Source of the DNA: Nautiliaceae bacterium
GTDB taxonomy: Bacteria > Campylobacterota > Campylobacteria > Campylobacterales > Nautiliaceae
Assembly: GCA_027011225.1 (NCBI GenBank)
Contig: JALVAK010000188.1
Coordinates: 1 to 45,764, forward strand
Direction of reading: 5' to 3'
Length of the DNA: 45,764 bases
Part shown: piece by piece, positions 1-45,764 of the stretch
Layout: each line of letters starts with the position of its first letter
Position numbering within the stretch: the stretch's first letter is position 1
Notes under the pieces: model-generated
What the model was told of the DNA's origin: nothing
Seen by the model: the letters and a program-made list of their open reading frames with translations, nothing else
Databases searched by the model: none
Translations under genes and position numbers: made by a program

Positions 1-77
1 TGGCGACCCCGGCGCGATTCGAACGCGCGACCTTCACCTCCGCAGGGTGACGCTCTATCCAGCTGAGCTACGGGGTC
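1..77 (-). tRNA. tRNA-Arg, anticodon GCG
   Basis: Read on the - strand this folds into a complete cloverleaf. The acceptor GACCCCG pairs with CGGGGTC, and the D-arm has GCTC/GAGC. The anticodon stem is TCACC/GGTGA with loop CTGCGGA, and the T-arm carries GTTCGAATC. The 3' CCA is encoded. The loop puts GCG at positions 34-36, which reads CGC (and CGU by wobble) as arginine. Most bacteria use ACG (modified to ICG) for this codon box, so the G34 form is noteworthy. The gene lies 24 nt downstream of acpS on the same strand and could share its transcript. Confidence 0.96.
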
Positions 78-101
78 ATGGAGAGTGAAATTATATCAAA
101 T

Positions 102-446
102 TTATCTAAATTTTAAAACTACAACAGCTATTGCCAATCCCCCATCATGAGTAATACTTACATCGCAATCTTTGATTTTAGTTTTTAAAGTAGGGGAGTT
201 TATTTTTATTAAAGGTTTTCCTTTGTCATTTTTTATAATAGATATATCTCTAAAAGAAAATTCTTCTCCAATACCACTTCCTAAAGCTTTTGAGAAAGCT
301 TCTTTTGAAGCATATATTCCCGCAATAGTATTTGGATTTTTTGAATAATATTCATCTTGATTTAAAAATTTTAATTTTTCAATTCCAAATTTTTTTATTA
401 AGTCTTCTATTCTTTTAATTACTACTATATCTATACCTATTTTCAT
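102..446 (-). CDS. acpS: holo-[acyl-carrier-protein] synthase AcpS
   Basis: AcpS transfers 4'-phosphopantetheine from CoA to the serine of acyl carrier protein, activating it for fatty-acid synthesis in the cytoplasm. The 114-residue protein has the usual family length. It begins with the family motif GIDIVVIKRI, where Asp6 is the expected Mg2+ ligand. It also carries the second signature, YASKEAFSKALGSG, with Glu49 as the other metal ligand. The start ATG overlaps the TGA of fliL (ATGA), so the two are probably translationally coupled. The fliL-acpS pairing is familiar from Helicobacter and Campylobacter. Identification is secure. Confidence 0.96.
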   Translation of the reverse strand: MKIGIDIVVIKRIEDLIKKFGIEKLKFLNQDEYYSKNPNTIAGIYASKEAFSKALGSGIGEEFSFRDISIIKNDKGKPLIKINSPTLKTKIKDCDVSITHDGGLAIAVVVLKFR

Positions 447-946
447 TGAATTACAAATTCCGTAAAATAAACGTTTCTTATTTCTCCAGTTGTTAGTATT
501 TCATTTATTTTTCTTTTAATTTCTTCTTTTAATTTTTGTTTTCCTTTTGCAGTTTGAATTTCTTCTACAGATTTAGATGATAATATTTGTATGATTAAAT
601 CTCTAATAGCAGGTAATTTTTTATCAATCTCTTGTTGTAATTCAGGGGAATCAAGCTCTAAATCAATTTTACATTTTAAATATCTATTAGCATTTGCACT
701 AACTAAATTTACTATAAAAGGGTCTAAAGGATAAATAGGTCCAATCTCAGTCATTGAATCAACTTTGTGTTTTTTTTCAATCTTTTGAGGAGGTGGTTGC
801 TCTTCATCATTTCCGCTTAATAAAAAATATGCCACTAATCCTCCAATAACTAATAATAAAAGTAATAATACTATTATAACAATAAGCAATAATTTATTGC
901 CCCCACTTTTTTCTTCTACTTCCTGAGTTTCTTTCTCTTCTGCCAT
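443..946 (-). CDS. fliL: flagellar basal body-associated protein FliL
   Basis: FliL is an inner-membrane protein that surrounds the flagellar stator and supports motor function. This 167-residue protein shows the standard FliL layout. There is a short charged cytoplasmic N-terminus rich in Glu and Lys, and one very hydrophobic membrane segment at about residues 19-43. A proline-rich linker (QPPPQK) follows, then a periplasmic domain containing YPLDPFIVNL and ending in VYFTEFVIQ, typical of the family. It overlaps acpS by 4 nt. It is the only flagellar gene in the window and implies a motile cell. An AAAGGA ribosome-binding site precedes the ATG. Confidence 0.93.
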   Translation of the reverse strand: MAEEKETQEVEEKSGGNKLLLIVIIVLLLLLLVIGGLVAYFLLSGNDEEQPPPQKIEKKHKVDSMTEIGPIYPLDPFIVNLVSANANRYLKCKIDLELDSPELQQEIDKKLPAIRDLIIQILSSKSVEEIQTAKGKQKLKEEIKRKINEILTTGEIRNVYFTEFVIQ

Positions 947-966
947 ATTTATCCTTTATACTTTGC

Positions 967-972
967 TATAAT
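967..972 (+). promoter_or_regulatory. -10 promoter box for the MlaE-like gene
   Basis: The sequence is GCTATAAT, with a perfect TATAAT hexamer 22 nt upstream of the chosen TTG start. No convincing -35 is visible, as is common for Campylobacterota sigma-70 promoters. It lies in the 47-nt gap between divergent fliL and the permease gene. Confidence 0.6.
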
Positions 973-993
973 TTTATCAAAAAAGGTTTGCAA

Positions 994-1770
994 TTGCATA
1001 TTTTATATATTATCGGAAAAAAAGTAATTGACTTTATAAAAGCTTTAGGCGATTTTACTATATTTCAAATACAAGTTTTATTTTTATTTTTTAAGCCTCC
1101 ATTTAGAATTAAAAATCTACTAGAGCAAATTCAATTTATGGGATATGGAAGTTTAGGCGTAATATTTTTAACATCATTTTTTACGGGGCTTGTTGAAGCA
1201 GTACAGCTTTATCAAGGTTTTCATAAATTTGGAGTAGAAGATTTTATGGGGTATACAATATTTTTATCAATCGTAAAAGAGCTTGGTCCTGTATTTGCTG
1301 CCTTAATGGTAGTAAGTAGAGGTATTAGTGCGTATGCTGCTGAGCTTGGAAGTATGAGAGTTACTGAGCAAATTGATGCTTTAGAAGTTATGGCAGTTGA
1401 CTCAAAACATTATTTAATTGTGCCAAGAATTTTAGCTACTATAATCTCAATGCCTCTTTTAATTTTATTTTTTGATGCAGTAGCAAATTTTAGCGCTTAT
1501 TTAATATCTACAATTTCTCTTGGAGTAAACGAATATAAATATTTAGACACCATAAGACAATATGCAGAGCTTAAAGATATTACTCAAAGTGTTATTAAAG
1601 GATTAGTGTTTGGATATTTTGTAAGTGCAATAGGTACTTATATAGGATACAATACAAAAGGTGGTGCTAAAGGAGTAGGGATAAGCACTACAAGAGCAGT
1701 AGTTATATCCTCAATTGTAGTATTTATGCTAGATTATATCTTATCTACTATTTTTCTAGTATTAGACTAA
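994..1770 (+). CDS. mlaE: MlaE/YrbE-family ABC transporter permease
   Basis: This is an integral-membrane permease of the family that moves phospholipid between the outer and inner membranes (Mla system). It has several hydrophobic segments. The conserved core runs from MGYGSLGVIFLTSFFTGL through FMGYTIFLSIVKELGPVFAALMVVSR and the downstream GSMRVTEQIDALEVMAVD loop, a very characteristic MlaE signature. I chose the TTG at 994 because AAAAGG sits 7 nt upstream. The in-frame TTG at 988 is only 1 nt from that site. The ATPase and MlaD partners are not adjacent here; in Campylobacterota they usually follow, so they must lie elsewhere. The gene is convergent with ftsZ. Confidence 0.88.
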   Translation: MHILYIIGKKVIDFIKALGDFTIFQIQVLFLFFKPPFRIKNLLEQIQFMGYGSLGVIFLTSFFTGLVEAVQLYQGFHKFGVEDFMGYTIFLSIVKELGPVFAALMVVSRGISAYAAELGSMRVTEQIDALEVMAVDSKHYLIVPRILATIISMPLLILFFDAVANFSAYLISTISLGVNEYKYLDTIRQYAELKDITQSVIKGLVFGYFVSAIGTYIGYNTKGGAKGVGISTTRAVVISSIVVFMLDYILSTIFLVLD

Positions 1771-1797
1771 GAAAAACTAATCTTTTGCTTTTCTTAG
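1767..1797. terminator. possible bidirectional terminator hairpin between mlaE and ftsZ
   Basis: CTAAGAAAA (1767-1775) and TTTTCTTAG (1789-1797) are perfect 9-base inverted repeats with a 13-nt loop. The hairpin covers both stop codons of the convergent genes. The stem is AT-rich and has no clean U-run on either side, so the terminator role is inferred. Confidence 0.4.
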
Positions 1798-2895
1798 CCA
1801 TGTAGGAATATCTAAAATATCAGTATCAAGCTCAATATCTCCACCAACTACTTTTTTTTGCATAAGCATTTCATTAATCTGATTTACTTTTACTTCTTTA
1901 TCTTCTGTTTTATTTACTGCTTTTTCTCTCTCAAAACCAGTAGCAACTATTGTTACTTTTATTTCATCAGGTGCAAGAGAATTATCAGTTGTTGTACCAA
2001 AGATAATATCTGCATCTTCATCTGCTTTTTCTTCAATAATTGCCATACTCTCTTGAATCTCTACAAGTGGATAATCTTCATGCATTGTATAATGTACAAG
2101 CACTCCCATAGCTCCATCAATTGAGATATTATCAAGAAGAGGTGATTCAATTGCCATTTTAATAGCTTCAAATGCAGCGTTTTCACCTTTTACTTCACCA
2201 ACACCCATTAGTGCAAGTCCATGATGTGACATTACTGTTTTTAAGTCATTAAAGTCTACATTAATGTCATTTTCGCTATAGCTTACAACCATATTTGAAA
2301 TACCGCTAACAGCTTTATATAATACATCATCAACCAATGAAAACGCTTCTTTTCTACCAACTTTTCTATCAATAATAGTTAAAATTTTATCATTTGGAAT
2401 AACTACTATTGAATTAGCTTCTTTTTTTAGCTCATTTGTTCCAGCTTCTGCTAATTTTCTTCTTTTTGGTCCTTCGAATGTAAAAGGTTTAGTTACAACT
2501 CCAATAGTTAAAGCTCCAACTTCTTTTGCTGCTTTAGCAATGATTGGAGCAGCTCCTGTTCCAGTACCTCCACCCATTCCAGCAGAAATAAATACTAAAT
2601 CAGCTCCTTTTAGTGCTTCTTTTATTTCTTCATAACTCTCTTCTGCTGCTTTTGCTCCAATTTCTGGTCTCATACCAGCGCCAAGACCTTTTGTAAGAGT
2701 TTTTCCAAGTTGAATTTTTTTATGAGCTTTACTAGTTTTAAGTGCCTGAGTATCGGTATTTGCTGCTATTAGCTCAACATCTTTTACACCTTTTTCAGCC
2801 ATATAATTTATCATATTATTTCCACCGCCGCCTACACCTATTACTTTAATTTTTGGTCCATCTAATTGTTCATTTATTACATATAGCTCTTCCAT
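1777..2895 (-). CDS. ftsZ: cell division GTPase FtsZ
   Basis: FtsZ is the tubulin-like GTPase that polymerises into the Z-ring at mid-cell. The 372-residue protein has the N-terminal nucleotide fold IKVIGVGGGGNNMIN and the tubulin signature GGGTGTGAAP at about residues 108-117. The T7 catalytic loop region lies further on (VDFNDLKTVM). The C-terminal conserved peptide LDIPTWLR binds FtsA and is followed by a short basic tail. An unusually strong GGGAGG site precedes the ATG. It lies 11 nt downstream of ftsA and is the last gene of the ppiD-like/ftsA/ftsZ operon. Confidence 0.98.
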   Translation of the reverse strand: MEELYVINEQLDGPKIKVIGVGGGGNNMINYMAEKGVKDVELIAANTDTQALKTSKAHKKIQLGKTLTKGLGAGMRPEIGAKAAEESYEEIKEALKGADLVFISAGMGGGTGTGAAPIIAKAAKEVGALTIGVVTKPFTFEGPKRRKLAEAGTNELKKEANSIVVIPNDKILTIIDRKVGRKEAFSLVDDVLYKAVSGISNMVVSYSENDINVDFNDLKTVMSHHGLALMGVGEVKGENAAFEAIKMAIESPLLDNISIDGAMGVLVHYTMHEDYPLVEIQESMAIIEEKADEDADIIFGTTTDNSLAPDEIKVTIVATGFEREKAVNKTEDKEVKVNQINEMLMQKKVVGGDIELDTDILDIPTWLRKAKD

Positions 2896-2906
2896 TTTTC
2901 CTCCCT

Positions 2907-4241
2907 TTAAAATAAGTTACCAAGCCAAGTTTTGAATTTTTGTAAGAAATTTGTTTTGTTTTTTTGTTTATTTGCTATTACTGCTATTTCTTTAGGCTCT
3001 TCTTCCTCCTTTTCTTCCTCAATTTTTATATCTAATGTATTATTAAATGTATCATTTATTAGTTTTTTAGTAATGAATCGGTTATTAGAGTCTATTTCAT
3101 AATTTATACCATCTCTTATTCCATATAAAATAAGTCCTAACACACATGCAAATTCTGGTTTTTTTAGGTTTTTAAATAATCCATTTATCTCTTTTGGATA
3201 TCCAATTCTAACAGGCATTCCATCAAAAAATTCACTAGCTATTTCTTTTACATTATAAAAATTAGTAAATCCTCCTGTTAGTACTATTCCAGCTCCTATT
3301 TTACTCTTAAGCCCTGAATCTTCTATCTCTTTTTTAAGTAGTAAAAAAGTCTCTTCAATTCTTGCAGAAATTATTTGTGTTATTGCCTCAAGAGATGCTT
3401 TTTGTTTTTCATTTTCATTTCCAATTACAGAAATTTCAATTAAATCCTCTCCATTTTTTATAAGCTCTTCAAAATTAAGTTTTATATATTCCGCATCTGC
3501 TAAAGGTGTATGAAGAGCAATTGATAAATCATTAGTAATATGATGACTTCCAACTCCTAAAGTATCAGTATGCCTTAATGTTTTATTAGTAAAAATACCA
3601 AGGTCTGAAGTAGTTGCTCCTATATCAATTACTGCAACTCCTAGCTCTTTTTCATCTTCTTTAAGCACTGATAATCCACTTGCATATACAGAAGATACTA
3701 AATTTTCAATCTCAAGTCCTGCTTGTCTTATAGTTTTTTTAATATTATCAAGTCCACTTTTTTGAATAGCAATAATATGAACACTAACCTCAAGTCTGCT
3801 TCCGCTCATTCCAAGCGGGTCTTCAATATCACTCATTTCATCTACTTTAAAATTAATTGGAATTGCTTGAAGAATTTGATAATCTTTTGGAATATTTGCG
3901 TTGTGAAGAGCCATTTGAATAGCTCTATTAATTTCTTTTATATTTATTTCATTTTCAGGAATGTTTACAATTCCAAAACTTATTATACTTTTAGTATATG
4001 TAGTAGAGACATTAATTATAGCTTTATTTATCTCTACTCCTGCTACTCTTTTAGCATCAAGATAAGCTTTTTTTATCGATTTTGCAGCATTGTCAATATT
4101 TACTATACTTCCTCTTTTAATTCCTTTTGAAGTTGCTATACCAACACCACTTATTGATAATTCCATACTATCTTCATTATAATTTGCAATAACTGCTGCA
4201 GTTTTATAACTTCCTATATCAATTGCTAAAATATTTTTCAA
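2907..4241 (-). CDS. ftsA: cell division protein FtsA
   Basis: FtsA is the actin-like ATPase that tethers FtsZ filaments to the inner membrane. The sequence starts with the actin-fold phosphate loop LAIDIGSYKTAAVIA and carries the second loop VAVIDIGATTSDLGIF near residue 205. A GAGIVLTGGFTNF adenosine-binding stretch lies near residue 320. After a Glu/Lys-rich linker, the extreme C-terminus (FLQKFKTWLGNLF) is an amphipathic helix of the kind that anchors FtsA to the membrane. The start is TTG, with AAAGG 7 nt upstream. It sits between the ppiD-like gene (10-nt gap) and ftsZ (11-nt gap). Confidence 0.96.
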   Translation of the reverse strand: MKNILAIDIGSYKTAAVIANYNEDSMELSISGVGIATSKGIKRGSIVNIDNAAKSIKKAYLDAKRVAGVEINKAIINVSTTYTKSIISFGIVNIPENEINIKEINRAIQMALHNANIPKDYQILQAIPINFKVDEMSDIEDPLGMSGSRLEVSVHIIAIQKSGLDNIKKTIRQAGLEIENLVSSVYASGLSVLKEDEKELGVAVIDIGATTSDLGIFTNKTLRHTDTLGVGSHHITNDLSIALHTPLADAEYIKLNFEELIKNGEDLIEISVIGNENEKQKASLEAITQIISARIEETFLLLKKEIEDSGLKSKIGAGIVLTGGFTNFYNVKEIASEFFDGMPVRIGYPKEINGLFKNLKKPEFACVLGLILYGIRDGINYEIDSNNRFITKKLINDTFNNTLDIKIEEEKEEEEPKEIAVIANKQKNKTNFLQKFKTWLGNLF

Positions 4242-4251
4242 TTTTCACCCT

Positions 4252-5688
4252 TTATTTTATGTAAACATCTATTTTGTATGTTTGAGATAAAGTATTTAAT
4301 AAATCATTAATAAGCTCAGTATTTATCAATCCCTCAGTTAATTTTACAATATTTTGTTTATTTTTCTTAAATTCTTTTTCATCAAGTAATTTTTGCTTTT
4401 TAATTCTGTAAAGAATTGAAACATCAGGATTATTCTCAGGAATCAAAATAAAATAATTTGGATTAAAAGAAGTAAAAAGTTTTTGTAAAAATTCTATAGC
4501 ATAAGAAGGTTTTAATTCTTTTAGTTTAAATGCATCATACTTTGTAACAAAGCCAATATTTTTTCCTTTAAATGTTTTATACTCTTTTTTTGAGAGTTCT
4601 ATTAGCTTTTTGTTTAATTTTTCTGATAATAACTTTTCTATAACAAAAGGTTTTGCTTTTTCATATTTAAGCGGAGTAGGGGGCATTTCTTCAAGCAATT
4701 TTGCAATTATATAATTGTCATTATATACAAAAGGTTTTAAAATACCTTCTTTTTTTAGCTTTTGTAATTTTTCAGAAGGGATAATATTATTTGAATTATC
4801 TATAGTTACAATTTTATAAGTTGCTTTATTTGCTTTTAATTTTTTATAAGAGAGAATTGCTTTTTTAAATAATTTTTCTTTTGCTAAATCTTTTTTTACT
4901 CTATCTTTTACTTCATTAAATTCTAAAATTTCTCCGTTATAGTTTTTATATATATTTTTATTAGCTTGATAATACTTTTTTAATTCTTCTTCACTTGCGT
5001 TAATATCTAAAGGTATATTTATAAGCGCTATTTTGTATTTTTCTTTGCTTAAAAATTCATTTTTATGTTTTTGCCAAAAAGACTTAATCTCATCTTCTGT
5101 AAGATTAACTTCTAAATCCTCTTTTTTAAGCACTTTAATATCTAAATTATCTGCATTATATAGTGCTGAGCCTACACTTATAATTTCTGTATTAGTAGGT
5201 TTTAGATGCAATAGGGCTATTAATTTTTCAATAAGTAATTTTTTCCTTAGACTTTTTTCAAATTCTGCAGGTTTTAATCCAGCATTTCTTAAATACATTT
5301 TATATTTTTTATCACTTCCAAATACTTCTAAAATTTTATTAGCCACTTCTTCATCTGTTACATAAAGTCCTAAATCTTTTGCATATTGTCTAAGTATTGC
5401 ATCTTGTATTGCTCTTTGAAGTGCTAGTTTCTTTAATCCAAGTTTTTCTGCTGTAGCTTTATCTAAATTGCCACCAAATTGTTTATTAAAACTATCAAAT
5501 ATCTGATTATAAGCTTCTTGCCAATCTTGTATAGTAACTTCAGTATCTTTTACTTTTGCTACAACATTTGCTTTTTGTGAAAATTGAAATTGACCCCATC
5601 CTACAAATCCTGCACCAATAAAAGCTATTGTGGCAATCCATATTGTTATTACTAACCATTTTCTATGTGTTTGCATCCACTCAATCAT
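4252..5688 (-). CDS. membrane-anchored periplasmic chaperone, PpiD/SurA-N type
   Basis: The 478-residue protein has a short cytoplasmic N-terminus and one membrane segment at about residues 11-31. A SurA N-like helical domain follows (LGLKKLALQRAIQDAILRQYAKDLGL, split over residues 84-109), then a long Lys-rich periplasmic region. The layout matches PpiD, which helps newly exported proteins fold as they leave the SecYEG channel. I cannot see a canonical parvulin active-site signature, so isomerase activity is uncertain. A gene of this type sits upstream of ftsA in Campylobacter, as I recall. The RBS AGAGG is 6 nt before the ATG. Confidence 0.82.
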   Translation of the reverse strand: MIEWMQTHRKWLVITIWIATIAFIGAGFVGWGQFQFSQKANVVAKVKDTEVTIQDWQEAYNQIFDSFNKQFGGNLDKATAEKLGLKKLALQRAIQDAILRQYAKDLGLYVTDEEVANKILEVFGSDKKYKMYLRNAGLKPAEFEKSLRKKLLIEKLIALLHLKPTNTEIISVGSALYNADNLDIKVLKKEDLEVNLTEDEIKSFWQKHKNEFLSKEKYKIALINIPLDINASEEELKKYYQANKNIYKNYNGEILEFNEVKDRVKKDLAKEKLFKKAILSYKKLKANKATYKIVTIDNSNNIIPSEKLQKLKKEGILKPFVYNDNYIIAKLLEEMPPTPLKYEKAKPFVIEKLLSEKLNKKLIELSKKEYKTFKGKNIGFVTKYDAFKLKELKPSYAIEFLQKLFTSFNPNYFILIPENNPDVSILYRIKKQKLLDEKEFKKNKQNIVKLTEGLINTELINDLLNTLSQTYKIDVYIK

Positions 5689-5746
5689 TTAAAACCTCTT
5701 TTGTCATTTTCATATCATTTTCCCTATTTTTCGGAATTCTTTTGAT

Positions 5747-5752
5747 ATTATA
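5747..5752 (-). promoter_or_regulatory. candidate -10 box for the ppiD-ftsA-ftsZ operon
   Basis: The - strand reads TATAAT here, within the near-palindrome ATTATAAT. It overlaps the + strand -10 box of bioA. A start about 7 nt downstream would leave a leader of roughly 50 nt. Confidence 0.4.
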
Positions 5753-5754
5753 AT
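5749..5754 (+). promoter_or_regulatory. -10 promoter box for bioA
   Basis: A perfect TATAAT lies 31 nt upstream of the bioA ATG, and no -35 is evident. The hexamer overlaps a TATAAT on the opposite strand that could serve the ppiD-ftsA-ftsZ operon. Confidence 0.6.
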
Positions 5755-5785
5755 AAAAAAATTCTTGGTAATAAAGGGATTTTCA

Positions 5786-7135
5786 ATGAAAAATCAAGAA
5801 ATTATGGAAATTGACTTAAAATATAACTGGCATCCATGCACTCAAATGAAAGACCATGAGTTTTTGCCACTTATTCCTATTAAAAAAGCTAAAGGTGTAT
5901 ACCTTGAAGATTTTGAAGGAAATAGATATATTGATGCAATTAGTAGTTGGTGGGTAAATCTTTTTGGTCATAGCAATGAATATATAAATTCAAAAATAAA
6001 AGAGCAATTAGAAAAGTTAGAGCATGTAATATTTGCTGGATTTACACATGAGCAGGCAATAAGACTTAGTAAGCGACTATGTAAATTAACAGGATTTGAT
6101 AAAGTTTTTTATGCTGATAATGGAAGTAGTGCGGTTGAGATTGCAATAAAAATGAGTTTTCATTATTGGAAAAATAAAGGTAAAGTTAGACCTCTTTTTT
6201 TTAGTTTAGAAAATTCTTATCATGGTGAGACAATTGGGGCTTTGAGTGTAGGAGATGTAGGGCTTTATAAAGATACCTATAAAGAGATTTTAATTAAAAA
6301 TATAACTATTCCTATTCCAAAAGATAAAAGCAAAGAAGAAACACAAAAAGCATTAAAAAAGGCTAGAGAGGTTTTTGAAAAACATTATAAAGATGTGAGT
6401 GCTTTAATTATTGAGCCACTCGTTCAATGTGCTGGATATATGAAAATGCATTCACCTGAGTTTATAAAGGGACTTAGAGAGCTTTGTAATGAGTTTGATA
6501 TACATCTAATTGCTGATGAAATAGCAGTTGGCTTTGGTAGAACTGGGAGCATGTTTGCATGCGAGCAAGCTCATATAAAGCCAGATTTTATGCTACTTAG
6601 TAAAGGTCTCACAGGTGGGTATTTGCCTCTTAGTGTAGTACTTACTACAAATGAAATATACTCAGCCTTTTATTGTGATTATACCGAGCTTAAAGCATTT
6701 CTTCACTCTCACTCTTACACTGCAAATCCTCTTGGGTGTGCTGCTGCAAATGCAACTTTAGATATATTTGAAAAAGGGAGATGGGTACAAGAGAAAGAAA
6801 AATGGAAATTAAAAATTGATAATAAAGGATTAAGTATTTTAGAATTTAATAAAAAAACAAGCAAATATATTTGGGATAGTATTCAAAAATTTAAAGACTT
6901 ACCAAATGTAAAAGAGATTCGTCAAACTGGAATGATAACGGCAATAGAGATGATTGATTATCCTTGGCAAGAGAGAGTTGGGTTAAAAGTATATGAATAT
7001 GGCTTAAAAAATGGGGTATTACTTAGACCTCTTGGAAATGTTATCTATTTTATGCCACCATATATTATTCAAAAAGATGAAATTGATAAAATGATAAATA
7101 CTGCATATGAAGGAATAAAGGCGTTAAATGATTAA
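5786..7135 (+). CDS. bioA: adenosylmethionine-8-amino-7-oxononanoate aminotransferase BioA
   Basis: BioA converts KAPA to DAPA in biotin synthesis, normally using S-adenosylmethionine as amino donor and PLP as cofactor. Visible features include the N-terminal WHPCTQMKDHE typical of BioA and the FADNGSS-like motif YADNGSSAVEIA that binds PLP phosphate. YHGETIGALS and the Asp of LIADEIAVGFGRTG are also present. The Schiff-base lysine lies in LLSKGLTGGYLPLS. The ATG at 5786 has AAAGGGA 6 nt upstream; the longer frame from TTG 5765 has no such support. The gene overlaps the downstream transporter by 8 nt. No other bio gene is in the window. Confidence 0.96.
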   Translation: MKNQEIMEIDLKYNWHPCTQMKDHEFLPLIPIKKAKGVYLEDFEGNRYIDAISSWWVNLFGHSNEYINSKIKEQLEKLEHVIFAGFTHEQAIRLSKRLCKLTGFDKVFYADNGSSAVEIAIKMSFHYWKNKGKVRPLFFSLENSYHGETIGALSVGDVGLYKDTYKEILIKNITIPIPKDKSKEETQKALKKAREVFEKHYKDVSALIIEPLVQCAGYMKMHSPEFIKGLRELCNEFDIHLIADEIAVGFGRTGSMFACEQAHIKPDFMLLSKGLTGGYLPLSVVLTTNEIYSAFYCDYTELKAFLHSHSYTANPLGCAAANATLDIFEKGRWVQEKEKWKLKIDNKGLSILEFNKKTSKYIWDSIQKFKDLPNVKEIRQTGMITAIEMIDYPWQERVGLKVYEYGLKNGVLLRPLGNVIYFMPPYIIQKDEIDKMINTAYEGIKALND

Positions 7136-8651
7136 AGAAGCTTTAAAAAATTCTTTACTTAATCCAATTAAACACTTTAAACTTAAATATTTGCCACTTT
7201 TGATGGTATATTTTGCATACGGAGCAAGTGGTATTACAGGAGTAGCTGAGACATTTTGGGTAAAAGAAGAGCTTAAACTCTCAGCCACAGCTCTTGTTAG
7301 TCTAGGGGTTTGGCTTAGTATCCCTTGGACTATAAAAATGGTTTTTGGACAACTTGTAGATAGTGTGCCAATTTTAGGCTCTCAAAGAAGAATTTATATT
7401 TATATTGGAGCAGGACTTATTGCATTAGGAGATATTTTACTTATTGGACTTGCAGGAAATTATGAGTGGGCTAAATTTGCAAGCAAAGAAAATGTTTATA
7501 TAATCTCAGCTCTTTTAACAGTTATAGGATTTGTGCTTCAAGATGTTGTAGCAGATACTATGAGCACAGAAGTAGTTGATAGAAATCAGCCAAAAGAAAA
7601 GGTTGAAGAAGAGCTTGCATATGTTCAGATTTTAGGAAGACTAGCTATTTCTCTTGCTGGAGTAATTGTAGCAGGTTTAAGCGGGTGGCTTGCTGAGATT
7701 TTTTCATATGAAACTATGTTTAAAATAGGGCTTATTATCCCTCTTATTTCAGTTATTGGTGTAACATTAGTTAAACTTGATGTAGCAAAACCAAGCCCAA
7801 TTAATTGTAAAATACTATGCGGTGGAATTGCATTTGCAGTTTTTGTAGTTTTGATGGGATATGGGCAATATCAAGAGTGGCATAATAAAATATTAGCTTT
7901 TATTTTTAAATATTCTCAAGAAATTGTATTTATTGTGAGTTTAAGCGTAATTGTATATATGTTAAGCTTAGTTTTAAAAGATGTGAATGAGCAAATAAGA
8001 AAATTTATAGTAAAAACTGCAATAGTTATTTTTGTATATCGTGCTATGCCAAGTGTGGGTCCGGGGCTTCAATGGTGGGAGATAGATGTATTACATTTTG
8101 ATAAAGCATTTTTTGGGACTTTATCTCAAATTGGAGCAATTCTCTCAATCCTTGGAATGTGGCTATTTAGTGACTTTATTGCTAAAAAACCGGCTCATTA
8201 TACGTTACTTTGGCTAACCATTATTACAACCATTTTATTTTTACCAATAATTGCTCTATATTACAATATTCCTCAAAGTTTAGGAATTTCACCAAAAGCA
8301 GTAGCTTTAATTGATACAGCACTAGAATCACCTTTTGCACAACTTAGTATGATACCACTTCTAACTCTTATAGCGATATATGCACCTGAAGGGAATAAAG
8401 CTACTTGGTTTGCTCTAATGGCAAGTTTAATGAATTTAGCTTTAACTGCTGGCGGACTTCTTACAAAATATCTAAATGAGCTTTTCCCAGTTTCAAGAGA
8501 GGTTGTAGAAAATGGCAAAATCATAATTCCAATGGATTATTCAAATCTTGGCATTTTAATGATAATAGTGACTATCCTAAATATTACAGTACCTATAGTT
8601 ACAATTTATTACTTGATGATTAGAAATTCATCTAAAATTAACAATAGTTGA
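7128..8651 (+). CDS. BT1/folate-biopterin-type MFS transporter
   Basis: This is a polytopic membrane protein of about 507 residues with roughly 12 hydrophobic segments. The opening (YLPLLMVYFAYGASGITGVA) and the loop PWTIKMVFGQLVDSVPILG resemble the BT1 (folate-biopterin transporter) branch of the major facilitator superfamily, which is also related to PucC. The substrate cannot be read from sequence. Its ATG lies inside the end of bioA (ATGATTAA, 8-nt overlap), so translation is probably coupled to bioA. That makes a biotin-pathway pterin- or carboxylate-like substrate possible, but this is inference. The downstream htpX has its own promoter. Confidence 0.72.
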   Translation: MIKEALKNSLLNPIKHFKLKYLPLLMVYFAYGASGITGVAETFWVKEELKLSATALVSLGVWLSIPWTIKMVFGQLVDSVPILGSQRRIYIYIGAGLIALGDILLIGLAGNYEWAKFASKENVYIISALLTVIGFVLQDVVADTMSTEVVDRNQPKEKVEEELAYVQILGRLAISLAGVIVAGLSGWLAEIFSYETMFKIGLIIPLISVIGVTLVKLDVAKPSPINCKILCGGIAFAVFVVLMGYGQYQEWHNKILAFIFKYSQEIVFIVSLSVIVYMLSLVLKDVNEQIRKFIVKTAIVIFVYRAMPSVGPGLQWWEIDVLHFDKAFFGTLSQIGAILSILGMWLFSDFIAKKPAHYTLLWLTIITTILFLPIIALYYNIPQSLGISPKAVALIDTALESPFAQLSMIPLLTLIAIYAPEGNKATWFALMASLMNLALTAGGLLTKYLNELFPVSREVVENGKIIIPMDYSNLGILMIIVTILNITVPIVTIYYLMIRNSSKINNS

Positions 8652-8657
8652 TATAAT
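8652..8657 (+). promoter_or_regulatory. -10 promoter box for htpX
   Basis: TATAAT lies directly after the stop of the BT1-type transporter and 26 nt before the htpX ATG. It suggests that htpX is separately transcribed, as expected for a membrane-stress protease. Confidence 0.55.
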
Positions 8658-8682
8658 ATAACTAAAAAAAATGGAGGCAAAA

Positions 8683-9564
8683 ATGGCAATTTTAATGCTA
8701 ATTTTGATGAATATTGCTGTAATGGCATCAATTTATTTCTCGTTGTTTTTAATTGAGCTTATTTTTGGAGTAAGGATTGACCCTCAAAGTGTAACAGGAC
8801 TTGCTATTTTAGCTGTTATTATTGGTTTTAGCGGAAGTATTATTTCACTTTTAATGTCAAAATGGATGGCAATTAATACCATGGGAGTTAGAGTTATTAA
8901 AAATCCAAGTACCGAAGCTGAGAGATGGCTGGTTGAAACTGTTGCAAAATTAGCTAAAAAAGCAAATATTCCTATGCCAGATGTGGGAGTTTTTGATGGA
9001 CCTCCAAATGCATTTGCTACAGGACCTAGTAAAAATAATGCACTTGTAGCAGTTAGTGTAAGTTTATTTGATTTAATGGACACAAAAGAAATTGAAGGTG
9101 TTATTGCACATGAAATTAACCATATAAGACATGGAGATATGATAACTATGACTTTAGTGCAAGGTGTTTTAAATGCATTGGTGTTTTTTATCTCAAGAAT
9201 TATAGCAAATATAATAGCTCCAAAAGATGAAGAAGGAAATCCAAATCCATTTGCTTATATGGCAATTTCTTTTGTACTTGAGATTGTTTTATCAATTTTT
9301 GCTACAATGATTGCAATGTGGTTTTCTAGATATAGAGAATACAAAGCTGATAGCGGGGCAGTAGAAATTGATGGTCCTTATGGAATATATTATGCTTTAG
9401 CAAAATTAGGGAAATTACCAAAAGAGAAAGTTGCACTTCCACCAGAGATGAAAGCATTTGGAATTGTTGGATTTTTAAGTGAGTTATTTTCTTCTCATCC
9501 TCCAATTGAAAAAAGACTCGAGAACATTAAAGAGACAGCAAGAAGACTAGGATATAATATTTAA
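8683..9564 (+). CDS. htpX: zinc metalloprotease HtpX
   Basis: HtpX is an inner-membrane M48 protease that degrades misfolded membrane proteins together with FtsH. It has two N-terminal membrane segments and the zinc motif HEINH (residues 143-147 of the chosen protein). A later hydrophobic pair spans the region before RYREYKADSGAVEI, where the Glu is the third zinc ligand, and the C-terminal SSHPPIEKRLENI is a classic HtpX ending. The strong site GGAGG is 5 nt from the ATG at 8683. The upstream ATG at 8671 overlaps that site and is not used here. Length (293 residues) is normal. Confidence 0.96.
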   Translation: MAILMLILMNIAVMASIYFSLFLIELIFGVRIDPQSVTGLAILAVIIGFSGSIISLLMSKWMAINTMGVRVIKNPSTEAERWLVETVAKLAKKANIPMPDVGVFDGPPNAFATGPSKNNALVAVSVSLFDLMDTKEIEGVIAHEINHIRHGDMITMTLVQGVLNALVFFISRIIANIIAPKDEEGNPNPFAYMAISFVLEIVLSIFATMIAMWFSRYREYKADSGAVEIDGPYGIYYALAKLGKLPKEKVALPPEMKAFGIVGFLSELFSSHPPIEKRLENIKETARRLGYNI

Positions 9565-9578
9565 CTTTTCTCCTTTGG

Positions 9579-9584
9579 TATAAT
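9579..9584 (+). promoter_or_regulatory. -10 promoter box for the dedA gene
   Basis: GGTATAATTTT carries a perfect TATAAT 19 nt before the dedA ATG, which would give a short leader of about 13 nt with only a weak AAAAAGA ribosome-binding site. Confidence 0.55.
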
Positions 9585-9603
9585 TTTATTAAAAAGATTT
9601 TAT

Positions 9604-10188
9604 ATGCAAGATATTATAAATTTTTTAGTAGAGAGTATAGGAAATTTAGGATATATTGGTATTTTTATTTTAATGTTTTTAGAGAGTAGTTTTTTTCCTT
9701 TTCCAAGTGAAGTAGTAATGATACCTGCTGGATATTTGGCATATAAAGGTGAAATGAATTTAGTTTTAGTAATTATTAGTGGTGTGTTTGGAAGCATTGC
9801 TGGAGCTTGGTTTAATTATCTGATAGCAAGCAAATTTGGAAGAAGAGTAATTGAGAAGTTTATAAATAAAGAAAAATTAAATAAACTTGATAAATTTTTT
9901 GAAAAACATGGGCATATTTCAACCTTTAGTGGAAGACTTATTCCTGGAATTAGGCAATATATCTCTTTTCCTGCAGGACTTGCTAAAATGAATGGATTTA
10001 TTTTTACTTTTTTTACAGGGCTTGGAAGTTTAATTTGGATTTTGGTTTTAGTAGCACTTGGATATTTTATAGGTCAAAATCAAGAATTAATTCATAAATA
10101 TTTAAGAGAAATTACAATAATTACGCTTATTATCTTAGCAATAATTATTTTTGTATATTACAAATATCAAAAGACAAAAGTTGAATAA
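9604..10188 (+). CDS. DedA/SNARE-associated (VTT-domain) membrane protein
   Basis: DedA proteins are polytopic inner-membrane proteins. Some are now viewed as lipid (undecaprenyl phosphate or phospholipid) scramblases or flippases. This 194-residue member has the family's conserved acidic stretch FLESSFFPFPSEVVMIPAGY near residues 24-43. It also has the re-entrant loop signature SGRLIPGIRQYISFPAGLAKM, with the functionally important arginines. A hydrophobic C-terminal helix ends in a basic tail. It probably forms an operon with the MFS gene that starts inside its last codons. The exact substrate is unknown. Confidence 0.9.
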   Translation: MQDIINFLVESIGNLGYIGIFILMFLESSFFPFPSEVVMIPAGYLAYKGEMNLVLVIISGVFGSIAGAWFNYLIASKFGRRVIEKFINKEKLNKLDKFFEKHGHISTFSGRLIPGIRQYISFPAGLAKMNGFIFTFFTGLGSLIWILVLVALGYFIGQNQELIHKYLREITIITLIILAIIIFVYYKYQKTKVE

Positions 10189-11302
10189 AAATATTATCTA
10201 TTTAGGATTTGTTAGTTTCTTTACTGATATGGCAAGTGCAATGGTTAGCACAATTTTGCCTTTATATGTTGTATATATCCTTAAAGATGGAGTAGATAAG
10301 CTTGGAATAATTGTTGGTATTGCTACATTTATCTCATATTTTTTTAGAGTATTTTTTGGGATAATAAGCGATAAATATCAAATTGTAAAGCCTTTTGTAG
10401 TTACTGGATATATAATTTCTGCTATTTCAAAGCCTCTATTTGCTTTTGCTTCAAGTTGGCAAGAAATTGCACTTCTTAGAGGAATTGAGAGAATGGGAAA
10501 AGCAATTAGAAGTGCTACAAAAGATAAGCTTATCTCTTTTTATGCTGAAAATAAAAGCGGAAGAAGTTTTGGATTTCATAAGATGATGGATATTGGAGGT
10601 GAGACAATAGGGGCGTTAATTGCATTTTTAGCGCTATATTTTATAGGCAAAAACATTGAGGTATTCAAAGGTATATTTTTAGCTACTATAATTCCAGGTA
10701 TTATTTCGATAATTTTAGTTATCTTTTTTGTAGAGGATGTTGCGGTTGAGAAAAAAGAAAAACAAATTGATTTGAGTAAAGATAAGTCACTTTTTGGATT
10801 TTTATTGATATATTTTGCATTTTTATTTTTTATGTTTAGTAATGAATACTTTATTATTAAAGCAAAAGAAGTTGGATTTGATATAGCTTTTATCCCACTT
10901 CTTGTAATTTTACTAAATTTTACTCAAACTATTACAAGTTATTATTTTGGAATTTTGATAGATAAATATACTCCTCAAAAAATTATAACTTTTTCATATA
11001 TTTTCGGAATTTTATCAATGATTTTTGTTTATTTTAATTTAGTAATATTAGCATTTATATTTTTAGGACTTTTTTTAGTCTCTTCACTAAATTCTATTAG
11101 AAGTTATATTTCTATAAATGCTGTAAATAAAGCTAGTGTTTATGGTATTTTTTATGGAGGAGTTGCTATAAGTAGCTCACTTGGAGCGGTTATAATAGGG
11201 CAAATTTGGGAAAAAGTAGGGGAGAGGGTGGCTGAGATTTTTAGTTTAAGTGGTTTAATTGTTGTATTTATAATTTATCTTTTTTTAAGTAAAATGTTAT
11301 AA
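10181..11302 (+). CDS. MFS transporter, substrate unknown
   Basis: This is a 12-helix major facilitator superfamily protein. It carries a motif-A-like loop FFGIISDKYQIVKP after helix 2. The region RGIERMGKAIRSATKDKLIS followed by GRSFGFHKMMD is typical of a subgroup of uncharacterised bacterial MFS permeases. I place the start at the TTG at 10181, which overlaps the dedA stop by 8 nt. The frame opens at TTG 10151, but that would put 38 nt of overlap into dedA and add a poorly hydrophobic leader. No ribosome-binding site is clear for either, so translational coupling to dedA is likely. Drug or metabolite export is possible, but the substrate is not deducible. Confidence 0.78.
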   Translation: MNKNIIYLGFVSFFTDMASAMVSTILPLYVVYILKDGVDKLGIIVGIATFISYFFRVFFGIISDKYQIVKPFVVTGYIISAISKPLFAFASSWQEIALLRGIERMGKAIRSATKDKLISFYAENKSGRSFGFHKMMDIGGETIGALIAFLALYFIGKNIEVFKGIFLATIIPGIISIILVIFFVEDVAVEKKEKQIDLSKDKSLFGFLLIYFAFLFFMFSNEYFIIKAKEVGFDIAFIPLLVILLNFTQTITSYYFGILIDKYTPQKIITFSYIFGILSMIFVYFNLVILAFIFLGLFLVSSLNSIRSYISINAVNKASVYGIFYGGVAISSSLGAVIIGQIWEKVGERVAEIFSLSGLIVVFIIYLFLSKML

Positions 11303-11315
11303 AAAAAGGCAGTAG

Positions 11316-12095
11316 ATGCAAAAGCTTAATAAATTTATAGAAATTATTAAAGAAACTGGAGAGATTTTTAGGGAAGGATATAATAAAAAGCTTGAAATTC
11401 AATCAAAAGGAATTAAAGATTTAGTAACCGAATATGATTTAAAGGTTGAGAAATTTTTAATAAAAAAATTTAAAGAAAATTTTCCTGAATATTCAATTAT
11501 AGCAGAAGAGACAACACAAGAGAATTTTTTTGATTCAATTATAATAGACCCAATTGATGGTACTACAAATTTTGCTCATCATATACCACACTGCGCTATA
11601 AGTTTAGGAGTTTATGAAAAAAAATTGCCAAAATATGCAGTAGTTTACAATCCAATTTTAAATGAGCTTTATTATGCAAAAAAAGAAGTAGGTGCTTATA
11701 AAAATGGAGAAAAAATAAATGTATCAAATCAAGATGATTTTCAAAGAAGTTTAATTGCTACAGGATTTCCATATTCAAGTGCTGAGTGTGAAGAAGATTT
11801 AAAATGGGTTATAAACAAACTTTCACATATACTTCCAAGATGTCAGGATATTAGACGCCTTGGAAGTGCCGCACTTGATTTATGCTATGTAGCAGAAGGA
11901 AAGTATGAAGGATTTTATGAAATAAATCTTAAACCTTGGGATGTAAGTGCTGGAATATTAATAGTAGAAGAAGCTGGCGGAATTATAAGTAATGAATATG
12001 GGAATAGTTATGATATGTTTGAAGATAGATGCATAGTAGCAAGTAATGGAATAATCCATAATGAATTAGTAGAAATATTAAGCAGGATTAATTGA
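11316..12095 (+). CDS. suhB: inositol monophosphatase family protein (SuhB-like)
   Basis: This is a Mg2+-dependent phosphatase of the IMPase fold, acting on inositol-1-phosphate or related sugar or nucleotide phosphates. The metal-site motifs are all present: IAEE (Glu64), DPIDGTTNF (Asp78, Asp81) and the C-terminal WDVSAGILIVEEAGG. Length (259 residues) is standard. AAAAGG lies 6 nt before the ATG. The gene is 13 nt after the MFS gene and abuts the next small gene (stop TGA, then ATG). SuhB in E. coli also has a role in rRNA transcription antitermination; whether this copy does so cannot be told from sequence. Confidence 0.9.
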   Translation: MQKLNKFIEIIKETGEIFREGYNKKLEIQSKGIKDLVTEYDLKVEKFLIKKFKENFPEYSIIAEETTQENFFDSIIIDPIDGTTNFAHHIPHCAISLGVYEKKLPKYAVVYNPILNELYYAKKEVGAYKNGEKINVSNQDDFQRSLIATGFPYSSAECEEDLKWVINKLSHILPRCQDIRRLGSAALDLCYVAEGKYEGFYEINLKPWDVSAGILIVEEAGGIISNEYGNSYDMFEDRCIVASNGIIHNELVEILSRIN

Positions 12096-12404
12096 ATGAA
12101 TTTTGAGTTAATTTTGTTATTATTAGCTAATTTTTTTATAATCATTTATGTATTAAATAATTTTGTAAATGCATTTAGTTTTAAGAATAAAAAAATTGAG
12201 AGTATTATTAATTTAGTATCTTTTATAAGTTTTTTATATCTTATATTATTTTCTTGGAAATTATCAATTCATATTTATGATGGAGAGAATATTAAATATA
12301 AACTAATGATAGCCTTTTTTGCTATTATGTTTTTTTTGTATATTGATAGTATAGTAGCTGTGTTTATTAATTTTATTGTTTCTATTGTGAGAGAGTTTTT
12401 TTAG
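12096..12404 (+). CDS. small hypothetical membrane protein
   Basis: The 102-residue product is almost entirely hydrophobic, with about three membrane segments (residues 3-25, 38-55 and 67-98) separated by short Lys- and Asn-containing loops. I do not recognise a family. The ATG follows the SuhB-type stop directly, with AGCAGGA about 8 nt upstream, so it is probably co-translated with that gene. It ends the + strand run that begins at htpX. It could be a real conserved small protein of this lineage, but only position and composition support it. Confidence 0.6.
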   Translation: MNFELILLLLANFFIIIYVLNNFVNAFSFKNKKIESIINLVSFISFLYLILFSWKLSIHIYDGENIKYKLMIAFFAIMFFLYIDSIVAVFINFIVSIVREFF

Positions 12405-12430
12405 TTGTTTTTTTATTTTATTAATATTTA

Positions 12431-12451
12431 GTTAACATAATGTATATTCTC
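12431..12451 (-). repeat. GAGTAA...TTATGTTAA motif, copy 1
   Basis: The - strand reads GAGAATATACATTATGTTAA, 7 nt after the DUF72 stop codon. This is a diverged copy that shares the 3' core CATTATGTTAA and the leading GAG. See the finding on the seven-copy motif. Confidence 0.6.
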
Positions 12452-12458
12452 TTGAAAA

Positions 12459-13163
12459 TTATTTTATCTCTTCTACTATCTTTTTAAACCTCATTGCATC
12501 TTTATACGCTGATTTATCTGCGGTGTTATTAAAATATACAAAAGCTTCATTATCTAATTTTTCTGCTACATTTTTTAGCACCTCATCTGGATAACTTCCT
12601 TTGTATTTGCCTGTATATCCATGGAATCTGACATATTCAAAATCAGCCGTTTTTTCAAAAATAAATTCTTGATTAAAGTCATGCCACACAAGTGCTATAT
12701 TTTTTTCTTTTAAAATTTCGTATGTTTTATCGTTATACCAGCTTTTATGCCTAAATTCTATTGCATATTTTAAGTTTGGTTTTAGTTTATTTGTAAAATT
12801 TTTCAATCTCTCATAATTAAATTTAAAACTTGGAGGAAGTTGAAATAAAATAGCTCCTAATTTTTCTTCTAAAATAGATACAATATCTAAAAAATCTTCT
12901 AAATAATTTTTATCACAATTTAATCTTTTAGTATGTGTTATTATTCTATTTGCCTTAATTGAAAGTTTAAAATCACCTTTTATTCTATATTTCCAACTTC
13001 TCATAGTCGAAATTTTTGGAAATCTATAAAAAGTAGAATTAAGCTCAAGTGAATTAAAAAACTTAACATAATATTCAAAGTATTTATATCTTGGCAAATC
13101 AGGAGGATAAAAATCCCCTACCCAATTTTTATATAAAAATCCGCTCGTACCTACATAAATCAT
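12459..13163 (-). CDS. DUF72 family protein (YecE-like)
   Basis: The 234-residue protein belongs to the DUF72 family, a TIM-barrel-like fold of unknown biochemical role. Diagnostic stretches are the N-terminal IYVGTSGFLYKNWVGDFYP and ELNSTFYRFPK, then LGAILFQLPPSF, YAIEFRHKSWY and YVRFHGYTGKY. The ending (EAFVYFNNTADKSAYKDA) is also typical. It starts 2 nt after the dctM stop and so closes the long - strand operon. Two copies of the repeated motif lie in or just after this gene, one in the codons for EYYVK near the N-terminus and one after the stop. Confidence 0.9.
   Translation of the reverse strand: MIYVGTSGFLYKNWVGDFYPPDLPRYKYFEYYVKFFNSLELNSTFYRFPKISTMRSWKYRIKGDFKLSIKANRIITHTKRLNCDKNYLEDFLDIVSILEEKLGAILFQLPPSFKFNYERLKNFTNKLKPNLKYAIEFRHKSWYNDKTYEILKEKNIALVWHDFNQEFIFEKTADFEYVRFHGYTGKYKGSYPDEVLKNVAEKLDNEAFVYFNNTADKSAYKDAMRFKKIVEEIK
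13062..13080 (-). repeat. GAGTAA...TTATGTTAA motif, copy 2 (inside DUF72 gene)
   Basis: The - strand reads CTTTGAATATTATGTTAAG, matching the 3' half of the motif (AATATTATGTTAAG) exactly. It is read in frame as F-E-Y-Y-V-K, a different frame from copies 6 and 7. Confidence 0.6.
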
Positions 13164-13165
13164 GA

Positions 13166-14458
13166 CTACCTCACTGTTAAATAAATTAATTTTGGGAAAA
13201 ATAATATTATTAAAAGAGTTAAAATTTGTATTAAAATAAATGGAATTACTCCTATATATAAATCTTTTGTATTAATTTTATCTCCAGCTGCACCTTTTAG
13301 ATAAAACAGACTAAATCCAAAAGGTGGAGTTAGAAATGAAGTTTGTAAATTTATAGCAATAAGTAAAGCAAACCACAACGGGTCAATTCCAAAAGCTTCA
13401 ACAATTGGAAGTAAAATTGGAATTACAATAAAAGTAATTTCTATAAAATCAATAAAAAATCCCAAAATAAATATTAAAACCATCGTAATAGCAATAAAAA
13501 CGTATTTATTTGATATATCATCTGTAAAAAAGCTTGTTACAATATCCCCTGCTCCGCTTTCATTAAATACCAAGCTAAAAGCAGTAGCTCCTATTAAAAT
13601 CATAAAAATCATTGAAGTTATTTTAACAGTTTCAACTGCTGCATATCTTAATAATTCAAAACTAAATGTTCTATAAAAAATCGTTAAAATAATAGAGCCT
13701 AGTGCACCTATTGCAGCTGATTCTGTTGGAGTTGCAAATCCTGCAAATATACTTCCAAGCACTAAAAAGATTAAAATAAAAGGTGCAATTAAACTTTTTG
13801 CAGCCTCTTTTAATATTTTTGAATATGGCTCATCACTTTTAATTGCTGGGGCTATTTCAGGTTTTAAAAAGGCTACTATTAAAATATAAGCAATATATAA
13901 AAATACAATTATAATTCCTGGAACAACTGCACCTTTAAATAAATCCCCTACACTAATTTGCATAACAGCACCTAAGATAATTAAAACAATACTTGGAGGG
14001 ATTAATTGTCCTAAAGTACCACTAGCGGCAATAACTCCGCTTGCAAGTTTTGGAGAATAGTTATGTCTTAACATTATAGGAAGAGAAATTATTGTCATCA
14101 TAACTACACTAGCCCCTACAATACCAGTTGAAGCAGCTAATATAGCTCCAACTATTACTATCGCAATTGCAAGTCCACCTCTTATTGGACCAAATAACTT
14201 TCCAATTGATTCAAGCATATTTTCAGCAATTTTACTTTTTTCTAAAATAAATCCCATAAAAATAAAAAGCGGTACTGCCATTAAAGTAAAGTTTTGCATA
14301 ATACCATAAATTCTATATGGAAGTAATCCAAAAACATCAAGCCCAATATTTGAATCAAGCATTGCAGCAATAATAGCACTTCCACCAAATGCAAACGCGA
14401 CTGGTACACCTATCATTAATAAAATAAATGCAACTATAAAAAGTATAATTCCTGTCAT
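13166..14458 (-). CDS. dctM: TRAP transporter large permease (DctM)
   Basis: DctM is the 12-helix channel subunit of tripartite ATP-independent periplasmic transporters, which import carboxylates and related solutes using a Na+ gradient. The 430-residue protein has the family opening with VGVPVAFAFGGSA-like residues (MIGVPVAFAFG). PLFIFMGFILEKS, the GxxxASTGIVGASVVMM stretch and GVIAASGTLGQLIPPSIVLI are also present, as is the C-terminal SFLTPPFGFSLFYLKG. Its ATG overlaps the dctQ stop (ATGA). No solute-binding protein DctP is encoded nearby, so the substrate cannot be guessed. Confidence 0.95.
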   Translation of the reverse strand: MTGIILFIVAFILLMIGVPVAFAFGGSAIIAAMLDSNIGLDVFGLLPYRIYGIMQNFTLMAVPLFIFMGFILEKSKIAENMLESIGKLFGPIRGGLAIAIVIVGAILAASTGIVGASVVMMTIISLPIMLRHNYSPKLASGVIAASGTLGQLIPPSIVLIILGAVMQISVGDLFKGAVVPGIIIVFLYIAYILIVAFLKPEIAPAIKSDEPYSKILKEAAKSLIAPFILIFLVLGSIFAGFATPTESAAIGALGSIILTIFYRTFSFELLRYAAVETVKITSMIFMILIGATAFSLVFNESGAGDIVTSFFTDDISNKYVFIAITMVLIFILGFFIDFIEITFIVIPILLPIVEAFGIDPLWFALLIAINLQTSFLTPPFGFSLFYLKGAAGDKINTKDLYIGVIPFILIQILTLLIILFFPKLIYLTVR

Positions 14459-15075
14459 TTCTCACCTTTTAAAAGCATATAAAAATTTTTTCTAACTTCT
14501 CCAATTGCTTGAATATAAACAATTAAAAAAGCCCAAAATATTGTACTTTTAATTATCCATCTATATGGAAGCCCTCCAGGGTCTGCACTTCCTTCATTTT
14601 GCATTAAAGACATTTGAATAAATGGAATTGATTCAATCACAATAAGAGCTGATAGAGGAATAACAAAAAATATTAAGGCAAATAAGTTTATAATCTTTTT
14701 AACTTTAAAAGGAAATTTATCATATAAAATATCAACTCTTACATGTTTATCTTTACTTAACGTATAAGCTATCCCAAATAAAAATACAATATCATATAAA
14801 TGCCATTCAAGCTCTTGCAAAGCAATACTTCCGCCTGAGAATAATTTTCTTGTAATTACATCATAAGAGACTAAAAGAGTTAAAACTATTAAAGAAATTG
14901 CTGAAATAAACATAAAAAATTTTGAAATATTATCAGCAATAAAATCAATTTTTGGAATTAAAGATAAAAAAATAGCGATAATAACTGCATAAATGATAGC
15001 TTTATCAATATGCTCGGTTAAAGGATTTAGTAAATTTATTAAAAAATTTAAAAATTTTGCATAAAGCTCAATCAT
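14455..15075 (-). CDS. dctQ: TRAP transporter small permease (DctQ)
   Basis: DctQ is the small four-helix membrane subunit that pairs with DctM. The 206-residue protein has four to five hydrophobic segments. It also has the family-typical stretch VTRKLFSGGSIALQELEWHLYD followed by GIAYTLSKDKHVRVDIL (residues split across the two motifs), where DKHVRVD is the best-known DctQ signature. It begins 9 nt after murF and overlaps dctM by 4 nt, so it is transcribed from the cell-wall operon upstream. It is slightly longer than typical DctQ because of the N-terminal extension before the first helix. Confidence 0.9.
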   Translation of the reverse strand: MIELYAKFLNFLINLLNPLTEHIDKAIIYAVIIAIFLSLIPKIDFIADNISKFFMFISAISLIVLTLLVSYDVITRKLFSGGSIALQELEWHLYDIVFLFGIAYTLSKDKHVRVDILYDKFPFKVKKIINLFALIFFVIPLSALIVIESIPFIQMSLMQNEGSADPGGLPYRWIIKSTIFWAFLIVYIQAIGEVRKNFYMLLKGEK

Positions 15076-15084
15076 TATCTCTCC

Positions 15085-16500
15085 TTACAAATAATCAGGC
15101 GCATCATTGCTAAAAATGATTAAATCTCCTGGTTTTGTAAGCTCTTGGAGCATTTTTTCTAGTCTTTTTTTATCATTGATATATACTTTATCAGTATTTA
15201 ATATATTCTCCCATAAAACTTTTTTATTACTTTTTCCTGTAATAATAGCCAAATCAAAAACTTCATCAATTTTTTTTGCAATTTTTTTATTAATTTCTTC
15301 ATTTGCTTCTACCACTCCAGGAGTTACTATAACTTTTCTTCCTGGATGAGATTTAACAAGCTCAAAGCTCTCCATCATTCCATCTACATTTCCATTGAAA
15401 CTATCATCAATAATAATTTTTCCACCAACTTCTAATTTCTGCAATCTATGAGGTACATATGGCAAGTTTAACACCCTATTTTTTAAGTATTCTATATCTT
15501 TTATAAATTCATATGCCTGATAAATTGCAAGTGAGATATTTATAGCATTAAATTTTCCTAAAATACGCGTTTTAAAGTGATGTTTTTCTCCATCAATTTC
15601 TAAATCCCACTCAATTCCATCAAGTGTAGCTTTGATGTTTGATATTTTATCTTTAATTACTATTACTTTTTCATTATAAGGAATTTCATAAGAAAAACCT
15701 TTTATAAGTTTTGGTGATGCAAAAATTTCAAGTTTTGTATTTTTGATATTTTCTATAGTTTTGAAATATTTTATATGCTGAGGTCCAATTTTGCCAAGTA
15801 TAGAATACTGATTTTCTAAAAACTTTACTATTTCTTTAATATCTCCTCTTTCTCTTGCACCGGCTTCTACAATATAAATTTGGGTATCATTAGGTAATTT
15901 GGTATTAATATCTAAAACAATTCCTTTTAATGTATTAACGCTTCTTGGTGTTTTATATGTTTTAAATTTTTCTTTTAATAATTCATATGTAAAATTTTTA
16001 ATAGAAGTTTTTCCATAACTAGCAGTAATAGCAATAATTGTAGGATTTATTTTTTGTAGTTTTTCTTTTGCTAATTTTTTATATTTAGCAAACAAAATAG
16101 CTTCTATAATTTCTGAGATAATTAATGTAATAACCAAAACTACAATTAAAGCAATTCCTGGATTGTAATGGAACTTATTCATAAAAACTAAGTTTATTGT
16201 CTCAACAAACCCTAAAATTAAAAAAAATCTTTTTACTCTTTTTGTGATTTTTAAAGGCTTTTTAATCCTCCAAAACCAAAGCATTAAAGCTGGAATATAT
16301 CCAAAAAATAGATATATCCAAAAAAACTTATATGCAAAAATATAAGTAAAAATAGGAATTAAAAAGTAAAAAAGATGCCATCTATACATATGAAATTTGA
16401 ATATAACTCTGCTAATTTTATAGTTATACCATTGAAGAGTTGTTATTAGATAAAAACCAACTGCGAATGTAGTTATAAAATGCACTATCAAATCAAACAT
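15085..16500 (-). CDS. murF: UDP-N-acetylmuramoyl-tripeptide--D-Ala-D-Ala ligase, membrane-extended MurF
   Basis: MurF adds D-Ala-D-Ala to UDP-MurNAc-tripeptide, completing the cytoplasmic peptidoglycan precursor. The first ~150 residues contain about four hydrophobic segments, an extension seen in Campylobacter-type MurF rather than the usual soluble N-domain. The Mur-ligase ATP loop follows (ITASYGKTSIKNF), and then the VEAGARERGDI and DDSFNGNVDGM motifs. The C-terminus ends in DLIIFSNDAPDYL. The ATG lies within the end of the YdjM-like gene (8-nt overlap). It works with ddl upstream in the same operon and with murJ across the divergent junction. Confidence 0.9.
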   Translation of the reverse strand: MFDLIVHFITTFAVGFYLITTLQWYNYKISRVIFKFHMYRWHLFYFLIPIFTYIFAYKFFWIYLFFGYIPALMLWFWRIKKPLKITKRVKRFFLILGFVETINLVFMNKFHYNPGIALIVVLVITLIISEIIEAILFAKYKKLAKEKLQKINPTIIAITASYGKTSIKNFTYELLKEKFKTYKTPRSVNTLKGIVLDINTKLPNDTQIYIVEAGARERGDIKEIVKFLENQYSILGKIGPQHIKYFKTIENIKNTKLEIFASPKLIKGFSYEIPYNEKVIVIKDKISNIKATLDGIEWDLEIDGEKHHFKTRILGKFNAINISLAIYQAYEFIKDIEYLKNRVLNLPYVPHRLQKLEVGGKIIIDDSFNGNVDGMMESFELVKSHPGRKVIVTPGVVEANEEINKKIAKKIDEVFDLAIITGKSNKKVLWENILNTDKVYINDKKRLEKMLQELTKPGDLIIFSNDAPDYL

Positions 16501-17152
16501 TTATAAATCCTTTTATGATATTAAACATTATTTCTTTTTGCGGTAATAGCAAAAAAATCAAAAACAATAAAGAATAAATAAATAAATTTATTTTATTACT
16601 TCTTGAATACAACTTAAAAGCACTTCCAAAAGATTTTTTAAGTTTTTTTCCACTAATATCTACACTATATATCTCATCAAGAATTAAATGTATCAAATAT
16701 CCTATAAATAAACACATTCCGATAAGATAAGAGCTTTTTACATCAAAATGAAAAAATTTATATAAAATAAAAGAAGTTAAAAACCAAAATAAAATCCCAC
16801 TTGGAATAGAATGAATCATTCCTCTGTGTTTTGTAACTTTTTTAAAAAAATAAAATATTATTCCCATAATTATATTTATAACTAGCCACACTAAAATCAT
16901 CTCTAGTGCTTTTAAATGCTCAATATTTTTATAAATAAAAATAAATGCTATTAAATTGGAGAATATAAAGTGCATAATCTTTAAAGGAGTAGAATTATCA
17001 TGGTCTATATCAGGTAAAATTCCTCCAATAATAGTAGCTGTAAAACAAAAAAAAGCACTAGAAGTGTCTATATTCATTTCTAATGATAAAAAAGAAGTTA
17101 CTACCGCTCCTCCTAAAGCAGCGATATTTAAATGAGTTGAAAAATTTGCCAC
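16493..17152 (-). CDS. YdjM-family membrane-bound metal-dependent hydrolase
   Basis: The 219-residue membrane protein contains the YdjM/PF04307 pattern. There is an N-terminal TH (MANFSTHLN), then IGGILPDIDHDNS with an acidic/His cluster, KHRGMIHSIP with further metal-ligand candidates, and GYLIHLILDEIYSVDISGKK. These suggest a membrane-embedded metalloenzyme, whose substrate is unknown in this family. The start is GTG, directly after the acylphosphatase stop (TAAGTG). It overlaps murF by 8 nt. As I recall, Campylobacter also has a predicted hydrolase between murF and ddl, so the position looks conserved and may point to a cell-wall lipid role. That last step is inference. Confidence 0.78.
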   Translation of the reverse strand: MANFSTHLNIAALGGAVVTSFLSLEMNIDTSSAFFCFTATIIGGILPDIDHDNSTPLKIMHFIFSNLIAFIFIYKNIEHLKALEMILVWLVINIIMGIIFYFFKKVTKHRGMIHSIPSGILFWFLTSFILYKFFHFDVKSSYLIGMCLFIGYLIHLILDEIYSVDISGKKLKKSFGSAFKLYSRSNKINLFIYSLLFLIFLLLPQKEIMFNIIKGFINV

Positions 17153-17425
17153 TTAATACCTTATTTCAAAATCATTAAATTTAATATTTGGAATTTCTTT
17201 AATTTCTATATTTTCTACTCTACTAAAAGGAGAGCCCTCTTTTAAAATTTCTATAAATTCTTTTAATCTATCATCATTTTCAATATTTGCTACAGCTTCT
17301 ACTCTTCCATCAGGAAGATTTTTTATATATCCTTTAAAGCCATGTTTTTTTGCATTTTCACTTACATACTTTCTATACCACACTCCTTGGACTTTCCCAG
17401 ATACTAGAAATTTATAAGTTTTCAA
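17153..17425 (-). CDS. acyP: acylphosphatase
   Basis: This is a small cytoplasmic enzyme that hydrolyses carboxyl-phosphate bonds such as acetyl phosphate or carbamoyl phosphate. At 90 residues it is of normal size. It contains the diagnostic VSGKVQGVWYRKYV with catalytic Arg18, and KGYIKNLPDGRVEAVA with Asn36. The start codon is TTG, immediately following the ddl stop, with AAAGG 7 nt upstream inside the end of ddl. Co-translation with ddl is likely. The link to wall synthesis is only positional. Confidence 0.93.
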   Translation of the reverse strand: MKTYKFLVSGKVQGVWYRKYVSENAKKHGFKGYIKNLPDGRVEAVANIENDDRLKEFIEILKEGSPFSRVENIEIKEIPNIKFNDFEIRY

Positions 17426-18457
17426 TTATTTGCCTTTTGCCATTTGGATTTTATTTATATATTGATAATCAATAATTATCTCTTTTTCTTCTTTTAAATT
17501 ATTTGCTAGCTTCTCAAGCACTTCTTCAAAATTATCAAATAAATAATTTGCTAAACTTCCAGGAATTGGATTTATTTCATTTAAATAAATTATATCATCT
17601 TTTACAAAAAAATCGCATCTAATTAACGCATTTTCAAACTCATCTTTGTATATTTTTTTGAAATTTTCTTTAAGTTTTTCTTCAAGATTTTTATCTATAC
17701 TATTTAAATTAGTTTCTTTCCTACTAAAATCCATATATTTTTTCTCAAAATCTAAAAACTCTTTTTTTTCTACTTTTTCGACTTTAGAAAATATCCATTC
17801 ATTAGCAAAACATCCAGCTAAATTATACTCTTCAATACCTTCAATAAACGGCTCTACAATAATTAAATCATCAAATTCTTTTGCCACATCAAATGCATAA
17901 TTAAATTCATCCTGATTTCTTGCAATGCTAACTCCTATACTGCTCCCAAGTCTTGCAGGTTTGACAATCACAGGAAAATCAAATTTTGTTTTTGGCTCAT
18001 TAATAATTTCATAATCAATTACTTCAACTCCTCTTAATTTAGCAAAAAGCTTTGTTAAGACTTTGTTATAACTTATAGCGCAACTTTCAATATTTGGAGT
18101 AATTGCTTTTATTTTAAAAAATTCAAGCATTCCTGGTATTTTACCATCTTCTCCATCTCTTCCATGAATTAGATTGATTGCTACATCAAAATCTAAATAT
18201 TCTTCTTTTTTTAAAAGCCCTTTTTTATATTTAAATCCACCTTTTGTAATCTCAAGTTTTGTTGATTTTTTATATTCTCCGGTTGAGAAAAATTTGCTTT
18301 TCATATTTTCTTTATCAATTAAATAAAAATCTCTATTTTTATCTATAAATACAAATTTTAAGTTGTGTTTTTTTATTTTATCCTTAAGCGTAATAGCACT
18401 AACTATTGAAATTTCATGCTCAAAGCTACTCCCCCCAAAAAGTATTAAAAATGTCAT
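17426..18457 (-). CDS. ddl: D-alanine--D-alanine ligase
   Basis: Ddl joins two D-alanines using ATP, feeding MurF encoded downstream in the same operon. The 343-residue ATP-grasp protein has LFGGSSFEHEISIVSA at the N-terminus, a Ddl hallmark. It also shows NLIHGRDGEDGKIPGMLE, the ATP-grasp loop VIVKPARLGSSIGVS and the C-terminal metal-binding YLNEINPIPGSL. AAAGGAG precedes the ATG by a short spacer. It lies 35 nt after ruvA and directly before acyP. Confidence 0.96.
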   Translation of the reverse strand: MTFLILFGGSSFEHEISIVSAITLKDKIKKHNLKFVFIDKNRDFYLIDKENMKSKFFSTGEYKKSTKLEITKGGFKYKKGLLKKEEYLDFDVAINLIHGRDGEDGKIPGMLEFFKIKAITPNIESCAISYNKVLTKLFAKLRGVEVIDYEIINEPKTKFDFPVIVKPARLGSSIGVSIARNQDEFNYAFDVAKEFDDLIIVEPFIEGIEEYNLAGCFANEWIFSKVEKVEKKEFLDFEKKYMDFSRKETNLNSIDKNLEEKLKENFKKIYKDEFENALIRCDFFVKDDIIYLNEINPIPGSLANYLFDNFEEVLEKLANNLKEEKEIIIDYQYINKIQMAKGK

Positions 18458-18492
18458 TTTACTCCTTTCATTTTGTTTTATGCATCAACTAT

Positions 18493-19038
18493 TTACATTC
18501 CAAGTCTTTTAAGTGCCTTTTTAATAAGCTCTTCTACACTTCCGCTCTCACCTTGCAATGCTTTTAGAATATCTCCTCTTTTAAATCCTAAGTTTTCAAG
18601 TGCAATTATAGCTTGAGTTAGATTATTATCTAAATTTTCAACTTCAAACTCACCCATTTCTACTATTATTCTTTTAGCTGATTTTGGACCAATTCCTGGA
18701 ACTTTTTTTAATGTTTGGACATCATTATTTTTAACAGCTTCAATAAATTCATTAGGAGTCATAGTAGAAATTATTCCAAGTGCAGCCTTTGGACCTACTC
18801 CATTTATTTTAAGCAGTGTATCAAAAAGTTTTTTTTCTTCTTTGTTTAAAAATCCATAAAGTGTATATTCGTTTTCTTTTATAATTTCAGTTATTAAAAA
18901 AAGTATTTTTTCATTCTTTTGAATTTTTGAAAAAGTCAAAAGCGAAACATTTATTTCATAAATAATTCCTGAGTTTGTTTTTAAAAAGACTTTACCTTCA
19001 TCCTTATCAAATACTTCTCCCTCAATTGCATATATCAT
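18493..19038 (-). CDS. ruvA: Holliday junction helicase subunit RuvA
   Basis: RuvA binds four-way DNA junctions as tetramers and loads the RuvB motor for branch migration. The protein begins MIYAIEGEVF. It has an OB-fold N-domain and two helix-hairpin-helix motifs (LKINGVGPKAALGI and LKKVPGIGPKSAKRI), then a C-terminal three-helix RuvB-binding domain (NLTQAIIALENLGFKRGDI). The ATG at 19038 has AAGGA 6 nt upstream, better placed than the TTG at 19044. The first 17 nt overlap the end of the DUF342 gene. ruvB and ruvC are not in the window. Confidence 0.97.
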   Translation of the reverse strand: MIYAIEGEVFDKDEGKVFLKTNSGIIYEINVSLLTFSKIQKNEKILFLITEIIKENEYTLYGFLNKEEKKLFDTLLKINGVGPKAALGIISTMTPNEFIEAVKNNDVQTLKKVPGIGPKSAKRIIVEMGEFEVENLDNNLTQAIIALENLGFKRGDILKALQGESGSVEELIKKALKRLGM

Positions 19039-20836
19039 TTTCAATCCTTATTTTTACTATTTTGAAATTATCTTTTAATTTAAAACCGCACCTGCCCTCA
19101 TCTCCCTTGGTATCATATACAACTTTAACCGGTGGCTCTATAAGCTCAAACTCTACCCTATTAAAAGGCTTCCAAAGAGAATTGCATAAAATTTTAGCAT
19201 TAAATATACCACTTTGCAGATATTCAATAGTATCTAAAATATTTTCTTCTTCTTTTTTTAAGATATTAATTTCTCTTTTTATCTTATCAATATTTTCTAT
19301 GAGTTTATTGTACTCTTTTAATTTTTTTAAAATCAAAGGAGAATTTCTTTTGCCCTCTTTCTTGTTTTTGAGATACTCTTTTTTATATTCATGCATTGTA
19401 TTTTTAATAGATAAATATATCTCTTTTAATTTGTTAAGCTCTTTTGTTTTTACATTTATAAACTGCTCTATTTCAGTGAGTCTTTTTTTAAGTTTTTCAT
19501 CATCTATCTCTTTTAATACTTTTTTAGGAGATATTGAGAGTAAGTTTTCTTCTCCTTTATCATCACATATTTTTATCTCTTCACTTGCAAAAAATTTATT
19601 ATGTGAGAGCATTGTATTTATTTTTATTTTTTTTGCATATACTCTACCTCCTATACTTAAACCAATATCAACTTCATCTGCTATTACTACCCCGCCCTCA
19701 AGTCTTTTAATTTTAAGTTTTTTTGCTTTAACTTCGCCTTTATGGACATTTATTTCACCTTCTTGTGTAATAATTTTTGAATTTTTATGAGTTTGACCTT
19801 CAATTATAAGTTTTTGTGTTTTTATCTTAGCCTTATTTCCAATATTCCCTTTTACAATAAGCTCAGTAGTCTCTACTATCATATTATCCATAATAGCTTC
19901 TTTTAAAACATTATTTTCTTTTACATTAAGTTTTACATCGCTTTTATCAGCGCCTTTTACATTTCCAGTTTTAAGATTTATTTGTCTAACTTCCATTTCA
20001 TCTTTTATAACAAATTTCCCATCTTCTTTTGTTATATATCCATCTTTTTTGGCAACAAAAAGTATTTTCTCATCACTTACTTTTTTCTCAATCGCTCCCT
20101 CATCAAATAAAATCTCTGGAATTTTAAATTCTTTTAACTTCTCAACTTTAATAATTTTTCCTCTGCAATCTCTTCCATTTCTTCCTGGTTTTGGCAAAAT
20201 AATTTCTATTAAAACATCTCCTTTTTTTACAGGAAAAATAAGAGTGTTTTTGCTAAAGTGATAAATAATCTCTCCATTAACACTCTTAATTGGCTCTAAA
20301 CCTTTACATAATCTAATTTTAAAATCGCTATTTAATTTGCCATCTATTAAGATTATATTTTGTAATTTTTTGATATCTTCATCCATCAAATCAAATATGC
20401 CTATAAGCAAAGAGTTTTTTATCTTTTTTTTGTTTAATTCTTCTTTTATTTTTTTTAAATTGTTTAACAAAGAGTATTTTGAGACTATAAACTCAGCATA
20501 CGTATATAAATTATTAACATTCATCTCTCCAAGTAATTCAAATTTATCGTTAGGTTTAGACTTTATTATTTCAATTTCATAAATTTGTTTAATCTCTGCT
20601 TCTTCATTAATTAAATTATCCTCAATCATAAACTTCTCAAGTAATTGTTTATCTGCTTCTACAAAATCATCACCTGGAAATTTTACATATGTTTTATATG
20701 AAAGCAAATTAAAATCAAGCGAAGATATAGGCAAATTATATTCCCTAGCTACTTTATATAATTCTTTATTTACATTTTGAGTAAGTATTGTTTTTGATTC
20801 AAATTCTTTTTTATCTTTTTTTTTAAAAAACATCAT
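19022..20836 (-). CDS. DUF342/FapA-type polymer-forming domain protein
   Basis: This 604-residue protein belongs to the DUF342 (FapA, flagellar assembly protein A) group. After a basic N-terminus there is a mixed alpha/beta region. The conserved DUF342 core follows, with IILPKPGRNGRDCRGK, DEGAIEKKVS and VAKKDGYI, and then a repetitive beta-helix-like stretch of alternating Ile/Val. Roughly residues 430-525 are a long Lys/Glu-rich coiled coil. A gene of this kind sits upstream of ruvA in Campylobacter, as I recall. The biochemical role is unknown; a cytoplasmic scaffold linked to motility or cell shape is the usual suggestion. It opens the long - strand operon. Confidence 0.82.
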   Translation of the reverse strand: MMFFKKKDKKEFESKTILTQNVNKELYKVAREYNLPISSLDFNLLSYKTYVKFPGDDFVEADKQLLEKFMIEDNLINEEAEIKQIYEIEIIKSKPNDKFELLGEMNVNNLYTYAEFIVSKYSLLNNLKKIKEELNKKKIKNSLLIGIFDLMDEDIKKLQNIILIDGKLNSDFKIRLCKGLEPIKSVNGEIIYHFSKNTLIFPVKKGDVLIEIILPKPGRNGRDCRGKIIKVEKLKEFKIPEILFDEGAIEKKVSDEKILFVAKKDGYITKEDGKFVIKDEMEVRQINLKTGNVKGADKSDVKLNVKENNVLKEAIMDNMIVETTELIVKGNIGNKAKIKTQKLIIEGQTHKNSKIITQEGEINVHKGEVKAKKLKIKRLEGGVVIADEVDIGLSIGGRVYAKKIKINTMLSHNKFFASEEIKICDDKGEENLLSISPKKVLKEIDDEKLKKRLTEIEQFINVKTKELNKLKEIYLSIKNTMHEYKKEYLKNKKEGKRNSPLILKKLKEYNKLIENIDKIKREINILKKEEENILDTIEYLQSGIFNAKILCNSLWKPFNRVEFELIEPPVKVVYDTKGDEGRCGFKLKDNFKIVKIRIENDICN

Positions 20837-20856
20837 TTATTAAAACCTTTTATTTT

Positions 20857-20862
20857 GATAAT
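20857..20862 (+). promoter_or_regulatory. -10 promoter box for murJ
   Basis: TTTTGATAATATT carries a near-consensus GATAAT only 9 nt before the murJ ATG, and no ribosome-binding site is visible, which suggests a leaderless or nearly leaderless transcript. Confidence 0.4.
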
Positions 20863-20871
20863 ATTGCACTT

Positions 20872-22257
20872 ATGAAAAAATCATTTTTTATAAATTTTAT
20901 TGGAATATTTAATTCCCGCATACTTGGGTTTATACGTGATTTGTTAAGTGCATCAATTCTAGGCGCAAATATTTACTCAGATATTTTTTTTGTTGCTTTT
21001 AAATTTCCAAACCTTTTTAGACGAATATTTGCCGAAGGTGCTTTTACGCAAAGTTTTTTGCCAGCATTTGCAAAAGCTAAATATAAACCATCATTTGCCT
21101 ATAAAGTATTTAAATATATTTTTACAATTATACTCATTTTAAGTATACTTGTCACTCTTTTTTCTTATCCAATTACCGATGTTTTGGCATATGGATTTAG
21201 CTCCACTGCCAAAAAAATAGCCTCACCTCTTGTAGCAATAAATTTTTGGTATTTAGATTTAATTTTTATAGTAACTTTTTTAGCAAGCCTACTTCAATAC
21301 AAAAAACATTTTGCAACAACTGCATTTTCTACAGCACTTTTAAATATCTCTTTAATACTTGCGCTTTTAATATCAATGCATAAAAGTAAAGAAGAGATAA
21401 TATTTTATATGAGTATAGGCGTAATAATAGGAGGAATAGCTCAAGTAATAGCTCATTTAATCGCAGCAAAAAAATACAAGATTCTTAAACTTCTTTATAT
21501 TGGAGCTAAAAGCAAAAAAAAAGCTGATATAACTACTTTTAAAAAACATTTTTTACCATCAGTTTTTGGAAATTCAACAGCTCATATTTCTGCTTTTCTT
21601 GATACATGGCTTGCAACTTTTTTAGCAAGTGGAAGTATAAGCTATCTATATTATGCAAATAGACTATTTCAATTACCATTTGCACTTTTTGCTATTGCTA
21701 TCTCAAGCGTTATTTTCCCTCAAATTACAAAAGCAATTTCACTCAATCAAATTGAAAAAGCAAATTCTCAAATGAAACAAGCTTTTTGGTATCTGTTTTA
21801 TCTTTTAATAATTGCATTTATTTTTGCACTTATTAACGCAAAAGAAATAGTGCAATTACTTTTTGAGCGAGGCGCTTTTAGCCATAAAGATACAATAAAA
21901 ACTTCTGAAGTACTCATTATGTATATGATAGGATTAATTCCTTTTGGGCTTAATAAACTTTTTTCTTCGTATCTTTATGCAACCCACAAACACTTAAAAT
22001 CAGCTAAATTCTCAGCAATTTCTCTTGGAGTAAATATAATTTTTAGTCTTATATTAATTTTTCCTCTAAAAGTTTTAGGGCTTGCGCTTGCAAGCAGTAT
22101 TGGAGGAGCAGTTTTATTTTATTTAACTTTAAAAGAGTATGGTTTTAATGAGTTTATAAAATTTTTTGAAAAGAGATATATTTTTATTTTATTAGCAGTT
22201 ATCTTAATTTCTATTTTTATCTCAATACTATTTAAGTACATTTTTTATTTGTTATAA
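20872..22257 (+). CDS. murJ: lipid II flippase MurJ (MviN)
   Basis: MurJ flips lipid II across the inner membrane for peptidoglycan assembly. The 461-residue protein has about 14 hydrophobic segments. Family stretches include [14 protein letters not shown] near the N-terminus, [19 protein letters not shown] with the essential positively charged cavity residues, and [28 protein letters not shown]-like ([14 protein letters not shown]) also appears. The ATG has no purine-rich site upstream. It is divergent from the DUF342-ruvA-ddl-murF operon, so precursor synthesis and flipping are encoded back to back. cysS follows 19 nt later. Confidence 0.97.
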
Positions 22258-22258
22258 T
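22253..22258 (+). promoter_or_regulatory. -10 promoter box for cysS
   Basis: GTTATAATTGCG overlaps the murJ stop codon, 18 nt before the cysS ATG, and would allow cysS transcription independent of murJ. Confidence 0.5.
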
Positions 22259-22276
22259 TGCGCAAAAGGAGATAAA

Positions 22277-23671
22277 ATGGTAATTTTTGATTCTCACAAA
22301 AAAGAAAAAGTTGAATTTAAGCCTATTAAAGATAATGAAGTTAGAATTTATGTATGCGGTCCAACAGTTTATGATGATGCACATTTAGGACATGCAAGAA
22401 GCTCAATTAGTTTTGATTTGCTAAGGCGCACACTCAAAGCTCTTGGATATAAAGTTACTTTTGTTAAAAATTTTACAGATATTGATGATAAAATTATTAA
22501 TAAAATGAATGCTACTGGTAAAACCCTTAGTGAAATTACTACTCATTATATCAATTCTTATTTAAAGGATATGCAAGCTTTAAATGTAAAAAGAGCAGAT
22601 ATTGAGCCAAAAGCAACTGAATCACTTGAAGCTATGTTTGATATTATTCAAAAACTTCTTGATAAAGGTTATGCTTATAAACTTGAAAATGGAGATATCT
22701 ACTTTGATGTAAGTAAAGATGAGGAGTATTGCTCTCTTTCACACAAATGCCCAGAAGATGAAGGAGTTCATAGAGTCGAAATTGAAGGCAAAAAAAATCC
22801 ACAAGATTTTGCTTTGTGGAAAGCTTGCAAAGGTGAAGGTGATGTATGTTTTGACTCTCCTTTTGGGCGTGGTAGACCCGGTTGGCATATAGAGTGCTCT
22901 GCTATGATTAAAAAACATATTGCATATGATGGAGAGTATGAAATAGATATTCATGGAGGCGGAGCTGATTTATTTTTTCCTCATCATGAAAATGAAGAAG
23001 CTCAAAGCCATTGCGCATATGGAGGACATTTAGCAAAATATTGGATGCATAATGGCTTTGTAACTATTAATGGTGAGAAGATGAGTAAATCTCTTGGAAA
23101 TAGCTTTTTTGTAAAAGATGCTCTTAAACATTACCCTGGAGAAGTGCTTAGATTTTATCTTATGAGCACGCATTATAGAGCGCCTTTGAATTTTAGTGAA
23201 GAAGATTTAATTGCAAGCAAAAAAAGACTTGATAAACTCTACCGTCTTAAAAAAAGAGTTTATGGGCTAACTAAAAAACAACAAGATAAAGAATTTGAAA
23301 ACAAACTCTTAGAAGCTATGAGCGATGATTTAAATATCTCAAAAGCTTTGGCGGTTGTAGATGAATTTATAAAAGATGCAAATGAAAACCTTGATAAAAA
23401 TCCAAAAGATAAAGTTTTAAAACAAAAAATATTAAGCAATATTGAATTTATAGATAAACTCTTAGGCGTTGGTGGAAGTGATGCGTATGAATATTTTCAA
23501 GCAGGAGTTGATGAAGAGACTAAAAAGAAAATACAAGAGTTAATTGAAAAAAGAAACGAAGCAAAAAAAGAGAAAAACTTTGCTCTAGCAGATGAAATAA
23601 GAGAAGAGTTAAAGAAAATGGGAATTCAAATTCAAGATACTCCTAACGGGACTCTTTGGGAGAAGGTTTAG
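22277..23671 (+). CDS. cysS: cysteinyl-tRNA synthetase
   Basis: CysRS charges tRNA-Cys. The class I active-site motif is AHLGHARSS, and the KMSKS loop is [10 protein letters not shown]. The zinc-binding cysteine in VCGPTVYDD (Cys27) and the later GWHIECSAM and HHENEEAQS ligands are present. The C-terminal helical domain ends in [16 protein letters not shown]. Length (464 residues) is normal. AAAAGGAG lies close before the ATG. The last 29 nt overlap the end of the DUF996-like gene on the other strand. murJ-cysS order matches what I remember from Campylobacter. Confidence 0.98.
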
Positions 23672-24185
23672 GCAAAGCTTTCTTCTCCTCATATACAATA
23701 AACCCATAAAGCGCAAAAGCCCATCCTGCTATAACAATAAATACTCCTACTACAAAAATCATTGATAAATAACCAAAAAATATTAAATATCCTGCCCATT
23801 CAAAATATTTTATTCCAGTTTTTTCTTTAAGCTCAATTAGTGCATTTTTATAAAAAATTGATGATATTATTCCTAAAATATACATCCCTCCTAAAATGCC
23901 AAGCACTCCAATAATAACACTACTAAGTGCAATAGTGGAATTTGGCTCATTTATATAAGCTAAAATAGCGCCAATTGTGCCTATTCCCCATACTATATAT
24001 ATCCCATAACCTAAGATATTTATTAAAAATCCTATAAAAAGATTTTTTGCGGCATCTTGGGATATATCTTTTATTGCAAAAAAGAGTGATATAAAACCAA
24101 ATATCAAAAAATAAAGCCCAAAATGTGGAATAAATGATAAAATATAAAGCAAACTTCCAATTATTCCTAAAATCCTTCTATCCAT
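23643..24185 (-). CDS. DUF996-like four-to-five-helix membrane protein
   Basis: The 180-residue protein has five to six hydrophobic segments with few charges. The N-terminal half ([18 protein letters not shown], then [16 protein letters not shown]) resembles the DUF996 family, a group of uncharacterised membrane proteins that I associate mainly with archaea and thermophiles. The ATG at 24185 has AAAAGG 6 nt upstream; the TTG at 24191 abuts that site. It overlaps cysS by 29 nt at its 3' end and is divergent from pyrD. It interrupts an otherwise Campylobacter-like order, so it may have been acquired, but codon use looks like its neighbours. Confidence 0.68.
23659..23688. terminator. possible hairpin at the cysS/DUF996 3' overlap
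   Basis: GGAGAAG (23659-23665) pairs with CTTCTCC (23682-23688), a perfect 7-bp stem with a 16-nt loop that contains the palindrome AAAGCTTT. It could end transcripts from both strands. No U-tract follows, so this is tentative. Confidence 0.35.
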
Positions 24186-24199
24186 TACCAACCTTTTGA

Positions 24200-24205
24200 T
24201 ATAAT
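24200..24205 (+). promoter_or_regulatory. -10 promoter box for pyrD
   Basis: TTGATATAATTTGC holds a perfect TATAAT 18 nt before the chosen pyrD start, in the 38-nt gap between divergent genes. Confidence 0.55.
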
Positions 24206-24223
24206 TTGCAAAAAAGGAATATG

Positions 24224-25315
24224 ATGAGTTTTTTTGACACCATCAAGCCTCTTATCTATAAAATTGAGCCAGAAACTACTCATAATATTGTGGAATCGAT
24301 TTTTAAGCTAACAAGAAGATGTCCTCTGTTTTTTAATCCATTAATTTCTAAAAATTTTATCACAAATGAAAAAATTAAACAAACTTTGTGGGGGCTTGAG
24401 TTTAAAAATCCAGTAGGTGTTGCAGCAGGATTTGATAAAAATGCTACAATGATTCCTGCTTGGGCTGTTATGGGCTTTGGCTGGGGAGAGATTGGTGCAG
24501 TTACTCCTAAAGCTCAAGAGGGCAACGAAAAACCGCGCTCTTGGAGATGGCCAGAGTTTGAAGCTATTCAAAATGCGTATGGGTTTAATAATGACGGAGT
24601 AGAAACTATTAAAAATAGGCTAAAAAAAATATACCCTTTTGTACTGCCTATAGGCGCTAATATCGGTAAAAATAAAGACACTCCAGAAGAGAATGCAATA
24701 GAAGATTATAAAATACTTGTAGAAAAATTAAAAGATGTGGTTGATTTTTTTGTTATCAATATCTCTTCTCCAAATACTCCTGGGCTTAGGGATTTACTCA
24801 ATGCTGAGTTTATATCAAAACTTTTTAATGAGCTTAAAAAATTAACTAATAAACCAATCCTAATTAAACTCTCACCTGATATGGAAGATGAAGATATTAG
24901 AAATTTGGCAAATTTATCTGTAATGTATGGAGCTGATGGTATTGTAGTTACAAACACTACAACCAATTATGATTTAATTAATACCCCTATAAAAAGAGGA
25001 GGAATCTCTGGTAAACCCCTTGCAAAAAGAAGCTATGAAGTTTTAAGAATTGTTGCAAGTGAAGTTTTTGGTAAAGTTCCAATCGTAAGTGTTGGCGGGA
25101 TTGACAGCGCCAAAGAAGCATATAAAAGAATAAAAGCTGGTGCATCACTTCTTCAAGTATATAGTGGTATTATATACAAAGGTCCAGGGCTTATTCGTGA
25201 AATAAATGAAGGTATTACTAGGTTTTTAGAAGAAGATGGATTTACACATATTACTCAAGCCATCGGAGCAGATATACCCAAAAAACTTGAATTAAAGGAA
25301 AATAATGCTTCATAA
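24224..25315 (+). CDS. pyrD: dihydroorotate dehydrogenase (quinone), class 2
   Basis: PyrD oxidises dihydroorotate to orotate in pyrimidine synthesis, passing electrons through FMN to quinone at the membrane. Visible features are the class-2 N-terminal helix region, KNPVGVAAGFDKN, GEIGAVTPKAQEGN and the substrate loop INISSPNTPGLRDL. PILIKLSPDMED, GIVVTNTT and GGISGKPL follow, and SVGGIDSAKEAYKRIKAGAS binds the FMN phosphate. Two ATGs are adjacent. The second (24224) is 5 nt from AGGA and is preferred over 24221. The 3' end overlaps the M16 gene by 11 nt. Confidence is high for function, less for start. Confidence 0.96.
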   Translation: MSFFDTIKPLIYKIEPETTHNIVESIFKLTRRCPLFFNPLISKNFITNEKIKQTLWGLEFKNPVGVAAGFDKNATMIPAWAVMGFGWGEIGAVTPKAQEGNEKPRSWRWPEFEAIQNAYGFNNDGVETIKNRLKKIYPFVLPIGANIGKNKDTPEENAIEDYKILVEKLKDVVDFFVINISSPNTPGLRDLLNAEFISKLFNELKKLTNKPILIKLSPDMEDEDIRNLANLSVMYGADGIVVTNTTTNYDLINTPIKRGGISGKPLAKRSYEVLRIVASEVFGKVPIVSVGGIDSAKEAYKRIKAGASLLQVYSGIIYKGPGLIREINEGITRFLEEDGFTHITQAIGADIPKKLELKENNAS

Positions 25316-26531
25316 ATTTTATACTCATAAACTAAAAAACAATCTTGAAGTTATTGCTATTCCTATGAATAAAGGAAGCAATGTAATTACAAGTAATATT
25401 TACTATAAAGTTGGAAGCCGAAATGAAACACTTGGCAAAACTGGTATTGCACATATGCTTGAGCATATGAATTTTAAGTCTACAAAAAATCTTAAAGAGG
25501 GAGATTTTGATAAGATAGTTAAATCTTTAGGAGGCATTGACAATGCTTCAACAGGGTTTGATTATACCCACTATTTTATAAAAACATCAAGTGCTTATCT
25601 TAATAAAACTTTTGAGCTTTTTAGCGAAGTTATGGAAAATTTAAATTTAAATGAAGATGAGTTTCAAAGAGAGAGAAAAGTAGTATATGAAGAGAGACTT
25701 TGGAGAGTGGATAATAATCCTATCGGATATCTTTATTTTAGACTTTTTAATAATACTTATATCTATCATCCATATCACTGGACACCTATTGGATTTAAAG
25801 ATGATATACTAAATTGGAGTATTGAAGATATAAAAGAGTTTCACAAAACTTTTTATCAGCCAAAAAATGCATTTCTTTTGGTTGCAGGAGATATTGATGC
25901 TGATGAGGTGTTTAGTGAAGCTGAAAAATATTTCTCTCATATAAAAAACACTCGCCCTATTCCTAAAATTCATCAAAAAGAGCCTAAACTTGATGGAGAC
26001 AAAATAATTAATATAAAAAAAGAAACAAATATTGAGGCAGTAGCAATTGCTTATCATATACCAGAATTTAATCATGAAGAGCAATTCGCTCTAAGTGCAC
26101 TTAGCGAAATATTAAGTGGGGGAAAAAGCGGAATACTTAGAGAAAAACTGATAAATAAAAAACAACTTGCAAGTGAAGTATATGCTTACAATATGGAGCT
26201 TATTGACCCAGGGGTATTTATTGTTGTTGGGATATGCAATCCAGGAGTAACTCCAGAAAAGTTAGAAAAAGAATTAAAAAAAGAGCTTAAAAATTATAAA
26301 ATTACAAAAAAAGCACTTGAAAAAGTTAAAAATCAAACAAAATTTGATTTTATAACTCAGCTTGAAAGCAGTAGCGGTGTTAGCAACATTTATGGAGATT
26401 TTTTTGCAAAAGGTGATATTACTCCTCTTTTAAATTATCAAGAAAAAATTAACTCCTTAACTCCTCAAAAAATAGAAGAGATGAAAAAATATTTTGAAAA
26501 AGGTGTGAGTGTTAGACTTCTTAAGCAATAG
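25305..26531 (+). CDS. M16-family zinc peptidase
   Basis: This is a processing-peptidase-like protease of the pitrilysin/M16 family. The inverted zinc motif HMLEH (His50, Glu53, His54) is present, followed by the distal Glu in RERKVVYEERLW. Later it has LVVAGD-like LLVAGDID and a typical GGKSGILREKLINKKQLA stretch. At 408 residues it is a single-chain M16 half with both the active and the non-catalytic domain. No signal peptide is evident, so it may be cytoplasmic, although some relatives are exported. It starts inside pyrD (11-nt overlap), the order pyrD-protease that I recall in Campylobacter. Confidence 0.92.
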   Translation: MLHKFYTHKLKNNLEVIAIPMNKGSNVITSNIYYKVGSRNETLGKTGIAHMLEHMNFKSTKNLKEGDFDKIVKSLGGIDNASTGFDYTHYFIKTSSAYLNKTFELFSEVMENLNLNEDEFQRERKVVYEERLWRVDNNPIGYLYFRLFNNTYIYHPYHWTPIGFKDDILNWSIEDIKEFHKTFYQPKNAFLLVAGDIDADEVFSEAEKYFSHIKNTRPIPKIHQKEPKLDGDKIINIKKETNIEAVAIAYHIPEFNHEEQFALSALSEILSGGKSGILREKLINKKQLASEVYAYNMELIDPGVFIVVGICNPGVTPEKLEKELKKELKNYKITKKALEKVKNQTKFDFITQLESSSGVSNIYGDFFAKGDITPLLNYQEKINSLTPQKIEEMKKYFEKGVSVRLLKQ

Positions 26532-26874
26532 CAAAACTTCTTTTTTTTGCTTTTTTCTTTATATCTTGCATGTAGAATATTATTTTTTTTAAAATAGGGT
26601 TTTTTTCTTTTTTGTAAATTTTTTTAACTTTTAAAATCATTTTATCACATATTCCATTAAAAACTTTATCATAAACACTTCTATCAATATAAGAGTTTTT
26701 CAAAGAAATAATCTTATCAGTCTCTTTTAAAATATTAAGATATTTTTTATACTCTTTTTTCTCAACAAGCTCAAAATTATTTACACAATCAATAATGCTC
26801 CAAGTAGGATTTACAATACTAAGATTTGACGCAAAAGAAAAAATAAAAAGCATTAATATAATAATTTTTTTCAT
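26521..26874 (-). CDS. hypothetical small exported protein
   Basis: The 117-residue product starts with a clear signal peptide (MKKIIILMLFIFSFAS) and then about 100 mostly basic, helical residues with two cysteines in the mature part (IIDCVNN and GICDKM) that could pair. The C-terminal part is rich in lysine (KKIYKKEKNPILKK, then DIKKKAKKRS). I do not recognise the family. It lies 12 nt downstream of yggS on the same strand and overlaps the M16 protease gene by 11 nt at the 3' end. AAAAGGA lies before the ATG. Confidence 0.6.
   Translation of the reverse strand: MKKIIILMLFIFSFASNLSIVNPTWSIIDCVNNFELVEKKEYKKYLNILKETDKIISLKNSYIDRSVYDKVFNGICDKMILKVKKIYKKEKNPILKKIIFYMQDIKKKAKKRSFAIA
26530..26556 (+). 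terminator. rho-independent terminator after the pyrD-M16 operon
   Basis: AGCAAAA (26530-26536) pairs with TTTTGCT (26545-26551) across an 8-nt loop, and a run of T follows directly on the + strand. The stem is AT-rich, but the layout is right. It lies inside the 3' end of the opposing small exported protein gene. Confidence 0.55.
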
Positions 26875-26886
26875 TATATTCCTTTT

Positions 26887-27546
26887 CTACATATATGAGC
26901 TTAATAAAGCACTTCCAATTCTAATCATATTTGAGCCTTCTTCTATTGCTATTTCAAAATCTTTACTCATACCCATAGAGCATATTTTAGCTCCATAAGG
27001 TTTTAATTGCTCAAAAATATTATAAGTTAATCTAAAGCTTTTTCTAATTTCTTTTTCATCATCAGTATGTGCGCCTATTGTCATTACACCTTGAAGATTA
27101 ATATTTGGTAAATTTTCTTTAATTTTCAAATAAGTATCAATAGCCTCTTCTGGTGGTAAGCCATGTTTTGTTGGCTCTTTTGATGAATTAATCTCTAAAA
27201 GACATCTAATAGGTTTATTTGCTCTTTTATTAATAGCTTCTGCAAGCTCATAAGAGTTTATTGACTGAATCATAAAAGGATTAAGTTTAAGGAGTTTATT
27301 TATTTTATTTTTTTGAAGATTACCTATAAAATGCCACTCTATTGGCAGATTACTAAGAGCATTTACTTTTTTTTCCATATCTTGTACCCTATTTTCTCCA
27401 AATGCTCTTTGTCCATCTTCATAAAGCTTTTTTAATACTTCTACATTATCTGTATATTTAGTAACTGCTACAATTTGAACAATCAAATGCTCACTTCTTC
27501 TAAGTCTTGCAGCTTCTACTCTTTGAATTAATTCATCAAGCGTCAT
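26887..27546 (-). CDS. YggS/PLPBP-type pyridoxal phosphate homeostasis protein
   Basis: This is a PLP-binding TIM-barrel protein that buffers free PLP and affects amino-acid and vitamin B6 balance. The 219-residue sequence shows the PLP lysine in VAVTKYTD (Lys30) and the family motifs RAFGENRVQD and IEWHFIGNLQKNKI. CLLEINSSKEPTKHG, LQGVMTIGAH, the C-terminal CSMGMSKDFEIAIEEGSNMI and RIGSALL are also present. It sits 9 nt after rseP on the same strand. Identification is secure at family level. Confidence 0.95.
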   Translation of the reverse strand: MTLDELIQRVEAARLRRSEHLIVQIVAVTKYTDNVEVLKKLYEDGQRAFGENRVQDMEKKVNALSNLPIEWHFIGNLQKNKINKLLKLNPFMIQSINSYELAEAINKRANKPIRCLLEINSSKEPTKHGLPPEEAIDTYLKIKENLPNINLQGVMTIGAHTDDEKEIRKSFRLTYNIFEQLKPYGAKICSMGMSKDFEIAIEEGSNMIRIGSALLSSYM

Positions 27547-27555
27547 ATATTCTCC

Positions 27556-28596
27556 TTAATTAAAAATTCTCATTAAATCGTTATAAACACCTATTATCAT
27601 CAATATACCCAAAAATATCCATCCTGCAATAGTTAATTTTATCATAATTTCTTCATCAAGCTCTTTTTTAAAAATTGCTTCATACAAATTAAAAATAATA
27701 TGCCCTCCATCAAGAGCAGGAATTGGCAACAAATTTAAAATCCCTAAATTTACGCTAAGAAGTGCCATTAACAACAAAAGAGGCTGAATACCTAAATTAG
27801 CTACTTTTGCAGTTATATCTACTATCCCTATAGGACCACTTAAATTATTAAGCCCTACTGCTCCTGTAATTAATTTTTCTACTCCTTTAATTATTAAAGT
27901 AGCATCTGATAAAAATTTTTCTATAGAGACTTTTATTGCATCAAAAAAAGAATATTTTATAGTCACAATATCTCCACTTGGAACAATACCTATTATTTTT
28001 CTTTTTACTCTCTCTCCAAAAATATTTTTAACTTCCTGAATTTTTGGTTTTATATGAAACTCTAATATTTTATTATTACGCAAGATTTTAATATCTATAA
28101 TCTCTGAGTTTTTAATGGCTTTTTTTATATCATCCCAAGATTTTATTTTTATACCATTTATTTCTATAATTTTATCTTTTGGCTTTAAAACTTTTGCAGC
28201 AGGAGTATTTGGAATAGTTTTACCAATTATAGGTGCTAATTTTTGCCATCCTGTAATAGCAATAAAAAAGTAAATTAAAATTGCAAGCAAAAAATTAAAC
28301 CCAGGACCTCCCATTAAAATTAAAATTCTCTGCCATGGTGATTTTGCGTTATATGAATCAGGCTCATCTGACTTTTGCAGAGGATTTGAATCATCTTGCC
28401 CTTTCATTTGAACATAACCGCCAAGAGGAATAGCACTCAAACACCAATTTGTATCTTTTATTTTTTTACAAAAAAGCTTTTTCCCAAATCCAATTGAAAA
28501 AACTTCTACTTTAACTTTTACTACTTTTGCCATAATAAAATGTCCAAGCTCATGAAAGAAAATTAAAAAAGAGAGTATTAAAATTGCACTAAGCAT
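27556..28596 (-). CDS. rseP: site-2 intramembrane zinc protease RseP
   Basis: RseP cuts membrane-spanning substrates, for example anti-sigma factors and leftover signal peptides. The first helix carries the zinc motif FFHELGH (His15, Glu16, His19). A PDZ domain follows at about residues 115-170 (PAAKVLKPKDKIIEINGIKI), and the second metal motif is in LLPIPALDGGHI. At 346 residues it is compact, with one PDZ domain rather than the two in E. coli. Its ATG overlaps the end of pgsA by 8 nt (ATGCTTAG). No RseA or sigma-E gene is nearby, so its substrate here is open. Confidence 0.96.
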   Translation of the reverse strand: MLSAILILSFLIFFHELGHFIMAKVVKVKVEVFSIGFGKKLFCKKIKDTNWCLSAIPLGGYVQMKGQDDSNPLQKSDEPDSYNAKSPWQRILILMGGPGFNFLLAILIYFFIAITGWQKLAPIIGKTIPNTPAAKVLKPKDKIIEINGIKIKSWDDIKKAIKNSEIIDIKILRNNKILEFHIKPKIQEVKNIFGERVKRKIIGIVPSGDIVTIKYSFFDAIKVSIEKFLSDATLIIKGVEKLITGAVGLNNLSGPIGIVDITAKVANLGIQPLLLLMALLSVNLGILNLLPIPALDGGHIIFNLYEAIFKKELDEEIMIKLTIAGWIFLGILMIIGVYNDLMRIFN

Positions 28597-29176
28597 TATG
28601 AGCCCTAATATAAACTTTTAAGTAATCTATACCGCTATATAAAGTAATAATTACCGCTATCCATAAAAGACAATTTCCACATGGCCAGTTCATAAGTAAA
28701 AATCCAATTGCAATCATCTGCATAACAGTTTTTACTTTTCCAGCAAAACTTGCTTTTACACTAAGTCCTTCAGCTGCCATAGCAACTCTAAGACCAGTTA
28801 TAAAAAATTCTCTTACTAAAATCAGATATACAGCCCACGGATTTGCTCTATGCAAATATAAAAGACCAAGAAAAGCCCCTAACGTTAGCATTTTATCAGC
28901 TAGTGGGTCAAGTATCTCTCCTAATTTACTTATGGCATTAAAATTTCTTGCAATATATCCATCAAAAAAATCTGTAATAGAAGCAATTACAAAAATAAGT
29001 GCAGCAAAATAATCAAGCCAAGAAGGATGAATATTAAATAAATCTCTATTTACTAAAAACAAATACATTAAAAAAGCAAGAAAAATTCTAATAGCAGCTA
29101 ATATATTTGGTACATTTTTGAGTTTTTGCTGCCATTTTAAATATCTATTGAATTTAATTGCATCAGAAGAGAGCAA
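28589..29176 (-). CDS. pgsA: CDP-diacylglycerol--glycerol-3-phosphate 3-phosphatidyltransferase
   Basis: PgsA makes phosphatidylglycerol phosphate, the first step to PG and cardiolipin. The CDP-alcohol phosphotransferase motif is complete: DFFDGYIARN, then GEILDPLADK, giving the Asp quartet. Four to six membrane segments follow the usual pattern. The start appears to be TTG at 29176, with AAGGA 6 nt upstream, spanning the enoyl-reductase stop. This gives a hydrophilic 22-residue N-terminal extension before the usual VPNILAAIRI. No ATG is available in frame. The position beside rseP is conserved in Campylobacterota, as I recall. Confidence 0.95.
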   Translation of the reverse strand: MLSSDAIKFNRYLKWQQKLKNVPNILAAIRIFLAFLMYLFLVNRDLFNIHPSWLDYFAALIFVIASITDFFDGYIARNFNAISKLGEILDPLADKMLTLGAFLGLLYLHRANPWAVYLILVREFFITGLRVAMAAEGLSVKASFAGKVKTVMQMIAIGFLLMNWPCGNCLLWIAVIITLYSGIDYLKVYIRAHNA

Positions 29177-29178
29177 AA

Positions 29179-29955
29179 TTATTCCTTACATCCAAAAGTT
29201 GTACCGCCATCTACTATAAAAGTCTGTCCTGTAATCCAGCTTGCTTCATCTGTACATAAAAAGTAAGCAATTCCTGCTAAATCTTCAGGCACTCCCATTC
29301 TATTAAGCGGGCTTCTTTTTTCAACTTCGCTTTTTACTTCTTCATAATTTGGAAAAGCTTTTAGTGCATCTGTATCAATTGGTCCTCCGCTAATTGCATT
29401 TACTCTAATGCCATATTTTCCAAGCTCACACGCAGCATATTTTACCATTGTCTCAACTGCTGCTTTACTTACTCCATGACCTGCATAATTAGTAGTATAT
29501 ACTCTATTCCCGGTAGAGCTAAGAGAAATTATACTTCCTTTTCCTATTTTTTGCATTCTTTTTGCAGCTTCTTGAGCTCCTACAACAAATGCACTAACAG
29601 TTGCAGTAAATATATTACAAAGCCCTTTTGGTTTCAATCTCATAAAAGGTCCAAATCCACCAACTACTGCTCTTCCGCTAATTATGGCATTTGATATGAA
29701 AAAATCTACTCTATCAAAATCTTTATCAATTTCTTTGAATAACTCTTTATAACTCTCTGGCTCTAAAATGTTTAATTTATAAGCTTTTGCTTTTATATTA
29801 TATTTTTCGCTCCACTCTTTTGCTAAATTATTTGCCACTTCTTCGTTTGAATTATAAGTAAATGCAATATTTACTCCCTCTTTTGCAAAACGCTCAGCTA
29901 TTGCTTTTCCAATTCCTCTTGTTGCTCCGCTAATTACTAATGTTTTGTTTTTCAA
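29179..29955 (-). CDS. FabL-like enoyl-[ACP] reductase (short-chain dehydrogenase)
   Basis: This short-chain dehydrogenase has the N-terminal nucleotide loop SGATRGIGKAIAERFA. The active-site stretch NYAGHGVSKAAVET has Tyr and Lys seven positions apart (Y-x6-K), the enoyl-reductase spacing rather than the Y-x3-K of ordinary SDRs. The following VNAISGGPIDTDALKAFPN closely resembles Bacillus FabL (enoyl-ACP reductase III, NADPH), including SGG.IDTDALK.FPN. It would carry out the last reduction of each fatty-acid elongation cycle. The start is TTG with AAGGAG upstream. Its neighbours pgsA and acpS (elsewhere in the window) fit lipid synthesis. Another FabI may exist elsewhere in the genome. Confidence 0.82.
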   Translation of the reverse strand: MKNKTLVISGATRGIGKAIAERFAKEGVNIAFTYNSNEEVANNLAKEWSEKYNIKAKAYKLNILEPESYKELFKEIDKDFDRVDFFISNAIISGRAVVGGFGPFMRLKPKGLCNIFTATVSAFVVGAQEAAKRMQKIGKGSIISLSSTGNRVYTTNYAGHGVSKAAVETMVKYAACELGKYGIRVNAISGGPIDTDALKAFPNYEEVKSEVEKRSPLNRMGVPEDLAGIAYFLCTDEASWITGQTFIVDGGTTFGCKE

Positions 29956-29964
29956 ACTCTCTCC

Positions 29965-30831
29965 TTATAAATATTTTCTTAAAATTTCTTTAATTTTTCT
30001 TTTACTCTCTTCACTTGGCTCAACAAGTGGGAGTCTATATTCTAAAGTAGGTAAAAGTCCCGCTTCATACATTGCATATTTAATCGGGATAGGATTGCTC
30101 TCTATAAAAAGAATTTTATTCAAATCATAAAGCTCTTCGTTTATTTCTCTTGCTTTTTCGTATTTTCCAACAAGTGCTTTATGTACAAGTTTTGAAATTT
30201 TTTTAGGAAGCAGATTTGATGTAACAGATATTACCCCTTTTCCGCCTGTTGCTAATATAGGATAGTTTATTGCATCATCACCGCTTAAAATACTTATGCC
30301 ACTCTTAGCTGCTAAGGCTACTACGTTTTCAATTTTTCCTGAAGCTTCTTTTATACCAACTATATTTTCTACATCATTAAAAAGTTTTATAGCAGTATCA
30401 ACTTCTATATTGCTACAAGTCCTTCCAGGTACATTATAGATAACTACTGGTATTTCTATAGCATTAGCAATAGCCTTAAAATGCTCATAAAGACCTTTTT
30501 GGGTAGGTTTATTATAATACGGAGATACGCTAAGAATTGCATCAGCGCCTTTTTCTTCTGCAAATTTAGCTAAATCAATTGCTTCATGAGTAGAATTACT
30601 TCCAGCTCCTGCAAGCACTTTTGTATCAGTTCCTTTACAAACTTCTACTGCAATTTCTATGCATCTTTTATGCTCATTATGTGTTAAAGTTGCGCTCTCA
30701 CCTGTAGTCCCTACAGGCACAACCCAGTCAATATCATTATCAATTTGTCTTTGAATTAATTTTGCATAGGTTTCTTCATCAATTTTTCCATTTTTAAATG
30801 GAGTAATTAAAGCGGTCATCGCTCCTTGCAT
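29965..30831 (-). CDS. dapA: 4-hydroxy-tetrahydrodipicolinate synthase
   Basis: DapA condenses pyruvate with aspartate semialdehyde in the lysine/diaminopimelate pathway, supplying peptidoglycan crosslinks. The 288-residue TIM-barrel protein has [13 protein letters not shown] at the N-terminus, [26 protein letters not shown] and the active-site VIYNVPGRT (Tyr). The Schiff-base lysine is in VGIKEASG, and the usual [11 protein letters not shown] follows. It is 9 nt upstream of the FabL-like gene on the same strand and has its own TATAAT. Identification is secure. Confidence 0.98.
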
Positions 30832-30850
30832 TCTATTCCTTTTTTATGCA

Positions 30851-30856
30851 ATTATA
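30851..30856 (-). promoter_or_regulatory. -10 promoter box for the dapA operon
   Basis: The - strand reads GGTATAATTGC, with a perfect TATAAT 19 nt before the dapA ATG. It starts the run dapA-FabL-like-pgsA-rseP-yggS-small exported protein. The rest of the 98-nt gap to the lolC stop holds only motif copy 3. Confidence 0.55.
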
Positions 30857-30914
30857 CCAATGAATTTGAGAAATATGCAATAAAACAGAAAAGAAGGGGC
30901 TAAAAATCAAACAA

Positions 30915-30935
30915 CTTAACATAATCTTTTTACTC
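30915..30935 (-). repeat. GAGTAA...TTATGTTAA motif, copy 3 (at the lolC stop)
   Basis: The - strand reads GAGTAAAAAGATTATGTTAA plus G, one change from the consensus. The GAG TAA at its 5' end is the last codon and stop of the LolC/E gene. Confidence 0.8.
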
Positions 30936-32126
30936 ATAACGCAATGTTTCAAGAATATCCGTCTGTGCCGCTTTCATTGCTGGATATACACTTGATAACA
31001 AAACAATTATAAAAGCGCCTAAATTAATAAACATAAAATCAATAAAACTCAAATCAACTGGCAGCTTACTTACTCCATATACATCTGCTGGAAGTTTTAT
31101 AATATCAAAAGTTTTTAATACCCACACTCCTAAAAGCCCTAACAATGAGCCAGTTATTATTGCTACAACTCCTATAATCATACCCAATTTTAAAAAAATT
31201 GCTTTTATCTCTTTTTTGCTAGCTCCAAGACTCATCATAAGAGCAATCTCTTTTCTTTTGCTCATAATCATCATAAGAAGAGAGCTTATTATATTAAGAG
31301 AAGCTACAATAATTATTAACATCAATACTAAAAACAATGCCCTTTTTTCCATCTTAAGTGCTGCAAAAAAATTTCCATTTTGCTGCCACCACCCTATTAC
31401 ACCAACTCCAGAAGGAAGAATTTTTTTTATTTTTTTAATGTCTTCAAAAGGATTTGGGCTCCAAATATGTATACCGCTATAATAATTTTGATGAAGAATT
31501 CTTTTAAGACCTTCTATATTCATATAAGCAATTCCCTTATCATATGCAATAAGACCACTTTTAAAATAAGACACTACTCTTACCTTTTTTATCAAAGGCG
31601 CTACACCAAATCCAAAAGGAGAGAGTTTTGAAAAAATCATTATAACTTTTTCATTTTTTGCAATTCCAAGAGAATTAAATAGCCTCTCTCCAAGCACTAC
31701 ATCAAAAAGATTTGTTTTTTTTATATCTTTGATAGCTTTTTTAAAGATATAATTTAACTCAGCCTCTTTTTTAAAATCAACCCCATAAAGCAACACCCCA
31801 TTTAAATTATTATTTGCTTGTATTACTGCACTTGTTTCTATATAAGGGGAGTATTTAAATGAAGGAAAATGTTTTTGCAAAAATTTTAGAGTATTTTTAT
31901 CTACTTTTACTAAAGACGAATAAACAGTAATTGGATAATTCATAACTTTTAATTTTTTTTCAAATTCTTTATCCATTCCATTCATAATAGCCATTGCAAT
32001 AATTAACGTTGCAACTCCTGTTAAAATGCCAAGAAAGGCAAGAATAAAACTTATATAAATGAATGGATGTTTTTTATCAAAACGTAAATACTTGCTTATT
32101 ATAAAATTTATAAATTTTTTATTCAT
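30930..32126 (-). CDS. lolC: LolC/LolE-family lipoprotein-releasing permease
   Basis: This is the inner-membrane permease of the Lol ABC transporter, which extracts outer-membrane lipoproteins and hands them to LolA. The 398-residue protein has one N-terminal helix (PFIYISFILAFLGILTGVA), a large periplasmic domain and three C-terminal FtsX-type helices. The intervening SKRKEIALMMSLGASKKEI is a hallmark of this permease family. The ATG overlaps the secA TGA by one base (TGATG). Campylobacterota usually have a single LolC/E-type (LolF-like) gene. LolD is not adjacent here, while lolA is just across secA. Confidence 0.88.
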   Translation of the reverse strand: MNKKFINFIISKYLRFDKKHPFIYISFILAFLGILTGVATLIIAMAIMNGMDKEFEKKLKVMNYPITVYSSLVKVDKNTLKFLQKHFPSFKYSPYIETSAVIQANNNLNGVLLYGVDFKKEAELNYIFKKAIKDIKKTNLFDVVLGERLFNSLGIAKNEKVIMIFSKLSPFGFGVAPLIKKVRVVSYFKSGLIAYDKGIAYMNIEGLKRILHQNYYSGIHIWSPNPFEDIKKIKKILPSGVGVIGWWQQNGNFFAALKMEKRALFLVLMLIIIVASLNIISSLLMMIMSKRKEIALMMSLGASKKEIKAIFLKLGMIIGVVAIITGSLLGLLGVWVLKTFDIIKLPADVYGVSKLPVDLSFIDFMFINLGAFIIVLLSSVYPAMKAAQTDILETLRYE

Positions 32127-34762
32127 CAAAACTTAGGGCTTTTTCCACAGCAATTTTTATATTTTTTACCGCTTCCACAAGGACAAGGCTCATTTCTTTT
32201 TACTTTTTTAAATTCTTCTTTTGCTTTTAACTCTTCTTCTAAAAATTTAGTTTGAGCTTCTAATTTAGCCATAATTTCATCTGCATCCATTTCTTCATAT
32301 TCCTTAGGAATTTCTGGCATAGTAGCTAAAATATCTTCAATATCCTTTCCTTCAAGAGATTTTAAAAATTCATTAATATCTTCATCTTGATATTCAATTT
32401 CTATATTATGAAGTATTTTCATAGTCTCTATTTTAATTCTCTCAATCAATTCTTGAAATAATTCAAAGCTTTCTTTTTTATATTCAACTAGAGGGTCTTT
32501 TTGGTTATATCCTCTAAGACCAATTCCTGTTTTTAATATATCCATCATATATAAATGCTCTCTCCATGATTCATCAAGAACTTGAAGCATTACTTGTTTA
32601 AATGCTTTTGTTTTTTCTTCTTCATTTACATTTTTAAATTTTTCATCAAATTTTTCTTTAAGAGTTTTGATTAAATACTCTCTTAACTCTACATAATCTT
32701 TTCTAAGCTCTTCTTCATCAAAATCAATTCCGGTATATTCTTTAAGATGAGCTTTAAGTTTTGAAGTATCAATATCATCTTTGCTCATTCCCTCAATTAC
32801 ATCGCTAATTGAGAGAATATAATCAACAAACTCTTCTCTCATCTCATCAATTTTTTGAGTTATATCATAATTTGAATCAAGAAGCTGGTCTCTAAATTTA
32901 TAGATAACTTTTCTTTGCTCATTTGCTACATCATCATATTTTAAAATATGTTTTCTTGCTTCAAAATGCATTGATTCAACTTTTTTCTGAGCTTTTTCAA
33001 TAGAGCGAGTTACAATCTTAGAATCAATATGCTCACCTCTTTCAATTCCAAGCCTATCCATAATATTTTTGATTCTATCACTTCCAAAAATTCTAAGCAA
33101 ATCATCTTCAAGTGAAAGATAAAATTGGCTAACCCCTGGGTCTCCTTGACGACCTGAGCGACCTCTTAGCTGATTATCTATTCTTCTGCTCTCATGTCTT
33201 TCTGTACCAATAATATAAAGACCTCCAAGCTCTCTTACTTCATCATCTATTTTGATATCAACTCCTCTACCTGCCATATTAGTAGCAACGGTAACTGCGC
33301 CTTTTTGTCCTGCTTTTGCAATAATTTCAGCTTCTTTTTCGTGATGTTTTGCATTTAAGACATTATGAGGAATTCCTTCTTTTTTAAGCAAACGGCTTAA
33401 ATACTCACTCTTCTCAACACTAGTAGTTCCAATTAAAACAGGCTGACCTTTTTTATGCAATTCTTTTACTTTTTTTACAACTGCTTCAAATTTTTCTTCT
33501 TGAGTTTTATATACAAGGTCATTTAAATCTTTTCTAATAACTGGTTTATTTGTAGGAATTGAAATAACTTCAAGCCCATAAATTTCTAAAAATTCAGTTG
33601 CTTCCGTTTGAGCAGTACCTGTCATACCAGCAAGCTTTTCATACATTCTAAAATAGTTTTGATATGTGATTTCTGCAAATGTTTGAGATTCTTCTTGAAT
33701 TTCAACTCCTTCTTTTGCTTCAAGCGCTTGATGCAATCCTTCACTAAATCTTCTTCCTTCTGCAATTCTTCCTGTAAACTCATCAACTATTAAAACTTCA
33801 CCATCTCTTACAATATAATCTTTTCCATTTTGAAATAAATAATTAGCTTTAAGTGCTTGGTCTAGATGATGGGCTAAAATCGCATTTTCAGGAGAGTATA
33901 AATTATCTACATTAAATAGCTCTTCTGCCTTTTTAATACCTTCTTCAGTAAGCAAAACCACTCTATCTTTTTCATCGATTGTAAAATGTTTATCTTTAAT
34001 AAGCTCTTTTGCTACTTTATCAGCTTTTATATAATTCTCTTCTCTTTTGCTAGCAGGACCTGAGATAATAAGAGGAGTTCTTGCTTCATCAATTAAAATT
34101 GAATCAACTTCGTCAATAATTGCATAATAATGCCCTCTTTGAACTTTTTGCTCTTGCTCAAATGCCATATTATCTCTTAGATAATCAAAGCCTAGCTCTG
34201 TATTTGTAGCATAAGTTACATCACATTCATACGCTTTTTTTCTCTCATAATCTTCCATTCCACTTACTACAACACCTGTAGAAAAGCCAAAAAATTCATA
34301 AAGTTTTCCCATCTGATTAGCATCTCTTTGTGCAAGATAGTCATTTACAGTTACTACATGAACCCCTTTACCAAGTATTGCATTTAGCACAACTGGCAAA
34401 GTAGCCACAAGAGTTTTACCCTCACCAGTTTTCATCTCAGCAATTTTACCTTCATGCAATACCATACCACCTATTAATTGCACGTCAAAATGTCTCATTC
34501 CAAGAACTCTTTTAGAAGCTTCACGAGTCATAGCAAAAACATCATTTAGATATTTATTTAAAGTCTCTTGCTCATCAGCTCCATTTTTGACTTCTTCTAA
34601 AATATTTTCTTTTATCTTATTAAATTCACTTTTTATCTCTTCATCACTCATTTTTTCATATTTAGGCTCAAGTGCATTTATCTCTTTTACTCTTTTTTGA
34701 TATCTTTTAAGCTCTCTATCGTTTTTTGTACCAATAATTTTTCTAAACATACTTTTTACCAT
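32126..34762 (-). CDS. secA: preprotein translocase ATPase SecA
   Basis: SecA drives export of unfolded proteins through SecYEG. The 878-residue protein has the Walker A stretch [12 protein letters not shown] and the DEAD-type [17 protein letters not shown]. The second nucleotide domain contains [10 protein letters not shown] and [13 protein letters not shown]. The C-terminal zinc motif [17 protein letters not shown] binds SecB or ribosomes. I chose the ATG at 34762 because AAAGG is 6 nt upstream; the TTG at 34765 is closer. It is divergent from lolA and coupled to lolC, so export and lipoprotein sorting genes are grouped. Confidence 0.98.
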
Positions 34763-34787
34763 CAATGGCCTTTAAAACTTTTTTTGT

Positions 34788-34793
34788 TATAAT
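34788..34793 (+). promoter_or_regulatory. -10 promoter box for lolA
   Basis: TTGTTATAATAGC holds a perfect TATAAT 17 nt before the lolA ATG, in the 48-nt gap between secA and lolA. The opposite strand reads TATTAT at nearly the same place and could serve secA. Confidence 0.55.
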
Positions 34794-34810
34794 AGCATAA
34801 AAGGAGACAA

Positions 34811-35308
34811 ATGAAAAAATTATTATTGCTATTATTTTTTCTTATGAGCTTATATGCGATTAAATTGCCAAATAACTTTGAAGCAAACTTTACTCAAACG
34901 ATTGTAGATAATAATAAAAAGCTAGTATACAAAGGCAAAATTTTTTATAAAAATTCAAAAATTTTATGGAAATATACTTATCCTGCCCAAAAATACATAT
35001 GGATAACAAATAAAGTCTATATATATGAGCCTGATTTATTACAAGTAACTATTTCAAAAAAACCAAAATTCACACTTGAGAATATAATTAAAAATGCAAA
35101 AAAAATAGATAAAAACACATACAAAGCATTAATTGATAAAAAAGAAGTTATTTTTAATTACGATAAAACATTAAAATTTTTAAGATATAAAGACCAAATG
35201 GATAATTTAGTTACTATTAAATTTTACAATCAAAAACAAAAAGAGCTTAATAGCTCAATATTTATACCAAAATATCCTAAAGATGTAGATATAGTTTATC
35301 AAAGGTAA
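34811..35308 (+). CDS. lolA: outer-membrane lipoprotein carrier LolA
   Basis: LolA is the periplasmic shuttle that carries lipoproteins from the Lol transporter to the outer membrane. The 165-residue protein has a signal peptide at residues 1-16 (MKKLLLLLFFLMSLYA). The family pattern follows: FEANFTQTI, LVYKGKIFYKN, ILWKYTYPAQKYIWIT and YEPDLLQVTI, on a short open beta-barrel. It is smaller than E. coli LolA and lacks the C-terminal extension, as in other Campylobacterota. AAGGAG precedes the ATG. It is divergent from secA and lolC and overlaps the HIT gene by 10 nt tail to tail. Confidence 0.93.
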   Translation: MKKLLLLLFFLMSLYAIKLPNNFEANFTQTIVDNNKKLVYKGKIFYKNSKILWKYTYPAQKYIWITNKVYIYEPDLLQVTISKKPKFTLENIIKNAKKIDKNTYKALIDKKEVIFNYDKTLKFLRYKDQMDNLVTIKFYNQKQKELNSSIFIPKYPKDVDIVYQR

Positions 35309-35790
35309 TTTTTTGAGATTTTTTTAATCTCTTCATAAACTTTATCAAAATCTGCACTATAAACTCTAGTCTCAAATATAGTGCTCATCATATTGGTATC
35401 TCTTTTAAATCTAGGCACCATATGCAAATGTATATGTCCAGGAATTCCAGCTCCTGCATCAAACCCTAAATTCCACCCCATATTAATTCCATCTGCTCCA
35501 AAGTCTTTAAGTATCTTACATCCTATTTGTGCCATTTTTGCAATATGAGTTACTTCTTTTTCATTTAAATTTTCATACTCTCCTACATGTCTATTTGGAA
35601 TAATCATAAAATGACCTGGATTGTAAGGAAATCTATTCATCACAAAAAAACATATATCATCTCTATAAAAAACATGATTTTCATCATCATATTCAGGTGA
35701 AGAAGCAATCCCGCAAAATACACAATCTTTATTAATCTTTTTATTATTGATATGATATTCTCTTCTCCATGGTGCATACAATCTATCCAT
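35299..35790 (-). CDS. HIT-family nucleotide hydrolase/transferase
   Basis: The 163-residue protein is a histidine-triad enzyme, a group that hydrolyses or transfers nucleotidyl groups (AP4A, adenylyl substrates). It has a CxxC pair (KDCVFCGIA) that may bind zinc, the conserved NRFPYNPGHFMIIPNRHV stretch and the catalytic triad in GHIHLHMVPR. The opening MDRLYAPWRREYH is typical of the AP4A phosphorylase-like subgroup in this phylum. It lies 12 nt after argB. The physiological substrate is not known. Confidence 0.93.
   Translation of the reverse strand: MDRLYAPWRREYHINNKKINKDCVFCGIASSPEYDDENHVFYRDDICFFVMNRFPYNPGHFMIIPNRHVGEYENLNEKEVTHIAKMAQIGCKILKDFGADGINMGWNLGFDAGAGIPGHIHLHMVPRFKRDTNMMSTIFETRVYSADFDKVYEEIKKISKNYL
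35315..35331. terminator. short inverted repeat at the lolA/HIT junction
   Basis: GAGATT and AATCTC are perfect 6-base inverted repeats around TTTTT, just after the lolA stop and inside the 3' end of the HIT gene. The stem is too weak to be a confident terminator. Confidence 0.25.
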
Positions 35791-35802
35791 AATAACCCTT
35801 TT

Positions 35803-36642
35803 TTAACTTTTAATCTCTGTTCCAATACCTTCACTTGTTAATAATTCAAGTAAAATTGAATGCTCTATTCTTCCATCAATAATATGTGCTTTTTCCACTC
35901 CCCTCTCTACTGCATTTAAAGCCGCATCAACCTTTGGAATCATTCCTCCTGCAATTGTTCCATTTTCTTTTAATTTTTTAATTTCATCTTTATTAAGTGA
36001 GCTTATAAGTTTTCCTTCTTTATCTAAAACACCTGGAGTATCAGTTAAAAATATTACTCTTTTAGCATTAATAGCTGCTGCTATTTCACTTGCTGCCGTA
36101 TCTGCGTTTATATTGTATCCTGGATGAGTTGGAGAATCACCCGCAGCAATTGGTGCAATTACAGGAATTAAATTTTCACTAAGAAGCTTATTTAAAAATA
36201 CTCCATCAATTGAAACAATCTCTCCGGTATATCCTACAAGTGATTTTGCTTTCATAAAAGACATATCTTTTCCATTTATTCCTATTGCTTTTGCTCCGTG
36301 TTGATTTAGCATATTCACTATCTCTTTATTAATTTCACCACTTAGTACCATTTCAGCTATTTTTATAGACTCTTGTGTAGTAACCCTAACTCCATCTTTA
36401 AATTCAGTTTTTATATTAAGCGCGTTTAGAATTTCAGTAATCCTCTTGCCTCCTCCATGAACGATTACAGGCTTTATTCCAACCATATAAAGCATTAAAA
36501 TATCTATTGCAAAAGATTCTTTAAGTTTTTCATCAATTTGTGCGCTTCCACCATACTTTATTACTATTGTTTTTCCATAAAATTTTCTTATAAAAGGCAA
36601 TGCATCAAGTAACGTCTCAACCGTTTTTATTTTTTTCTTCAT
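35803..36642 (-). CDS. argB: acetylglutamate kinase
   Basis: ArgB phosphorylates N-acetylglutamate, the committed step toward arginine. The 279-residue amino-acid-kinase fold protein has FYGKTIVIKYGGSAQID, the substrate loop VIVHGGGKRITEIL and INADTAASEIAAAI. LTDTPGVLDKEGKLI and the C-terminal GGMIPKVDAALNAVERGV are also present. All are standard for ArgB. The 123-nt gap upstream to the queC stop contains motif copy 4 and no other feature I can name. The RBS AAAGGAG precedes the ATG. Confidence 0.98.
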   Translation of the reverse strand: MKKKIKTVETLLDALPFIRKFYGKTIVIKYGGSAQIDEKLKESFAIDILMLYMVGIKPVIVHGGGKRITEILNALNIKTEFKDGVRVTTQESIKIAEMVLSGEINKEIVNMLNQHGAKAIGINGKDMSFMKAKSLVGYTGEIVSIDGVFLNKLLSENLIPVIAPIAAGDSPTHPGYNINADTAASEIAAAINAKRVIFLTDTPGVLDKEGKLISSLNKDEIKKLKENGTIAGGMIPKVDAALNAVERGVEKAHIIDGRIEHSILLELLTSEGIGTEIKS

Positions 36643-36750
36643 TTTACTCCTTTTATTCTGCTTAATTAGTTTTTTGAAATTTAATATTTTAACTACTTAT
36701 TTTAATTATTTTTTGATTATTCTTCATCAAATTTTATTTTGAAAACAAAA

Positions 36751-36771
36751 CTTAACATAATATTTTTACTC
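36751..36771 (-). repeat. GAGTAA...TTATGTTAA motif, copy 4 (at the queC stop)
   Basis: The - strand reads GAGTAAAAATATTATGTTAA plus G, a perfect consensus copy. The GAG TAA is the last codon and stop of queC. Confidence 0.85.
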
Positions 36772-37431
36772 TTTATACTTTATTGGGTCTTTAATTCCAG
36801 CTTTTTCAAAGCCCTTGAGTCTTAGTCTACAACTATCACAAACTCCACAAGCTTCATCTTCTTCTTTATAACAACTCCACGTAAGCTCAAGCGGAACTCC
36901 TACTTCAATAGCTTTTTTTACAATATCTTCTTTTTTAAGATGAATAAGAGGTGTTTTTATCTCTATATTTGTCTGAGGCTTTGTACCCGCATTTATTGCT
37001 TTTTGCATATAGCTTATAAATTCTTCCCTGCAGTCTGGATAACCGCTACTATCTTCTTCAACCACTCCTATATAAATAGCACTTGCTCCTTCTTTCTCAG
37101 CTACTGCAGCGGCAATTGAAAGAAAAATTCCATTTCTAAATGGAACGTAAGTTACAGGAATACCAGGCTTAATTCCATCAGTTGGCACTTCAATATTTTC
37201 ATCAACTAATGCACTTGCTCCAATTTGCTTAAAAAAAGGAATATCAATTATATATCTATTCTTAAGCCCTAAATAATCACAAATTTTATTAAAACTCTCA
37301 AGCTCTTTAGCTTCTGTTCTTTGCCCATAATTAAAGTGAAGTGGAATTATCTCATAGCCTTCATTTTTTGCTATAAAAGCAGCAGTAGTAGAATCCATAC
37401 CACCACTAAGTATCACCACAGCTTTTTTCAT
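36766..37431 (-). CDS. queC: 7-cyano-7-deazaguanine synthase QueC
   Basis: QueC converts CDG to preQ0 in the queuosine tRNA modification pathway, using ATP and ammonia. The N-terminal PP-loop is [14 protein letters not shown], and the family's [27 protein letters not shown] and GYPDCREEF follow. The C-terminal zinc-binding cysteines lie in [19 protein letters not shown]. Two ATGs are in tandem; the second (37431) lies 6 nt from AAAAGG and is chosen. It is divergent from ybeY. Its stop codon is embedded in a copy of the repeated motif. Confidence 0.97.
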
Positions 37432-37445
37432 CATAAGCCTTTTTG

Positions 37446-37451
37446 TATAAT
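37446..37451 (+). promoter_or_regulatory. -10 promoter box for ybeY
   Basis: TTGTATAATTTT holds a perfect TATAAT 21 nt before the ybeY ATG, in the 41-nt gap between divergent genes. Confidence 0.55.
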
Positions 37452-37472
37452 TTTACTAAAAAAGGGCTAAAT

Positions 37473-37892
37473 ATGATAGAGTTTGATAATAGAACAGATT
37501 TTAATTTTAATGCAGATGAGTTAGAAGAAATTTGTAAATATCTTACAGATAAAGATGTTGAGCTCATTTTAACTACAGATGAAGAAATTAAAAAGATAAA
37601 TAAAGAATTTAGAAATAAAGATAAAGCCACTGATGTATTAAGTTTTCCTCTTGAAAATATACCGGGTATGCCACTTGGTAGTATTGTAATATCTATTGAT
37701 ACTGCTAAAAAAGAAGCTGAGGAGTTTGGACATAGTATTGAAGATGAGATAAAACTTCTATTTATTCATGGACTACTTCATTTACTTGGATATGACCATG
37801 AAATAGACAATGGAGAAATGAGAGCAAAAGAAGCTGAAATTATTGAAAAATTTAATCTTCCAAAGAGCTTAATTGTTAGGAATGAAACATAG
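37473..37892 (+). CDS. ybeY: endoribonuclease YbeY (16S rRNA maturation)
   Basis: YbeY is a single-strand endoribonuclease required for 16S rRNA 3'-end processing and ribosome quality control. The 139-residue protein has the metal motif HGLLHLLGYDHEID, matching the H-G-x-L-H-L-x-G-Y-D-H signature, and the upstream NKEFRNKDKATDVLSFP. I chose the ATG at 37473 because AAAAAAGGG lies about 6 nt upstream. The longer frame from a TTG at 37443 has no site and would run through the promoter. It overlaps the epimerase gene by 17 nt at its 3' end. Confidence 0.95.
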   Translation: MIEFDNRTDFNFNADELEEICKYLTDKDVELILTTDEEIKKINKEFRNKDKATDVLSFPLENIPGMPLGSIVISIDTAKKEAEEFGHSIEDEIKLLFIHGLLHLLGYDHEIDNGEMRAKEAEIIEKFNLPKSLIVRNET

Positions 37893-38688
37893 TCATTAAT
37901 GATTTTTCAATTGTTGGATATTCAAATTTAAATCCAGCTTTAATTAAATTTTTAGGCAATACTTTTTGAGAAGAAAGTAAAACTTCTGCACCTTCACCAT
38001 ATAAAATTTTTAAAACAAATGGAGGAATAATAAAGAAAGCTTTTTTATTTAAAGCTTTTGCTAATGTTTTTGTAAATTCGTAGTTAGTTGTATAAAAAGG
38101 AGTTGATGCATTAAAAATGCCTGTTAGTTTATTTTCAATTAAAAACTTATAAACCCTAATTAAATCTCTTATATCAATAAAACTTAAAAAATTACATCCT
38201 CTGCCAATCGTACCACCAAGATTTAATCTAAAAGGTAAAAGCATCTGTTTTATTGCTCCTCCATCCTTTCCTAAAACAACTGAGAGACGAAGAATTGAAG
38301 TAGGTTTATTGCATTTTAAAGCTTCTTCTTCCCATTTTTTAGCCAAATTTGCTAAAAAATTATCTGCTAAATCGCTATCTTCATCGCAACTACAATTATT
38401 TGGATAAATGCCTATTGCTGAAGTTGAGATGAAATATTTTACATTTGAGCTATTTATAATTTCAACTATTTTTTTTGTAGTATCTATTCTAGAAGATAAA
38501 AGCTCTTTTTTATACTCTTCATTCCATCTTTTTAATATACTAGCTCCTGCAAGATTTATAACAATATCGCAATTTTTTATCTTTTCAATTTCATTAAAAT
38601 TTTTCTTATCAATTATCAAAACTTCATCAAACTCTTTTGCTAAATTACTCCCTATAAATCCCCTACCACCTACAATTGCAACTTTCAT
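37876..38688 (-). CDS. TIGR01777-type NAD-dependent epimerase/dehydratase
   Basis: This is a 270-residue Rossmann-fold protein of the extended SDR type related to E. coli YfcH. The dinucleotide loop is VAIVGGRGFIGSNLA. Further motifs are INLAGASILKRWNEEYKKEL and FISTSAIGIYPN, then the typical WEEEALKCNKPTSILRLSVVLG. The latter region gives the family its usual GGAIKQMLLPFRLNLGG. The biochemical role is unknown for the group. It overlaps rpoN by 4 nt (ATGA) and is convergent with ybeY. Confidence 0.88.
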   Translation of the reverse strand: MKVAIVGGRGFIGSNLAKEFDEVLIIDKKNFNEIEKIKNCDIVINLAGASILKRWNEEYKKELLSSRIDTTKKIVEIINSSNVKYFISTSAIGIYPNNCSCDEDSDLADNFLANLAKKWEEEALKCNKPTSILRLSVVLGKDGGAIKQMLLPFRLNLGGTIGRGCNFLSFIDIRDLIRVYKFLIENKLTGIFNASTPFYTTNYEFTKTLAKALNKKAFFIIPPFVLKILYGEGAEVLLSSQKVLPKNLIKAGFKFEYPTIEKSLMTMFHS

Positions 38689-39905
38689 TTTTTAACCTTA
38701 TATAGTTTTTTGCGCTCTCTGCTTGTTGGAATGCCTAAAGAATCTCTATATTTTGAAATAGTGCGTCTTACAAGATTAAGATTATATTTTTTATTTATAA
38801 TTTCTGTAATTTTATCATCGCTAAGAGGTTTTGTTTTATCTTCATTTTTTATAATATTTTTAATCTCCTCTTTTATTTGATTTGAAGAAATTTCTTCATC
38901 AAGTGCTACAGAAAAAAAGCTTTTTAGAGGAATTATACCTCTATTGCATAAAATATATTTATTTGAAATTGCTCTAGAAATAGTAGATGGAGCATAATCA
39001 AGCTCATCAGCTAAATCTTTAATTTTCATAGGTCTAATAACTCCTCCTACAAAAAATTCATATTGAAATTCTACTATCATCAAAGCAATTTTTTTGAGAG
39101 TTGATTTTCTAAGCTCTAATGCTTCTACTAAATTTTTAGCCTCTTTTATCTTCTTTTTACAAAATCCATCGTTTAAATCACACTCTTTAATATTAATTTC
39201 TGGATAATACTCATCATTTAATTTAATTTGAAGCTCTCCATTTATGTTTAATACAACAATCTCAGGAATTATCTCATCATTTTTCATATACTCAAATGCG
39301 GGGGTTACTTTTAGGTTTTTAATAAATTTTATAGCTTCTTTAAAGTATTTTGAATCATCATATTTATGTAAATTTTCTAAATCTTCAATCATCATTTTTG
39401 CTAAATGAAAAACTTCTTTTTTAATATCAAGATTATAAAGCTGAAAAAGCATACACTCTTTAATATCTTTTGCACCAACTCCAGCCGGATTTAAATATAT
39501 AAAACGCTCTCTTACTTTTTTAACTTTCTCCACACTAACACCTAATTTTTTTGCAATTTCTCTCTCATCTCCTTCAAAAAAACCTTCCATTGAAATATCT
39601 TTTAAAATTTCATATGCAATTTGTTTTGATTTTTCTGTAGGAAAAAGATTTGAATTTTCAATTTGCTCAATCAAATCCTCATACAAAGTTTTTTTTGAAA
39701 TACTTAAAGCTTCAATTTCATCAGTTATAGCATTTTTTAGATTACTAACTGTTACAAATCTTTTGTTTCTAACTTCTAAAAAAGGATTATTTTTTTCTTC
39801 TTCTTTTGCTAAATCTATCAATTCATCAACGCTTGCTTTTAAAATAGGTAAAAAATTTAAAAGTTTTGTAGAAATTTTATTATTTACTTTATTTTTAAGT
39901 TTCAT
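38685..39905 (-). CDS. rpoN: RNA polymerase sigma-54 factor RpoN
   Basis: Sigma-54 recognises -24/-12 promoters and, in this phylum, drives mid-stage flagellar genes with the activator FlgR. The N-terminal region I is present (LLNFLPILKASVDELIDLA, then EEKNNPFLEV) but poor in glutamine compared with the usual sequence. The core-binding region follows, then a helix-turn-helix (MKIKDLADELDYAPSTISRA). The C-terminal RpoN box is LVRRTISKYRDSLGIP. Length (406 residues) is like Campylobacter RpoN. lptB-rpoN adjacency is widely conserved in proteobacteria; here lptB ends 4 nt into it (ATGA). Confidence 0.96.
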   Translation of the reverse strand: MKLKNKVNNKISTKLLNFLPILKASVDELIDLAKEEEKNNPFLEVRNKRFVTVSNLKNAITDEIEALSISKKTLYEDLIEQIENSNLFPTEKSKQIAYEILKDISMEGFFEGDEREIAKKLGVSVEKVKKVRERFIYLNPAGVGAKDIKECMLFQLYNLDIKKEVFHLAKMMIEDLENLHKYDDSKYFKEAIKFIKNLKVTPAFEYMKNDEIIPEIVVLNINGELQIKLNDEYYPEINIKECDLNDGFCKKKIKEAKNLVEALELRKSTLKKIALMIVEFQYEFFVGGVIRPMKIKDLADELDYAPSTISRAISNKYILCNRGIIPLKSFFSVALDEEISSNQIKEEIKNIIKNEDKTKPLSDDKITEIINKKYNLNLVRRTISKYRDSLGIPTSRERKKLYKVKK

Positions 39906-40621
39906 AAATTAAAATCTTCTCCTAAGTAATATTTTCTAACTTCTGGATGAGAAATAATATGATTTGCATCACCTTTTGTTAGTATTTTACCATCTTTTAA
40001 TACATAAGCCGTATCGCAAATAGATAATGTCTCTCTTACATTATGGTCTGTAATTATAACTCCTATATTATTTTGGCTTAATTTTTTAATTAAGTTTTTG
40101 ATATCTTTAACATTAACTGGGTCAACTCCAGCAAAAGGCTCATCTAAAAATAAAAATTTAGGTTTTGGCACAAGAGCTCTAGCAATCTCTACTCTTCTTC
40201 TCTCACCTCCGCTTAAATTAATTCCTTTTCTTTTTCTAATTGGCTCAATATTAAAAGCTTCTAAAAGCTCTTCTACTACTTTTTTCCTCTCTTCTTTTTT
40301 ATAATACTCTTCTGCCACTATATATAAATTATCTTCAACACTCAAATCTCTAAAAATTGAGCTCTCTTGTGGTAGATATCCTATTCCAAGTCTTGCTTTT
40401 TTATGAAGTGGATAGTTTGTAATATTTTTATCATCCAACCAAACCTCTCCTTCATCTGGAGTTAAAAGCCCACAAATTAAGTAAAAAGTAGTAGTTTTTC
40501 CAGCTCCATTAGGACCTAAAAGCCCTACTACTTCTCCTGTTTTTGCTTCAATACTTACACCTTTTATAATTAAAGTATCTTTAAAAGATTTTTTCAAATT
40601 TTTTGCTTTTAATATTGACAT
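39902..40621 (-). CDS. lptB: LPS export ABC transporter ATPase LptB
   Basis: LptB powers transport of lipopolysaccharide from the inner membrane to the cell surface. All ABC motifs are in order: Walker A LLGPNGAGKTTTFYLICG, Q-loop GYLPQESSIFRDLSVEDN, signature INLSGGERRRVEIARAL and Walker B FLFLDEPFAGVDP. The switch histidine is in VIITDHNVRETL. Length (239 residues) and the rpoN neighbour fit LptB rather than amino-acid transporters. The start lies 13 nt inside tsaE. LptF, LptG and LptC are not in the window. Confidence 0.96.
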   Translation of the reverse strand: MSILKAKNLKKSFKDTLIIKGVSIEAKTGEVVGLLGPNGAGKTTTFYLICGLLTPDEGEVWLDDKNITNYPLHKKARLGIGYLPQESSIFRDLSVEDNLYIVAEEYYKKEERKKVVEELLEAFNIEPIRKRKGINLSGGERRRVEIARALVPKPKFLFLDEPFAGVDPVNVKDIKNLIKKLSQNNIGVIITDHNVRETLSICDTAYVLKDGKILTKGDANHIISHPEVRKYYLGEDFNL

Positions 40622-41004
40622 TCAATCTCCCTTTTATCTCCATTTACCTTAATATTTAACTTTAAAAAATCAAATCCATACATTTTTAAAATATCTTCTA
40701 TCTCCTCTCCCCATTCAATAAAATGATAGCCCTCATTTTCAAGCTCTTCTATCATCCCAAGAGACAAAAATTCATCCTTTTTTTGATATACATCATAATG
40801 ATAAACATCTCCATATCTATTTTGAATAGCAAATGTAGGAGAAGTAGCTTCTTTTTTTATTCCTAAAGATTTTACAAATTCTTTAACTAACGTCGTTTTT
40901 CCACTTCCAAGCGCTCCATTTAGAAGAATTATTTTTTTTCCCGAATTTTTAATACACTCTATTACAGGTTTTAAATCTTTAATAGATTTTATAATAAATT
41001 TCAT
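40609..41004 (-). CDS. tsaE: tRNA threonylcarbamoyladenosine biosynthesis ATPase TsaE
   Basis: TsaE is the ATPase that supports the TsaB-TsaD complex in making t6A37 on ANN-decoding tRNAs. The 131-residue protein has the P-loop LLNGALGSGKTTLVKEF, the SPTFAIQNRYGDVYHYDVY stretch with the metal-ligand Thr and Asp, and HFIEWGEEIED. It is slightly shorter than E. coli TsaE. The 108-nt gap upstream to the msrB stop holds motif copy 5 and nothing else I can name. It overlaps lptB by 13 nt. Confidence 0.95.
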   Translation of the reverse strand: MKFIIKSIKDLKPVIECIKNSGKKIILLNGALGSGKTTLVKEFVKSLGIKKEATSPTFAIQNRYGDVYHYDVYQKKDEFLSLGMIEELENEGYHFIEWGEEIEDILKMYGFDFLKLNIKVNGDKREIECQY

Positions 41005-41091
41005 TGTATCCTTTCACTTTTGATTAAAGTTACAACCCTAAATGCTTTAAAGTTTTTAAAAATTTTAATTTGCAAGAGTATTTTAAGCTTA

Positions 41092-41112
41092 ATTAACATA
41101 ATATTCTTACTC
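41092..41112 (-). repeat. GAGTAA...TTATGTTAA motif, copy 5 (after the msrB stop)
   Basis: The - strand reads GAGTAAGAATATTATGTTAA plus T, one change from consensus, directly after the msrB TAA. Its own TAA is in frame with msrB, giving tandem stops. Confidence 0.8.
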
Positions 41113-41481
41113 TTAATATTTGGGAATAAATTTTAAACTTGCTGAATTTATACAATATCTAAGCCCTGTAGGAGCTGGTCCGTCTCCAAAAAGATGTCCT
41201 AGATGAGCTTTACAATTAGCGCACATAACTTCAACCCTTACCATTCCTCCGCTAAAATCTGGAGCTTCAAGAATTTCACCTATAGAGATATAAAAACTTG
41301 GCCAACCACTCCCACTATCAAATTTATGCTCACTGCTAAAAAGAGGAGCATCACAACATTTGCAAAGATATATACCAGCTTCTTTATTGTCCCAATATTC
41401 ATTATCAAATGCTCTTTCTGTACCTTTATTGCATATTACATATTTTTCAAATTCATTTAATTTATTTTTACAATTACACAT
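41113..41481 (-). CDS. msrB: peptide-methionine (R)-S-oxide reductase MsrB
   Basis: MsrB repairs oxidised methionine (R-sulfoxide form). The 122-residue protein carries two zinc CxxC pairs (YLCKCCDAPLF and VMCANCKAHLG). SGSGWPSFY and GHLFGDGPAPTGLRYC also appear, and the catalytic Cys is in RYCINSASLKF. The ATG at 41481 has AAAGG 6 nt upstream and is preferred to the TTG-started longer frame from 41529, which would cross the recR promoter region. No MsrA domain is fused. It is divergent from recR. Confidence 0.95.
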   Translation of the reverse strand: MCNCKNKLNEFEKYVICNKGTERAFDNEYWDNKEAGIYLCKCCDAPLFSSEHKFDSGSGWPSFYISIGEILEAPDFSGGMVRVEVMCANCKAHLGHLFGDGPAPTGLRYCINSASLKFIPKY

Positions 41482-41494
41482 ATCCAACCTTTGA

Positions 41495-41500
41495 TATAAT
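41495..41500 (+). promoter_or_regulatory. -10 promoter box for recR
   Basis: TTTGATATAATTTC holds a perfect TATAAT 30 nt before the recR ATG, in the 49-nt gap between msrB and recR. Confidence 0.55.
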
Positions 41501-41530
41501 TTCAAATATTTTATCCAAAATAGGAGCAAA

Positions 41531-42097
41531 ATGAAAGATTTAAAATCTCTAAATCAATTAATAGAAATATTAGAAGAGTTGCCAAGTATAGGCAAAAAAA
41601 GTGCTACAAGACTTGCTATTTCTTTAGCAAAAGATAAATATAAAGCACTTAAATTAATTAATGCATTAGAAAATGCAATTTCATCTATTCAAGAATGTCA
41701 AATTTGTGGTAATTTTAGCGAGCATGAAATTTGTGAAATATGTGATAATCCCCACAGAGATAAAACTTTGGCAATAGTCGAGAGCTCAAAAGATATTTTA
41801 ACTATTGAAGAGAGTGGAAGTTATAATGGTTATTATTTTGTTCTTTCGCATTTAGATGATGAAAATATTCAAAAACTAAAAGATATCATAAAAGAAAAAG
41901 AGATAAAAGAAGTTATTTTTGCATTTCCTCCATCAGTAGAAAGTGAAGCTAGAGTTATGCTATTAGAAGATAAATTAAAAGATATGAATGTAGACTTTTC
42001 CCAAATAGCACAAGGAGTGCCAACTGGAGTTCAATTTGAAAATGTGGACATAAACTCTTTAGCAAAAGCCATAAAACTTAGAGTTAAGCTTCACTAA
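41531..42097 (+). CDS. recR: recombination protein RecR
   Basis: RecR works in RecF(O)R-type loading of RecA onto gapped DNA. The 188-residue protein has the helix-hairpin-helix (LEELPSIGKKSATRLAISLA) and a four-Cys zinc motif (CQICGNFSEHEICEICDNP). A Toprim domain follows (LAIVESSKDILTIEESG), and the C-terminal ends in AQGVPTGVQFENVD. The ATG follows TAGGAGC. It overlaps the uncharacterised gene on the other strand by 14 nt at its 3' end. Confidence 0.96.
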   Translation: MKDLKSLNQLIEILEELPSIGKKSATRLAISLAKDKYKALKLINALENAISSIQECQICGNFSEHEICEICDNPHRDKTLAIVESSKDILTIEESGSYNGYYFVLSHLDDENIQKLKDIIKEKEIKEVIFAFPPSVESEARVMLLEDKLKDMNVDFSQIAQGVPTGVQFENVDINSLAKAIKLRVKLH

Positions 42098-42533
42098 GCT
42101 CATCTCTGTGAGGCTTCCAACAATCATTAAAAAATTTGCTTTCTCTTTTTAATACATCTTTATCACATGAATTTACTACATTTTTTGCCCACTCTTCAAT
42201 TTTTTGCCCTACTTCCTCACCAAATCTTAAAAATACGGCTCTTTTATAATCATCGCTTGTATAAACTTTACCTCCAACATATGGAAGTCCATCTAAAGCT
42301 TGAATTTTAAAAATTTCAAATGTTTTATCATCAAGCTCTTTTTTACCTTCAAATTGTTTACTAACTTCTTCTTTTTCTTTTGCTATTCTTTTAGTTTGAG
42401 ATAAGTTTTTAAAAATTGCATACTTAGTAGCTTCTGCAATACCTATAGCTTCGGCAGTTTTTTCATCAAAACCTAAATTCATCGCTCTAAACTTTTGCAA
42501 AGCTGCCATTTTTGGAAATCTATTTATTTTCAT
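42084..42533 (-). CDS. uncharacterised conserved-looking protein
   Basis: The 149-residue protein is soluble, mixed-charge and mostly helical. The N-terminus (FPKMAALQKFRAMNLGF) is basic, and the next part (DEKTAEAIGIAEATKYAIFKN) looks helix-rich. A Lys/Glu helix comes next, then LDGLPYVGGKVYTSDDYKRAVF, and the end has two cysteines (NSCDKDV and NDCWKPHRDE). I do not recognise a named family, though it reads like a small cytoplasmic protein of this phylum. A strong GGAGGGG precedes the ATG by a few bases. It is convergent with recR and divergent from the beta-barrel gene. Confidence 0.6.
   Translation of the reverse strand: MKINRFPKMAALQKFRAMNLGFDEKTAEAIGIAEATKYAIFKNLSQTKRIAKEKEEVSKQFEGKKELDDKTFEIFKIQALDGLPYVGGKVYTSDDYKRAVFLRFGEEVGQKIEEWAKNVVNSCDKDVLKRESKFFNDCWKPHRDELSEA
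42086..42116. terminator. possible bidirectional terminator at the recR 3' end
   Basis: AAGCTTCAC (42086-42094) pairs with GTGAGGCTT (42108-42116), nine base pairs with one G-U, around a 13-nt loop. It lies over both convergent stop codons. No U-tract follows on either strand. Confidence 0.4.
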
Positions 42534-42607
42534 TATCCCCTCCTACGTTTTTTATTATTATAGACTATTTTTTATTAAAATGATAAAATTTTTAAAAAGG
42601 AGAGAGA

Positions 42608-43105
42608 ATGAAAAAATTGTTTTTTATATTTTTATTTATTATTAATTTATATGCTCTAGAAAATGGAATCGGATTTTATTTAAATATTGGAGGAGGATTT
42701 GACACAAGAGATACAGACAATGAAAAAACATCATTAAACCTTTCATATGGAGGAGGAGCTATAGTATATAATGTAAATGAATACGATATTTATTATGGGT
42801 TAAAAGCTGGAGGTGATTTTGGAAAAATGAAATTTAAAGAAAAAAATAACTTTAATACTCTAAAAATTCAAGGAGAAATAGGTTATAGAATTTTAAAAGC
42901 TACAGATATTTATTTCATTTTAGGATATGAAAAACTTCACATTCAATCAAAAAACTATACAGGATTTGGATTTGGTATAGGAGGAGCAAAAACTCTTGAT
43001 GATTTATTTAGAATTTTTGCAGATTTAACAAATTATTCAGTAGATAATAATAACGACACAATAAATGATACTAGATTAAATATAGGCTTAATTATTAAAG
43101 ATTAA
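42608..43105 (+). CDS. small outer-membrane beta-barrel protein
   Basis: The 165-residue protein has a signal peptide (MKKLFFIFLFIINLYA) and then alternating-hydrophobicity strands with aromatic and glycine repeats, such as GIGFYLNIGGGFDTRD, IYYGLKAGGDFGKM and GFGFGIGGAKTL. This looks like an eight-strand outer-membrane barrel (OmpW- or porin-like), though the last residues (LIIKD) are not the classic terminal phenylalanine. AAAGGAGAG precedes the ATG, and a weak GATAAAAT may be the promoter. The function is unknown. Its TAA overlaps the end of the molybdopterin enzyme gene (TTAA). Confidence 0.72.
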   Translation: MKKLFFIFLFIINLYALENGIGFYLNIGGGFDTRDTDNEKTSLNLSYGGGAIVYNVNEYDIYYGLKAGGDFGKMKFKEKNNFNTLKIQGEIGYRILKATDIYFILGYEKLHIQSKNYTGFGFGIGGAKTLDDLFRIFADLTNYSVDNNNDTINDTRLNIGLIIKD

Positions 43106-44736
43106 AGAGTATAATAAGCATTTTCTCCTTTTGCTTTTAAAAACTTATTTATTATACTACCACCCTTTGCAAAAATCACATTTTTAGGTATATCTTCACT
43201 ATATTTTACTCTCTTTTCATTAATATTTTTTCTCACCCAATTTAACATAATATCTTTACTCTTTGGATTTATGTAGATATTCTCATCTCTTTGAAATTGA
43301 GAATTAAGAGCTTTTGAATGTTTTGCTGTAACTATTTCAAAATCTTTTTCTTTATATTCAAAATCCTCACTTAAAAAATTAAATTTAGTTAATTCATAAG
43401 GAATTTTATTTACAGCAGGGTTAATTCCAAACTCCTCATCAATCCACTCTACATTTTTGCTAAGTTCTTTTATATATTCATCTTCACTTTTAAGCCCATC
43501 AAATTTAAATTCATTAAATAAATATTTTGTAAGCTCATATTCACTAATTCCATCATCCTCTAAAACGTTTAAATTTCTCAAAATAAACTCATGAAAATAA
43601 CTGCCTCTTATATCTTTTTTTGCATAAAAATCTTTAGTAGGAATAAAAAGTTTAGCTATTTTTGCACTTTCATCATAATATTTTCCAAAAACAATTGTAG
43701 TTTTTTCTTTTAGCTTTTCCCACTCACTCCTATTTACAAAACTAACAAGTGGATTTGCTCCTTGAATAAAAACTACATCAAATTCATCTAAATTTACATC
43801 AAAAAGTGGTATCTTATTTTTATGCTCTATTTTAAATGGATTACTAAGACCATAGCTACTACTTCCAAGAAAAGCTACACCTGTATCTTTTTTACCAAAC
43901 ATATCAAGCATAAAAGCCACACTATCAATAGCCCAAGTGGTTTTATAGCATTCTTTGCACTTAGCAACTCCAAGTCCTTCCAGTATTACAGCACCCTCAA
44001 GTAATTTCTCAAGCAAAATCTCTGCATCTTTTAAACTAACTCCACATCTTTTAATAAGCTCATCAATTGAATAGCTATTTACTATTTTTTTAAATTCTTC
44101 AAATCCTACTCCATCACTTCTTTTAACTAAATTATTTTTAAAAATAAGTTTAGCTAAAAGGAGTGCTAAAAAATAATCGCTATTTGGTTTTACTTGAATA
44201 AAATAATCAGAATTTTTAGCAGTTTTTGAATTTATTACATCAATAGTTAAAGTAAATTTATCTTTTATTAAATCTAAAAGATGAATATTTGTAACATATG
44301 GATTTCTTCCCCAAATTATCACATTTTTAGCATTCTTAATAACCCAAGTTGGAAGTATTAAACTCTTTCCTCTTGATTTAATTATTCCCTTCTCACCTAC
44401 TCCATCACAAGTAGAGCCAACGGCGAAAGTTGCTGAGTATTTTTCAAAAAAAAGTTTTGTAACATTTTGCATAAACCCCATATTTCCAGAGCCTTTGACA
44501 AAAAGCACTCTTTTTGGCTCAGTATTTTTTAAAATATTAGTTAGTTTTTCAAGCGCTTCACTTAACATAATATTTTTACCATTAAATTTTGGAGAGGTTT
44601 CGCGAGGAAATTTAAAGTAATTATTTAATTTCCAACAAAGATAAGGGGTAAAATTAACGCCTTGAAAAATCTTACGATTTTTCAAGGAAACTAATTTTAA
44701 CTCACAAGCATCCCAGCAATCAAGCGGGCAAAACAT
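43102..44736 (-). CDS. molybdopterin oxidoreductase with an N-terminal [4Fe-4S] site
   Basis: The 544-residue protein is a DMSO-reductase-family catalytic subunit. An N-terminal cluster site (FCPLDCWDACEL) gives Cys3, Cys7 and Cys11, with a fourth at Cys34 (YLCWKL). Molybdopterin-binding regions follow: GSGNMGFMQN, NVIIWGRNPYVTN, VFIQGANPLVSF and a short C-terminal beta domain. It is shorter than most relatives and has no Tat signal, so it is probably cytoplasmic. The substrate is unknown. The ATG overlaps the ychF stop (TAATG). Two copies of the repeated motif lie within its coding sequence. Confidence 0.82.
   Translation of the reverse strand: MFCPLDCWDACELKLVSLKNRKIFQGVNFTPYLCWKLNNYFKFPRETSPKFNGKNIMLSEALEKLTNILKNTEPKRVLFVKGSGNMGFMQNVTKLFFEKYSATFAVGSTCDGVGEKGIIKSRGKSLILPTWVIKNAKNVIIWGRNPYVTNIHLLDLIKDKFTLTIDVINSKTAKNSDYFIQVKPNSDYFLALLLAKLIFKNNLVKRSDGVGFEEFKKIVNSYSIDELIKRCGVSLKDAEILLEKLLEGAVILEGLGVAKCKECYKTTWAIDSVAFMLDMFGKKDTGVAFLGSSSYGLSNPFKIEHKNKIPLFDVNLDEFDVVFIQGANPLVSFVNRSEWEKLKEKTTIVFGKYYDESAKIAKLFIPTKDFYAKKDIRGSYFHEFILRNLNVLEDDGISEYELTKYLFNEFKFDGLKSEDEYIKELSKNVEWIDEEFGINPAVNKIPYELTKFNFLSEDFEYKEKDFEIVTAKHSKALNSQFQRDENIYINPKSKDIMLNWVRKNINEKRVKYSEDIPKNVIFAKGGSIINKFLKAKGENAYYTL
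43241..43261 (-). repeat. GAGTAA...TTATGTTAA motif, copy 6 (inside the molybdopterin gene)
   Basis: The - strand reads GAGTAAAGATATTATGTTAA plus A, one change from consensus. Here it is coding and read as S-K-D-I-M-L-N; the GAGTAA is out of frame, so there is no stop. Confidence 0.8.
44561..44581 (-). repeat. GAGTAA...TTATGTTAA motif, copy 7 (inside the molybdopterin gene)
   Basis: The - strand reads TGGTAAAAATATTATGTTAA plus G, matching the consensus from the third base on. It is coding, read as G-K-N-I-M-L-S in the same frame as copy 6. Confidence 0.8.
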
Positions 44737-45764
44737 TACACATTAAACCTAAAATGCATAATATCGCCATCTTGAACAACATAATCTTTACCCTCAAGTC
44801 TCATTTTACCAGCTTCTTTTGCACCCTGCTCTCCACCATATTTTATAAAATCTTCATAGCTAATAACCTCAGCTCTAATAAATCCTTTTTCAAAATCTGT
44901 GTGTATTACTCCAGCCGCTTGTGGTGCTTTTGTCCCTTTTTTGATAGTCCAGCTTCTAACTTCAACTTTGCCAGCAGTAAAATATGATATAAGCCCTAGT
45001 TTTTCATATGCTTTTTTTATAATTTGCTCAAGCCCACTCTCACTTGCCCCCATACTCTCTAAAAATTCATGTCTTTCTTCATCGCTCATATCAACCATCT
45101 CTTCTTCAATTTTTGCACAAAGTTTTATTACTTCTCTATTGTGTTTTTTAGCATACTCTTTAAGTGCTTTTACATATTCGTTATCTTCTGCAAGTCCTTC
45201 TTCATCTACATTTGCACCATAAAAAATCTCTTTATTTGTAAGAAAATTTAACTCTTTTTCTAAAACTTTAAAAGCCTCTTCATCTTTTTTTGGAAAAGTA
45301 GAAACTGGATTTCCATCAGCCAACCACTCCATCAATTCTTCTGCTAACTCTAACTGAGCTTTTGCTTCTTTGCTTCCTTTTGCTTGTTTTTTTAGTTTTT
45401 CTATACGTCTCTCAAGCGTTTGAATATCTGCATATAAAAGCTCTTGCTCAATTATTTCTACATCTCTAATTGGGTCTACACTATTTTCTACATGAATTAC
45501 ATTTGGGTCATCAAAACATCTTACCATATGCAAAATTATATCAGTTTCACGTATATTTGCTAAAAACTGATTTCCAAGCCCCTCACCTTTACTAGCACCT
45601 TTAACAAGTCCAGCAATATCAACAAATTCAATAGTTGAATATTGAATTCTCTCTGGTTTTACAATCTCAGCTAATTTTTCTATTCTCTCATCTGGCACTG
45701 GCACAACTGCTTTATTTGGCTCAATCGTACAAAATGGGAAATTTGCAGCCTCTGCATTTTGAGT
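44736..45764 (-). CDS. ychF: redox-regulated ATPase/GTP-binding protein YchF (OLA1), 5' end cut off
   Basis: YchF is an Obg-like P-loop NTPase, usually preferring ATP, tied to ribosomes and stress responses. The frame runs open to the window edge, where it reads TQNAEAANFPFCTIEPNKAV before VPVPDERI. About 20 residues carrying the P-loop itself are therefore missing because of the window boundary, not a mutation. Seen here are FVDIAGLVKGASKGEGLGNQFL, the HMVRCFDDPNVIHVEN loop, a coiled-coil arm (LERRIEKLKKQAKGS) and the C-terminal TGS domain ending in DGDIMHFRFNV. The molybdopterin gene begins in its stop codon. Confidence 0.96.
   Translation of the reverse strand, partial: TQNAEAANFPFCTIEPNKAVVPVPDERIEKLAEIVKPERIQYSTIEFVDIAGLVKGASKGEGLGNQFLANIRETDIILHMVRCFDDPNVIHVENSVDPIRDVEIIEQELLYADIQTLERRIEKLKKQAKGSKEAKAQLELAEELMEWLADGNPVSTFPKKDEEAFKVLEKELNFLTNKEIFYGANVDEEGLAEDNEYVKALKEYAKKHNREVIKLCAKIEEEMVDMSDEERHEFLESMGASESGLEQIIKKAYEKLGLISYFTAGKVEVRSWTIKKGTKAPQAAGVIHTDFEKGFIRAEVISYEDFIKYGGEQGAKEAGKMRLEGKDYVVQDGDIMHFRFNV

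Follow-up and report, generated by a model that had tools for sequence, protein, structure and literature searches.

Does a BT1-type transporter gene that starts inside the last codons of bioA belong to biotin metabolism, or does it lie there as a matter of local gene order? The question arose in a window of 45,764 nucleotides from a vent bacterium of the Nautiliaceae (GenBank assembly GCA_027011225.1, contig JALVAK010000188.1; here, the window is the whole stretch of DNA that was analysed). The genome of the window (G000) comprises 192 contigs and 1.64 Mb, and its nearest named relatives are Nautiliaceae MAGs. The features of the locus are listed in Table 1. The reading that we favour, with a probability of roughly 0.7, is that of an ordinary chromosomal BT1-family MFS gene which, in Nautiliaceae, takes up a variable slot after bioA, and for which a biotin-specific role is not indicated.

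Table 1. Features of the bioA-BT1-htpX locus, with positions in the window.
Feature	Position	Strand	Basis
ppiD-like SurA_N/rotamase protein, divergent to bioA	4252..5688	-	Pfam; order in other families
bioA, adenosylmethionine--8-amino-7-oxononanoate transaminase	5786..7135	+	TIGR00508 539 bits, cut-off 405; PF00202
BT1-family MFS transporter, 507 aa	7128..8651	+	PF03092 122 bits, cut-off 22; TIGR00788 98.8 bits, cut-off 216.4
bioA end / BT1 start overlap, 8 nt, frames differ	7128..7135	+	sequence and ORFs
TTGATATAAT, likely extended -10 of htpX	8648..8657	+	TGNTATAAT in 13/19 Nautiliaceae loci; shuffle counts
htpX membrane protease	8671..9564	+	PF01435; NF003965 330 bits, cut-off 245

Gene junctions on both sides of the transporter

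As the original prediction had it, the ATG of the transporter (7128) sits within the final codons of bioA, whose stop codon ends at 7135, and the profile matches in Table 1 bear out both the bioA and the BT1 assignment. The feature had been taken to begin at 7110, but the BT1 ORF begins at 7128; the longest bioA ORF has an alternative start, TTG, at 5765. The two genes had also been described as translationally fused. This was ruled out: the reading frames differ, and bioA and BT1 therefore yield two polypeptides, which may at most be translationally coupled. In a census of the window with a crude gene set of ATG ORFs, 12 of 32 same-strand neighbour pairs overlap and 22 lie within 20 nt of each other, and the bioA-BT1 overlap is no more than the chance expectation for this genome. 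Among the 13 Nautiliaceae relatives in which the two genes are adjacent, the gap between them is -8 nt (three times), -14 nt (twice), 0, 35, 47, 60, 64, 65, 113 or 149 nt. The proposal that bioA and BT1 form a two-gene unit is plausible within the genus, the genes being close, on the same strand and followed by a separate htpX promoter. The overlap itself is retained in only 5 of these 13 relatives.

An internal-promoter scan of the region for hexamer pairs returned 23 promoter-like sites where 15.3 were expected; none was a clear BT1 promoter. A motif common to three relatives (G013, G017 and G018, loci L050, L043 and L049), AGAGTAATMTTATTATGT, directly follows the bioA stop and may be a promoter or regulatory site of BT1.

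At the other end of the transporter gene, the BT1 stop codon TGA falls inside TTGATATAAT. Within 90 nt upstream of htpX, TATAAT was present at 18 of the 19 Nautiliaceae loci (exception: G016) and TGNTATAAT at 13 of the 19, the window included; TGNTATAAT is kept there although the spacing between BT1 and htpX varies. In the window, TTGATATAAT occurs 5 times against 0.69 expected (a count reached by 1 of 100 shuffles) and TGNTATAAT 15 times against 5.84 expected (reached by 0 of 100 shuffles), the latter excess fitting promoters in general. No -35 hexamer fitting TTGATATAAT was found in the hexamer-pair scan, and for this reason the site is absent from the output of that scan. A separate promoter for htpX, as originally predicted, is plausible, its motif being conserved. 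The true start of htpX is likely the ATG at 8683, which is preceded by GGAGG. In the arrangement that we propose, BT1 would probably be transcribed by read-through from the bioA promoter, its translation may be coupled to that of bioA by the 8-nt overlap, and htpX would then be transcribed from its own promoter.

Gene order in Nautiliaceae and in other lineages

All but one of 20 Nautiliaceae relatives have the transporter. The adjacency table excluded tblastn matches below 40% identity, and also G001, a genome that is 70% complete and in which the transporter was not found. bioA and BT1 are adjacent in 13 of the 17 relatives that could be judged and separated in four, two more being undecidable. 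In two of the four (G009, G010), bioA still lies beside ppiD and BT1 is gone as a neighbour; in G013, a GGDEF gene is inserted between bioA and BT1; and in G019 (L064, L044), a full-length transporter copy follows dedA, while a second, C-terminal fragment adjoins htpX. This last genome may hold a duplicate or contamination, so that its classification as separated is ambiguous and perhaps reflects a second copy. Adjacency of ppiD and bioA was seen in 15 of 15 relatives. The firmer neighbour of BT1 in Nautiliaceae is htpX, with adjacency in 17 of 19 (loci including L045, L047, L050 and L052; apart in G010 and G014) versus 13 of 17 for bioA. Pairs farther to the right are poorly kept (htpX-dedA 0/16, mfs2-suhB 1/12, suhB-duf72 3/11). 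Since these pairs are much less stable, bioA-BT1 belongs to a stable stretch, and some selection for keeping the two genes together in Nautiliaceae is possible.

Across the phylum, the transporter was detected in 21 of 397 genomes. In none of the 14 transporter-bearing genomes examined outside Nautiliaceae (G022, G032, G049, G084, G096, G245, G295, G296, G330, G357, G379, G408, G415 and G436) does it lie beside bioA, its neighbours there being other genes: bioA is on another contig in ten, at least 257 kb away in three (G084, G295, G296), and G245 has no bioA above cut-off. Two further Sulfurovum loci, L016 and that of S. mangrovi (L117), likewise have no bioA at the transporter. With linkage to bioA seen in one family and in 0 of these 14 outside genomes, the conserved linkage that would mark a biotin-pathway transporter was not found.

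The surroundings of bioA itself were taken for 19 of 25 genomes outside Nautiliaceae (L114, which is not a bioA region, was left out). At 12 of these 19 loci, ftsZ-ftsA-ppiD is followed by a divergent bioA; this order, which the ppiD gene next to bioA marks in the window, is older than the bioA-BT1 pairing. The genes after bioA outside Nautiliaceae, checked with Pfam, code for a DUF72 protein, RsmH (MraW), a ThiF-family protein, an ion channel and an MFS_1 transporter, and bioA is overlapped by the genes for DUF72 (4 nt), rsmH (4 nt) and ThiF (19 nt). Because the occupants of this position vary, BT1 appears to be the gene that, in Nautiliaceae, fills a variable slot behind an old bioA position, which suggests that bioA-BT1 is local gene order and not evidence for biotin handling by the transporter. 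The original step from coupling to a carrier of biotin, a precursor or the BioA by-product is not supported, given the lack of linkage in all 14 outside genomes, the overlap of bioA by unrelated genes in three other lineages and the retention of the bioA-BT1 overlap in few of the adjacent relatives.

The transporter has characteristic surroundings of its own in some lineages. At Sulfurovaceae-type loci (L056, L087-L090, L094, L095, L117), it is followed by HAD hydrolase and 2-oxoacid:ferredoxin oxidoreductase genes, neighbours present in 7 of the 14 outside genomes; these families were assigned by a Pfam check for L087, by annotation for S. mangrovi and by eye for the others. At L055, the transporter gene overlaps a gene for an S-adenosylmethionine (SAM)-using tRNA methyltransferase. 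The alphaproteobacterial relatives (L116, L118) are on plasmids among stress-type genes, with universal stress protein, phosphoketolase, acetate kinase and Spy/CpxP at the Bradyrhizobium locus and serine protease, Hsp20 and universal stress protein at the Ruegeria locus.

Family, fold and relatives of the transporter

The match to PF03092 extends over profile positions 5-413 of 432, which places the protein in the BT1 family, and a profile search found no other PF03092 match in the genome of the window. It differs from the folate/biopterin subfamily, lying far below the NCBI curated cut-off of TIGR00788 (Table 1), as do six relatives (three from Campylobacterota and those of S. mangrovi, Bradyrhizobium and Ruegeria), which score 47 to 88 bits. 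An alignment of 26 of the 30 transporter sequences (L050 and L070 were left out for want of a start codon, L065 and L068 because their genomes are already represented by L012 and L014) has 69% mean column identity, with conserved blocks that include QDVVADTMSTEVV and TWFALMASLMN. A plasmid-encoded BT1-like transporter of Bradyrhizobium septentrionale, annotated as a folate/biopterin family MFS transporter, has conserved blocks in common with the window protein and is 48% identical to it over 96% of its length, so that a bacterial BT1 subgroup can be recognised; its gene neighbours differ from those in the window.

An AlphaFold2 model of the transporter (pLDDT 79, pTM 0.79) is predicted to adopt an MFS fold with, by inspection, about a dozen membrane-length helices. 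In the full-length PF03092 match and the predicted MFS fold, the protein is like the BT1 family as represented by Slr0642 of Synechocystis and Leishmania BT1, FT1 and AdoMetT1. Foldseek returned 386 PDB matches at E 0.001, of which the best was the muropeptide permease AmpG (9j9z_A, E 2.7e-9, TMq 0.55), and VIA-align gave Z scores of 24.2 for the folate carrier SLC19A1 and 27.4 for the drug pump NorA. As carriers of drugs, organic anions, monocarboxylates, monoamines, sugars, peptides and folate align at similar Z, the fold names no substrate. A sequence search of solved structures with the transporter yielded no match at E up to 1.

An identity as AmpG was considered and ruled out by family models: the window protein matches no AmpG model at E 0.001, whereas E. 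coli AmpG matches TIGR00901 (496 bits) and the AmpG equivalogs. What the two proteins share is the Foldseek match and a weak BLASTP similarity (26 bits, around a QD..D motif); many unrelated MFS proteins equal or exceed AmpG in fold likeness.

Alternating access is the usual transport cycle of MFS proteins, and by its predicted fold the transporter probably carries some small organic compound over the inner membrane in this manner. In the literature searched, as far as its text was accessible, no substrate of a Campylobacterota BT1 protein was found. Judged by family, a folate- or pterin-like cofactor compound is the likeliest cargo; according to the accessible part of PMC1971073, both Slr0642 and its homologue from plants transport folates when produced in E. 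coli. We hold this assignment as tentative and on balance doubtful, because the protein scores so far under the folate/biopterin model.

Candidate roles of the transporter

The genomic background for biotin and folate was evaluated by profile cut-offs. Of the 46 genomes screened for bioA, 40 had a match above cut-off, and the corresponding counts were 32 of 35 for bioB, 11 of 12 for bioD and 33 of 35 for folP; bioF-like proteins were matched in 12 of 12 genomes, none above the bioF cut-off, and BioY was above cut-off in 0 of 27. Since the biotin genes and folP are present, neither vitamin is obviously scavenged, and folate scavenging in place of lost synthesis is unsupported given the folP counts. 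In the genome of the window, bioA, bioB, the bioF-like gene and bioD lie on four separate contigs, and in the single-contig genome G008, bioA is at approximately 1.05 Mb, bioF and bioB at 0.08-0.09 Mb and bioD at 0.40 Mb; in neither genome does bioA belong to a cluster of biotin genes. With the biotin genes scattered in this way, bioA stands alone, and what lies next to it says little about biotin function. Two sequence irregularities were seen among these genes. At G030:C1:373331-375871, the best bioA-like matches on that strand come in separate pieces, one with an in-frame stop, which suggests a broken bioA, and at G013:C2:54353-55352, a bioF-like gene is split across two reading frames, by a frameshift or a sequencing error.

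That the transporter carries biotin or one of its precursors (KAPA, DAPA, dethiobiotin), the overlap setting its amount relative to BioA, is a reading to which we give very little weight. The overlap in the window and in five adjacent relatives, together with the prevailing adjacency in the family, would agree with it, and Nautiliaceae genomes without BioY above cut-off leave room for an unknown biotin carrier. It is opposed by the lack of bioA linkage outside the family, by the overlap of bioA with unrelated genes in other lineages and by the retention, if scattered, of bioA, bioB, bioD and a bioF-like gene in the genome of the window; moreover, bioA is widespread and the transporter rare, so that biotin synthesis works without it. 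Transport of SAM, or of the keto by-product of SAM released by BioA, appears slightly less probable still. BioA does score as a SAM-using equivalog, the transporter gene overlaps that of a SAM-using methyltransferase in one other lineage (L055), and one BT1-family member, AdoMetT1 of Leishmania, carries SAM, according to the accessible parts of PMC6794121 and PMC5114424. These Leishmania FBTs are, however, distant, substrates differ within the FBT family (PMC5114424, accessible part), and most other neighbours of the transporter, such as the HAD and 2-oxoacid:ferredoxin oxidoreductase genes, have no link to SAM.

The stronger adjacency of BT1 to htpX than to bioA, and the stress genes around the Bradyrhizobium and Ruegeria relatives, could also point to an envelope- or stress-linked unit of transporter and htpX with bioA as a bystander. 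We consider this unlikely: htpX has its own promoter motif, the two genes are apart in G010 and G014, tblastn of the flanks revealed no htpX beside the transporter at eight outside loci (L012, L014, L016, L054-L058), and the alphaproteobacterial stress context comprises two loci. Slightly less probable is a reading in which the BT1 proteins of this subgroup in Campylobacterota and Alphaproteobacteria form a separate kind of bacterial carrier. Their substrate would be a novelty within the BT1 family, such as SAM, one of its by-products or an intermediate of the biotin pathway, and the coupling to bioA would arise only in organisms whose biotin synthesis is limited by this substrate.

For the favoured reading of an ordinary BT1-family gene in a variable slot, the locus holds a caution: in genomes as compact as these, genes routinely begin within the one before them, and such a start assigns no substrate. 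If the biotin link were true after all, organisms that lack a recognised BioY would gain a named carrier for a precursor of the vitamin. Either way, a conserved bacterial BT1 subgroup is now marked out, the cargo of which is open to direct testing.
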